Source: Bacteriovorax sp. (GTDB taxonomy: Bacteria; Bdellovibrionota; Bacteriovoracia; Bacteriovoracales; Bacteriovoracaceae). From it: 46,036 nt of DNA. Positions 1 to 46,036 of this stretch are shown here, in pieces; position 1 is the stretch's first letter; the number at the start of each line of letters is the position of its first letter. The DNA lies in NCBI GenBank assembly GCA_028710485.1, contig JAQTTZ010000023.1:1-46036 (forward strand). The letters are read 5' to 3'. Below the pieces are notes generated by a model. It was not told where the DNA came from and searched no databases. It worked only from the letters and a program-made list of their open reading frames with translations. A program made the position numbers and the translations under genes.

Positions 1-1
1 A

Positions 2-1177
2 AATCTCGAAGAAAAGAAATTAGAGAAATTCTCACTCCCATCCATCTCTCTTATATTAGGGACTCGTCTTTTTAATAAAGAACAATATGAGAAGGCCTAT
101 GAAATTCTTTCAAGAATTCCAGAAACACATAAATTTGCAATCGAAGCTAACCTCATGAAAGGGACTATTAAAAATCTTCAAAGAAAACATATTGAGGCAC
201 TTAATTTGTATGGGCTTTGCTCACAAAGAGCTGCACAACAAGAAAGCATTGCCACTGGCGATAAACTTAAGCGTTACTACTCATACTTAAAAGAGACATG
301 TATCATCAGAACCGCAAGAGTTAAAATTGAAGATAAAAAATATGAAGAGGCCCTTGAGCTCTATGAGCAAATTGATAAACGTTCATATAAATGGCCTTAT
401 ATCCTTATGGATAAAGCATGGGCCCATTATTATTTAAAAGACTATAACCGCGCTATTGGTCTAACCGTTACTTACAAATCTCCTCTTCTCGAAAGCTATT
501 TTTTCCCGGAAGCAGAAGTGTTGATGGCACTTTCTTATTACAATCTATGCCTTTGGGATGATGCCCTTAAAGTTGTTGATCATTTTTATGATTATTATCA
601 ACCAAAAGCAGATGCTTTAAAAGAAATTTTAGGACAAAATAAAAAATCGGATACCTACTTTCTGGATCTGTATTACGCTGACCCAAAAACTCGTGAGAAT
701 TTAAATCCGTTTATTAGAAATCTAATTACTCAAACTAGAAAACAAGTAAAGTTCAATCTGGACTTGGCGAGTTTAAAAGCAGCTAAGGATGAGTTAGCAC
801 TTATTAAGAAATTAAAAAACAAAAATGAATTCACTAATGGATTAGAAGCTAACCTTGAGTCCACAATAGCTTTCATTGGAGCTAAAATTAATTTCTATAT
901 TAAAAAAGAGATATTCACATTTATCAACGAAATTCATAAACACAGCTACTCTATGTTTAACCTAAAACTTGAACTTTTATCTAAGAAAAGAGCTGAGATT
1001 TACAATACTAAAGCAGATCAGGTTGCGACCCGTGACCGTGGATCAGAAAATAATATAAATCGTAAAATTACCCAATACTTCTTTGATTTCAATGGCTCAT
1101 TCTGGGCAGATGAACTTGGTGACTACTCGTTTGGATTAAAATCACAGTGCTCAGGTGCTAATAAGGAAGAAAAATAA
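2..1177 (+). CDS. TPR-type protein, 5' end outside the window
   Basis: The frame is open from the first bases of the window, so the ATG at 155 is an internal Met and the gene begins upstream. The visible 391 residues are helical with TPR-like spacing, for example 'KYEEALELYEQIDKRSY' and 'DYNRAIGLTV', followed by a Lys-rich helical second half. No membrane segment or enzyme motif is visible. It is the first visible gene of a tight same-strand run ending with TolQ/TolR/AgmX-type proteins; the next ORF starts 1 base after its stop. Known context: TPR proteins accompany the TolQ/TolR-like motors of myxobacterial gliding systems. Its job as a periplasmic scaffold is inferred, since the N-terminus, and so any signal peptide, is not visible. 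Confidence 0.75.
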   Translation, partial: NLEEKKLEKFSLPSISLILGTRLFNKEQYEKAYEILSRIPETHKFAIEANLMKGTIKNLQRKHIEALNLYGLCSQRAAQQESIATGDKLKRYYSYLKETCIIRTARVKIEDKKYEEALELYEQIDKRSYKWPYILMDKAWAHYYLKDYNRAIGLTVTYKSPLLESYFFPEAEVLMALSYYNLCLWDDALKVVDHFYDYYQPKADALKEILGQNKKSDTYFLDLYYADPKTRENLNPFIRNLITQTRKQVKFNLDLASLKAAKDELALIKKLKNKNEFTNGLEANLESTIAFIGAKINFYIKKEIFTFINEIHKHSYSMFNLKLELLSKKRAEIYNTKADQVATRDRGSENNINRKITQYFFDFNGSFWADELGDYSFGLKSQCSGANKEEK

Positions 1178-1178
1178 G

Positions 1179-1466
1179 ATGAAAAATAAGACAAGAAATA
1201 AAATGAAAAATATTTTGATCATAACATTCACCTTAATGAGTTTCGCCATTCATGCCGAAGATAAAGCACCAGACAAAAAAAGCACCGTCTATAAATACAA
1301 AGAGTACGAAGTCATCGACTTGGGAAGTATGGAAATCAAAGGTCAGATTATCGCTCCTGGAGATTTAACTGTTAACGAGCGCGAAAGAAAAGTCTTTAAA
1401 CGCTCCCTACTAGAAAAAAACAATTTTGACTTTGAAAACAAACGAGAAATAGAAAATTTACGATAG
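1179..1466 (+). CDS. small secreted protein of the gliding-type operon
   Basis: This 95-residue protein has a basic N-terminus, a hydrophobic stretch (ILIITFTLMSFAIHA) and a likely signal peptidase site after AIHA. The ATG at 1179 was chosen because AAGGAAG lies 9 bases upstream; a GTG at 1155 would overlap the previous gene, and an ATG at 1203 lacks a good ribosome site. The mature part is short and charged, with 'YEVIDLGSMEIKGQI' in the middle, and no catalytic motif. It sits between two TPR genes, 1 base after one stop and 11 bases before the next start. I do not recognise a named family with certainty; small proteins of this kind occur in AgmX/TolR operons of Deltaproteobacteria and relatives, so a structural role in that complex is an inference. 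Confidence 0.65.
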   Translation: MKNKTRNKMKNILIITFTLMSFAIHAEDKAPDKKSTVYKYKEYEVIDLGSMEIKGQIIAPGDLTVNERERKVFKRSLLEKNNFDFENKREIENLR

Positions 1467-1477
1467 GACCTACTCAT

Positions 1478-4411
1478 ATGATAAAAACTCTACTCCTTTC
1501 CCTATTCATTTTATCTTCAACAACCACTCTTGCTGAAGTCCCCAAAGACCCTGCCCGTGATGCTGCAGAGAAATGGTCAAAACTAATGACTCTTGTTAAT
1601 CGAGAGATTCAAACGATCAAGAATAACAAATACTCCGGACCTGAACTAAAACACCGGTTGTTTGAATTATATTCTGAAAAAATCAAGCTTATCAAAGAAA
1701 AGGAAAACTTAACTTTACTTAAAGCTGATCCTAAGAATGTTGCGAGCAATGGAAAAGATTCTTATTTTAAAGCGTCTCGCGAGCAGTATGTGACTGCTCA
1801 GAAATACGCAATTGCTCTTGTAAAAGAATACCCTCAATACAATCGCATTAGTGAAATTTACTACGCTCTGGCCATCAACTCAAGAGACTATGGAACCAGT
1901 CAGGAAACTGAACAGTTTCTAAAACTCTCCATCAAGTACAGCAAAGATAATTCAACAACAATGTATAATGCCAAAACAGCATTGGCGGAATTTTACTACA
2001 ATAACAAAAAGTACAACGATGCCATCTCGTATTATCAGGACGTCTTAAAAACCAATAATGATGAGTGGTATGGAAAGCACTTGTACAATGCTTCTTGGTG
2101 CTACCTAAAACAGCGCAATTTCAAAAAGGCTCTTGAGCTCATTAAGGAATCATTCGAAACAACTAAAAATAAAAAATACGTTTCAATGAGAGAACAAATC
2201 AATAATGCTATTGGAATTTTTTACGTCCAGGCCGATGCCACCAGAGAAGGGATCGAATTCTATGAAAAGAACACTGCTCCATCAGCGCCGTGGCTCCTCA
2301 CGATGGCATCATCGTCAATGAACAAGAATAACTTCTCTTTAACTGATGAAGTATTAAGAGCAGCACTTAGAGACACCCAAAAAAGAAAAGATACAAATAT
2401 GGAAATGAAGGTCCGTCTTGCTCAGTTGGATATTTACCGCGAAAGTAAAAAGGATGAACTTTATTTCGAAACGGCAAATAACATTCTAGATCTAAATAAG
2501 AAACAAAAACTAGATGCTGACGATCTATTTATGGCGACTAATAAAATTAAAGAAGTTGCCGGATTTATGCAAATAAATTTAGTCAAAGATAAAACGCGCG
2601 AAGAAGTTATTTTCAACAAAGAAGACTATAAAAAGATCATACGATATTTCGATATTCTTTCATCTTTGGATAAGAAAAATAAAAATCAGTACCGCTACTA
2701 TCAAGGGGAAACGGCATTATCAACTCATGATTACCAAACAGCATTGAAGTACTATGTACGAGCAGTAATGAACTCAAAAATTACTAAAGACAAAGGTGAA
2801 GTAACCAGAAAATCTCTGGATGCTATGCTTTCAACCATTGAATTAGCAAAATTAAAAAAACAAAAAGAAGATGAATATACTATCTTTGCTTTCAAGAACT
2901 TTGTTCTAATCTATCCTCAGTCAGATAAGTCTCAGACTATTTACCAAAAGCTTTTTAGTAAATACTATGAACTTCATAAGACTAAAAAAGCTGTAAACAT
3001 TCTTTTAGTTTACAAGCTTAACTACAGAGAAGATGTAAAGATTCACCGTGAAATGTTAACTCAAATCCTCGATACCTATATCAAAGAAAAAAATACAGAC
3101 AAGTTAGCTTACTGGGTAAATAAAATAGAGAAAGGCTACTTAAGTTTTAACTCTGAATATATCCAAAATTCAATCGCCATTTTGGGAGGCCTTCTTTTTG
3201 ACAAGTACCAGGCAATGGAAAAGGTTGGAAAATACAAAGAAGCGATGAAAGGATATGAATCAATCTATGATTCAAAACAATATCCGACAAGGACAAAGGC
3301 AGAAGCGGCCTACGCTATTGCTACTCTTTATCAAGAACAGAATAAAGCAAAAGACTCATACAAATGGCTTAAAAAAAGTTTAGAAATCTATGAAAATAAA
3401 GATTTACTAAAAGTCACTCCGTCACTTTTAGTTTTAGCAAAAGGATACCGACTTCTTCAGAACTTTGAGTTATCTAGTGAATTGGCCAATCAAATTTCAA
3501 AAAGATTTTGTGACGTTGAGTATGTAGGAAAAGATGGTTTTTATGAACTTCTTTTGAGCAACAGCTCAATTGAAGAATCTCAAAGTAATAAGTTAATTAA
3601 ACTAGAAGACGAAAATAAGAAATGTAGTTTGGAAAAGAGATTTGTTGAAAAAACACAAATCGATAATTTCGAGCGTCTTATCTTAAATGATAATATGAAA
3701 GAAATTAATGCCTATTTTCAAGCTCATGCGGAAAACGACAAACTGGCCCGTCAGATGGGGCGTTATTTAAAATTTAAATTCTGGCAAGCTCCTTTGGATT
3801 CTAAAGAAAAAATGAAAAATGAAATTTTGGCCCTAAATGCAGCAACGCCTGCTCTTAACCTCGATGGGATGTTCTCTCAGTATGACCGCGTACTTGAATT
3901 CAGAGAAAAGGCCAATAACTTAAAATTTGAATTCACAGCACTTACAAAATTTGATGATGAAAAGTACAACTCAGAAATGGAGCAGTATTTTTCTATTATC
4001 ACAGAACTCAATAAAGAGGCCGTGGCGCTTTCCAAAGACTCGACCCCAGAAGAAGTAATCCTAATTCGTGGAGTGCTCTCAAATCCATATTATTCATTGG
4101 TAAAAACGATCAATTCATTCATCCCGCAAGGGGTAGATACGAAGTACCTAGAGGGCTTTAAACAGGGAATGCGCCAAATTACTGAGTCACTGACGGCCAA
4201 GGGCCTGCAAGTTGATCGCGAAAAAATGGCATATTTGGAGAAAAATAATTTTTTCTTCGAAGTTCAAAAATATGATAAATTCGAAAACATCAAAGGCAAG
4301 GAAGGCAAAAATGAAGAGGCCCTACAAGTTAGATTACAGAATAATTTAAACTACCATGAGGCCATTCTCTTCTCGAATACTTTAGATTTAAGCAGAGGCC
4401 AACGAAAATGA
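1478..4411 (+). CDS. large exported TPR protein
   Basis: This 977-residue protein opens with a clear signal peptide (MIKTLLLSLFILSSTTTLA), so the long TPR solenoid should be periplasmic. TPR-like units are visible at 'YNDAISYYQDVLKTNNDEWY', 'NFKKALELIKESFETT', 'DYQTALKYYVRAVMNS' and 'KYKEAMKGYESIYD'; the last 250 residues are helical without obvious repeats. An AGGA ribosome site lies in front of the ATG at 1478. The stop overlaps the start of the downstream lipoprotein gene (ATGA at 4408-4411), which implies translational coupling. By context it resembles the large periplasmic TPR scaffolds of gliding or envelope-motor clusters (AgmU/GltD-like in role). That match rests on architecture and neighbours, not on an alignment. 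Confidence 0.75.
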   Translation: MIKTLLLSLFILSSTTTLAEVPKDPARDAAEKWSKLMTLVNREIQTIKNNKYSGPELKHRLFELYSEKIKLIKEKENLTLLKADPKNVASNGKDSYFKASREQYVTAQKYAIALVKEYPQYNRISEIYYALAINSRDYGTSQETEQFLKLSIKYSKDNSTTMYNAKTALAEFYYNNKKYNDAISYYQDVLKTNNDEWYGKHLYNASWCYLKQRNFKKALELIKESFETTKNKKYVSMREQINNAIGIFYVQADATREGIEFYEKNTAPSAPWLLTMASSSMNKNNFSLTDEVLRAALRDTQKRKDTNMEMKVRLAQLDIYRESKKDELYFETANNILDLNKKQKLDADDLFMATNKIKEVAGFMQINLVKDKTREEVIFNKEDYKKIIRYFDILSSLDKKNKNQYRYYQGETALSTHDYQTALKYYVRAVMNSKITKDKGEVTRKSLDAMLSTIELAKLKKQKEDEYTIFAFKNFVLIYPQSDKSQTIYQKLFSKYYELHKTKKAVNILLVYKLNYREDVKIHREMLTQILDTYIKEKNTDKLAYWVNKIEKGYLSFNSEYIQNSIAILGGLLFDKYQAMEKVGKYKEAMKGYESIYDSKQYPTRTKAEAAYAIATLYQEQNKAKDSYKWLKKSLEIYENKDLLKVTPSLLVLAKGYRLLQNFELSSELANQISKRFCDVEYVGKDGFYELLLSNSSIEESQSNKLIKLEDENKKCSLEKRFVEKTQIDNFERLILNDNMKEINAYFQAHAENDKLARQMGRYLKFKFWQAPLDSKEKMKNEILALNAATPALNLDGMFSQYDRVLEFREKANNLKFEFTALTKFDDEKYNSEMEQYFSIITELNKEAVALSKDSTPEEVILIRGVLSNPYYSLVKTINSFIPQGVDTKYLEGFKQGMRQITESLTAKGLQVDREKMAYLEKNNFFFEVQKYDKFENIKGKEGKNEEALQVRLQNNLNYHEAILFSNTLDLSRGQRK

Positions 4412-5283
4412 GAACAGCGATATTTAAAAATTCATTAATCGTAATCTCGGTAATGTTTGTAGGCTGCGCTACTCAAAACTTTAGTAAGAAAATTGAAACT
4501 GCTGATGTGGATCTTTTGAAAGAAGAATCGCTAATGAGATACAATACCACCCGCCTTGAAACAATGGATGGTGCTGAAAGTGATTTTATCTCTAAGGCGC
4601 TACTGGCCTGTCACCAGAAAAAGTTTACCAAGGGCATGGGGATTTTAGAAGTAGAAATGCATAAAAATAAAACTAATCCATTCTACTGGAATGCATTAGG
4701 GACGTGTTACTCGCTTTCAAAAGATTATACGAAAGCCCTTTTTTATTATGACCTGGGAGTGGAAGCGCTACCGATGATTAAAGACCAAAGTAAAGTATTA
4801 GCAGAAGCAACACTCGCTAATAACTTAGGATTGATCCATTTGAATTTTAAACGTTACAACGAAGCTTTTGACTCATTTTCGAGATCAAAAAATTTGCTGC
4901 CAAACTTTTTCACTCCTCAGTTTAATATTGCACAGTTGTTTATAGAATTTAATGAGAATGATAAGGCATTAGAGATTTTAAAGAAGTTAGAAGTAAAAAA
5001 TCCTGACGATATTGATTTACTCTACTCTCTCTCACTTATCTATTTTAGAAAAAATGATTTAGATAAATCTTTTGCGACCATTAAACGCGTAAAAGCAAAT
5101 TACCTGAATCGTCCAGATATCGTAGGTCTTTATGCTTATAACTTAATGAAGAAGAATCGTCTTGCCGAGGCACGTGAGATTATTGAAAAACGCCTCTATG
5201 CAGATGAATATAACCAAAGAAATAAAATTTTGCTCGAAGAAATTAACTTGAAAATAAAAGAACAAGCTAAGTCAGAGAAGTAG
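4408..5283 (+). CDS. TPR lipoprotein
   Basis: The 291-residue product has a short signal peptide ending in a lipobox (MFVGC), so it should be cleaved before Cys20 and lipid-anchored, probably in the outer membrane. The rest carries TPR units, for example 'NPFYWNALGTCYSLSKDYTK', 'NNLGLIHLNFKRYNEAFDSF' and 'PDDIDLLYSLSLIYFRKNDL'. It overlaps the preceding large TPR gene by 4 bases and is followed, after 80 bases, by a TolQ-type gene. In known gliding clusters a TPR lipoprotein (AglT/GltE type) links the periplasmic scaffold to the outer membrane. The same role is inferred here from the lipobox and the gene order. Confidence 0.8.
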   Translation: MRTAIFKNSLIVISVMFVGCATQNFSKKIETADVDLLKEESLMRYNTTRLETMDGAESDFISKALLACHQKKFTKGMGILEVEMHKNKTNPFYWNALGTCYSLSKDYTKALFYYDLGVEALPMIKDQSKVLAEATLANNLGLIHLNFKRYNEAFDSFSRSKNLLPNFFTPQFNIAQLFIEFNENDKALEILKKLEVKNPDDIDLLYSLSLIYFRKNDLDKSFATIKRVKANYLNRPDIVGLYAYNLMKKNRLAEAREIIEKRLYADEYNQRNKILLEEINLKIKEQAKSEK

Positions 5284-5363
5284 TTTAAGTCTCAAAACAT
5301 TAACCTTTGGAACTGGAGCAGTAATGGCCCAGCCAATATCTCTTAAGTGAAGAAGGAGTTCCT

Positions 5364-5975
5364 ATGGATTTTATCACAGTATTTAAGCAAGGTGGATTTA
5401 TCATGTACCCGTTAATGATCTTTTCAGTAGCAATTTGGATAGTGGCCATCCAAAAGATTCTCTACCTTATGAAATTTAAAAAAGACGCCCACAAATATCA
5501 AGACGAAGCTTCAAGAATTATCGTGACTCAAAAATTACATGAAATGGAAGCTCTCTATAAGAATTGTCCTGATGTCATCGCAAAAGCTCACTACGCAGTA
5601 TTCGATGAAGCTCTTGGAAAAGATGAATACGAGCAAAGACTTGCAAGACGCTTGAGCGAGACTAATGCTGATCTAAAAAAGAACTTGTGGATTCTTGGTA
5701 CTATTGGTTCTTCAGCTCCATTCGTCGGTCTCTTCGGAACTGTTTGGGGTATCATGGGTGCTTTTAAGGCGATCGGATCATCTGGGAAAGCAGGATTTGC
5801 AGTTGTTGCGGGTACTATTTCTGAAGCTCTAATTGCGACTGCTGGTGGGATCATCGTGGCCGTCTTTGCGGTCATTCTTTATAACTATCTTCAAACTAAA
5901 ATCAGTGGAATCGCCAGAGAATTTAAAAACGATTTAGGTGATATGGCCGACCAGTACCATACTTTAAAAAGATAA
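5364..5975 (+). CDS. MotA/TolQ/ExbB-family proton channel
   Basis: The 203-residue protein has the three-helix TolQ/ExbB layout: a first membrane segment (MYPLMIFSVAIWIVAIQKIL), a cytoplasmic loop of about 90 residues, and two C-terminal helices. The family signature 'GLFGTVWGIMGAF' is present, followed by the helix around 'ALIATAGGIIVAVFAVILY'. A strong ribosome site (AAGGAG) precedes the ATG. Such proteins form the pentameric channel around a TolR/ExbD dimer and convert inward proton flow into motion of periplasmic partners. The next gene is the TolR partner and the one after is AgmX-like, so this is probably a gliding-type (AglR/AglX-like) motor rather than the housekeeping Tol-Pal channel: no tolA, tolB or pal is adjacent. 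Confidence 0.9.
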   Translation: MDFITVFKQGGFIMYPLMIFSVAIWIVAIQKILYLMKFKKDAHKYQDEASRIIVTQKLHEMEALYKNCPDVIAKAHYAVFDEALGKDEYEQRLARRLSETNADLKKNLWILGTIGSSAPFVGLFGTVWGIMGAFKAIGSSGKAGFAVVAGTISEALIATAGGIIVAVFAVILYNYLQTKISGIAREFKNDLGDMADQYHTLKR

Positions 5976-6024
5976 TTGGTAATAGGTTTGAAAGTTAAAA
6001 ATTACAAAACGCGAGGATACTTAT

Positions 6025-6453
6025 ATGTCGATGGGAAAAATGAGTGATGGCGACGATGATGATGACATCGTTTCAGAGATAAATATGACTCCGCTAATTG
6101 ATATTATGCTAGTGCTTCTGGTTGTCTTTATGGTTTCTTCTTCGGTTGCTCTTGAATCAGGGATGGACATAGAACTACCAAAGACAGCATTAACTAATCA
6201 GAAAAAAGAAGCTGAAATATTAGTTATTTCACTCTCCAAAGATGGTCACGTGGCAGTCCATGGAAAACAAGTACTTCCTTCTGAAATTTCACGCAGAATT
6301 GCCAGCTCACTGGCCGAATTAAAAACAGACTCCGTTATTCTTGAAGGAGATACTTCGGCCAATCTTGGAAAAGCAATCGAGTTGATGGATATGGCAAAGG
6401 TTGCAGGAGCTAAAAATTTCTCAATTGCAGCGGAAGAAGGCAAAAAGAATTAA
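6025..6453 (+). CDS. TolR/ExbD-family biopolymer transport protein
   Basis: The 142-residue protein has an acidic N-terminus (SDGDDDDD), the ExbD/TolR signature 'INMTPLIDIMLVLLVVFMV' forming the single membrane helix, and a small periplasmic domain. The Asp in PLIDI is the residue that in this family carries protons through the TolQ channel. A GAGG ribosome site precedes the ATG at 6025. It lies directly downstream of the TolQ-type gene. The family works as a dimer inside the TolQ pentamer and contacts peptidoglycan or partner proteins with its periplasmic domain. Confidence 0.9.
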   Translation: MSMGKMSDGDDDDDIVSEINMTPLIDIMLVLLVVFMVSSSVALESGMDIELPKTALTNQKKEAEILVISLSKDGHVAVHGKQVLPSEISRRIASSLAELKTDSVILEGDTSANLGKAIELMDMAKVAGAKNFSIAAEEGKKN

Positions 6454-6481
6454 TTAGAACGGTATTGTAGGAAGTGATCGC

Positions 6482-7522
6482 ATGACGGCAACAACCTCAA
6501 AATTAACATTGCCACGACGAAACTTTACCAAAGACGAGTCGAGCAAGCGCTTTTTTAGAAAAGCAGTTATAGGAAGTTTTTTACTGCACGTATTTTTGTT
6601 CTTAATGAAGTTACCACAAGGTGAACTGCAAACGCCTGTTAAAGAAAAGCTGAGCTCTATTAAAATGAATTATATTACTCCTTCTGAATCCTATAGAAAG
6701 AAGAAAGAAATTACTAAAGAGCAAATTGCAAAAGTAAAAACCTTCGCCGAAGCAGGAGCAAAAGTTGTTACGAGCAACACCGCTGGCGTAACTGGCGACC
6801 CGACTCAGACCAAAACTCAAAAAGTCCAAAAGTCTAAGGCCGGCTCACCTAAAAAGGGTCCTCTCTCCAGCCCAAATGCTCCTGGTGGAGCTTTGGGAGA
6901 TTCTGCTAATAAAGGTTATGAGTTTAAAGGGAAAGGCCTTAAGGCCTTAATGGGAAATAGTGCGACGATGACTCTCGCCGCAGGAGCTGGAACTGAAGGC
7001 GGCCATGGAGCTACCGGAGGAACTGGTTTAGCGAATAAAGGAAATAACTTAACTGGAGACTATAGAGCTCCAGCAGGTATGGGAGATGGTTCTGGACATC
7101 TTGGTGGTAAAGATGCGGTTGGAAATTATGACCGTTCAACAACGACCAGAGGCCTTGCCAATAAAAAAGGAATCGATACCGCATTCGTGCAAGCAGACAC
7201 AGTGGTATTGGGCTCAATTGATCCCGAAATCCTTCGTAAGATCTTGGGTGAGTACTTAGCTCAGTTTAAATTTTGTTACCAACAAGAGCTTCAAGAGCAA
7301 TCTGAAAAAATTAAAGGGATCGTGGATTTAAATTTCAGAATTGAAGGTGATGGAAAAGTTTCTAAAGTTAATATCAAATCGGCACAAACTAAATTCTCAG
7401 ATCGTGGGATAAGTTGTATGTCGAATATTTTAAGAATGATCGATTTCCCTAAGCCAAAAGGTGGTGGATTAGTTGATGTAAGACAGCCGCTTAATTTCTT
7501 TTCTGAAAGTACTAAAATCTAA
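6482..7522 (+). CDS. AgmX/GltJ-type TonB-like energy transducer
   Basis: The 346-residue protein has a basic N-terminus, one membrane helix at about residues 25-42 (AVIGSFLLHVFLFLMKLP), a long Gly/Ala/Lys-rich flexible middle, and a compact C-terminal domain ending 'GISCMSNILRMIDFPKPKGG'. That last part matches the AgmX/PglI C-terminal domain, a TonB-C-like fold. The ATG at 6482 has AGGAAG upstream. This is the last gene before a strong terminator, so TolQ, TolR and AgmX-like proteins end one transcript. In the known systems such proteins carry motor force across the periplasm; here the target would be the TPR proteins encoded upstream. Assignment to the family is good, the exact orthologue is uncertain. 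Confidence 0.8.
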   Translation: MTATTSKLTLPRRNFTKDESSKRFFRKAVIGSFLLHVFLFLMKLPQGELQTPVKEKLSSIKMNYITPSESYRKKKEITKEQIAKVKTFAEAGAKVVTSNTAGVTGDPTQTKTQKVQKSKAGSPKKGPLSSPNAPGGALGDSANKGYEFKGKGLKALMGNSATMTLAAGAGTEGGHGATGGTGLANKGNNLTGDYRAPAGMGDGSGHLGGKDAVGNYDRSTTTRGLANKKGIDTAFVQADTVVLGSIDPEILRKILGEYLAQFKFCYQQELQEQSEKIKGIVDLNFRIEGDGKVSKVNIKSAQTKFSDRGISCMSNILRMIDFPKPKGGGLVDVRQPLNFFSESTKI

Positions 7523-7533
7523 TAACAGAGCTT

Positions 7534-7565
7534 AAAAAACCCACATTCCGAAATGTGGGTTTTTT
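7534..7565. terminator. bidirectional intrinsic terminator
   Basis: An 8-bp stem (cccacatt / aatgtggg) with a four-base loop is flanked by six A on the left and six T on the right, so it can work on both strands. It separates the convergent AgmX-like and histone-like genes. Confidence 0.92.
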
Positions 7566-7583
7566 CTTTTTCAATTCAAATAA

Positions 7584-8192
7584 TTATTTCTTTTTAGCTT
7601 TTTTGGCGGCAGCCTTCTTAACTGGAGCTTTTTTAGCTACGGCCTTCTTAACTGGAGCTTTTTTAGCTGCGGCCTTCTTAACAGGAGCTTTTTTAACGAC
7701 GGCCTTCTTAACAGGAGCTTTTTTAGCTGCGGCCTTTTCAACAGGAGCTTTTTTAACGACGGCCTTCTTAACAGGAGCTTTTTTAGCTGCGGCCTTTTCA
7801 ACAGGAGCTTTTTTAACGACGGCCTTCTTAACAGGAGCTTTTTTAGCTGCGGCCTTTTCAACAGGAGCTTTTTTAACGACGGCCTTCTTAACTTCAATTT
7901 CCTTAAGTGGGGCCTGCTTTACTTCTTCAACCTCTTTAACAATGATTGCAGGAACTTTCTTCGCAATTTTTATATCAGTTTCACTCGTAGGATTTTCGCC
8001 AAGGAGCAATTGATATTCATGCACCAAAGTATTGTAAAATTCATAGGATTCTTCAGGTTTAAGATTTTCAAATAGGACTTCGTACTTTAACCAAACACTT
8101 TCATTTTTATGCTTTATTAAGTTAAGAACATAAGCACATTTTTGAACATAATTGACTTTAGTTTTATCAAATATTTTTTCTGGAAAAGACAT
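7584..8192 (-). CDS. histone H1-like alanine/lysine-rich DNA-binding protein
   Basis: The 202-residue protein has two parts. Residues 1-90 form a mixed, partly acidic domain ('[20 protein letters not shown]'). Residues from about 100 to the end are decapeptide repeats of the type [10 protein letters not shown] / [10 protein letters not shown], the composition of histone H1-like proteins such as AlgP and Hc1-type proteins, which bind DNA non-specifically. The repeats are encoded by near-perfect 30/60-bp units. A ribosome site (GGGGAG) lies just upstream of the ATG. The long frame on the opposite strand is a by-product of the repeats. The folded N-terminal half is unusual for a simple H1 tail and could give specificity. 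A role in nucleoid compaction is inferred from composition only. Confidence 0.82.
7621..7890 (-). repeat. coding tandem repeat, nine 30-bp units in 60-bp pairs
   Basis: Nine consecutive 30-bp units encode ten-residue Lys/Ala/Pro repeats of the H1-like protein. The three 60-bp blocks 7681-7740, 7741-7800 and 7801-7860 are identical base for base, while the blocks at both ends have diverged. Perfect identity, including silent positions, indicates recent expansion or ongoing homogenisation, so copy number probably varies between strains. Confidence 0.95.
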
Positions 8193-8263
8193 AGAAACTC
8201 CCCGCTTTAAAAGTTACTTTTCTATCTTATAGGATTTCTCAATAATTTTCATCTAATAATTTA

Positions 8264-8331
8264 GGGGGTGGGATTTTTGCCCCCAATTGGCCTATCGAGG
8301 AATTTTTGCCCAACCAAAAGTTCTGGGTGGG
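8264..8331. other. G/C-rich hairpin-forming intergenic element
   Basis: Inside the 259-bp AT-rich gap between the divergent H1-like and secreted-protein genes lies a G/C-rich island. It holds GGGGG (8264-8268) facing CCCCC (8280-8284), a near-direct repeat ggRATTTTTGCCC at 8270-8282 and 8299-8311, and an imperfect hairpin CCCAACC (8309-8315) with GGGTGGG (8325-8331, one mismatch). No ORF over 30 codons crosses it. It could be a regulatory leader or a protein-binding site; nothing more can be said from sequence. Confidence 0.4.
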
Positions 8332-8451
8332 AATCTACTTTTGTCTCGAATCATTGATTTATAGAGATTTAAAATCATGGTGTAAATTGTGCAAATTCAG
8401 ATTTCGCAAAGACTACCCATTCATTTTTTAACTATATTATTGGAGCTCCAG

Positions 8452-8937
8452 ATGAAATTTTCACTCATTTCCTTTTTGCTATTATCGGCCCTCGTCACCT
8501 TTTCTTCTTTCGCCTCAGTAGATGTGCAATTAAATAAGACTGGAGTTTTTAAGGATACTCACCCTTTTGGATCATTTGGTTATCCAAATGCCAAGGCCTG
8601 TGAAGAAGATGGCGGAGTCTATAATGATGGACTTTGTGTTTTTCAAGATGGTGGATCGACTATTGAGATTAAGAAAAATAATAATGGAAAATATGATTTA
8701 TCCGTTTCAAGTGTGGGAACTAATATGCATCTTTGTGATTATGAAGGTGAAGCCATTGACTTAAATGCTGTTCAAATAATTTCTAAAGACACGGTAGGTG
8801 ATGAAGCTAATAGATGCGAAATCGTGGTCGCCTTTACTAGTAATGATACTCTTTCGGTCATCACCAATGGCAAGTGCCAGGATTATTGTGGCGCTAATAT
8901 GTCCTTGGATGTGGAGAACGCCAAAAGATCCAAATAG
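8452..8937 (+). CDS. small secreted protein with conserved-looking cysteines
   Basis: The longest frame starts at 8389, but the ATG at 8452 has a GGAG ribosome site and gives a proper signal peptide (MKFSLISFLLLSALVTFSSFA), so 161 residues are predicted. The mature part has Cys pairs in 'CEEDGGVYNDGLCVF' and 'CQDYCG', plus single Cys residues in LCDYEG and NRCEI, which fits disulfide bonds in the periplasm or outside the cell. I recognise no family. It stands alone between a divergent gene and a convergent topoisomerase gene. Confidence 0.7.
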   Translation: MKFSLISFLLLSALVTFSSFASVDVQLNKTGVFKDTHPFGSFGYPNAKACEEDGGVYNDGLCVFQDGGSTIEIKKNNNGKYDLSVSSVGTNMHLCDYEGEAIDLNAVQIISKDTVGDEANRCEIVVAFTSNDTLSVITNGKCQDYCGANMSLDVENAKRSK

Positions 8938-8952
8938 CCAGATATTGGCCGA

Positions 8953-11151
8953 CTATTGCCTAGGCTGAAACTCAAACTCCACTTTTCCTTCTTGATTTAG
9001 CAGAAGATAAGCTTCAAAAGGCTTCCCCGCTTTGGATTTAAATCCTTTAATCAGGTCTGTCTTTTTGGCGGTCATCAAAGTTCTCACTTGCGACTCAGAC
9101 AATTTTTTCTTGGCAACTATCTTCCAAATAGTAAAACCACATCCTTCTCTCCAACGCGTGCAGCTAAACGATTTTGGGAAATCACGAACTTCGGATTGGC
9201 ATAACGGACAAGGACCTAGATTAATCTGAGGAGCTTTTTCATTTTCATTCCCTGAAGATGATTTACTATATTTGGCAAATTTTCCGGTATAGGTTTTTTC
9301 TTTCTTCTCGCCAACAACCGTTTCAATTGCTTTCCATTCGTTGGTAGCACTTTCTACGTAATGATTTATTGAATCTAGAAATTCACTATCATCGTTCTCG
9401 CCTTCGGCCATAGCTTGTAATTTCAATTCAAGTTTTGCTGTTTGTGAAACTGAAGTTAGCGAAACTGTCGATGGCATTGAACTCAATTGATCGACCAACT
9501 GAACCCCTTTATCACTTGCCTGTAAGCTTTTTCCACTTCTTTCTACATAACAGCGTTTTATAAGCGTCTCGATAATTTGAGCGCGTGTGGCCTGAGTACC
9601 CAAACCAATTTCAGAGCGAAAAATTTTCTTTAAATCTGATTCACTCACCAAACGTGCTGGATTGGTCATGTCATAAAGAAGAGAAGCTTCAGTATATTCA
9701 CTTGGAGCTTTAGTTTTTTTAGCTTCAACTTGCCCGTCCCTAAACACCCCTGATTCATTGAGCGAGATTGCAGGCAAGAGCTCTTCGTTTTCTCTGCCTT
9801 CTAAGACTTTAAATCCCACCTCAAGAATTTTTTTCCCGCGGGTTTTAAAAAGATTTTTTTCACAAGTAATTTCAACTTCCGTATCCAGATATTTATGATT
9901 TTCTAAAAAGTTCGAAATAAATCGCTTCAAGACCAAATGAAATATTTTTCCTTCAGGGCTTGACTCATTTCCAGAAAAATCTTTTAGGGGTACGAGACCA
10001 TGATGATCTGTTAAACGAGCATCATCAAAGATCGTTTTATTTTTTACATTTAACTTACTTGCATTAAATTTTTCAAAATGTTCTGGATAAAGATCTTTAA
10101 ATTTATAAACAAGTCCTTTTACAAGATCAAAAGAAGACACTGCCATAACTTTTGAATCAGTACGAGGGTAAGAAAGACATTTGAATTTTTCATAAAGCGA
10201 TTGAGCGATCTCGAGGGTTTTGCTGGCCGAAAAACCAAAGCGAATATTGGCCTGGCGTTGCAGTTCAGTTAAAGAATACAATCCTTCTGAATATTGCGTT
10301 TTCTCAGTTTCATTTAGCAGGCTTATTGTCGCGTTCTTTTTATCTAAATTGCGAAGCAAAAGATCCATGAACTCCCGTCTATCCTGACGTTTCTCGCCGT
10401 GAATATCATCTTTTGCTTTTTTCTTGGGATCAAACCAATAAGCACTCACAATTCCGTTGTTAAATTTAAAATTGGCCTTCAATTCAAAATAATCTTGAGG
10501 CACAAAAGCTTCAATTGCTTTTCTGCGCTCGACTATTAACCCCAATACTGCAGTCTGAACTCTCCCAACCGAAAAAAGATCATTGAGTTTCAGAGTCGCC
10601 AATCGAGAAAGATTCATTCCAACCAGCCAGTCAGCTTTTTGGCGTGCTCTTCCCGCAATATAAAGCCGATCATACTCGTAAAGAGGCCTTAGATTTTTCA
10701 ATTCGTGATGAATAACTTCTTTTGTGAGAGCTGCCGAAGTAAAAAAACGAAAGCTTTTTAACTTTGAGCGCCCTTCATTTAAAATAAGCCTAGCTATCAA
10801 CTCACCTTCACGTCCAGCATCGGTAGCGATAATCAAGCGCTCAAGATCTGATCTTTTGAGCAGTCTTTTAATAACATCTAATTGCTTCTTAGTTTTTGGT
10901 TGTGCCTTAAATTTAAACTCAGTCGGCAGTATGGGCAAAGTTGCCAAACTCCAGCGTTTAAATTTTGCATCGTAATCTTCTGGATCAAAAGGTGTTAACA
11001 AGTGGCCAATGGCCCAAGTAATCACATAATCATCTGTCTCGATATAGCCATCACTACTACCTCCAGCAGCACTGCCTTTAGCGAGTGCACTTGCGAAGTC
11101 GCGAGCGACAGAAGGTTTTTCAGTAAGGATTAACGTTTTCATCATGCTCAT
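8953..11151 (-). CDS. topB: DNA topoisomerase III (type IA)
   Basis: The 732-residue protein begins with the Toprim strand 'TLILTEKPSVARDFA', has the acidic motif ATDAGREGE (Asp111-Glu117) and the type IA active-site motif SYPRTDS with catalytic Tyr328. A C-terminal zinc-finger-like part (CPLCQ ... CTRWREGCGF) follows. Type IA enzymes cut one strand through a 5'-phosphotyrosine link; topoisomerase III decatenates replication and recombination intermediates. The length fits the 'long' TopB class. The start overlaps the stop of the upstream Popeye-like gene by one base (TAATG), so the two are translationally coupled; the second or third Met is an equally possible start. There is no helicase gene beside it. 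Confidence 0.95.
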   Translation of the reverse strand: MSMMKTLILTEKPSVARDFASALAKGSAAGGSSDGYIETDDYVITWAIGHLLTPFDPEDYDAKFKRWSLATLPILPTEFKFKAQPKTKKQLDVIKRLLKRSDLERLIIATDAGREGELIARLILNEGRSKLKSFRFFTSAALTKEVIHHELKNLRPLYEYDRLYIAGRARQKADWLVGMNLSRLATLKLNDLFSVGRVQTAVLGLIVERRKAIEAFVPQDYFELKANFKFNNGIVSAYWFDPKKKAKDDIHGEKRQDRREFMDLLLRNLDKKNATISLLNETEKTQYSEGLYSLTELQRQANIRFGFSASKTLEIAQSLYEKFKCLSYPRTDSKVMAVSSFDLVKGLVYKFKDLYPEHFEKFNASKLNVKNKTIFDDARLTDHHGLVPLKDFSGNESSPEGKIFHLVLKRFISNFLENHKYLDTEVEITCEKNLFKTRGKKILEVGFKVLEGRENEELLPAISLNESGVFRDGQVEAKKTKAPSEYTEASLLYDMTNPARLVSESDLKKIFRSEIGLGTQATRAQIIETLIKRCYVERSGKSLQASDKGVQLVDQLSSMPSTVSLTSVSQTAKLELKLQAMAEGENDDSEFLDSINHYVESATNEWKAIETVVGEKKEKTYTGKFAKYSKSSSGNENEKAPQINLGPCPLCQSEVRDFPKSFSCTRWREGCGFTIWKIVAKKKLSESQVRTLMTAKKTDLIKGFKSKAGKPFEAYLLLNQEGKVEFEFQPRQ

Positions 11152-11804
11152 TAAACCAGATTGCGATCTTTTATAGCAAGACTCATCTGGGCACCCATTG
11201 CCGCTTGAAGAGAAAATACTATCGCAGGATTTCTAGAGACCAGCTCCTTTAAATCTTTTTGCTTCCAAATAATATATTTAGTGGGCAACACGGTCTTCAC
11301 CGTGGCCGAGGCAGGTTGATTAGTTAAAAAACTCATCTCACCTATAAATTGTCCGTCTTTTAATTCCGCAATTTTTTTGTTTTTAACTAAAATTTCAACC
11401 CGCCCGTTATAAATCATAAATAAATTGTCCATCACCTGCTCTTCATTTATTAAAATTGTATCTGCATCTGCTTCTCTCCACTCACCCATGCGAATAAGTT
11501 TGGAAAACTCTATTAAGTTCAATTGAGAAAACGACATTTGATAGAGTTCTAGCTCAATATTGTTGAGTTTAATTTTGCGATTTCCGTAAATAATTTTTGT
11601 AATGTGATAAAAATTTAGACTGATGAAAAATAAATTCCAGCAAATTGGAACCCACAAAGGAGTAGCGGCTACGTTAGTGCTGTAAATAATTGAACAAAAA
11701 GAAGCTGTGATAGAAAGAAAGCGCAGTAAAAAAATATCTTTTACCATGAAGGAGCAAGCGACGAGGATGAAGGCGAGATTTCCGATGATGTGGATTAGGG
11801 GCAT
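11151..11804 (-). CDS. Popeye-like membrane protein with cyclic-nucleotide-binding fold
   Basis: The 217-residue protein has three membrane helices (about residues 4-20, 24-42, 48-66) followed by a cytoplasmic cNMP-binding-type beta-barrel (about 90-205). The barrel shows the 'GQFIGEMSFLTNQPASATVK' phosphate-binding-cassette region. Three helices plus one such domain is the arrangement of Popeye-domain proteins, which have bacterial members. The Arg that binds the cyclic phosphate in CRP/PKA-type domains is absent: Ala165 and Ser166 stand in its place. Ligand binding is therefore doubtful or uses other residues. It is co-transcribed with topB (one-base overlap) and has AGGAT before its ATG. 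Function is unknown; a membrane sensor or scaffold is an inference. Confidence 0.75.
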   Translation of the reverse strand: MPLIHIIGNLAFILVACSFMVKDIFLLRFLSITASFCSIIYSTNVAATPLWVPICWNLFFISLNFYHITKIIYGNRKIKLNNIELELYQMSFSQLNLIEFSKLIRMGEWREADADTILINEEQVMDNLFMIYNGRVEILVKNKKIAELKDGQFIGEMSFLTNQPASATVKTVLPTKYIIWKQKDLKELVSRNPAIVFSLQAAMGAQMSLAIKDRNLV

Positions 11805-11887
11805 ATTAGATCCTGGATTTAGTTCTGAAAAGGGTCCGCTTTTGGCTCCTGCCTCTCACGGGCCATATCCCATTTTGAGGGATAAAA

Positions 11888-11913
11888 AAGGGCCAGGATA
11901 AATCCTGGCCCTT
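11888..11913 (-). terminator. intrinsic terminator of the first metalloprotease gene
   Basis: An 11-bp perfect stem (aagggccagga / tcctggccctt) with loop TAAA lies just after the stop of the leftward metalloprotease gene. The six A to its left give the U-tract on the minus strand. Confidence 0.9.
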
Positions 11914-11943
11914 ATTTTAAATTATCATATTAAATAATGAGAA

Positions 11944-12816
11944 TTAAATTTCTGAAGAAGACGGTTTGTACCAGCAAAGTGGGCGTGTGCCAGCTTTGTA
12001 ACCATCACGAGCAATACAAGTTCCAATTTTTGGATCATTATTGTCAGTGTCTTGGTCATATGACTTATCACAAAGGATTCCATTGAAATAAGTATCTAGA
12101 CGACATTGTGCTGCAGGGTGAGCATCGTTAGTCTTAGTAACAATTGAAGCATCAGGAGTCGTAAAATTTACGTTTGAGCTTCCACCAAGTGAACCAAGTA
12201 AGCTTCCAAGTGATTTACCGGCCATTGAAATTCTTTGGCAAAGAGCAACTTCGTCAGCGTTCTTGTAAATCATTTCACATTGCTTAGTAGCTTCAGCATC
12301 AACAGTCATTTTTGAAACAGCTGTGATATTATCTTGTTTCTCAAGAACTCTTCTTAAGCATTTCATAGCTCCGAAGTAATCTGCTTGACCTTCGTTAGCT
12401 GCCCACGAAGAACCTTTCCTTGGAGCTCCACCAATATGGTGACCAAGCTCATGACAAACGACTAGAGCAAAACCATCATCAGTAGTTAAAGTATGACGAG
12501 CAAGACCGCCGTACATATTAACAACCCATGTGTTTCCATTTCTCTGAGCACTTGCGTTAACTGTATCATCGCTCCATTTATTGTTCATTGAAAGAATTCC
12601 GCCTTTCTTCTTAACAATTGGTGCGTAGATATCAGAAACACTTTTTACAATCGCAAGAAATCTTTCTTGAGTCATGCCGTTCGTGGCCTTATCCCATTGT
12701 GAAATTCTCAAATTGTTTTCAGGTGCAAATCCACTTTTTCCTGCGATATCACAAGCAAATGATGTAGATGCAGTTAGAGACAAAGCTGTAAGTACTGTTA
12801 AAATCCTTTTCTTCAT
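11944..12816 (-). CDS. secreted HExxH zinc metalloprotease, copy 1
   Basis: The 290-residue product starts at the ATG at 12816, which has a perfect GGAGGA ribosome site; an upstream in-frame start would place that site inside the gene. A signal peptide (MKKRILTVLTALSLTASTSFA) precedes a Cys at the mature N-terminus. The zinc site is HELGH (His122, Glu123, His126), and NEGQADYF about 19 residues later offers Glu142 as third ligand, the gluzincin/M48-like pattern. Multiple Cys residues suggest disulfides. It is a close paralogue of the gene just upstream, with similar length and C-terminus (GTCI..DGYK). In a predatory or scavenging bacterium such enzymes could digest prey or extracellular protein; that role is inferred. 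The -3 to +1 region (SFAC) is a poor lipobox, so a free secreted form is favoured. Confidence 0.85.
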   Translation of the reverse strand: MKKRILTVLTALSLTASTSFACDIAGKSGFAPENNLRISQWDKATNGMTQERFLAIVKSVSDIYAPIVKKKGGILSMNNKWSDDTVNASAQRNGNTWVVNMYGGLARHTLTTDDGFALVVCHELGHHIGGAPRKGSSWAANEGQADYFGAMKCLRRVLEKQDNITAVSKMTVDAEATKQCEMIYKNADEVALCQRISMAGKSLGSLLGSLGGSSNVNFTTPDASIVTKTNDAHPAAQCRLDTYFNGILCDKSYDQDTDNNDPKIGTCIARDGYKAGTRPLCWYKPSSSEI

Positions 12817-12822
12817 AAATAT

Positions 12823-12897
12823 AGTCCTCCGTAACAAATTTCAGGATCTAATTATGTTCACGTATTATTTTTAATAAAAAAATAAAATTAATCTTTC
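12823..12897 (-). promoter_or_regulatory. upstream region of metalloprotease copy 1, shared with copy 2
   Basis: On the minus strand, this region has GAAAGATTAATTTTATT (12881-12897) and ends with a GTTACGGAGGACT ribosome-site block (12823-12835). The same two blocks occur at almost the same distance from the ATG in copy 2, while the DNA between them has diverged. This suggests retained promoter or mRNA-leader signals; no sigma factor can be assigned. Confidence 0.5.
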
Positions 12898-12959
12898 ATT
12901 AACTGACATTTCTTGTTGGGAATTGTTTCATTGGGAAATAACATCTAAGCAATAAAAAA

Positions 12960-12979
12960 GGGGCCAAAATAATGGCCCC
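12960..12979 (-). terminator. intrinsic terminator of metalloprotease copy 2
   Basis: A 7-bp stem (ggggcca / tggcccc) with loop AAATAA is followed, in the minus direction, by a run of six T. It separates the two tandem protease genes, so copy 1 is probably transcribed from its own promoter. Confidence 0.85.
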
Positions 12980-13015
12980 TCTGTCAAATAATTGGCTTGT
13001 TTTTACAGGAGGAGA

Positions 13016-13891
13016 TTACTCTCCAGCACCTGGTTTGTACCAACAAAGTGGACGAGGTCCAACTTTGTATCCGTCTCTCTTAATACATGTTCCAGGAATT
13101 GGAGATGTTTCAGAAACGTCTTCAGAAAAAGCTTTATCACAAAGTGATCCACTGAAATAAGTGTCTAGACGACATTGAGCTGCGGGGTGATTATCGTTTG
13201 TGTTCTTTACGATTTTCTTATCTGGTGTTGTAAAGCTAATTGCTTTGTCTCCACCGAGAGATCCAAGTAAGCTTCCAAGTGATTTACCGGCCATTGCAAT
13301 TCTTTGGCAAAGAGCAACTTCGCCTTCATTCTTGTAAACAAGTTGACATGATTTTGTTGCTGCTGCATCAACAGTCATTTTTGCTACGATTGCAACGTTG
13401 TCATCATTTTCAAGAACGCGTTTCATACATTTTAAAGATCCGAAATAATCTGCTTGGCCTTCGTTAGCGGCCCAATCAGTTCCGGCACCGTAGCGAGGAG
13501 CTCCACCTAAATGGTGACCCGTTTCGTGACATACAACGAGCATAAAGCCATCGTCTGTAGCTAGTGGGTGACGAGCCAGACCACCGAACATGTTAACCTG
13601 CCATACGTCCCCATTACGGTTAGCATAAGCATTTACAGTTTCGTCATCCCAATTGTTTATCATTTCAAGTGTAGCCCCCTTAGTTGCAACAATTGGAGCG
13701 TAAGCATCAGAAACACGTTTAATGATTGCTTCAAATCTTTCTTTAGTCATACCATTCGTGTCTTTGTCGTACTTAGAAATGCGTAGATTGTTTTCAGGCA
13801 TAAATCCAGATTTACCATGGATATCGCAAGCAAACACAGAAGAAAGAGACATAGTCATAGATAGAGCACTGATCAAAATTCCATTTTTCAT
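13016..13891 (-). CDS. secreted HExxH zinc metalloprotease, copy 2
   Basis: The 291-residue protein has a signal peptide (MKNGILISALSMTMSLSSVFA) and then CDIHGKSGF, nearly the same mature N-terminus as copy 1. The zinc motif is HETGH (His122, Glu123, His126) with Glu144 in NEGQADYF as probable third ligand. Cys positions and the C-terminal DGYKVGPRPLCWYKP segment match copy 1, so most of the protein aligns without large gaps. The start is fixed by GGAGGA close to the ATG. The pair arose by tandem duplication, and differences in the active-site helix (HETGHHLGG against HELGHHIGG) suggest different substrate preferences. That is inference; only the protease class is directly supported. Confidence 0.85.
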   Translation of the reverse strand: MKNGILISALSMTMSLSSVFACDIHGKSGFMPENNLRISKYDKDTNGMTKERFEAIIKRVSDAYAPIVATKGATLEMINNWDDETVNAYANRNGDVWQVNMFGGLARHPLATDDGFMLVVCHETGHHLGGAPRYGAGTDWAANEGQADYFGSLKCMKRVLENDDNVAIVAKMTVDAAATKSCQLVYKNEGEVALCQRIAMAGKSLGSLLGSLGGDKAISFTTPDKKIVKNTNDNHPAAQCRLDTYFSGSLCDKAFSEDVSETSPIPGTCIKRDGYKVGPRPLCWYKPGAGE

Positions 13892-13893
13892 AA

Positions 13894-13969
13894 AGTCCTC
13901 CGTAACGAAAAATCAGGTTAAGATTAGTCTGACATCACGAAATGTTTTATGTAATAAAATAAATCTTTC
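13894..13969 (-). promoter_or_regulatory. upstream region of metalloprotease copy 2
   Basis: This region carries the same two blocks as copy 1: GAAAGATTTATTTTATT (13953-13969) and CGTTACGGAGGACT next to the start, with similar spacing to the ATG (62 against 65 bases). The duplication therefore included the control region. Confidence 0.5.
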
Positions 13970-14046
13970 TTTTTCTTTCAAACAAGATTGTGTAAAGACC
14001 GAGTTAAATTATTTGTTTTTATCTTTTCCCTCTGAAACAATAAATT

Positions 14047-14829
14047 ATGATTAAGAAAAATATTTCAAAAACTTTGCTCATTACAATTTTCTTAATTGCA
14101 TTTCTCAGCACTCAAAATGCAATTTCCGAAGAAAAAACTGGTCCTACGGATGGAATTAAATCCTGGCGTCTATCTCTGGGCTATGGAATTGCCCTTAAAA
14201 ATAATATTCGAAAAGATAATAATTACTCCGGCGGCCAGGCCGATGTTCTATTTAATCATATTCCTTTAGTGCAAATTGCCTGGGGGCCGATTTCAATTGG
14301 GGCCCAAGGACTCTCGGCTAATTTAGTTGGCAATCGCGAAGTGGCAGGTTATCTCAATATCAATCGCGTGGGTGATCGCTACTATGCAACCGGAATGGAA
14401 AATCGATCCGACTCCTGGTTTTTTGGGGCCGGACTAAAATATCACAAATTAAATTTTCTTTTAGCTCGCGATATTAATGGACGCTCACACGGAGTAAAGG
14501 CAACGATTCATTATGTTGTCCTCTATCCTCTTGGCAAAAAAATATTCGTCAGAAGTTCGGCGGGAATCGAATGCTATAACAGATCTTTTGCCGAATACTA
14601 TTATGGTGTGAGATCAAACGAGGCTACGTCAAATCGCTCTGAGTATCACCCCAAAGCTTACTGTCTTCCCACAGCTTCATTTTTTCCAGGTTATAAATAT
14701 AGTGAAGACATTAATTTTTTGATGGGCGTTTCGCTAAAAGGATTAACTCAGGCTGTTCGCAAATCTCCAACGACTAATGGAACTTGGCTAGAGGAAGCTT
14801 TAATATTAGGAGCGACTTGGAAATTTTAG
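14047..14829 (+). CDS. MipA/OmpV-family outer-membrane protein
   Basis: The 260-residue protein has a signal peptide (LLITIFLIAFLSTQNAIS) and a body of alternating polar/hydrophobic strands rich in Tyr and Gly, with the MipA/OmpV-like 'FAEYYYGV' segment. The last residues GATWKF end in Phe, as beta-barrels recognised by the BAM complex usually do. MipA was described as a scaffold for murein enzymes, and OmpV-type members are porins or adhesins, so the exact role cannot be chosen. No clear Shine-Dalgarno precedes the ATG. The gene stands alone, with a divergent protease gene before it and a convergent regulator after it. Confidence 0.75.
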   Translation: MIKKNISKTLLITIFLIAFLSTQNAISEEKTGPTDGIKSWRLSLGYGIALKNNIRKDNNYSGGQADVLFNHIPLVQIAWGPISIGAQGLSANLVGNREVAGYLNINRVGDRYYATGMENRSDSWFFGAGLKYHKLNFLLARDINGRSHGVKATIHYVVLYPLGKKIFVRSSAGIECYNRSFAEYYYGVRSNEATSNRSEYHPKAYCLPTASFFPGYKYSEDINFLMGVSLKGLTQAVRKSPTTNGTWLEEALILGATWKF

Positions 14830-14840
14830 TATGATAAGAA

Positions 14841-16235
14841 TTACTTTTTAGGATTAATCATGTTTTCAATTTCGGTTACTATTTTTCTATAGCTCGGTAA
14901 TTGATATTTTTCTTTAAGAGGTTTGAGTGCCTCTTTCATGGAGTTTGCCAAATTTTCAGGAGGCCCTGCAATCGACAAAATACTATTGGCAAAATCCTCT
15001 ACCACCATGAAAAAAATGGCCATGGGAGAAATCCCTGCGGTTAAAACGACAGGAAAACCAACCCCATTAGAAACGCCATGATGCTGCTTAATAATCAAGT
15101 CGAGTCCCTGCGGAAGACGAGGGTAACCTTGAATTAAAACTGCTGCGCGGTTAGCGTGATGATTTAGCAAATCCCAATCTTTTGGATTCAAACCAGCTGC
15201 TTTCATTTCCTCGGAACTTGAAATTTTGATTAATTTTTCGTCTTCCAAGTAGATATCGTGAAAATAACTAACCATGCATATTTTTTCGAGAAGAATATTT
15301 TGTTGATCGCCACTTCCCCATTCCATTTTAGGCAAAAGTGTATAAGAAAGAGCTGCAATGAGATATGAATGGCGGTAAGAATAACTCATTTTATCATCGA
15401 GCAACTTCCTAAGAAGTGGGCCTAGCTTGTCGGCCTTTTGGATTTGGTTTTTCATCATAAAGATAGTTTGATCAACCATTGCGATACAATTTGCATTGAT
15501 ACCTAAATTTCGCATTAAATCAGTGCCGAGAACAAAAGAATCGCCGACGACCTCTATGTTTTCTTCAAGATTTCTCGTTTTTTTAAGATTACTCAAGGTT
15601 TGAAGAAAAAGCCCATTCATAAAATCTTCATATTCGTCTCTTAAAATATAAAAATCTAAAAGGCCTAGTTCTTCATAAGTTTTTAAATCAGTTTTATTAA
15701 AATTTTCTCCAAAGTTTAGGCGCTTCACAAAATCGTCACCAGTTTTTTTAACCAGTTTAATATAAATATCACAGGGAGAATTACTCATTAAGTAAAAATG
15801 CTTTACAGGAAAAGCGACAAATTCGGGAAGTTTTAAATGTTCAAAATCCTCTTTCTTTAATCCTAGCGCCTTGAGTACTAAACGATTAATTTCTTCTATC
15901 CGGAGTCGCTCTGAAACCAAGGCATATTTTTTGAGAGTATGTTCAAATTCACCTATCACGATCAAGGGAGTTTTTAGCGAAAGATCATAAATAATATTTA
16001 AGAATTGTGCTGCAATATAGTCTATGGCCGTATTGGGAGCTTCATCACTTTGATTTCGCACTAAGATGAGAGAAAAAGCTTCGCCTTTTTTTAGCCGCTC
16101 AACCCCCTCCAGCGCCGTTCGATGAAAGACGACATTAGCATTAAAAGCTCTTTGTAAGCTTTTTGTAATGACTTCCCCTATAGACTCGCTAGGCTCGACG
16201 AGTAAGATTTTAATATTCTCCATAGTATTGATCAT
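14841..16235 (-). CDS. degenerate receiver plus HD-GYP-like regulator
   Basis: The 464-residue protein starts like a response-regulator receiver (KILLVEPSESIGEVI), but the acidic pair is reduced to Glu and the phospho-acceptor position after LILV is Arg/Asn instead of Asp, so it is a pseudo-receiver. The C-terminal half has HD-type motifs: His289 in YSYRHSYL, His326-Asp327 (YFHD), His359-His360 and QHHGVSNGVGFP (385-395). The last corresponds to the HHE..DG.GYP signature, with Glu changed to Gly and GYP to GFP. It may be a c-di-GMP phosphodiesterase of altered activity or a binding protein. Start: the ATG at 16235, or the one at 16223; neither has a good ribosome site. Confidence 0.75.
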   Translation of the reverse strand: MINTMENIKILLVEPSESIGEVITKSLQRAFNANVVFHRTALEGVERLKKGEAFSLILVRNQSDEAPNTAIDYIAAQFLNIIYDLSLKTPLIVIGEFEHTLKKYALVSERLRIEEINRLVLKALGLKKEDFEHLKLPEFVAFPVKHFYLMSNSPCDIYIKLVKKTGDDFVKRLNFGENFNKTDLKTYEELGLLDFYILRDEYEDFMNGLFLQTLSNLKKTRNLEENIEVVGDSFVLGTDLMRNLGINANCIAMVDQTIFMMKNQIQKADKLGPLLRKLLDDKMSYSYRHSYLIAALSYTLLPKMEWGSGDQQNILLEKICMVSYFHDIYLEDEKLIKISSSEEMKAAGLNPKDWDLLNHHANRAAVLIQGYPRLPQGLDLIIKQHHGVSNGVGFPVVLTAGISPMAIFFMVVEDFANSILSIAGPPENLANSMKEALKPLKEKYQLPSYRKIVTEIENMINPKK

Positions 16236-16266
16236 AAACGATATGGAGATTTATATAGAAATATTT

Positions 16267-16283
16267 TTGCAAACTACTTGCAA
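16267..16283. promoter_or_regulatory. candidate operator TTGCAA-N5-TTGCAA
   Basis: Two TTGCAA hexamers, each its own reverse complement, are separated by ACTAC in the gap between the divergent HD-GYP-like and Fur-family genes. The 11-bp phasing puts both on the same DNA face, a typical arrangement for a dimeric repressor. No known box (Fur, Zur) matches well. Confidence 0.35.
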
Positions 16284-16341
16284 AGCAATAGTCGACCTTC
16301 TAAAATTAGCACTGAGAATAGTTGATAAATGGGAATAACAG

Positions 16342-16794
16342 ATGCCATTGCACGGTCATACACAGAAAAAAGAGGTTAATTTAGAAGCTAGGAGCATCGA
16401 GCTTTTAAAAGACAAAGGTCTCAGTATTACTGGCCCTCGAAAAATGATTTTAACTCTGCTCCTTAAAGAGCATGGCCCCTTTTCAGCAGAAGATATTTTC
16501 AATAAATTGCCAAAAAAATCTTGCGATCAGGCCACTGTTTACCGATGCCTGAATCAATTTGTAGAAACTCAATTGGTGAGCACTGCGTATCTTGAAAAAG
16601 AAATGGCCCATTTTGAATTCAATGATCCCCAGCACCACCACCATCATATTATTTGTAAAATTTGTAAAAAAATAGATTCATTTCCCGACTGTATTCTGGA
16701 TAAGATTGAAATGACTCTCGGAAAGAAAGGTTATAAAGATATTCAACATCGATTAGAATTTTTTGGAGTTTGTGGATCTTGCCAAAAAACTTAA
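16342..16794 (+). CDS. Fur-family metal-responsive repressor, probably Zur-like
   Basis: The 150-residue protein has a winged helix at about 20-90, with the recognition region 'QATVYRCLNQFVE', then the dimerisation domain with the metal cluster 'HFEFNDPQHHHHHIICKICK'. Two CxxC pairs (CKIC and, at the end, CGSC) form the structural zinc site. This places it in the Fur/Zur/PerR family. A Zur-like role is favoured by the genes directly downstream, a DUF3299 protein and an ABC/FtsX pair; a similar set (PA4063-PA4066) is under Zur control in Pseudomonas aeruginosa. The run of five His is unusual and could widen metal binding. Iron or peroxide sensing is not excluded. It starts a four-gene unit with gaps of 10 to 20 bases. 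Confidence 0.85.
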   Translation: MPLHGHTQKKEVNLEARSIELLKDKGLSITGPRKMILTLLLKEHGPFSAEDIFNKLPKKSCDQATVYRCLNQFVETQLVSTAYLEKEMAHFEFNDPQHHHHHIICKICKKIDSFPDCILDKIEMTLGKKGYKDIQHRLEFFGVCGSCQKT

Positions 16795-16813
16795 GTAACA
16801 CGGAAAAATAATT

Positions 16814-17233
16814 ATGAAAAAATTTCTTATTATTATGATGCTCACTCTCAGTGCCCGGGCCTTCTCGGCCGAAGTGACATGGGAAACGCTAAAAACTTTG
16901 GATCTCGATCCAAAAACTAAAACGGTCGTCGCCAAAGGCGAATTGAAAAAAATTCTAGGCAAAGAAATTACCATAAAAGGTTTTATGATGCCTCTTGATT
17001 ACGATGCCAAAACAGTGGTTGAATTTTTATTCATGCCATACGTTCCGGCCTGTATGCATGTACCACCTCCACCACCAAATCAATTAGTTCTAGTTAAAAT
17101 GAAAAAAGGAACGACAGTTCAGCCTTCATTTTATCCGATAGAGCTAACAGGTAAATTAACTGTAGAGGCCAATAAAGATCTTGAGTCTTCTTATAAAATG
17201 GATGGACTAAAAATTAAAGAACTTAAGCAATAG
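16814..17233 (+). CDS. exported DUF3299 protein
   Basis: The 139-residue product has a signal peptide (MKKFLIIMMLTLSARAFSA) and then one small domain. The DUF3299 hallmarks are visible: 'IKGFMMPL' and 'PACMHVPPPPPNQLVLV', with Cys and His next to the Pro run as possible metal ligands. Function is not established in the family; in P. aeruginosa the relative lies in a Zur-regulated group with an ABC transporter. It follows the Fur-type gene by 19 bases and precedes the ABC ATPase by 11, so it may hand a metal or metal complex to that transporter, which is inference. Confidence 0.85.
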   Translation: MKKFLIIMMLTLSARAFSAEVTWETLKTLDLDPKTKTVVAKGELKKILGKEITIKGFMMPLDYDAKTVVEFLFMPYVPACMHVPPPPPNQLVLVKMKKGTTVQPSFYPIELTGKLTVEANKDLESSYKMDGLKIKELKQ

Positions 17234-17244
17234 TATTAAAAATT

Positions 17245-17931
17245 ATGACAACACCATCAATTCTTTTAAAAGATCTTAAATTCTCTTATAAACCTCATCA
17301 TAATATTCCAGCTCCACTCGTCCTTAACATAGACGAGCTGGAGATTTTATCCGGTGAAAAAGTTTTTCTCTATGGGCCTTCAGGCCATGGGAAAAGCACC
17401 TTGCTTAATATTTTGGCCGGAGTGCTGGAAGTTAAAAGCGGGCATGTGGAAGTGTTAGGAACAAATCTTCACGATATTTCTCAAGGCGCACGAGACCATC
17501 TTCGCGGAGAGAATGTTGGGTATATCTTTCAAATTTTTAATCTTATTCCCTATCTTAATATCAGAGAAAATATTGTTCTTCCTTGCCTGATCAATAAAAA
17601 ACGCTCTTTTGGTGTAGATTTTTACGCTCAGGCTGACGAACTGATTGAGACACTGGGCCTAACAAACCACGCTGAAAAAAAGGTCACCGATCTCTCTATA
17701 GGCCAGCAGCAACGAGTGGCAGCTGCCAGGGCCTTAATTGGAAATCCTAAATTAATTATCGCCGATGAACCCACCAGCTCTTTAGATGAACAAAATACTA
17801 CTGAATTTATGACTCTACTTTTAAATGAATGGGAAAAGAGAAGATTCACTTTGGTGTTTGTTTCTCACGACACCAGCTTAAAAAAATACTTCCCAAGAAC
17901 TATTTCACTTCCAGATATTAATAAAATCTAG
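17245..17931 (+). CDS. ABC transporter ATPase, LolD/MacB type
   Basis: The 228-residue protein has Walker A GPSGHGKST, Q-loop IFQIFNLIPYL, signature LSIGQQQR, Walker B LIIADEP and the switch His in VFVSHD. The family pattern is that of the LolD/MacB/FtsE subgroup, whose partners are FtsX-like permeases, and such a gene follows 9 bases later. These systems move substrates by mechanical transmission in the periplasm rather than by pumping through the membrane. Together with DUF3299 and the Fur-type regulator it forms a likely metal-homeostasis unit. The alternative is a lipoprotein-release role, but there is no LolC/E pair here. Confidence 0.9.
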   Translation: MTTPSILLKDLKFSYKPHHNIPAPLVLNIDELEILSGEKVFLYGPSGHGKSTLLNILAGVLEVKSGHVEVLGTNLHDISQGARDHLRGENVGYIFQIFNLIPYLNIRENIVLPCLINKKRSFGVDFYAQADELIETLGLTNHAEKKVTDLSIGQQQRVAAARALIGNPKLIIADEPTSSLDEQNTTEFMTLLLNEWEKRRFTLVFVSHDTSLKKYFPRTISLPDINKI

Positions 17932-17940
17932 GTTCCAAAT

Positions 17941-19194
17941 ATGATTAATTTTTTAACTTACAAATCAATTAAAAATAGAAAATTCACTTCTATGCTCTGC
18001 GTGCTCTCGATAACTTTATCAGTTACACTCTTCTTGGGAATTGAGAGGATTAGAAATGGGGCACGCGAAGGATTTACCAACACCATCAGCAAAACTGATT
18101 TAATTATTGGCGCTAAAGGTGGTCCTCTCCAACTTCTTCTTTATACTGTCTTCCATATCGGTGGTGCTGTTAATAATATTCGCATGTCGACTTATGAAGA
18201 CATAAAAAATAACCGTTTGGTTGAATGGAGTATTCCTATCTCTTTAGGTGACACCTATAAAGGATATAGAGTTGTCGCAACCGATGAAAATTTTTTTTTA
18301 CATTATAGATTTAGAGGGGACAAACACGTTGTATTGAATTCAGGAGTTGCTCCCACTGAAACTTTTGATGTTGTTCTTGGAAGTGAGGTCGCCAAAAAAT
18401 TTCATCTAAAAGTTGGAGACCCGATTGTTTTAAGTCATGGTATTTCATCTGAGGCAATTCTCTCGCATGATACAACTCCTTTTCATATTGTTGGGATTAT
18501 GGCCCCAACTCAAACCCCGATAGATACTGGAGTTTTTATTAACCTATACGGTATGGAGGCCATGCATTTTGGATGGGAAACCGGGGTTCCAAGCGGGGAT
18601 AAAATTAATCCTGATCGCTTTAAAAAAGAAAATATTAAAATCACTCAACTCACCTCATTTATGGTGAAGTTAAAATCGAGAATTGCCGTTTTAAAAATGC
18701 GTCGTGAAATTGACCAGTATGATAAAGAGCCTATTATGGCCATCATTCCAGGCCTTGCCCTACAAGAAATGTGGCAGACGATCGGCTATGTTGAGCAGAT
18801 TCTTTTTTTAGTAAGTCTCTGTGTTCTGCTGGTTGGAGTGCTAAGTATTCTTATTTCACTTTATACTTCTATCAATGAACGCCGTCGTGAAATGGCAATT
18901 TTGAGATCCCTTGGAGCAAGTTCGCGCCACGTGTTTGCCCTTCTCCTTTATGAATCAAGTTTTTTAGTGCTATTGGGATGTATTATGGGGGTAGCTTCTC
19001 TCTATGGACTACTCTATTTTGTCAGACCATGGCTTGAATCTAATTTTTCAGTTTATTTAGAAGTTCAACCATTATCAATTACAGAATGGTACTACCTGGC
19101 AGGAATTTTTGTGGCCGGAACTCTTGCCGGACTCATCCCGGCGATTAAAGCTTATATGAATTCTCTTCAAGATGGATTGACGATTAAATTTTAA
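17941..19194 (+). CDS. FtsX-like ABC permease
   Basis: The 417-residue protein has one N-terminal helix (CVLSITLSVTLFLGI), a large extracytoplasmic domain of about 240 residues and three C-terminal helices (about 270-300, 325-350, 385-410), the MacB/FtsX layout. A conserved 'NERRREMAILRSLGAS' coupling segment lies between the second and third helices. It pairs with the ATPase just upstream. In the P. aeruginosa comparison the corresponding permease PA4065 belongs to a Zur-controlled cluster. The substrate is unknown. It is the last gene of the unit; no clear hairpin follows, and the DUF5989 gene starts 17 bases later on the same strand, so it could share this transcript. Confidence 0.88.
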   Translation: MINFLTYKSIKNRKFTSMLCVLSITLSVTLFLGIERIRNGAREGFTNTISKTDLIIGAKGGPLQLLLYTVFHIGGAVNNIRMSTYEDIKNNRLVEWSIPISLGDTYKGYRVVATDENFFLHYRFRGDKHVVLNSGVAPTETFDVVLGSEVAKKFHLKVGDPIVLSHGISSEAILSHDTTPFHIVGIMAPTQTPIDTGVFINLYGMEAMHFGWETGVPSGDKINPDRFKKENIKITQLTSFMVKLKSRIAVLKMRREIDQYDKEPIMAIIPGLALQEMWQTIGYVEQILFLVSLCVLLVGVLSILISLYTSINERRREMAILRSLGASSRHVFALLLYESSFLVLLGCIMGVASLYGLLYFVRPWLESNFSVYLEVQPLSITEWYYLAGIFVAGTLAGLIPAIKAYMNSLQDGLTIKF

Positions 19195-19211
19195 TCATCA
19201 AAACTAATTGT

Positions 19212-19364
19212 ATGATTGAAACCATGAAAGATCTTTTGCGCTTTCTGGGCCACCATAAAAAATGGTGGCTCATACCTATACTTCTCTTTTTAGTTTTATT
19301 TGGTGCGCTGGTAATTTATGCTCAAGGTTCGACAGTAGCGCCGTTTGTTTATACGTTCTTTTAG
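19212..19364 (+). CDS. DUF5989 (SxtK-like) small membrane protein
   Basis: This 50-codon gene has the complete DUF5989 pattern: 'DLLRFLGHHKKWWLIPILL', one membrane helix, then SxxAPFxYTxF at the end (here STVAPFVYTFF). The helix starts near residue 19. Two starts are possible, the ATG at 19212 or at 19224; neither has a good ribosome site. In known genomes DUF5989 proteins accompany NodU/SxtI carbamoyltransferases and SxtJ proteins (the sxtI-J-K trio of the saxitoxin cluster). Here SxtJ and the carbamoyltransferase lie next to it but on the opposite strand, tail to tail, while this gene follows the FtsX-like gene by 17 bases. It may therefore be transcribed with the metal cluster or have been separated by a local inversion. 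Confidence 0.85.
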   Translation: MIETMKDLLRFLGHHKKWWLIPILLFLVLFGALVIYAQGSTVAPFVYTFF

Positions 19365-19419
19365 GATTTGAAAAACAAACAACAATATTTACATTTTTTG
19401 TCTTCGATAGACCCAACAA

Positions 19420-19815
19420 TTAAAAGGGATCGCCAAAAGAGCTGATTTCCGTTTTAACTTGATAAGTACTCGGATACTTTTTCCATAATCGCTTCATCCG
19501 GTCTCTTCTAATAATAATAAAAACCAAATGAACGATAGAAAATAAGCTCAAATAAATCAAAGTAAAAAAAATTTTCGTATTGATAAGACCCAATTTCTCA
19601 CCGAGCCAGAGCCAATACTGGCGTGGTCTTTCTAATAAATGAGGAGCAATTAAAGCTATCAGTAAAAAGATAACTGCAATAATAACTTGAGGAAGATGAA
19701 TCGGTTTATGCTTTATAAAGGGAATCAAGGCGCCCATGACTAAAAAACCGCCTGTCACGATAAAACCAAAATGGCGATTGGTTTTGATTAATTTATTCTC
19801 TTTAATCTCTGGCAT
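19420..19815 (-). CDS. SxtJ-family small membrane protein
   Basis: The 131-residue protein has three or four hydrophobic segments, at 'HFGFIVTGGFLVMGALIPFI', 'PQVIIAVIFLLIALIAP' and 'TKIFFTLIYLSLFSIVHLVF', with the SxtJ-type motif 'RPRQYWLWLGEKLG' between the last two. The ATG at 19815 was preferred over the GTG at 19821 because GGTGAG lies in front of it; the overlap with the upstream carbamoyltransferase gene is 14 bases. SxtJ proteins are found beside carbamoyltransferases of the SxtI/NodU type, but their biochemical job is unknown. A role as membrane partner of the enzyme is suggested by conserved adjacency only. Confidence 0.82.
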   Translation of the reverse strand: MPEIKENKLIKTNRHFGFIVTGGFLVMGALIPFIKHKPIHLPQVIIAVIFLLIALIAPHLLERPRQYWLWLGEKLGLINTKIFFTLIYLSLFSIVHLVFIIIRRDRMKRLWKKYPSTYQVKTEISSFGDPF

Positions 19816-21574
19816 AGGCACTCACCCAGTCAATATTAAACAATTCAGATTTCTGCTCGGTTTTTTTAAGTAAAAAATTCTCCAAAACTAAAACATCCAT
19901 CTCGGTGGTCATAAAACAATTAATGGCCTCCAAAGGTCTTGCGACGATGGGCTCACCTCTAACATTAAATGATGTGTTAATTATTACCGGGCATCCGGAT
20001 TTTTTATAAAAAGTTTTTATCAACCGGTGAAAGCGAGGATGAATATTTTCATCAACCACTTGCAGTCTGGCGGAACCATCGACATGAGTGATAGCAGGTA
20101 GAGGCAAAGTATTTTTTACTTGAGTGGTAAATAGCATATAGGGCGAAGCAGTCGATTTTTCCCAGTAAAAATAATCTGAAACAAATTCTTTTAAAATTGC
20201 AGGTGCAAATGGTCTAAAGGATTCACGTTTTTTAATTTTTAGATTCATGATTGATTGCATATTTGAGAAACGAGGGTCTCCAATAATTGACCTAGAACCG
20301 AGAGCACGCGGACCAAATTCCATACGCCCTTGAAAGAGACCAATCACACTCCCCTTGATAATTTCCTCGCTTATAAGTTCGTTTAAGACTTCTTCACTTA
20401 TTGTTTCGTGATAGACAACACCTGCATGATCTAGAAGCAATTTTATATGTTCACTTTTAAAGCTTGGCCCTAAAAGGGATCCTTGTTGGAAGTTGGGATC
20501 GATAACTCTAGAAGATTTTTTTTCTAAGAAATAATAAGCTAATGCTGCTCCAAGTGCTCCGCCGGAATCCCCCGAGGCCGGTTGTATCCAGATATTTTTA
20601 AAGATCCCGCTCTCTTTTAATTTTCCATTGGCCACGCAATTAAGTGCCACTCCACCGGCCATAGTGAGATTGTCTAAACCTGTTAAAAGTTTAATTTGAC
20701 GAGCAAGCTTAAGCACTGCTATTTCAGTGACTGCTTGAACTGAGGCCGCTAAGTCTTTATGAAACTGAGTGAATTCAGCAATATCTTCATTGCTTCTTCT
20801 GGGATTTTTAAAAAGCTCAATAAATTTGTCAGTGATCATTTCTGAATCTTTTGTAAAATCGAAATAATCCAGGTTTAATTGAAAACTTCCATCGTTATTA
20901 AAATGAATCAAGTTATTTATTATTAAATCGATATAAATGGGTTTTCCATAGGGAGCAAGTCCCATCATTTTATATTCACCGGAATTCACTTGAAAACCTA
21001 AGTAGCCTGTAAAAGCTGAATAAAAAAGTCCGAGAGAATGAGGAAAATGAATTTCAAAAAGTGGTTTTAAATCTGATCCTTTTCCAATCCAACCGCTAGT
21101 CGTTGCCCACTCTCCAACACCGTCAATACAAAGCACGGCGGCTTCATCATAGGGAGAAGCGTAGAAGGCAGAAGCGGCATGCGAGAGATGATGTTCGCTG
21201 AAATAAAGTGATGGTGTAATTTTTGAAATTTTTTTGAGAGAATCGCGAATCAGCTTTTTAAAATATATTTTTTCTTTAAGCCAAATGGGCATGGCCTTTA
21301 AAAAAGACTTGAGTCCAAAAGGTGCTCTGGAAAAATACGTTTCAAGTAAACGGTCAAATTTGAGAAGTGGTTTATCGTAAAAAACAACAGCATCGACTTG
21401 ATCAAGAGTGATCCCGGCAAAACTTAGACAAAACTCAATTGATTGCATGGGAAAAGCTTGATCATGTTTTTTGCGGGAAAAACGCTCTTCTTCGGATGCC
21501 GCCACGATAACTCCGTCTCGCAAAAGAGCTGCAGAACTATCGTGGAAAAAGCATGAGAGGCCTAATACATACAT
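19802..21574 (-). CDS. NodU/SxtI-family O-carbamoyltransferase
   Basis: The 590-residue protein has the N-terminal YrdC/Kae1-like part (GLSCFFHDSSAALL, 'EEERFSRKKHDQAFP', 'HHLSHAASAFYASP') and the C-terminal carbamoyltransferase domain with 'FQGRMEFGPRALGSRSIIGD'. The family transfers a carbamoyl group from carbamoyl phosphate, with ATP, to a hydroxyl of a sugar, antibiotic or toxin. The length is typical. Directly downstream is an SxtJ gene and directly upstream an ABC-2 permease and ATPase, so the product is probably carbamoylated and exported. No polyketide or NRPS genes are in the window; a carbamoylated glycan or glycolipid is the most economical substrate, but this is inference. Confidence 0.92.
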   Translation of the reverse strand: MYVLGLSCFFHDSSAALLRDGVIVAASEEERFSRKKHDQAFPMQSIEFCLSFAGITLDQVDAVVFYDKPLLKFDRLLETYFSRAPFGLKSFLKAMPIWLKEKIYFKKLIRDSLKKISKITPSLYFSEHHLSHAASAFYASPYDEAAVLCIDGVGEWATTSGWIGKGSDLKPLFEIHFPHSLGLFYSAFTGYLGFQVNSGEYKMMGLAPYGKPIYIDLIINNLIHFNNDGSFQLNLDYFDFTKDSEMITDKFIELFKNPRRSNEDIAEFTQFHKDLAASVQAVTEIAVLKLARQIKLLTGLDNLTMAGGVALNCVANGKLKESGIFKNIWIQPASGDSGGALGAALAYYFLEKKSSRVIDPNFQQGSLLGPSFKSEHIKLLLDHAGVVYHETISEEVLNELISEEIIKGSVIGLFQGRMEFGPRALGSRSIIGDPRFSNMQSIMNLKIKKRESFRPFAPAILKEFVSDYFYWEKSTASPYMLFTTQVKNTLPLPAITHVDGSARLQVVDENIHPRFHRLIKTFYKKSGCPVIINTSFNVRGEPIVARPLEAINCFMTTEMDVLVLENFLLKKTEQKSELFNIDWVSAYARD

Positions 21575-21587
21575 TTATAAAAATCTC

Positions 21588-22409
21588 TTAAAAATTCTTT
21601 CTCTTCACTAGTCGATCTGCCAAAAAAATAAAAACGGCAGATGTAACAAATAAATGTAAACTTTCTAACCCAAGATTAAGTTTAATTTCTTCCTTCGACA
21701 GTACATTGCTGGCGAGTTCAGTAATATAATTAACTCTTGGAAGAATAAAATAAATAATCAATCCTATGACTTTAAAGACACTCAAGTTTTTAAAGTAATC
21801 CGCATACTCTAGAACTCTTATAGCACTGGTCGAAAATGAAATAGCGGCTACCGTTGTGATCAAAAGTAAAAATGCACCGATTTTTCCGGCAACCATCGAG
21901 TAAAGAAATGAGATAAAAATAACAAGAAAAACATATAGTCCCATCAAAAGCACACTTATCAAATGACTCCAATGCAAGGCCTGCGAATGAGTGGCAATAG
22001 AAAAAAGAATCGCCGAGAGAATATAAGAGTACAGATAGTAGCCGAAAACTAAGATCCAAGTTCCAAAAATTCGGCTGAACATGTATTGAGTTCTTGAAAT
22101 AGGAAAGGCCAGGTATTGATAGATGATATTATCTTTGAAGTCTGAACGGATTGAACTGATTCCAAAAATACCTGCGATGATCACACTCCAGGCATTAATC
22201 ATGGTGAACATTAGGCTTAAACTATTGGCCCCATTGATCATAATAGCGCTACCTTCATTGCTACTAATAAACATTTTTAAAAGAGCGTGTGCAAACAAAA
22301 TCATCAAGGTAGTAGCAATGAAAATAAAAATAAGTGTTTTACTTCTTAGTTCTTTTAAAACTGTGTCTTTAATCATCGCTCGCCACTGAGCTTTATACAT
22401 TGTCATCAT
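21588..22409 (-). CDS. ABC-2-type permease
   Basis: The 273-residue protein has six hydrophobic segments in the ABC-2 pattern, including 'TLIFIFIATTLMILFAHALL' near the start and 'LILVFGYYLYSYILSAILF'-like stretches in the middle. Its start (ATGATGACAATG) lies 9 bases after the ATPase stop and its stop is 13 bases before the carbamoyltransferase start, so the four genes (ATPase, permease, carbamoyltransferase, SxtJ) look like one operon. ABC-2 permeases export drugs, polysaccharides or lipids. The substrate is unknown; adjacency suggests the carbamoylated product. Confidence 0.85.
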   Translation of the reverse strand: MMTMYKAQWRAMIKDTVLKELRSKTLIFIFIATTLMILFAHALLKMFISSNEGSAIMINGANSLSLMFTMINAWSVIIAGIFGISSIRSDFKDNIIYQYLAFPISRTQYMFSRIFGTWILVFGYYLYSYILSAILFSIATHSQALHWSHLISVLLMGLYVFLVIFISFLYSMVAGKIGAFLLLITTVAAISFSTSAIRVLEYADYFKNLSVFKVIGLIIYFILPRVNYITELASNVLSKEEIKLNLGLESLHLFVTSAVFIFLADRLVKRKNF

Positions 22410-22418
22410 ATAATAATC

Positions 22419-23135
22419 CTATTCCCTTTTACTTACGAGTTGATAGAAAAAATCTTCTAGCGTTTGTCCTTGATCCAAAATGCTTTGAATACTTCCGCTA
22501 AAAAGAATTTCCCCTTTATTTAAGATCGCAGCATCGTCACAGATCTGCTCCATCTCAGAGAGAATATGTGAATTTAAAAAAATTGTTTTTCCTGCTGCTC
22601 GCTGCTTTCTAATAATGTCCTTTAAGTCCCTCATTCCGATTGGATCTAATCCTGAAAAAGGTTCATCCAGAATCAGGACGTCGTGCTCACCAACCAGAAG
22701 ACTTGCAAGTCCAGTTCTCTGCACTTGTCCTTTGGATAAAGACTGAAGTTTACGGTTTTGAAGTACCTCAATATCCAGGTCTTTAAGCGCATTATCAATT
22801 TGAGATTTCAGGTCAAGCCCTGATAATCCTTTCATTGTTCCAAAGAATTCTAAAACTCCTCGAACTGTATAATAAGGAAAAAAACTAAATTTCTCAGGTA
22901 TGAACCCTACTCCAATTCTGGAGCTGGCCAAATAGGAAGGGATACCTTTAATTTTAATCTCACCATGATCGGCATGCATTAAATTCAAAATGAGTTTAAC
23001 CAGAGTCGTTTTACCAGCACCATTAGGACCAAGAAGGGCAAAGATTTTACCCATTTTGACTTCTAAATTTACATCGTGAAGGGCGAAATCATGGCCATAT
23101 GATTTCTTAACTCCACGAACTTCGATAGCATTCAT
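22419..23135 (-). CDS. ABC-2-type transporter ATPase
   Basis: The 238-residue protein has Walker A GPNGAGKTT, signature SLSKGQVQR, Walker B LILDEP and the D-loop SGLDPIGM, followed by a His switch in LNSHIL. It belongs to the ABC-2 exporter group (CcmA/NatA-like), with 'GFIPEKFSFFPYYTVRGVL' in the Q-loop region. It is the first gene of the carbamoyltransferase operon and sits head-to-head with the glutathione peroxidase gene, with about 118 bases between. It supplies the energy for the permease encoded next. Confidence 0.9.
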   Translation of the reverse strand: MNAIEVRGVKKSYGHDFALHDVNLEVKMGKIFALLGPNGAGKTTLVKLILNLMHADHGEIKIKGIPSYLASSRIGVGFIPEKFSFFPYYTVRGVLEFFGTMKGLSGLDLKSQIDNALKDLDIEVLQNRKLQSLSKGQVQRTGLASLLVGEHDVLILDEPFSGLDPIGMRDLKDIIRKQRAAGKTIFLNSHILSEMEQICDDAAILNKGEILFSGSIQSILDQGQTLEDFFYQLVSKRE

Positions 23136-23253
23136 TAGATTATCCTTGTAAAGCTTATGTCTTTCGTTTTTATCTTTGTATTTTTTCTATGCTCTATCAT
23201 ATTCTTGGCCTACAATTTTTCAATGTCAAACCCAAGAATTCAGGAGAAATAAA

Positions 23254-23736
23254 ATGTCTCAAACTATCTATGATTTTGAAGTAAAAAATATCAACGGAGA
23301 ATCTGTTTCATTGGCCCATTTTAAAGGAAAAACTCTCCTCATCGTAAATGTCGCTTCAAAATGCGGATTCACTTCTCAGTATAAAGAATTAGAAGAAATT
23401 TATCGGGAATATAAAACTCAGGGTCTGGAGATTTTAGCATTTCCGTGCAATCAATTCGGGGCCCAAGAACCTGGGGATGCTGAAGAAATTAAAAACTTTT
23501 GCAGCTTAAATTATGATGTAAGCTTTCCCCTCTTTTCAAAAGTAGATGTGAATGGGGACGAAGCTGCTCCTGTTTATCAATTTTTAAAAGAATCATTACC
23601 AGGAATTTTAGGATCTAAGGCCGTCAAATGGAATTTTACTAAATTTCTAGTTGATAAAAATGGCGTTCCCCATTCGCGTTACGCACCTACAGATAAACCA
23701 AGAGATATTTTGAAAGATATAAAGGAAATCTTGTAA
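23254..23736 (+). CDS. glutathione peroxidase family thiol peroxidase
   Basis: The frame is open from 23176, but the ATG at 23254 follows a good ribosome site (CAGGAG) and begins right at the family N-terminus, giving 160 residues. The catalytic segment 'VASKCGFTSQY' has Cys37, not selenocysteine. The Gln of FPCNQFG and the Trp of KWNFTKFL complete the usual triad. Bacterial Cys forms reduce lipid and organic hydroperoxides, mostly with thioredoxin as electron donor. It is a single-gene unit after the divergent ABC operon. No OxyR or PerR box was identified. Confidence 0.93.
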   Translation: MSQTIYDFEVKNINGESVSLAHFKGKTLLIVNVASKCGFTSQYKELEEIYREYKTQGLEILAFPCNQFGAQEPGDAEEIKNFCSLNYDVSFPLFSKVDVNGDEAAPVYQFLKESLPGILGSKAVKWNFTKFLVDKNGVPHSRYAPTDKPRDILKDIKEIL

Positions 23737-23864
23737 GTTTAGTAAAAATAAATTATTCAGTTATCTTTTTAGCGGGCAAATCATAACTAATGGCCATTAG
23801 TTTTTCAAAATCAGTCTTGGTATAAGTTCTATGTACAAATGCAAATCTAGACGGGAGTATACAC

Positions 23865-24782
23865 ATAAAAATTTTAATCACTGGTGCCACTGGATTTATC
23901 GGGAAAAAATTAACTGTTAAACTTCTCGGTATGGGACACGAGATTCATGTATTGACGAGAGATAAACAAAAAGCAAAAAAGATATTTCCCCAAACGGCGG
24001 TCAGCGCATTCGAGTGGCGAAATAATCGTGAGATTCCTCCTCTGGATGCCATCTCTGGTATCAACGGAGTCATCAACCTAATGGGTGAAAACATTACAGC
24101 TAAACACTGGAGTGATGATCAAAAAAAAAGGCTAAAAGAGTCTCGTGTGGATTCAACTCAAAATCTAGTAAAGCTCCTTGAACAAAACTTAAGTAATACT
24201 CTCGATTTTTTTATCTCAGCTTCTGCGATAGCTATTTATCCTGTAAACATTCCAAAAGTTTTAACAGAGGAATCTAATCTCGGACACAACTACCTCGCAG
24301 AACTTTGCAAAATGTGGGAAGAAGCAACGAATGGTCTGACAAAAGTAAAACGCAAAGTCATTATACGCACAGGTGTTGTTTTAGAAAAAACGGATGGTGC
24401 CCTAAAAAAAATGCTTCCTCTATTTCAAATGGGTTTAGGTGGACCTATTGGCAAGGGCAATCAAATGATGAGCTGGATAGAACTCGATGATTTAGTTGAC
24501 CTCTATGTCAACGCGGCCACTGATAGCAAATACTCTGGTATCTTTAACGGAGTCGCTCCGACTCCTGTTAATAATTTTAATTTCACCAAAGCACTTGGAC
24601 ACGCTCTTCATCGGCCAACCATCATTCCGGTGCCAACTCTTCCTTTAAAACTTGCATTTGGAGAAATGGCATCGCTTATTTTGGATTCACAGGCAATAGT
24701 CTCAAAACGGTTACAGGAAGTTGGATTTCATTTTAAATATGAAACAGTGGATTCTGCTTTGAATGCTATTTTTCACAAATAA
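23865..24782 (+). CDS. TIGR01777-type epimerase (YfcH-like), apparent ATA start
   Basis: The protein belongs to the NAD(P)-dependent epimerase/SDR group known as TIGR01777 (YfcH), with 'GATGFIGKKL' at the N-terminus, 'INGVINLMGENI', 'FFISASAIAIYP' and 'MMSWIELDDLV' later. The first ATG (23931) would remove the GxxGxxG dinucleotide loop, so the real start must lie upstream. The only suitable codon is ATA at 23865, giving KILITGATGFIG at once, with GGGAG 7 bases upstream; no ATG, GTG or TTG lies in frame between there and the upstream stop. Predicted length is 305 residues, the family norm. Either initiation at ATA, a start-codon mutation or a sequence error is possible. The biochemical role of the family is unclear. 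Confidence 0.75.
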   Translation: MKILITGATGFIGKKLTVKLLGMGHEIHVLTRDKQKAKKIFPQTAVSAFEWRNNREIPPLDAISGINGVINLMGENITAKHWSDDQKKRLKESRVDSTQNLVKLLEQNLSNTLDFFISASAIAIYPVNIPKVLTEESNLGHNYLAELCKMWEEATNGLTKVKRKVIIRTGVVLEKTDGALKKMLPLFQMGLGGPIGKGNQMMSWIELDDLVDLYVNAATDSKYSGIFNGVAPTPVNNFNFTKALGHALHRPTIIPVPTLPLKLAFGEMASLILDSQAIVSKRLQEVGFHFKYETVDSALNAIFHK

Positions 24783-24829
24783 TTTTTGCAGTGCTGGTAG
24801 ATTTATAAAAATGGAGCTGCGATTTACAA

Positions 24830-25666
24830 ATGAATACCACTTTAGCTCGCACAATATTTTTAAAAATATATGAAGACCTTTATCTAGAATATAAGAATAT
24901 AGATAAAAGTCAGGAGGTAATAAAAGAAAAACAGGCCATATGGATTGAAGGTGATCCAAAAATTTCGAAGGCCCTTTTTTTAGCTCACGGATATATGGGT
25001 TCTCCAAGTGAGATGATGTTTTTGGCCCAACCCTTTATCAAAGAAGGCTGGAGTATTATTGGTTTTCTCATTCCTGGTCATGGGTCAAGTTCGAAAGTCG
25101 CCAACGCTTTTAAACGCACTCGCTGGCAAAGTGAAATGTCCGAACAACTCTCGCTGGTCACTTCTACTTTTAGTGAGGTGCGGGCCATTGGATTTTCCAC
25201 CGGTGGACTTTTACTCCACGATTATTTAATTAATCATTCTACTCCCCCAAGTTTAAAAAGCCTTCACTTGATTTCTCCTTATTTCATTCAAAAATTACCC
25301 ACGATTGATTGGCCCATTGAAAAAATTTTCAACAATATTTCGGTGGATGCCGCTTATGCTCTAACCCATTTTCCAGATTTAAAAGTTACGACCATTGATC
25401 GCAATTAAAATCAAAAAACTCGGGCTTGAAGTTTATAAGAGAAAAACAAGGGCGCTAAAATACAGCTCCCAACTCAACTCTTTCTTACAAAAGGCGACTG
25501 GACGGTGGATACCGAAGCTACAAAAAAAGTTCTTACCCGGGACATTGAAAACTACGAATTAATCTGGTTTAACGCTCGGGATCCTCACCACTTAATGGTC
25601 CCTTCGGTGAGCAATGTCGCTCAGGAAATCCAATCTCGAATTTTCAATTTCTGTAAAAATACCTGA
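24830..25666 (+). pseudogene. alpha/beta hydrolase broken by two compensating frameshifts
   Basis: The first part (24830-25408) encodes an alpha/beta hydrolase, with oxyanion region 'LFLAHGYMGSPSEMM' and nucleophile motif GFSTGG, but stops before the rest of the triad. The same frame, after stops at 25406 and nearby, resumes at about 25460 with 'IQLPTQLFLTKGDWTVD' (the acid) and 'DPHHLMVPSVSNVAQEI' (the His), ending at 25666. Between about 25385 and 25460 the homologous-looking text (IAIKIKKLGLEVYKR) is in another frame, so one indel near 25385-25405 and a second at the A run 25457-25460 restore the frame. Net length is near the usual 275 residues. It may be a young pseudogene or an assembly error in A-runs. 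When intact it would be an esterase or lipase-like enzyme. Confidence 0.75.
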
Positions 25667-25718
25667 TAAAACCATTTTTATATCATGTTAAGATGCCAAA
25701 ATCCGATACGAATTAGTG

Positions 25719-28700
25719 ATGAAACGTTTTATTTTAATTTTTTTATTCTTCCTTGTTAACAATTTGAGCAATCTGCTTTTAGCGGAAACATTGTCTTTGC
25801 CCAAAGGAAAAATAGCATCCCCTTATGAAGCATGTAAAAATGTTTTCCTTGTTTCGGAAGATGGTTATCATAAAAATTCAACTAAATGGGATGAGATAGA
25901 ATCTAAATGTAAATCTATTCTTATAGTGGCCCCGGATATTGGATTAACTTCATTAAACCCTTTGCAGGAAGGTGTGAAGTATTTGGAATTTTCCGAAAGA
26001 GTGGCAACAAAAGTTAAAGATAATTTGGAAAAAAGCCGCGGCTATGCTGAATGCACCGCTAGTTGTTTTAAAGGTGCCATAAAATGTTCTTCTAAATCGC
26101 ATGATGAAAAAAAAACGATAGACTGTGTTGAGCGAAAAAATGAAATTTCAGCGGCCCTTAAGGTTTTTAGTCGTAAAATCCGGATGGAGCTAGCTTTAAG
26201 CACTGATGCTCCAGGTTTACTGAACGTCAATATTCGTAATGTTTTGGAAATTTGCAAAGACGAAAAAGCTAATAAAAATAAATTTATAAATTCAAATCTT
26301 CGCGATTTTGAAATTGGAACACCAAACCCAGTAGGAAGAAATAATCTAACAAGATATGAGCTTAGTGAGGCCCATAGAAGAATAGACAGGGAAGTCAAAA
26401 TCCTTGAGGAAGAATACAAAAGTAAAGGCCACACTAATTACTCAGAATGGATGTCAATCAAGTTGATGGATCGATTTGATGAACATAAAGAGCGCTATCG
26501 CCAACTCATCTATGAAGATGCTCCTATTTTTGGAGTCATTGATGATCCCGATAAATTTGATGAAAAAAATAATCCAGTTTGGAGTGATGCTAAAATTTCT
26601 GATGCATTCTTAAAACTTTCAAAAAATGCAAAATTGACCCAGGAAAAAATAGACTGGAGTCTACAAAATGGAAAGCTTGAATTTTCCAGAGGAAATACTG
26701 AGGCCTTACAAAAATGGATGAGCTCTTTTAATGCCGGAAGAAAAGATACAAACGATCTTTTGTTTTATATGGGTATGAAAAACCAAGTGGAAGAAGTTTT
26801 AAAAGATGATCCAGCATCATGTGGTATTGCAACTGCCATGGAAGCTCGTCTTAAAACTAAGGGAATGCAAAACTCAGGAATTACTTTTGCGGCATCTTTA
26901 AGTACTGCATTCGTTGGTAAATTATCTGGGAGTACTTTTAGTATCCTTCGCGCTCTAAGTAGTGCCGAAGTTACAAATACCACAGGTTTAGCTATGGGAG
27001 CTGCTTATTTAGGAGACAGCTTTCGGCAGCTTAATTCTAAAACGACTGAAGCTGCCACGTTCAGTGGAGTTGGTAGAGAAAATGAAGGCAGCAAGATACG
27101 TTCTGCAGAAGAAATTACAACGGCAAGAGAACATCTAAAAATGACCTTAATGTTTTCGCCCTTAGATGTACCTGCTGGATTAGCTCTTGGTAAAAAACTA
27201 ACAGGTCTTGCAACCAATTTAAAAAAAGGTGCCTCTGAGGCAACTCCGGTAAATAAGGAAGCAAGGATCGCATTAAATTCTAAGGCCGCCGTAGAACTTG
27301 AACGCAGATCAAAGGACATCCCACCTTCCAAAATGGGAGAGGTCGTTGAAACCTTAACTCCCTACCAATTTCCAAAAACGATGAGGTTGCGTAAATATAA
27401 AAATGAGGCCGGCGATGAGTTTCTTATGTATGAAAAAGTAGTGAATGACGCCCAAAAAAAGCTCGTTATTCAATCTAGAGAAATGTCGATTGATCCACTT
27501 ACAGGTGCCTTTGATGCTAACTACCCCTCTGGCAAATTATTATTAGAAGACCTAATTAAAGAAAAACAAGGAAAGGCCACATTTGCATTTATTGATGTTA
27601 ATAATTTAGGTTATGTGAATAATAATTTCGTGAAAGGGCGAAATGCGGGAGATGCTTATTTAGCATCTATTGCAAAGGCCATCAATGAGGCCACAAAAGG
27701 AAAGGCACAATTATTTAAACTCGGAGGTGATGAGTTTGGAGTTATTATTCATGAGGCCGATCCAAAAAAAACACAAGCTATTTTACAAAATATAATTGAT
27801 TCTTGTTACTCAAAAGAGGTGCATCTAGGCTTTAGAGAAAATACCATCGCCCGAGCAGAAATGGTCAGGGCCAGTCGCACTGTAGGCAAAGATGGAAAGA
27901 TTACTCCCCTAGACCCGGAAGTAAAAAAATCCATAAAAGATTATGCCTCTTACTCTAGCGAAGGAATATCAATCGGTGCTGTCACAATTAAAAATGGTGA
28001 TAATTACGAAAATTTACTTCACGCCGCTGAAGCTCAAGCAGTGAAGCAAAAAATTGAAACAAAAATAGAACTTAATATCTCTGCTAAAAAATATGGTGGT
28101 CCAGAAGCGATTGACGGGGCCATGCCAAACTTAAAATATAGGCCAGTGGCAGATACACCAACATCTATAGAGAGCTCTCCTCTAGCGACTCGGCCTGAAT
28201 TGAAGTCTCAACCAAATCTAACTTCAGTTACAAATTATGGTGAAGATCGAATTGTTAAAGACAAATATCGCTTTGGAGAAGTTTCAGTGGACGAACACAC
28301 TATGCCTGATGGCTCTCCCATATTAAAATATAACCGCTACTTTAGTGCCGCCGACGGAAATAGACACTACATCACGAGAGAATTAGTCGTTAACACTAAA
28401 GTTGGATTAATTGATGGCTCCCACGAAAGTGGGAAACATATTTTAAATATATTAACTGATGGTAAAAATGCAGTAGAAAATAAAAGAGGCCTGATATGGA
28501 TTAATACTGAAAACTTGGGAAAAATAAATTATTTTAAAAATGGCACGGCAACTGGAGATCAATTATTAGCGGCAACTGCCAAGACACTTGAAAAAGAATT
28601 ACGGGCCGGTGATATACCATTTAAAATGCAAGGTTCGGAATTTGTAATCATTCAAGATGGCATGGCACCTGAAAGTATCGCGCCTCTTGTCTCTAGGTTT

Positions 28701-28961
28701 CGGAATTCTTTAATTAATAATCCGGAAATTAAAAAAATATATTCAGATCAGATGAAGTATATTTCCGAAGAAATTAATAGAGTAAAATCCCTTAGCGCCA
28801 CTGCAGATAATTCAAAAAAACTAGCAGAATTAACTGAAAACTTAAATATGGTTTCTAAAATGAAGCCTGAATTTTCTATTGAAGGACATATGCTTACTGA
28901 AAGAGATAATCTAGACAGTGCCCTAAAAAGTACACGAGGCCTGCATTACGATTCCCATTAG
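25719..28961 (+). CDS. exported protein with tandem GGDEF domains
   Basis: The 1080-residue product starts with a hydrophobic signal (FILIFLFFLVNNLSNLLLA) and has no further convincing membrane helix. The N-terminal 460 residues carry a Cys cluster (Cys112, 116, 123, 136) fit for disulfides, then long helices, with an Ala/Gly-rich hydrophobic stretch near 390-425. Domain 1 (about 585-785) is GGDEF-type: DPLTG at 592, 'FAFIDVNNLGYVNN', GRNAGD and intact GGDEF at 669-673, but no RxxD inhibitory site. Domain 2 (about 880-1030) is degenerate, with QGSEF at 971-975 and Asn for the metal Asp. The start may also be the GTG at 25716. Diguanylate cyclases need cytoplasmic GTP, so the export signal is unexpected. 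A cyclase acting in a target cell, or a GGDEF fold used for binding, are both possible. Confidence 0.8.
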   Translation: MKRFILIFLFFLVNNLSNLLLAETLSLPKGKIASPYEACKNVFLVSEDGYHKNSTKWDEIESKCKSILIVAPDIGLTSLNPLQEGVKYLEFSERVATKVKDNLEKSRGYAECTASCFKGAIKCSSKSHDEKKTIDCVERKNEISAALKVFSRKIRMELALSTDAPGLLNVNIRNVLEICKDEKANKNKFINSNLRDFEIGTPNPVGRNNLTRYELSEAHRRIDREVKILEEEYKSKGHTNYSEWMSIKLMDRFDEHKERYRQLIYEDAPIFGVIDDPDKFDEKNNPVWSDAKISDAFLKLSKNAKLTQEKIDWSLQNGKLEFSRGNTEALQKWMSSFNAGRKDTNDLLFYMGMKNQVEEVLKDDPASCGIATAMEARLKTKGMQNSGITFAASLSTAFVGKLSGSTFSILRALSSAEVTNTTGLAMGAAYLGDSFRQLNSKTTEAATFSGVGRENEGSKIRSAEEITTAREHLKMTLMFSPLDVPAGLALGKKLTGLATNLKKGASEATPVNKEARIALNSKAAVELERRSKDIPPSKMGEVVETLTPYQFPKTMRLRKYKNEAGDEFLMYEKVVNDAQKKLVIQSREMSIDPLTGAFDANYPSGKLLLEDLIKEKQGKATFAFIDVNNLGYVNNNFVKGRNAGDAYLASIAKAINEATKGKAQLFKLGGDEFGVIIHEADPKKTQAILQNIIDSCYSKEVHLGFRENTIARAEMVRASRTVGKDGKITPLDPEVKKSIKDYASYSSEGISIGAVTIKNGDNYENLLHAAEAQAVKQKIETKIELNISAKKYGGPEAIDGAMPNLKYRPVADTPTSIESSPLATRPELKSQPNLTSVTNYGEDRIVKDKYRFGEVSVDEHTMPDGSPILKYNRYFSAADGNRHYITRELVVNTKVGLIDGSHESGKHILNILTDGKNAVENKRGLIWINTENLGKINYFKNGTATGDQLLAATAKTLEKELRAGDIPFKMQGSEFVIIQDGMAPESIAPLVSRFRNSLINNPEIKKIYSDQMKYISEEINRVKSLSATADNSKKLAELTENLNMVSKMKPEFSIEGHMLTERDNLDSALKSTRGLHYDSH

Positions 28962-28976
28962 AAAACAGCTTACCTC

Positions 28977-29795
28977 TTAAGTTGCAGTTGGAACAGCAGT
29001 CGCAGCAGGCACACCATACTTCTCACCTGGCTTAACAATAGTCTTTGGATAAACAACAACGTTAGGTCCAACCACTGCCTTCTCGCCAATCGTTACGCCG
29101 CCTAGAAGCTTGGCAGCAAGGCCTATCATTGCACCTTTTTTGATATGAAGTTTGTCGATGATTAAAAAACCTTTCATTCCATAATGGGCCATCATGTAAA
29201 CCGATCCACCAATCGTTACGTAATCTTCAAGAATAATCAAGCATGGATCAGAGACATTTGAAGTATTGATCATGACTCCCTTGCCTACTTTCATTCCCAT
29301 CATTTTAAAAAAGAAAACATTAAGCGGTGAAGGCGTAATTAAATCCAGGATGGTGTAACGAACCAAATAGGTAAGACAGTTGTGATAATACCAAGGAATT
29401 GATTCAACCGAAAACCAAGCACCTCTATAAGGCTTCACAAAAGGAATAATTGGATAATTAAAAATGGGCACTACGGTGATGAGGGTTAAAATAAAAGCTA
29501 AAAACCCAGAGGCGATGGCAAAAGCGTAACAAAAAGATTTTAAGAGCATTGAGTAATCAACAATATGGGGTTGAATCCATTGGATGAAAAATACCCCTGG
29601 AGTAAGTGCGATTGCCAAGCAAAGTACGCAAATAATAAAGATTGGAATTAAAAATATAAAAAAAGCGAAATTACCGAGTTTTCGAAAAACATTTTCGAAA
29701 ATTGCCACAAACCCGGTCTTAGTAGAGACGCGCTTGTTGATATCCTCATATTCGGTCGATTGGTCCGCTTTGGCCGGAGTTTTGGTGTTTTCCAA
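28977..29795 (-). CDS. membrane-attached hexapeptide acyltransferase
   Basis: The 272-residue protein starts at TTG (29795), which has AAGGAA 5 bases upstream. Two hydrophobic pairs (about 35-65 and 85-115) are followed by a left-handed beta-helix with hexapeptide turns, for example 'VTIGGSVYMMAHYG', 'GAMIGLAAKLLGGVTIGE' and 'AVVGPNVVVYPKTIVKPG'. This is the layout of membrane-associated O-acetyl- or acyl-transferases that modify polysaccharides or lipids. The histidine after MMA (AHYG) may be catalytic. Substrate unknown. It converges with the GGDEF gene (15 bases apart) and diverges from the MATE gene. Confidence 0.8.
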   Translation of the reverse strand: MENTKTPAKADQSTEYEDINKRVSTKTGFVAIFENVFRKLGNFAFFIFLIPIFIICVLCLAIALTPGVFFIQWIQPHIVDYSMLLKSFCYAFAIASGFLAFILTLITVVPIFNYPIIPFVKPYRGAWFSVESIPWYYHNCLTYLVRYTILDLITPSPLNVFFFKMMGMKVGKGVMINTSNVSDPCLIILEDYVTIGGSVYMMAHYGMKGFLIIDKLHIKKGAMIGLAAKLLGGVTIGEKAVVGPNVVVYPKTIVKPGEKYGVPAATAVPTAT

Positions 29796-29863
29796 GAGAT
29801 TTCCTTTGAATTTTGAATGATTTCATTTTCCAAGTTTTCTCTTTGTTTGTAAACTCGCGGTTC

Positions 29864-31189
29864 ATGAAAAATCTAAAACTATTGAAAGAAATTTTTCTTT
29901 TCGCTCTTCCCATTATCACTGGTCAAATTGGCCAAATGCTTTTTGGTGTCGGAGATATTATTGTTGCTGGTCACTATTCAGCTTTAGCCGTCTCCGCCAT
30001 TGGCGTTGCTGCAGCGATCTTTGCGCCATTTTTAATGGTAGGTATTGGTATTCTACTTTGCACAGGCCCCATTACTTCAGAGAAAAAAGGCCGCGGAGAA
30101 TCAGATCCCACTCTGCTTTTTAATTCTTTTATTGTCGCAACAATGAGTTCGTTGGTTATCATCATTGCCATTTTAGTTTTGGCCTATAATATCCAATGGC
30201 TCGGACTTAATCCTCAAATTGCACCAACCGTTGCACTTTATTTAAAATGGACGGCCGGATCTATTTGGCCTGCACTCATATTTCAAGCAACCAAAGAGTT
30301 TTTGCAGGCAGAATCAAAAACTTATGTGTCAAATGGACTTATATTATTTTTTAATTTAGTTAACGTCGCTCTTTGTGCAGTTTTCATGTTTGGATGGGGA
30401 CCAATTCCTGAGTTTGGAGTTTTGGGTGCTGCCATCGTAACCAGTATCTGCCGAATCTTGATGGCCGTTAGTTTATATTTTTACATGAAAAAAGTTTGTG
30501 CTTTTGAAACCAAAAAAAATAACGAAACCTTGAAAAAAATCTTCAAACTTGGTCTACCCATTTCATTTACGATTTTATGTGAAGTGCTGGTGTTCTCAAC
30601 CGTCACAGTTTTAGTTGGAAAGATGAGTTTAGTGGCCTCTGCCTCTCAAAGTTTGGTTATCAATTTAACCTCACTCACTTTTATGGTCCCACTTGCTATC
30701 GGAAGTGCAGTAGCGGTTTTAGTTGGTGAGCAGATGGGAAAAAAATCAATTGAAGGAATTTTGCGCTATTCTCTCGGTTCATTATTTCTAGCACTAATGA
30801 TTCAAATTCTTTTCGCCACACTTTACTTAACAATTCCTGGAAAGCTTTTAGGTGTCGCAAGCTCAGATCCGGTTATTATTGCTTATGCCAGTGCCCTTCT
30901 TTTTTGGGTAGGTCTCTTCCAAATTCCAGATGGTCTTCAAGTGGTTTTATCGGGAGTCATGCGAGGATTGCATGAAACAAAAATTCCAATGATCTTAGGA
31001 TTTATTTCTTATTGGATCATAGGCCTTCCAATTGGATGTTATTTTACTTATCGAAGAGGTCTGGAGGCCCGAGGGCTTTGGATGGGATTGGCCATCGGAC
31101 TTCTGTGCATGTGTATTCTGTTATTTATTTTGTATAAAAATAAAATTAAAAGACTATGCCTAGATCTTTCTCCGGCAACTCAAAATTAA
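29864..31189 (+). CDS. MATE-family multidrug/cation antiporter
   Basis: The reading frame is open from 29813, but the ATG at 29864 gives the family N-terminus (KEIFLFALPIITGQIGQMLF). The 441 residues hold about twelve hydrophobic segments, with the MATE pseudo-repeat visible in 'GQIGQMLFGVGDIIVAGHYS' and 'LGLPISFTILCEVLVFSTVT'. MATE proteins export drugs and cationic compounds with Na+ or H+ as driving ion. The last 44 bases overlap the convergent pseudouridine synthase gene. No linked regulator is seen. Confidence 0.9.
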   Translation: MKNLKLLKEIFLFALPIITGQIGQMLFGVGDIIVAGHYSALAVSAIGVAAAIFAPFLMVGIGILLCTGPITSEKKGRGESDPTLLFNSFIVATMSSLVIIIAILVLAYNIQWLGLNPQIAPTVALYLKWTAGSIWPALIFQATKEFLQAESKTYVSNGLILFFNLVNVALCAVFMFGWGPIPEFGVLGAAIVTSICRILMAVSLYFYMKKVCAFETKKNNETLKKIFKLGLPISFTILCEVLVFSTVTVLVGKMSLVASASQSLVINLTSLTFMVPLAIGSAVAVLVGEQMGKKSIEGILRYSLGSLFLALMIQILFATLYLTIPGKLLGVASSDPVIIAYASALLFWVGLFQIPDGLQVVLSGVMRGLHETKIPMILGFISYWIIGLPIGCYFTYRRGLEARGLWMGLAIGLLCMCILLFILYKNKIKRLCLDLSPATQN

Positions 31190-31988
31190 TATCTTTCCGA
31201 GTAAACGGATCACGAAACATTAACTGATAGGCCATCAGCCGCAGACCAGTGCTGTTTTTATTTCCCACTCCATATTTAGGATCTCCCAATACAGGATGCC
31301 CAATCATCTCAAAATGTCGACGGATTTGATGAAGTCTTCCGGTGTGAATTTCAACTAATAATTTAGAAGTGTACTCATTTGTTTCAAGTACCGTATAACT
31401 TGTCTTTGCAGATTTCCCATCGAGATTTTCATTAATCTCTCCAGCAGACTTAACAACTCCCACCACTTCTACTTTATAAAATTTCCGAACTTCGTGTTTT
31501 TGCCAAAGTTCAGAAAAACGAGCTGCTGCATTTTTATTATAGGCAAAAAGCATAAGGCCACTGGCCTCGCGATCGAGACGGTGAACCATCCAGGCCTTGT
31601 TTTTTACTTTTTCTATTTGGCGCAAGATTGAACAATGATCTCCAAATTCTGTGCCCTGAGAAAGAAGCCCAGTAGGCTTATACCAAAGCCCCCAGTCCTT
31701 AAACCTGGTAAGTTCGACAGCTAGGGGAATTTCCATATTGGTTAATTTTGGATCGTAATAAAATTCAACTAGAGATTCTAAGTTTAATTCGTGAGTCGCT
31801 CTTCTATTGCGGGTTAATTTTGATTTATTAAATAGACGAAGCCAAACTCCGCCGTTGTTTAAAACTTTTTTCAAAGTACTTTTTGATAATTGCGAATATT
31901 TTTCTAAAAAATCAATTAAGACTAGTGGATCGCCTTCGCGAACATTTTTTTTGAATGTGATTGGTTTATCGCTCATTATATTGCCCAT
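31146..31988 (-). CDS. RluA-family RNA pseudouridine synthase
   Basis: The 280-residue protein has an S4-like N-terminal segment ('SKSTLKKVLNNGGVWLRL') and the RluA catalytic motif HRLDREASGL with Asp139. The later family motif 'TGRLHQIRRHFEMIGHPVLG' is also present. The enzyme isomerises uridine to pseudouridine in rRNA or tRNA; the target cannot be told from sequence. Start: ATG at 31988 or, more probably, the in-frame ATG 12 bases downstream (31976), which has GGG upstream. The 3' end overlaps the convergent MATE gene by 44 bases. It follows the terminator of the subtilisin gene, so it has its own promoter. Confidence 0.9.
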   Translation of the reverse strand: MGNIMSDKPITFKKNVREGDPLVLIDFLEKYSQLSKSTLKKVLNNGGVWLRLFNKSKLTRNRRATHELNLESLVEFYYDPKLTNMEIPLAVELTRFKDWGLWYKPTGLLSQGTEFGDHCSILRQIEKVKNKAWMVHRLDREASGLMLFAYNKNAAARFSELWQKHEVRKFYKVEVVGVVKSAGEINENLDGKSAKTSYTVLETNEYTSKLLVEIHTGRLHQIRRHFEMIGHPVLGDPKYGVGNKNSTGLRLMAYQLMFRDPFTRKDINFELPEKDLGIVF

Positions 31989-31995
31989 AAAAAAG

Positions 31996-32025
31996 AAAGG
32001 CCCAAGGAGTAATCCTTGGGCCTTT
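31996..32025 (-). terminator. intrinsic terminator of the subtilisin gene
   Basis: A 13-bp perfect stem (aaaggcccaagga / tccttgggccttt) with loop GTAA, followed on the minus strand by T-rich sequence, lies just after the leftward protease gene. Confidence 0.92.
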
Positions 32026-32064
32026 TATAATACTCTTTTGAAGTATTGACTAGTTCTGTATTAA

Positions 32065-33360
32065 CTATTTATTAGTTAAGGCCTTGAAAGCATCAACTCT
32101 TCCACCTGATAAAGAAGCAGTTGAGAGCTTAGAAGTTTTAACTGAAGTATTTACAAGTCTTTCTCTGATTTGCGCTGGAGTAAGATTTGGTTCTTGTGAA
32201 AGAAGCAGACCTACGATTCCTGCAATATGAGGAGTTGCCATTGATGTACCAGACATCGTTGTGTATCCGCCATTTTTATAAGTTGAAAGAATGTTTGATC
32301 CAGGTGCCGTTACGTGAACTGATTTTACACCGAAATTAGAGAAACTAGATTTAGCTCCAGTCGAAGTATAAGATCCAACTGAGATTACGTTTCCAACTTC
32401 ATAATTAGCTGGGTATGAAGCAGTTGTATCGTTATTGGCAGATTCATTTCCTGCTGCTGCAACAAAAGTAATTCCGGCCGACTCAGCGGCCTTAATAGCG
32501 TCTTCAAGAGATTGTTCTTTTTCTCCGCCACCCCAAGAATTCGACATAATGTTTACGCCTCTTTTAATTCCGTAATCAATGGCCGCGATAGCGTCGATTG
32601 ACTCTCCAGATCCTTTATCAGATAAAAATTTAATGGGAACGATTTTTACGTGGGCCATAATTCCAGCTACACCTATATCGTTATGGGCCGCTCCAATGAC
32701 ACCAGCACAGTGAGTTCCGTGTCCATGTCCATCTTGAGGATCGCCATCTTTATTAGCGAAGTCGTATCCGTAAATATCATCAACGAATCCATTGTTATCA
32801 TCATCTACACCCGGTTTTCCATTAAGCTCTGAAAGATTAACATCAATTTGATCTTTTAAATCCGGGTGAGTGTAATCAACACCTGTATCAATAACTGCGA
32901 TCTTAACGTCTTTTGATCCTTGAGTGATAGACCAAGCACGTAGAACATTAATATCTTCTCCAGCTACTCCAGAAGAAAAAATGCTTCCATTTTTTCCATC
33001 GTTCTTCATTCCCCATTGCTTCTTAAAGCTTGTATCTTTAGGAACAGGTACTTCTTCGCCACCTTTAATTTTATTAAGAGTGATGATGTAGTTTGGTTCG
33101 ATGTATTCAATTCCTGGATCACTGGCCAGAGCAGAAAAAGCAAGATCAGATAATCCTTTATTAGTTTCAATACGAGCAAATGTTCCAAAACTAGTGTTGG
33201 CCACTTTTGTAGTCTTCCCAAAATTTGAAAGTGATTTTTGATTTAAAAAATTTGAACCTGGTTTAACTTTAACAATATAACCATTAAATGGTGTTGCCTG
33301 TGCTGTAGTTATTATTGCTGAAGATACAAAAAGCGAGCTGAATAGTAGCTTTAATTTCAT
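32065..33360 (-). CDS. secreted subtilisin-like serine protease (S8)
   Basis: The 431-residue preproenzyme has a signal peptide (MKLKLLFSSLFVSSAIITTAQA), an inhibitor-I9-like propeptide (about 26-95, 'GYIVKVKPGSNFL' to 'EPNYIITL') and the S8 catalytic domain. The triad is Asp158 (AVIDTGVDYTHPDL), His217 (GHGHGTHCAG) and Ser373 (SGTSMATPHIAG), with Asn305 as oxyanion residue. A Ca-binding-like acidic loop (VDDDNNGFVDD) lies between the Asp and His. An AAGGAT ribosome site precedes the ATG. It is a monocistronic unit closed by a strong terminator. Together with the two zinc proteases it suggests an exoenzyme-rich lifestyle. Confidence 0.96.
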   Translation of the reverse strand: MKLKLLFSSLFVSSAIITTAQATPFNGYIVKVKPGSNFLNQKSLSNFGKTTKVANTSFGTFARIETNKGLSDLAFSALASDPGIEYIEPNYIITLNKIKGGEEVPVPKDTSFKKQWGMKNDGKNGSIFSSGVAGEDINVLRAWSITQGSKDVKIAVIDTGVDYTHPDLKDQIDVNLSELNGKPGVDDDNNGFVDDIYGYDFANKDGDPQDGHGHGTHCAGVIGAAHNDIGVAGIMAHVKIVPIKFLSDKGSGESIDAIAAIDYGIKRGVNIMSNSWGGGEKEQSLEDAIKAAESAGITFVAAAGNESANNDTTASYPANYEVGNVISVGSYTSTGAKSSFSNFGVKSVHVTAPGSNILSTYKNGGYTTMSGTSMATPHIAGIVGLLLSQEPNLTPAQIRERLVNTSVKTSKLSTASLSGGRVDAFKALTNK

Positions 33361-33456
33361 AGAATCATCCTTGATTTATGTTTGATAAATCATGATGGCA
33401 GATACGAAACATCTTATGCAACTCGAATGCATTTTTGTAAGCAATTGTAAGACTTA

Positions 33457-34470
33457 TTAATAGCGAAAAATTGTAGAACCCCAGGTAAATCCTGAACCAA
33501 ATGCAGCTGAAGCCACCAGCATTCCTTTTTTAAGAACACCTGCTTTAATGGCATCATCCATTCCCAACGGAATAGTGGCCGCTGTGGTATTTCCATAATT
33601 TTGAATTGTATTAAAAACTTTTCCCTCGGGTATTGATAGCATCTCTGCAACTTTTGAATTAATACGAAGATTAGCTTGATGAAAAAGAAAAAGATCAATG
33701 TCTGCGAGATTGAGATTAGCTTCCTTGCATACACTTACTAAACACTCCGCCATTCTTTTTGTGGCGTGGACGAAAACTGTTTTGCCATTCATATGTGGAT
33801 ACTGCAAACCTTCCTCTAACATCTGGTGATTGATTTGCTCTTTTCCACAAGCAGCACCAGGAGCAGGAATCCAAAGTTCTTTGGCAAATGCTCCATCAGC
33901 AAAAAGCTGAGTGGCAATTACATGCGAATCTTTTTTGGGATCAGCTAATTCTTTTCTAGAAACAATAACAGCTCCTGCTCCATCTCCAAAAAGTACGGAC
34001 ACATTTCTTCCATTGGGAGTAAGATCGAGTCCTTTAGAGTGAACTTCTGAACCTACGATCAAAATATTTTTATGAGAGCCAGAGAGAATAAACTTATCGG
34101 CAATAGAAAGAGCATAAATAAAACCTGTGCACTGTTGGCGAATATCGAGAACTGCAATTTCAGGCACATCAAGTTTTGCTTGCAAAAAACATCCAGTTCC
34201 TGGAAATTCATGATCAGGAGTTAGGGTGGCATAGATAATCATATCAATATCTTTTTTATCTATACCTGCATTGCTGATGGCCCGAAGTGATGCCTCAAGA
34301 CCAAGATCCGAGTTCGATGTTTCCGGATCTACCCAATGCCTTTCTACAATTCCCGTTCGCTGCTGAATCCACTCATCTGTAGTATCTAATATTTTTTCAA
34401 GATCAAAGTTGGTAAACACTTTAGGTGGAACAAACGAACCAACCCCGATAATTTCACTTCCGTATTTCAT
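33457..34470 (-). CDS. fabH: 3-oxoacyl-ACP synthase III (FabH type)
   Basis: The 337-residue enzyme has the KASIII triad: Cys114 in 'QQCTGFIYALSIADKF', His264 in FHQANLRI and Asn294 in NYGNTTAATIPL. The N-terminal 'IIGVGSFVPPKVFTNFDLEK' and the 'TDEWIQQRTGI' segment are typical. FabH condenses acetyl- or branched acyl-CoA with malonyl-ACP to start fatty acid synthesis. The gene is not next to fabD/fabG/acpP, so it may be a second copy or serve a specialised chain. Sequence cannot choose between those. Confidence 0.92.
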   Translation of the reverse strand: MKYGSEIIGVGSFVPPKVFTNFDLEKILDTTDEWIQQRTGIVERHWVDPETSNSDLGLEASLRAISNAGIDKKDIDMIIYATLTPDHEFPGTGCFLQAKLDVPEIAVLDIRQQCTGFIYALSIADKFILSGSHKNILIVGSEVHSKGLDLTPNGRNVSVLFGDGAGAVIVSRKELADPKKDSHVIATQLFADGAFAKELWIPAPGAACGKEQINHQMLEEGLQYPHMNGKTVFVHATKRMAECLVSVCKEANLNLADIDLFLFHQANLRINSKVAEMLSIPEGKVFNTIQNYGNTTAATIPLGMDDAIKAGVLKKGMLVASAAFGSGFTWGSTIFRY

Positions 34471-34580
34471 AGCTTTTTGGCCTTTGGCTTAAGAATTAAT
34501 TTTGTTCCTCTATTCTAATCAAATCCAGCGAAAATTCAAACTTCTGACTTCAAATACGCTATCTTTGTGAGTGAAAATGA

Positions 34581-34609
34581 TTAACTTGATGAGAATTATC
34601 GTATATAAT
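34581..34609 (+). promoter_or_regulatory. sigma-70-like promoter, probably giving a leaderless mRNA
   Basis: TTAACT (34581-34586) and a perfect TATAAT (34604-34609) are 17 bases apart. The expected transcription start, 6-8 bases later, is at or just before the ATG at 34618, which has no Shine-Dalgarno sequence. Confidence 0.6.
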
Positions 34610-34617
34610 TGTGGCCA

Positions 34618-35127
34618 ATGAAAAAATTGACACCATCTCAAATTCTCTCTTTTATGACGATCGCGTTTTTAGCAATGAGCTGCTCTTCTGAACCTAAAAC
34701 CCAACCTGTGCAGAAAACTTACTCATCTGATACGCAGAAAGAATTTGAAGCTATTGAAAAAAATGACCTGCGCACCAATCCTCCTTATCGATCAACTATT
34801 AAGCCAACACCAAGGCCACCTGTCGTGATTAAGGAAACACCTCGCGAAAAACAAAAGGAAGTTGTGAAGGAAACCCCCATCACTCCAATCCCTAGTGAAG
34901 CAACTGATGTCAGTAAATTGAGTGCCAAAAACCAAGAACGCTTGCAAGAGATCAATCAAAACCTCGCTTTTTTTTGTATGAAGCATAGAAAAGACAAAAT
35001 CTTCCAAGATGAAGAGCATTGCCTGGCCTATACAAAAAAAGTATTAGCGGCCTGTGAAAAAAAACATAAATTAATCAATACCGTTATGGTCAATTGTATT
35101 AAAGATCAACTCAAAAAAAGAAAGTGA
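34618..35127 (+). CDS. small Pro/Lys-rich lipoprotein
   Basis: The 169-residue product starts at ATG 34618; a GTG nine bases earlier would lengthen it without reason. A hydrophobic signal ends in 'AFLAMSC', a reasonable lipobox with Cys22, so lipid attachment is likely. A Pro/Lys/Thr-rich linker ('RSTIKPTPRPPVVIKETPRE') leads to a helical C-terminus with several Cys residues. No family is recognised. It lies in front of the tapT gene with 11 bases between, so they are probably co-transcribed. Confidence 0.7.
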   Translation: MKKLTPSQILSFMTIAFLAMSCSSEPKTQPVQKTYSSDTQKEFEAIEKNDLRTNPPYRSTIKPTPRPPVVIKETPREKQKEVVKETPITPIPSEATDVSKLSAKNQERLQEINQNLAFFCMKHRKDKIFQDEEHCLAYTKKVLAACEKKHKLINTVMVNCIKDQLKKRK

Positions 35128-35138
35128 GATGATGGCCT

Positions 35139-35759
35139 ATGAGTAAGCGAGAAGTCTGTCCACGTTGTGAATACATTCTTGCTCGTTGCCTCTGCCACAC
35201 CCTTAAGCCAATCGACAATACAACCCAAATCATCGTTCTTCAGCATCCGAGTGAAACTGGGCATGCTCTAAATACTGTTCACTTGATGAAAAAAAGTTTT
35301 CTTAAAATGGATTTATTTATTGGTGAAGATTTTAGCGATCACCTTGAATTAAATTCCATTATCAGAGATCATAAAGAGACCATCGGCTTGATTTTCCCAG
35401 GTGGAAATAGCACTGTCTTAAACTCATTATCATCAAAAAAAATTACTCACCTCATACTCATAGATGGAACTTGGAAGAAGGCCCGCAAAATTTATCTACT
35501 CTCAAAAAATCTGCACCAACTCCAGACTCACTCTCTTGGGCCAACCAAACCTGGCCAGTATAAAATCCGATCAAGTACATTCGAAGATGGCCTCTCTACT
35601 CTTGAAGCAACTGTTTGCGCTCTGGGATGTGTTGAAAAAAATTTGGATACACAATCATTGGAAGAAACATTTTCAAAAATGATTGAATTTCAAATTGAAA
35701 AGATGGGCGAAGAGACGTTTAGAAAAAATTACAAGAAAGAGAACAAGAAAGACGAGTGA
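35139..35759 (+). CDS. tapT: DTW-domain tRNA-uridine aminocarboxypropyltransferase
   Basis: The 206-residue protein has the N-terminal Cys cluster CPRCEYILARCLCH, the conserved 'IIVLQHPSE' strand, and the DTW-family motif LIDGTWKKARK near residue 110. TapT/YfiP enzymes transfer the 3-amino-3-carboxypropyl group of S-adenosylmethionine to U47 of tRNA (acp3U). The later SSTFEDGLSTLEAT segment is also typical of the family. The stop codon lies inside the downstream hairpin. Orthology to E. coli TapT is by family motif; paralogous DTW proteins with related roles exist. Confidence 0.88.
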   Translation: MSKREVCPRCEYILARCLCHTLKPIDNTTQIIVLQHPSETGHALNTVHLMKKSFLKMDLFIGEDFSDHLELNSIIRDHKETIGLIFPGGNSTVLNSLSSKKITHLILIDGTWKKARKIYLLSKNLHQLQTHSLGPTKPGQYKIRSSTFEDGLSTLEATVCALGCVEKNLDTQSLEETFSKMIEFQIEKMGEETFRKNYKKENKKDE

Positions 35760-35780
35760 TGATTAAGAAATCATCACTCG
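35753..35780. terminator. hairpin between convergent tapT and HiPIP genes
   Basis: A 12-bp perfect stem (cgagtgatgatt / aatcatcactcg) with loop AAGA includes the tapT stop codon in its left arm. The following sequence is A/T-rich on both sides but without a long T run, so it may act as a terminator for both genes or as a transcript stabiliser. Confidence 0.7.
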
Positions 35781-35799
35781 ATAAAAATAAAATTTAAAA

Positions 35800-36153
35800 T
35801 TAAACTTTAGCTGCGAAAGATGTACACCATCCACAGTTAGTTACATATTTCATACCCATCATTGTACATGGAGCGTATCCACCTTCAGCTTTAGCAGCAT
35901 TGTAGAATTTACAAGTTCCACATTTTGAACCAGCTTTGAATTTTGGGCTTTTAGTTGTTTTTGCATCTAGTACGTATTGAAGAGTTTTCCCCATTCCTTC
36001 TGTAGGACTAGCAATTGCTTTTCCTGCTGGAGCTGTTGCTGGACATGCGTCAGCTGCGAAAGATTTTGTCGCTTTTGCGATGAATGGAACTATTGCTGCT
36101 GCGGCAACAGCAAATTTAAAAAATGAACGGCGTGATAAGTTAGTTTTTTCCAC
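35800..36153 (-). CDS. high-potential iron-sulfur protein (HiPIP), Tat-exported
   Basis: The 117-residue protein starts at GTG (36153) with AGGAG 8 bases upstream. The N-terminus has a twin-arginine signal (SRRSFFKF) followed by an Ala-rich hydrophobic stretch, as expected for a cofactor-loaded periplasmic protein. Cys78, Cys81, Cys96 and Cys110 show the HiPIP spacing (CxxC-x14-C-x13-C) for one [4Fe-4S] cluster. HiPIPs carry electrons in the periplasm, often between cytochromes and oxidases or reaction centres. No partner gene is adjacent. Confidence 0.92.
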   Translation of the reverse strand: MEKTNLSRRSFFKFAVAAAAIVPFIAKATKSFAADACPATAPAGKAIASPTEGMGKTLQYVLDAKTTKSPKFKAGSKCGTCKFYNAAKAEGGYAPCTMMGMKYVTNCGWCTSFAAKV

Positions 36154-36273
36154 AGGGTTTTCTCCTACTAGTTAAATAATCAATGACCAAATATTATCAT
36201 GCTCGATTTATTGAGTACACTTGGAAAGCAGGAAAATCTTAGTTATATTAGTTAGTTACGCTCAAACTTCTGT

Positions 36274-36303
36274 TTGACAAGTAGAACCATTAACTCTTTC
36301 AAT
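36274..36303 (+). promoter_or_regulatory. possible promoter of apaG
   Basis: A TTGACA box (36274-36279) lies 18 bases before TTCAAT (36298-36303), a weak -10 element, about 48 bases ahead of the apaG start. The -35 is perfect but the -10 is poor, so the call is tentative. Confidence 0.35.
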
Positions 36304-36350
36304 AACGCGAGTTATTTGGTACATAAATTAAATAAACTGATGAGGAACAT

Positions 36351-36794
36351 ATGCACCCAACCAACGAGAATGCGCCCCTAGAAAATAGCCTTGGCAATAG
36401 CAAAGAATATTACACTGCTACCACTCAAGATATTCAAGTAGAAGTCGCCCCTGCATACGTGCCTGAAAGATCAGACCCAGAACATAATCAATATTTTTTT
36501 TCATATAAAATTCGTATCACTAATCGTGCAGACTTCTCATGCAGAGTAATCCATCGCCATTGGAAAATTAAAGATGGTAACGGAAAAATCTATGAAGTTC
36601 AAGGCTCGGGGGTTATCGGTGAACAACCCATGCTTGCCCCAGGTGAGAGTTACGAGTATGAAAGTTTCTGCCCACTGCACTCACCTTCTGGAAACATGCG
36701 CGGCAAATACCAAATGATCGACCAATTTGGAAATCGCTTTTGGGTAGATGTTCCAGTATTCTTCTTTAGAAAACCAGAGACATTTATCCATTAA
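36351..36794 (+). CDS. apaG: ApaG (DUF525) protein
   Basis: The 147-residue protein has the ApaG fold pattern: 'DIQVEVAPAYVPERSDPE', 'YFFSYKIRITN', RHWKIKDGNGK, and the 'VIGEQPMLAPGESYEYES' loop, ending near 'FRKPETFIH'. ApaG is a small Ig-like protein linked in enterobacteria to Co2+ resistance and Mg2+ efflux, often beside apaH or ksgA; here it stands alone. The N-terminus is about 20 residues longer than in E. coli and low in complexity. GAGGA lies ahead of the ATG. Confidence 0.92.
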   Translation: MHPTNENAPLENSLGNSKEYYTATTQDIQVEVAPAYVPERSDPEHNQYFFSYKIRITNRADFSCRVIHRHWKIKDGNGKIYEVQGSGVIGEQPMLAPGESYEYESFCPLHSPSGNMRGKYQMIDQFGNRFWVDVPVFFFRKPETFIH

Positions 36795-36830
36795 AATTTT
36801 TTCTTATTCACGGCGGAATTTTACCAGCAG

Positions 36831-37127
36831 CTAAGGTTTCATCAGAAAATGATTTACCAATAGTTTATTTAAAACTTTAAGGGCCATTATATCTTTAAAG
36901 TTCTCTTGGCTAAAATTATAACAAACAAGAAACTTATTAAGGTCTTCGCTAGAATAAAACTTACGTCCATTTTCAAAATGATCAATGTCTAAACTTTTTA
37001 AATTCAACTTTGCAGCGACGTCTTTAAGAGAGAGCTTGCGAGCTTCGCGAACATAACGCAAAATTTGGCCTTCACGGCTATCGCGGTTATTATGAGAGTG
37101 TTTTCCGAGGTCTGAATTTTTTAACAT
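36831..37127 (-). CDS. small XRE-family helix-turn-helix protein
   Basis: The 98-residue protein has one HTH_3-type domain (about 20-70): 'GQILRYVREARKLSLKDVAA' is helix 1 and 2, then KLNLKSLDIDHFENGRKF with the usual E-x-G-R. Its start directly follows the dbpA stop (TAAATG), so it is the second gene of that operon. No partner toxin is next to it. It may regulate its own operon, which is inference. Confidence 0.75.
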   Translation of the reverse strand: MLKNSDLGKHSHNNRDSREGQILRYVREARKLSLKDVAAKLNLKSLDIDHFENGRKFYSSEDLNKFLVCYNFSQENFKDIMALKVLNKLLVNHFLMKP

Positions 37128-38519
37128 TTATGCTTCCCCTACGCGAAATTTGCGTCCTTTTATTTTACCGATATTGAGTTTAGATATGGCCAGATCCAGC
37201 TGTGCTGAAGCGATGGCCACATAACTTTGATTATTTAGAATATTGATATTACCGATATAAGTTGCAGCTATTCCTGCCTCATTAACCAGGGCCCCAAGAA
37301 TATCTCCTGGACGGATTTTGTCTTTTTTCCCACCATTAATATACATAGTTTTCATCGGTGCAATTAAATCAAAGCGTGCAGTCTTTGAAAGTTCACTTAA
37401 TTTTAAGTATTCATTTTGAGTATTTTGATAATTTTCGATTTCACCTAGTTTTTCTTTTTCTGATTTCACAAAAAATGAAAAGGCCAATCCCTCTTTACCG
37501 GCCCTAGCAGTTCGGCCGATACGATGAGTATAAACTTCTGCATCCGTAGGAAGATCGAAATTAATGACGGCTTCAAGATCTTTAATATCTAATCCACGAG
37601 CGGCGACATCGGTTGCCACTAAAATCAAACAACTGTGATGAGAAAATTTAGTTAATACTACTGTTCGTTCATTTTGATCAAGGTCACCATGCATGGCGAG
37701 CGCAGAAACTCCAAGGCGTTCGAGCATGGCCGCAACTTCTGCACAATTTTGCTTGGTCTTACAAAAAATCACTGTCGATTCTGGTTTATAATGCCCAAGC
37801 ACTCTAACCAGCGCTTCTGATTTATGGCGATGATCTTCAACTTCTATAAAAATTTGGCGAATAATATCTTTTTCATGTTTTGAATCCACTGCAACTCGCT
37901 TGGGATTTTTTTGAAAAACGTCACTCAAGCTTTCTATTTCTTCAGGGAATGTTGCCGAAAAAAGCAGTGCCTGCGCGGCTTTCGGTATGAAAGCTGCTAC
38001 CGCTTCCATTTCGTCCCGAAAGCCCATATCGAGCATGCGATCGGCTTCATCTAAAACTAAAATTTCAAGGGCCTCAAGATTGATGGATCCTTTTTTTAAA
38101 AATTTTAAAACTCGTCCTGGAGTTCCAACAATAATATGTACACCATGCTCTAGAGAATTTATTTGTTGATACTCAGAAGCTCCACCACAAATCACCAGCA
38201 CTTTACAATTTTTTGTAAAACGAGCAAGGCGACGAATTTCCTCCGCCACCTGCTCCGCGAGTTCGCGAGTCGGACAAAGCACGAGTGACTGCAATTTTTT
38301 ATTTTCAAGATTGAGTTTATGCAAAATGCCCAAGCCGAAGGCCGCTGTTTTTCCACTTCCAGTTTTTGCCTGAGCGATCAAATCATTTCCTGCTAAAATC
38401 AGCGGGAGTGCCTCCTCTTGAATAGGTGTCATTGAGCTAAAACCCAAAGACTCAAGATTATCAAGAATTTCGGGACTGAGTGAGAGCGATTTAAATAAAT
38501 TCGAATTAGTTTGTATCAT
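37128..38519 (-). CDS. dbpA: DEAD-box RNA helicase, DbpA type
   Basis: The 463-residue enzyme has Q motif 'GFSSMTPIQEEALPLILAGN', motif I AQAKTGSGKT, DEAD (LVLDEADRML), SAT, and the C-terminal helicase motifs with HRIGRTARAGKEG. The tail (about 390-463) is a DbpA-type RNA-binding domain, with 'KIRPGDILGALVNEAGI' and 'GRKFRV' at its end. DbpA binds hairpin 92 of 23S rRNA and acts in late 50S subunit assembly. A TTG one codon earlier is also possible as start. The XRE gene follows without a gap. Confidence 0.92.
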   Translation of the reverse strand: MIQTNSNLFKSLSLSPEILDNLESLGFSSMTPIQEEALPLILAGNDLIAQAKTGSGKTAAFGLGILHKLNLENKKLQSLVLCPTRELAEQVAEEIRRLARFTKNCKVLVICGGASEYQQINSLEHGVHIIVGTPGRVLKFLKKGSINLEALEILVLDEADRMLDMGFRDEMEAVAAFIPKAAQALLFSATFPEEIESLSDVFQKNPKRVAVDSKHEKDIIRQIFIEVEDHRHKSEALVRVLGHYKPESTVIFCKTKQNCAEVAAMLERLGVSALAMHGDLDQNERTVVLTKFSHHSCLILVATDVAARGLDIKDLEAVINFDLPTDAEVYTHRIGRTARAGKEGLAFSFFVKSEKEKLGEIENYQNTQNEYLKLSELSKTARFDLIAPMKTMYINGGKKDKIRPGDILGALVNEAGIAATYIGNINILNNQSYVAIASAQLDLAISKLNIGKIKGRKFRVGEA

Positions 38520-38591
38520 CAATCATATCTATCACTACGTAGTACTCTCTAGATACAAATATTAATAGTGTGCTAAATTTTACAGTCGTAA

Positions 38592-39629
38592 TTATGGAAT
38601 AATCGATTTTCCTTCAATTGGCGGGGTAAAGTTACGAGTGTCGACATCAAAGAGCTCATAAATCGTGGGTGTGATATCCAACCTGTCGCCTGTTGGCCTG
38701 AGATTCTTAATAGTCGAGACTAAAAAAGTATTGCGAGCATCATGGTGGGAATGTTTCCCAATATCAAACCCATGATCAGTCGTAACAATTAAAATAGTAT
38801 TATTTACTAAGTTCAGTTCTTTTAATTTATTAAGCATTTTTCCGAGGTTGATATCATTGTCCATCAAGGCTTTAGAGTATTCCTTTGAGTTTTCACCGAA
38901 GACATGACCTTGTTCATCAGGCTCTTCAAAATGGATAAATGCAAAGAATGCATCATTTTTCACCCTATCCAAAACGAGGAATGCTTTTCTTAAGACATTA
39001 GGCCCTTCAATCAAGGCCGTTTGAAAATGATCAACGACTTTACTATTATAGAGATAATAATAGGGCTCACCTTCTCGATGGTTCATGATTTTTTTATGTC
39101 CGCCAAAAACTGGAGTCTCAGCAAATTCATCCCACCAACGCGTTTTTTTTGAGTTAATAGTTGATCGCTTTAAACAATTCATACAAATATTATGTGGACC
39201 TCTAATGCCGACATTATTAACTTTTCCTGTAAGAAAAATAAGCTTCAATTTTTTCCCAAATTTTTGTGAAAGCCTTTCAAAGACAGTTAGGCCTTTAGGA
39301 ATAGGAGCATAGAACTTGTTATTGAGCACTCCAGTTGTCTTGCTGCTATAGCCTGTAAGAATTTGAGTCCATCCAGGTTTTGTTTCTGTTGCATCTTTTG
39401 TGATAGTTGTTGAAACATATGAGCCATGATCAATAATAGATTTAAGATTGGGAAGTTGTCCTTGTTTTAAAAGAAGTTCTACGCGTTCGCGAAGTGATCC
39501 ATCCCATCCAATAACAATTATATTTCTAAATTTGGGAATTGAACTTTTCATTGGAGATTTATGAGTCTCTGCTGAGAAAAGAGGATTAAAACAAGCCGAT
39601 AAAAAAAAGCATAGAAATAATTTTTTCAT
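38592..39629 (-). CDS. exported alkaline-phosphatase-superfamily phosphodiesterase
   Basis: The 345-residue protein has an N-terminal signal with a lipobox (FLSAC at residue 13), so it may be a lipoprotein; a normal Sec signal is the alternative. The type I phosphodiesterase/nucleotide pyrophosphatase (alkaline phosphatase-like) motifs are 'IVIGWDGSLRERV' (metal Asp), 'KPGWTQILTGYSSKTTG' (Thr nucleophile region), 'HFEEPDEQGHVFG' and 'TTDHGFDIGKHSHHDAR' (metal ligands). The enzyme should hydrolyse phosphodiester or phosphonate bonds outside the cytoplasm with two Zn ions; the substrate is unknown. It lies about 99 bases after the glycosyltransferase gene, on the same strand. Confidence 0.85.
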   Translation of the reverse strand: MKKLFLCFFLSACFNPLFSAETHKSPMKSSIPKFRNIIVIGWDGSLRERVELLLKQGQLPNLKSIIDHGSYVSTTITKDATETKPGWTQILTGYSSKTTGVLNNKFYAPIPKGLTVFERLSQKFGKKLKLIFLTGKVNNVGIRGPHNICMNCLKRSTINSKKTRWWDEFAETPVFGGHKKIMNHREGEPYYYLYNSKVVDHFQTALIEGPNVLRKAFLVLDRVKNDAFFAFIHFEEPDEQGHVFGENSKEYSKALMDNDINLGKMLNKLKELNLVNNTILIVTTDHGFDIGKHSHHDARNTFLVSTIKNLRPTGDRLDITPTIYELFDVDTRNFTPPIEGKSIIP

Positions 39630-39728
39630 ACACTTACTGTATTCATGAAGAATCGAAAATTCAATAAGAAGGAAAAAGCTGGAGATTGACTAAAAATGAT
39701 GAGAATCAAAAAAATTCCAGAATAAATG

Positions 39729-40778
39729 CTAATTCCCAATATAAGTATCGAGTACACGTTTAATATGCGCTTTAAATTTTATATCGTGATATTCCATGAC
39801 GTGAGCTCTGATCTTTTGCCCTTCAAGCTGATCTTCATTAGCAAAAACTTCATCGATCATCGCTCTAATGGAACCTTTGTGAAAACTAGCAAAATAAGTT
39901 CCAGTACCATGAACCCATTTTTTTAACTCATTTCCTAAAATCACCGGGCGCCCCGTGGCCATAGTGGCAAGTACCAGGTTAGGAAATTCCTGACTGTTGA
40001 AACTGATAAGGGCCTTTGAACCTGCAAGCACTGGTGCGTGTTCCCCACTGCAACGGTTGCCGAAAAATTTACTCGCTCCCAAGTCAGCTTTCATTGAATT
40101 TAAATGTTCGTCATTACCGATAAACTTAAATTGTAATTCCCATTCGGCCATCCAAGAGGCCAGCTCGCGCGCTTCAACAAGCGATAGACCAGTGGCCTCA
40201 ACTGCGAAGTAATGATGATTGAACATGGTCTTAGGAAACAAAGAATAGTCTGAAACCCGAAATGGCGGTGGCACCACTTCTGCGTTTGGAATGAATGATT
40301 TAATCTCTTCTTTTAAATCTGCTCTTGAAACCATAACCATGTCTGATTTTTTTAAGGTCTTTTTGACCCACGAAATAACAAAAGAATAAAAAAGTTTTTG
40401 GACAAAAGTCTTTCGAATTTTATTCTCAAAACCAAAATCATAAAGATAAGTGATAATTTTAGATTTATCACATCTTTTTATGCCTTGAGAAAATCCTTTT
40501 GAAATATTGATGATCAGGTCGTATTCACAAGAGACAAAAAGATTTTTTGCTAAAGAAGGAATTTGATAAGAGTGAGCATAGAACTCTTCATCGTTTTTAA
40601 CTTTTTTACTTAAAAAGGTCGAACTAATCATCCGCTGTTCAATATGACCTAAGATCGCTCCTTCCCTGTGTGCAAAACAATAAAGTCTAGCTTCTGGAAA
40701 AATTTCACAAATAGTCTCAATGACTTCAGTGTAGTGGTTTCTCTCTAACAAATAATCGCAAGTGATAGCTATTTTCAT
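39729..40778 (-). CDS. GT-B glycosyltransferase (group 1-like)
   Basis: The 349-residue protein has an N-terminal 'KIAITCDYLLERNHYTEVIE' Rossmann strand and a C-terminal half with 'FPNLVLATMATGRPVILGN' and 'EGQKIRAHVMEYHDIKFKAH', the pattern of group 1 glycosyltransferases. It begins two bases after the stop of the UDP-glucuronate decarboxylase-like gene, so the pair may build and transfer a xylose-type sugar or similar to a surface polysaccharide. The donor cannot be read from the sequence. No membrane helix is seen. Confidence 0.75.
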   Translation of the reverse strand: MKIAITCDYLLERNHYTEVIETICEIFPEARLYCFAHREGAILGHIEQRMISSTFLSKKVKNDEEFYAHSYQIPSLAKNLFVSCEYDLIINISKGFSQGIKRCDKSKIITYLYDFGFENKIRKTFVQKLFYSFVISWVKKTLKKSDMVMVSRADLKEEIKSFIPNAEVVPPPFRVSDYSLFPKTMFNHHYFAVEATGLSLVEARELASWMAEWELQFKFIGNDEHLNSMKADLGASKFFGNRCSGEHAPVLAGSKALISFNSQEFPNLVLATMATGRPVILGNELKKWVHGTGTYFASFHKGSIRAMIDEVFANEDQLEGQKIRAHVMEYHDIKFKAHIKRVLDTYIGN

Positions 40779-40780
40779 AA

Positions 40781-41752
40781 TTATAAAGAACTTTTAAAGT
40801 ATTCAGCTGTTTGTCTTATTCCTTCCTCAAAGCCAACCTGTGGAGCGTAGTCAGAGACTCTTTGAAGTTTTCCAAGATCTGGACGGCGTCTTTTCGGATC
40901 ATCTTTTGGAAGTGGAAGATAAACGATTTTAGAAGTACTTCCCAAAATTTTAATAATCAACTCTGCTGTTTGCTTAACAGTATACTCATCAGGGTTGCCG
41001 CAGTTAAAAGGTGTCGGGTCATTGCTCATCAATACAGTGTGAATGGCCTGAACTAAATCCGTTGAAAAACAAAATGAACGCGTCTGAGATCCGTCGCCAT
41101 AAACTGTTAAGTCTTCGCCTTTCATCGCTTGAGTAATGAAATTCGGAATAACTCTTCCATCATTTGGCCGCATTCGAGGCCCGTACGTATTAAAGATACG
41201 AACGATGCGAGTATCAACATTGTATTTATGATGAAAGCTCATCGTAAGAGCTTCAGCAAAACGTTTAGATTCATCATAACAAGAACGAGGTCCGATACAA
41301 TTAACGTGACCAACGTAATCTTCTTTTTGAGGATGAATTTCAGGGTCACCGTAAACTTCGGAAGTTGAAGCTTCAAGAAAACGAGCATTTTTTTCTTTTG
41401 CGAGTTCGAGAAGTTTTAGAGTTCCTTCTGAATTCACGCGCATGATTTCCACTGGAATAATGGCGAAATCAATAGGTGAAGCTGGACTGGCCATTGATAA
41501 AATATAATCGATCTTCTGATCTTTAAAGTTTGGAAGTCGCTCGTAAATATTATGTTGGTGAAATTCAAAATTTTTATAACTTGAAAGTAGATCGATATTC
41601 GATCTTGATCCCGTGATAAAATTATCTATCCCAATAACATGAGCACCTAAGTTTAAATAAAATTCACATAGAGTTGAGGGAACAAATCCTGCAGCCCCTG
41701 CCACTAGTACAGTCTTTCCTTCCATCGATATGGGCAAAACTACTTTGTTCAT
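40781..41752 (-). CDS. UDP-glucuronate decarboxylase-like SDR
   Basis: The 323-residue protein is an extended SDR. It has 'VLVAGAAGFVPSTLCEFYL' at the N-terminus, the UXS-type 'MASPASPIDFAIIPVEIMRV', EASTSEVYGDPE, Tyr159-x3-Lys163, 'IVRIFNTYGPRMRPNDGRVI' and 'GDGSQTRSFCF'. These are strong marks of the UDP-glucuronate decarboxylase (UDP-xylose synthase) group. The dinucleotide loop is GAAGFVP instead of the usual GxxGxxG: the third Gly is Pro25, which may alter NAD binding. It lies between the DMT transporter and the glycosyltransferase in a compact operon. Confidence 0.85.
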   Translation of the reverse strand: MNKVVLPISMEGKTVLVAGAAGFVPSTLCEFYLNLGAHVIGIDNFITGSRSNIDLLSSYKNFEFHQHNIYERLPNFKDQKIDYILSMASPASPIDFAIIPVEIMRVNSEGTLKLLELAKEKNARFLEASTSEVYGDPEIHPQKEDYVGHVNCIGPRSCYDESKRFAEALTMSFHHKYNVDTRIVRIFNTYGPRMRPNDGRVIPNFITQAMKGEDLTVYGDGSQTRSFCFSTDLVQAIHTVLMSNDPTPFNCGNPDEYTVKQTAELIIKILGSTSKIVYLPLPKDDPKRRRPDLGKLQRVSDYAPQVGFEEGIRQTAEYFKSSL

Positions 41753-41773
41753 ACTTACTCCCTACTTTTTTAT

Positions 41774-42679
41774 TTAATAATGCTTAAGCTGTATTACAGC
41801 TGATCCTAAAGTTAATAATCCTGCCCCAATCATTTGCACTGGAGTCAGTTTTGCGCCCAAGAAAACCCAATTAATTGTCACGGCACTTAAGGGAAAAAAC
41901 ATTTCGGCAATGGCACAAACCCTGGCCGAGATTGTCTTTAATCCCTTGTAGTAAAAATACATCCCCAAAAGCCCAGACAATAGTACCATTAAAAGAATCT
42001 TTCCCCAAACTATTGCCTGCCAGTCAAAATGCATAAGGCCTTTATTTGCGTAAGCATAGAAGGCCATAAAAATGAAACCAAAAAGAAAACGCCCGGCCAT
42101 AATATGACTTCCGTCGAGACCTTGTGCTGTGAGTTTTTTTCCAAAAACAGTTGAAGCTCCCCAACTCACCACGGCCACCATCGTGAGCAAATAACCCATC
42201 ATCGCTGTTTGAGAAAGAAATCCCATTTTGAAATCAAAATTAGAAAGACCGGGAAGAATATCTGGTGAAGAAATTAATAATCCTCCCAATAAGGCCACTC
42301 CCGCCCAACACAAAAATGGTTTTTTCATTTTTTCCCCTAGAAAAAGACTAGCTAGGGTAAAAGATATTATAGGTTGAAGTTTTTGAAGAAGAATAACCAG
42401 TGAAGGATTGATCATAGTGAAGGCCTTGGTGAAACAAAGTGTTCCGATGGCCGAACCAAAAACTCCAATGACGATAAAATAAAAAATGGAAGAGATTTTT
42501 GTCTGCCAAATAACCCGCCGGTCTTTAAATAAGAGTGGAAGAAAGAATAAAACGAGAAATAGATGTTCAGTAAAAACAATTCTCTCGGCTGAAATACCAC
42601 TAAAAAGCAGTGGATAGCGGATTAGAGTATCTACTGCCCATAAAAGCCCTGCGATAATGACAAAAAATACTCCTAACAT
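41774..42679 (-). CDS. EamA/DMT-family transporter
   Basis: The 301-residue protein has ten hydrophobic helices in two EamA repeats, e.g. 'GVFFVIIAGLLWAVDTLI' and 'TMVAVVSWGASTVFGKKL', the second ending 'QMIGAGLLTLGSAVIQL'. EamA proteins export metabolites or drugs, or act as carriers of nucleotide sugars and lipid-linked sugars. Because it starts an operon with a UXS-like enzyme and a glycosyltransferase (21 bases to the next gene), sugar or lipid-carrier transport is a reasonable inference. No charged signature decides the substrate. Confidence 0.85.
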   Translation of the reverse strand: MLGVFFVIIAGLLWAVDTLIRYPLLFSGISAERIVFTEHLFLVLFFLPLLFKDRRVIWQTKISSIFYFIVIGVFGSAIGTLCFTKAFTMINPSLVILLQKLQPIISFTLASLFLGEKMKKPFLCWAGVALLGGLLISSPDILPGLSNFDFKMGFLSQTAMMGYLLTMVAVVSWGASTVFGKKLTAQGLDGSHIMAGRFLFGFIFMAFYAYANKGLMHFDWQAIVWGKILLMVLLSGLLGMYFYYKGLKTISARVCAIAEMFFPLSAVTINWVFLGAKLTPVQMIGAGLLTLGSAVIQLKHY

Positions 42680-42831
42680 AATTGATCCTTAGGAAAACTT
42701 AAGACATTGTGCGCTAATACTTTTTTTTGCATTAATTTTGACACTTGATTGTGGTTTTCTTCGTTGCTAAAAATTGGTAAATTTTAGAGGTAAAAAATCT
42801 TGTTTTTAAATTTAGATCAATGGAAGCATTC

Positions 42832-44592
42832 ATGCAATTAAATCTTCACCAAACTCACCATGAAATCGGCGATTTTGAAGGTATTTTTAAATATCTCACT
42901 TCCACTTTTCAGGGAGGAAACCTTAAAGGATTACACCTATTTCCAGAGCTTTTTCTCACAGGCTACCCCCTCCAAGACTTGGTCCTACAAAAAAGCTTTA
43001 TTGACGATTATCAGGCTTTTTTGGCAGATTTGTCCTTATGGTCTGAGCGACAATTCAAGAACGCCAGCGATAATTGCGCCCTACTACTTGGCGGTCTGTC
43101 TTACCAATTTGATTCCTTTGGCCTTCCTTCTCAAATTGAAAATGTCATTTACTTACTAGAACCCGGTAAAAAAATTCGGAACCTCTATACTAAACAACTT
43201 CTTCCCAATTATGATATTTATGAGGAAAAAAAATATTTTACTGCCGGAAGTGTCCCTGCCACTTTTAAATTTAAAGACAAAATCATAGGCCTGCTTATCT
43301 GTGAAGATATGTGGTTTTCGCATCTTCATGAAATTGATCCTGTAGAGCAATTAAAAGATCACTTGGATGGAAGCAATTTAAAATGTGATTTAGTGATCAA
43401 TCTCAGTGCAAGCCCTTATCACTTGGGAAAATTAGAAAGTCGAGTAAACCGATCTCTAGAAATTTCTCAGTATTTGAACGCTCCTTTTGCCTACGTTAAC
43501 CGTGTAAGCGCTGAAGACGAAATTGTTTTTGATGGCAGAAGTTTCGTCGTTGATGGAAGTGGCCTTGTCTCCATGGCAGAAAGTTTTAAAAGTGATATTT
43601 TAACTCTGGCCCTTCCCGCTTTTAACCCTCCGGTCAAAGAATTAATTCGCAAATTAAGTACAACAACTAATAGCTGGGGAGTTATTTTTTCAACCAGACT
43701 TACAACTGACACCACTAAACTTTTGCCACTTAAGGATTTCGAATGTGCTGAAATTTTAGACGCTCTGATTTTGGCCATCAGCGATTACTCTTTGAAAAAC
43801 AATATCAAAAAATTCACCATCGCTCTTTCCGGCGGAATGGACTCATCATTAGTCCTGGCCATCTTAAAGATTATGAAAGACCGCAGTATTTATCCCATGA
43901 CGATTGAAGCTGTTTTTATGCCGGGATTTTTTTCAAGCTCCATGAGTTATGACCTGGCCTATGATCTTTGCCACAATATCGGAGTAAAACTCACAACGAT
44001 GCCGATTAAATTTATCCATTCAACCATAAGAACAGTTTATCGCGACAGCTTTAAAACTGAACTTGTGGGCCTCTCGGATGAAAACATTCAAAGCCGTTTG
44101 CGTGGAACTTTAATTTATGCACGTTCAAACGAAGTGGGCTCGATGGTTTTGAACACATCCAATAAATCGGAACTGGCCGTGGGTTACTCCACCATTTATG
44201 GAGATAGTGTCGGGGCCTTGTCAGTTTTGGGTGATCTTTATAAGAGTGAAGTTTTCGAACTCGCCCGTTTTATCAACCAGCAATATGATAATATGATCCC
44301 AGAAGAGATTATATCGAGGCCACCAAGTGCCGAACTTCGAGAAAATCAGGAAGATGCGCAGTCACTACCTCCTTATGACCGGCTCGATCCAATCCTTGAG
44401 GCACTCCTTTCTCAACGCTATTCCATGGAGGATTTAATCAAAAAAGGTCATAACAAAGAAGAAGTTATCAAAGTTTTTCAACTTCTTGTAAAATCGGAGT
44501 ATAAACGAAAGCAGTTTTGCCCTATAATTAAAATTAAAGCTAAGAGTTTTGGTTTTGGATACCGAGTACCTATTAGTAAAAAAACTTTCTAG
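42832..44592 (+). CDS. nadE: glutamine-dependent NAD+ synthetase
   Basis: The 586-residue enzyme has an N-terminal nitrilase-type glutaminase domain with Glu39 (LFPELFLTGYP), Lys121 (LYTKQLLPNYD) and Cys157 (LLICEDMWF). The synthetase domain follows, with the ATP P-loop LSGGMDSS (residues 332-339), 'GTLIYARSNEVGSMVLNTSN' and 'VGYSTIYGD'. It makes NAD+ from deamido-NAD+, ATP and glutamine. The ATG at 42832 was preferred over the one at 42820 because GGAAG lies in front of it, and the chain then begins at the family N-terminus (though weakly conserved there). Confidence 0.94.
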   Translation: MQLNLHQTHHEIGDFEGIFKYLTSTFQGGNLKGLHLFPELFLTGYPLQDLVLQKSFIDDYQAFLADLSLWSERQFKNASDNCALLLGGLSYQFDSFGLPSQIENVIYLLEPGKKIRNLYTKQLLPNYDIYEEKKYFTAGSVPATFKFKDKIIGLLICEDMWFSHLHEIDPVEQLKDHLDGSNLKCDLVINLSASPYHLGKLESRVNRSLEISQYLNAPFAYVNRVSAEDEIVFDGRSFVVDGSGLVSMAESFKSDILTLALPAFNPPVKELIRKLSTTTNSWGVIFSTRLTTDTTKLLPLKDFECAEILDALILAISDYSLKNNIKKFTIALSGGMDSSLVLAILKIMKDRSIYPMTIEAVFMPGFFSSSMSYDLAYDLCHNIGVKLTTMPIKFIHSTIRTVYRDSFKTELVGLSDENIQSRLRGTLIYARSNEVGSMVLNTSNKSELAVGYSTIYGDSVGALSVLGDLYKSEVFELARFINQQYDNMIPEEIISRPPSAELRENQEDAQSLPPYDRLDPILEALLSQRYSMEDLIKKGHNKEEVIKVFQLLVKSEYKRKQFCPIIKIKAKSFGFGYRVPISKKTF

Positions 44593-44612
44593 TCACCATC
44601 AAGGAGTACTAC

Positions 44613-44951
44613 ATGAATAAGAAGCAGTTACTGAAACCTTTTCAAGACTTAAAGCAAGAAATTGAAAAGCTAAGAAAAAAACACCTGGTTCAAGGCCTGG
44701 TTGAGAAATTTTATTCTGAAAAAAAATCTCTCGAAAAGAGAATTGAAAAAACGGTTTCTGACGAAATGAAAAAAGCTAAAAAATTCATGACTGAGCAGAA
44801 AAAAGAATTGGACATAATTCAGAAAAAAGTTGAAGTTGCGTTGAAGAAAAAGAAAGCAACTACTAAGAAAAAAGTGGCAAAAAAAGTTGCTCCAAAAACG
44901 ACAAAAAAAGTAGCGGCAAAAACGACTAAGAAAAAAGCATCATCTAAATAA
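44613..44951 (+). CDS. Lys-rich coiled-coil/H1-tail protein
   Basis: The 112-residue protein has a helical, heptad-like first part ('DLKQEIEKLRKKHLVQGLVE', 'KSLEKRIEKTVSDEM') and a very basic C-terminal tail of Lys/Ala/Thr (from about 75), such as KKKVAKKVAPKTTKKVAAK. It resembles histone-like or phasin-type nucleoid proteins with an H1-like tail. The ribosome site AAGGAG precedes the ATG. It is 20 bases after nadE and may be co-transcribed. DNA or RNA binding through the tail is inferred from composition. Confidence 0.75.
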   Translation: MNKKQLLKPFQDLKQEIEKLRKKHLVQGLVEKFYSEKKSLEKRIEKTVSDEMKKAKKFMTEQKKELDIIQKKVEVALKKKKATTKKKVAKKVAPKTTKKVAAKTTKKKASSK

Positions 44952-44958
44952 GTTTGTC

Positions 44959-45001
44959 TTCGGCGTAATTCCCTTGATACCCTCAAGGTTAAGACGCCGA
45001 A
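44959..45001. terminator. two-tier hairpin at the end of convergent genes
   Basis: An outer 8-bp stem (ttcggcgt 44959-44966 / acgccgaa 44994-45001) encloses an inner 6-bp stem (ccttga 44972-44977 / tcaagg 44983-44988). The right arm includes the last codons of the metallophosphoesterase gene. It has no clear T tract, so it may be a weak terminator or an mRNA end structure. Confidence 0.5.
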
Positions 45002-46036
45002 ACATCTTCTCTGTACGGCTTCCAAGTCCCCTGCCATAAATTGATAGTTCCAGTGAGTAAGATTCTCTTTTCTTTATCAACTCTAATTTGAACATAAGTA
45101 AATTTATTATGACCTTCGATCTGCCCGGCATCCAACTGGGGGATATGGTTCCATGTTCCAGTGTTAAAATAGTATTTGTTCTCAGGAAAACGCAACCACT
45201 CTTGAACATGTGTATGCCCCATGACGACAGTGTGGATCTCAGGATGACGTCTAAGAATTGCTTTTGCCTTTTTTCCATAAAGTGGATAAATAGTGATCTG
45301 TTTTAAAATGCTGATTGTGGTTTTAAAATTTCTGTTTTGCTTGATAAATTCATCAAAATTACTTTGAACCAAGTACCAGGTGACAAGATAGCTCATTTTC
45401 CAAAAAAAATTAAAATCATAGAACAAGCACCACTTTACATACGAAGACAGAGGTCTAACTTTGTCGATATTAGGGCGGTCTTTCCTAAGCACCGGCAATA
45501 AATTAATACAGAACAAAGACCCCCAAGGAAGATTGAGAATCATCTTACCATTTGGTCCTTGCATAAAGTATTTATCGCTGGGCACGGTATTGATGACTTC
45601 AAAACGATGACCGTGCTCGATGTGAACTCCATTCAAATTCACTTCAAAACAAAACTGCAAATCATCACCAACATAACGCTTCAAAGCGACTTGTGCCTCA
45701 AGGAAGGCCATGCCCGAATCGTGGTTGCCGATGATATAGGTAATATACTTATTGGGCGCTTTGATGAATTTTCTTAGACCTTCAAAGAATTTCGGATGCC
45801 CTTTAACAATAGAATCAATGGATTTTATAGTAACTTCATCATCAATAATATTGGTGTAGACACCATCCACATCAATTTGAATAAGATTTAAAATATCGCC
45901 ATTGAGCACGAGATGAACTTCTTCTCTTTCGTACTCACCTTTTGAATAATAATCACAGAAATCAAAAAACTTTTCGTCTTCTAAAAAATCTTCCAAAAGG
46001 TTAAGTTGTCCATTCTTTAAAAATTTTCCTTTTCCC
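44989..46036 (-). CDS. metallophosphoesterase, 5' end outside the window
   Basis: The frame is open to the window edge, so the TTG at 45996 is not the real start. The calcineurin-like metal motifs are HLVLNGDILNLI (Asp), YIIGNHDSG (Asn-His), 'VNLNGVHIEHGHRFE' and 'VVMGHTHVQEW' (two His). The first metal motif (DxH) should lie upstream, outside the window; the visible start 'GKGKFLKNGQLNLLEDF' fits the segment just after it. The family includes LpxH-like UDP-2,3-diacylglucosamine hydrolases and many phosphoesterases; this one cannot be placed further. It converges with the Lys-rich protein gene. Confidence 0.82.
   Translation of the reverse strand, partial: GKGKFLKNGQLNLLEDFLEDEKFFDFCDYYSKGEYEREEVHLVLNGDILNLIQIDVDGVYTNIIDDEVTIKSIDSIVKGHPKFFEGLRKFIKAPNKYITYIIGNHDSGMAFLEAQVALKRYVGDDLQFCFEVNLNGVHIEHGHRFEVINTVPSDKYFMQGPNGKMILNLPWGSLFCINLLPVLRKDRPNIDKVRPLSSYVKWCLFYDFNFFWKMSYLVTWYLVQSNFDEFIKQNRNFKTTISILKQITIYPLYGKKAKAILRRHPEIHTVVMGHTHVQEWLRFPENKYYFNTGTWNHIPQLDAGQIEGHNKFTYVQIRVDKEKRILLTGTINLWQGTWKPYREDVSAS

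What the first reader, a model, noticed from the sequence alone, without database searches (positions are those of the whole stretch)
25719..28961. Exported 1080-residue protein with one intact and one degenerate GGDEF domain
A signal peptide, a Cys-rich N-terminal part and no other clear membrane helix put two GGDEF-type domains outside the cytoplasm, where GTP is not expected. Domain 1 keeps DPLTG, the metal Asp in FIDVNNL and GGDEF (669-673) and lacks an RxxD inhibitory site. Domain 2 is degenerate (QGSEF). Possible readings: a c-di-GMP synthase delivered into another cell (attractive if the organism is a predator), a GGDEF fold reused for extracytoplasmic nucleotide binding, or a wrongly predicted signal that is really an anchor. 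I know of no described system with this arrangement, but could not search.
Basis: partly seen in the sequence, partly recalled or inferred. Interest (0 to 1): 0.78.

Follow-up and report, generated by a model that had tools for sequence, protein, structure and literature searches.

The report
Exported GGDEF protein of predator lineage
A bacterium from a group of bacterial predators carries a protein that seems built to leave its own cytoplasm yet bears an apparently intact enzyme domain of the kind that makes the signal molecule c-di-GMP; related proteins turn up across its phylum, which suggests, without proof, that this enzyme works outside the cell or inside prey.

Summary
In detail: signal-like N-terminus, Cys-rich N-module (residues 23-497), two Pfam GGDEF domains, the second degenerate. 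It is not an oddity. A profile search of 368 Bdellovibrionota genomes found 21 proteins of one family in 21 genomes (8 families). All 20 with a visible N-terminus start signal-like (16 by a fixed hydropathy threshold); none of 26 ordinary GGDEF proteins from related genomes does. Family domains form one clade apart from 24 ordinary ones (100/100). Metal and catalytic Asp/Glu are kept in 21 of 21 single or first domains; in 8 of 8 tandem proteins the second domain has lost metal Asp and catalytic Asp but keeps the guanine-contact Asn and Asp. Position 344 is Asp in 29 of 29 (6 of 24 controls), predicting GTP. N-modules are shuffled; two that carry exported GGDEF elsewhere also carry a C-terminal domain matching part of an RHS protein. 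Best reading: an exported, probably active GTP-using effector with one catalytic and one dead half. Against: 7 of 20 relatives have a second hydrophobic stretch that could return GGDEF to the cytoplasm; the window protein's strongest is weak (1.08). Activity and delivery into prey are unproven; structure prediction failed.

The parts
25719..28961 (+). Whole gene: exported tandem GGDEF protein, 1080 aa
   Evidence: relative of 1080 aa in G001/L052
25719..25784 (+). Predicted signal peptide, residues 1-22 (candidate cleavage LLA|ETL, loose rule)
   Evidence: own script; not a trained predictor
25785..27209 (+). N-module, residues 23-497: helical by eye, seven Cys invariant in 4 of 4 aligned modules; shared with proteins that carry other C-terminal parts
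27210..27353 (+). Variable linker, about residues 498-545 (24% identity to G001 over residues 501-545)
27354..28178 (+). GGDEF domain 1 with N-terminal extension, insert and C-terminal KKYGG; Asp 626, Asn 634, Asp 645, GGDEF 669-673, no RxxD
27723..27737 (+). GGDEF signature of domain 1
28308..28958 (+). GGDEF domain 2, degenerate: INTEN in place of the metal Asp, QGSEF 971-975; keeps Asn 937, Asp 947 and RAGD 962-965
28629..28643 (+). QGSEF, the degenerate signature of domain 2

Best explanation
The gene encodes a Sec-exported, effector-type protein of a predator lineage. The N-module is a Cys-rich scaffold. The payload is a tandem GGDEF unit that most simply goes back to one old duplication. 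Domain 1 keeps metal, catalytic and guanine-contact residues and should use GTP. Domain 2 has lost metal and catalytic Asp but keeps the guanine contacts, so it probably holds a nucleotide or regulates, perhaps as the dead half of an intramolecular pseudo-dimer. The likely site of action is outside the predator's cytoplasm, where prey GTP becomes available: the prey cell or the opened prey compartment. The product would be c-di-GMP or, if only one half reaction works in a pseudo-dimer, a linear guanine dinucleotide. Shown here by sequence: anatomy, family, ancestry, residue conservation, module shuffling. Inferred: export, GTP use, activity. Not shown: transport into prey and any effect on prey.
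For: Signal-like start in 20 of 20 with visible N-terminus; a 19-residue window of 1.6 or more within the first 40 residues in 16 of 20 against none anywhere in 26 controls. Three relatives (G355, G195, G218) have GGDEF soon after the signal with no second hydrophobic stretch (inner maximum 0.63 or less). Two GGDEF matches over cut-off. 29 family domains on one side of a branch against 24 controls, 100/100; 8 tandem first domains one group (99/99), 8 second domains one group (90/77, weaker). Metal Asp, D370 and E371 in 21 of 21 single and first domains; metal Asp and D370 in 0 of 8 second domains; Asp344 in 29 of 29; Asn at +8 in 13 of 13 single, 6 of 8 first, 8 of 8 second domains. Asp at 344 marks strict c-di-GMP makers (PMC9140294, passages). 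Module shuffling; RHS link. Patchy spread, 21 of 368 genomes (at most 6 candidates per genome scored), and a 49-aa remnant at the matching place in G002.
Against: No export, activity or predation data for this organism. In 7 of 20 relatives with visible N-terminus (G133, G123, G239, G223, G198, G153, G230) a second window of 1.6 or more lies between signal and GGDEF, with G110 at the threshold; a membrane helix there would put GGDEF back in the cytoplasm. G001, the closest relative, has no Lys or Arg in its first 12 residues. No delivery machinery was looked for genome-wide. The RHS-type payload sits on other N-module types, not on the window's own; the other tails on the window's module are unidentified. 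Arg446 is Lys, Ala or Thr in the 8 first domains. Two first domains have Ser at the Asn position. No structure model.
Confidence: 0.45

Rival explanations
1. Extracytoplasmic binding protein: the exported GGDEF folds bind guanine nucleotides or c-di-GMP without catalysis, for instance as sensor or scavenger of nucleotides released from prey.
For: No GTP supply is known outside the cytoplasm; domain 2 keeps guanine contacts while losing metal and catalytic Asp in 8 of 8, so binding alone can be kept in this family.
Against: Metal and catalytic residues of single and first domains are kept in 21 of 21 sequences of 8 families and are among only 10 invariant columns of 186.
Confidence: 0.22
2. The protein stays in the predator's own periplasm or on its surface and acts there, enzymatically or structurally, with no role in prey.
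For: A signal peptide alone sends a protein only to the periplasm; the other tails on the window's N-module look structural by eye.
Against: No GTP is expected there; exchangeable C-terminal parts and an RHS-type payload on sister scaffolds suggest an offensive repertoire.
Confidence: 0.2
3. GGDEF works in the cytoplasm: either the N-terminus is an anchor, or the N-module is a periplasmic sensor followed by a second membrane helix, the usual layout of membrane-bound diguanylate cyclases (recalled).
For: 7 of 20 relatives have a second hydrophobic window of 1.6 or more before GGDEF; cytoplasm is where GTP is; GTP-using GGDEF enzymes are otherwise cytoplasmic.
Against: The window protein's strongest inner window is 1.08 and contains an Asp and two Lys; G355, G195 and G218 of the same clade have no second stretch at all; basic residues before the signal stretch (window protein) favour C-terminus outside.
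Confidence: 0.13

Closest known systems
Diguanylate cyclases with GGDEF domain (Pfam PF00990; DosC, TpbB, WspR structures)
   Same: Domain family, GG[DE]EF signature, metal Asp, guanine-contact Asn and Asp
   Different: Signal-like start; extra N-terminal extension and insert; Leu-Gly where controls mostly have Phe-Lys after DxDx; Lys442 kept in 8 of 8 tandem first domains but Arg446 in none; separate clade
Hypr GGDEF enzymes such as Bd0367 of Bdellovibrio (PMC9140294, passages read)
   Same: GGDEF enzymes of the same phylum
   Different: Ser or Thr at position 344 in Hypr enzymes, Asp in 29 of 29 family domains; nothing on export of Bd0367 in the passages read
Polymorphic toxins (RHS and similar)
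   Same: Export signal, N-modules joined to varied C-terminal domains, one of which on sister scaffolds matches part of an RHS protein
   Different: No RHS, CDI or T6SS domain in the window protein; no adjacent immunity-like gene in the window; GGDEF is not a toxin domain that I can recall
Mammalian adenylyl cyclase C1/C2 arrangement (recalled, no call)
   Same: One catalytic and one degenerate half in a single chain
   Different: Different domain family and product; analogy only

Membership tests
GGDEF domain family (PF00990) | Profile score over the curated cut-off | tested here: met
   44.7 and 33.7 bits against 23.8
Active diguanylate cyclase | GG[DE]EF, metal Asp, guanine Asn and Asp in one domain (roles of Asn335 and metal Asp recalled) | tested here: met
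   Domain 1; acidic residues in 21 of 21 single or first domains
Active diguanylate cyclase | Cytoplasmic location of the GGDEF domain | tested here: inconclusive
   Sequence points to export for the window protein; 7 of 20 relatives could have a second helix
Active diguanylate cyclase | Makes c-di-GMP from GTP | not testable with these tools
   Needs an assay
Active diguanylate cyclase | RxxD inhibitory site (common, not essential) | tested here: not met
   0 of 8 tandem first domains; 10 of 13 single, 4 of 8 second, 24 of 24 control domains have it
Hypr GGDEF | Ser or Thr at position 344 | tested here: not met
   Asp in 29 of 29; rule from PMC9140294
Polymorphic toxin system | Exported protein with shared N-part and exchangeable C-part | tested here: met
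   Window N-module with other tails
Polymorphic toxin system | Known toxin domain at the C-terminus | tested here: not met
   Only GGDEF found; RHS-type domain only on sister scaffolds
Polymorphic toxin system | Adjacent immunity gene | tested here: not met
   Next gene downstream lies on the other strand and is a hexapeptide transferase
Polymorphic toxin system | Dedicated delivery machinery | not tested
   No genome-wide search for secretion systems was made

The most novel reading that the evidence does not exclude
Bdellovibrionota use a family of exported nucleotide cyclases as prey-directed effectors: after delivery, the catalytic/dead GGDEF pair turns prey GTP into c-di-GMP or a linear guanine dinucleotide, hijacking the prey's own second-messenger circuits or draining its GTP.
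Probability: 0.35. Interest if true: 0.92.

Novelty: new variant of a known kind. Interest (0 to 1): 0.76.

Why it matters
c-di-GMP synthesis is treated as a cytoplasmic affair (recalled). A clade of exported GGDEF domains with intact active sites, spread over a phylum of predators and their kin, would give this chemistry a new location and perhaps a new use: a second messenger as a means of attack. The conserved active/dead pair is a testable case of an asymmetric GGDEF unit. In my controls the cytoplasmic GGDEF domains of the same phylum mostly carry Ser or Thr at the substrate-choice position (17 of 24), while the exported ones carry Asp in 29 of 29, which suggests different substrate choice for own signalling and for export.

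Tried and rejected
Simple N-terminal anchor: thought unlikely for the window protein; a second membrane helix in part of the family could not be rejected and is kept as a rival.

Annotation of N-modules, tails and sister scaffolds by Pfam, NCBIfam and PADLOC: no family over its cut-off apart from GGDEF. Homology between N-modules of different exported-GGDEF lineages by hhalign: the window's module matches only the GGDEF-less G029 protein (about 92%); the g62 and G226 modules match each other (about 80%); the other pairs do not. Plasmid searches with the full protein and with one single-domain relative: 1256 and 290 records match, none with 80% of the query covered, and the listed ones (20 and 8) that carry an annotation are named as GGDEF, EAL or diguanylate cyclase proteins. 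The L110 tail had no match. G294 (L078) matched the family profile but is an ordinary GGDEF protein without signal and was dropped, leaving 21 of 22. G115 was left out of the N-module alignment as a near copy of G109.

Literature. Exported, periplasmic, secreted, extracellular or extracytoplasmic GGDEF as phrases: 0 papers. A mixed query on toxin and cyclic-dinucleotide terms: 0. Diguanylate cyclase with effector and translocated: 19,211 papers, only 15 listed, none of these holding 'secreted diguanylate cyclase'. Listings (8; 4; 6; 8; 6; 10 of 12; 7) showed no title on such an arrangement; passages were seen of PMC11656739, PMC12546842, PMC12750041, PMC12622784 and PMC9140294, no whole text.

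Signal-peptide counts rest on my own scripts. They choose among start codons one that precedes the hydrophobic peak and, where possible, is followed by a Lys or Arg, which favours finding signals; the control script used the whole open frame. By the 12-residue measure the ranges touch (family 1.82-3.80, controls up to 1.87). 28 control loci were given; two (L010, L018) gave no frame and one (L027) a doubtful one. The candidate-cleavage rule was loose (19 of 19 computed had at least one site).

Full report
What is there. The ORF at 25719-28961 (+) gives 1080 residues. It starts with a signal-like sequence; no further 19-residue window reaches mean hydropathy 1.6, the strongest inner one being 1.08 at residue 473, with an Asp and two Lys. 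Pfam finds two GGDEF stretches; singly they score 44.7 and 33.7 bits against a cut-off of 23.8. Domain 1 has DPLTG 592-596, metal Asp 626, guanine-contact Asn 634 and Asp 645, and GGDEF 669-673; domain 2 has INTEN in place of the metal Asp and QGSEF 971-975. The roles of these positions are recalled from PleD, except that of Asp344, which PMC9140294 states (passages). The genome has two other GGDEF proteins, neither with a signal-like start.

Where it is. The window is contig 59 of a 4.3-Mb, 234-contig assembly. Named carriers of the same N-module are Bacteriovoracaceae and Bacteriovorax MAGs. The immediate neighbours are an alpha/beta hydrolase gene upstream and a hexapeptide transferase gene downstream on the other strand; a MATE transporter gene follows, and ABC transporter genes end about 2.6 kb upstream. 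In G001 the relative of equal length sits between a photolyase and an OsmC-like gene (by eye); in G002 the matching place holds a 49-residue remnant of the C-terminus beside photolyase and hydrolase genes.

Two modules. Residues 23-497 are shared at 55-56% identity with G008 and G013 proteins of 683 and 681 aa that end in a tail of about 190 aa, helical by eye, in place of the GGDEF pair; a partial copy in this genome (contig 215, 47%) does the same. Seven cysteines are invariant in 4 of 4 aligned N-modules. In 368 phylum genomes the N-module profile matches 16 at E <= 0.001, several of them weakly. Of the 12 genomes beyond the first four I read the protein of 9 (L141-L148, three of them cut at the locus end; G029); they carry other C-terminal parts, none recognised. 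Between window and G001 protein GGDEF1 is best conserved (69%), then GGDEF2 (60%), N-module (55%) and linker (24%); third codon positions differ most in each.

A family. With a profile of the domain (9 rows), 22 of 368 phylum genomes match at E <= 1e-15; at most 6 candidates per genome were scored. One, G294, is an ordinary GGDEF protein and was dropped: 21 proteins in 21 genomes, 11 genera and 8 families remain. In the window's class 9 of 129 genomes match at 1e-20. Twenty of the 21 have a visible N-terminus (G362 is cut by a contig end) and all 20 begin with a signal-like segment; 16 of 20 have a 19-residue window of 1.6 or more in the first 40 residues. None of 26 ordinary GGDEF proteins from related genomes has such a window anywhere. 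Against a purely soluble exported protein: 7 of 20 (G133, G123, G239, G223, G198, G153, G230) have a second such window between signal and GGDEF, G110 lies at the threshold, and G001 has no Lys or Arg in its first 12 residues. A helix there could put GGDEF back into the cytoplasm, as in sensor-type cyclases. For it: G355, G195 and G218, of the same clade, have no second stretch (0.63 or less), and the window protein and G001 have weak ones (1.08, 1.32). G195 lies in one contig of 3,348,710 bases, the size given for Ca. Bdellovibrio qaytius (3.349 Mb, PMC11656739, passages), an epibiotic predator; that name is inference from size.

Ancestry and residues. On a tree of 53 domains the 29 family domains stand opposite 24 controls (100/100); the eight tandem first domains are one group (99/99), the eight second domains another with weaker support (90/77), and the 13 single domains are not one group. 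One duplication with decay of the second copy, seen in three families (f1, f6, f19), is the simplest account. Metal Asp, D370 and E371 are kept in 21 of 21 single and first domains; metal Asp and D370 are lost in 8 of 8 second domains. The Asn eight residues after the metal position is kept in 13 of 13 single, 6 of 8 first and 8 of 8 second domains. Position 344 is Asp in 29 of 29 family domains, and in 24 controls Asp 6, Ser or Thr 17, Gly 1; Ser or Thr is the mark of promiscuous Hypr enzymes (PMC9140294). The controls were matches of the window protein in relatives, many of one ortholog group, so this is not a census. RxxD stands in 24 of 24 controls, 10 of 13 single, 0 of 8 first and 4 of 8 second domains.

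Shuffled scaffolds. N-modules differ between lineages and mostly show no detectable homology. Two of them, the type of g62/G239 and the type of the f6 tandem proteins, also occur in other proteins with signal-like starts. L111 (first type: profile E 7e-7; BLASTP to G239 5e-6) and L126 and L129 (second type: 3e-13 and 2e-10) share a C-terminal domain (BLASTP 3e-15 and 1e-23; the E-values are for a small set). The L111 copy matches 7 plasmid records, six of them unnamed proteins and one an RHS repeat-associated protein of Janthinobacterium (41% over 63 residues, 1e-5). So scaffold types that carry exported GGDEF also carry a domain of a polymorphic-toxin kind. This supports, but does not prove, an offensive role; for the window's own scaffold type no such payload was found.

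How it may work (inference). Export by Sec, folding with disulfides, release towards prey; domain 1 uses GTP; domain 2 holds a nucleotide or regulates. If the working unit is the d1/d2 pair, only one of the two bonds of c-di-GMP can be made and a linear dinucleotide is expected; if two first domains of two molecules meet, c-di-GMP is expected.

Limits. No structure model. Presence outside the phylum was tested only on plasmids. Signals were judged with simple scripts. Papers were seen as listings or passages only.

Noticed in passing
window 24830-25665 (+): The alpha/beta hydrolase ORF upstream stops at 192 aa while its G002 relative has 297 aa; the bases after the stop still seem, by eye, to resemble the missing part, so the gene looks broken here.
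   Followed up: partly
L009 348-497 (-), G002: A 49-aa remnant of the exported GGDEF protein's C-terminus remains next to photolyase and hydrolase genes; the rest of the gene is gone.
   Followed up: partly
L035 3-1178 (+), contig 215 of the own genome: A second, partial copy of the window's N-module with the other tail; the assembly is rated 8% contaminated, so it may come from another strain.
   Followed up: partly
L091 6231-6617 (+) and L101 6865-7254 (+): In two g62 genomes a small protein of about 128 aa with a signal-like start precedes the exported GGDEF gene with an 8-base overlap (50% identity between the two); a possible partner.
   Followed up: partly
L117, L119, L135, L139, L126, L129: Sister scaffolds end in parts that by eye look kinase-like (L117), contain HExxH (L119, L135), look DHH-like (L139) or share the RHS-type domain (L126, L129); Pfam gives no match over cut-off.
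   Followed up: partly
L151, open frame 1595-5137 counted on the reverse complement: The C-terminus (VAVDVQGLG ... YQSGDDALILI) looks by eye like a further, very divergent GGDEF-like domain on a scaffold of the f6 type.
   Followed up: no
control GGDEF domains (24 of them): 17 of 24 ordinary GGDEF domains of this phylum carry Ser or Thr at the substrate-choice position, so Hypr-type enzymes may be common in these lineages.
   Followed up: no
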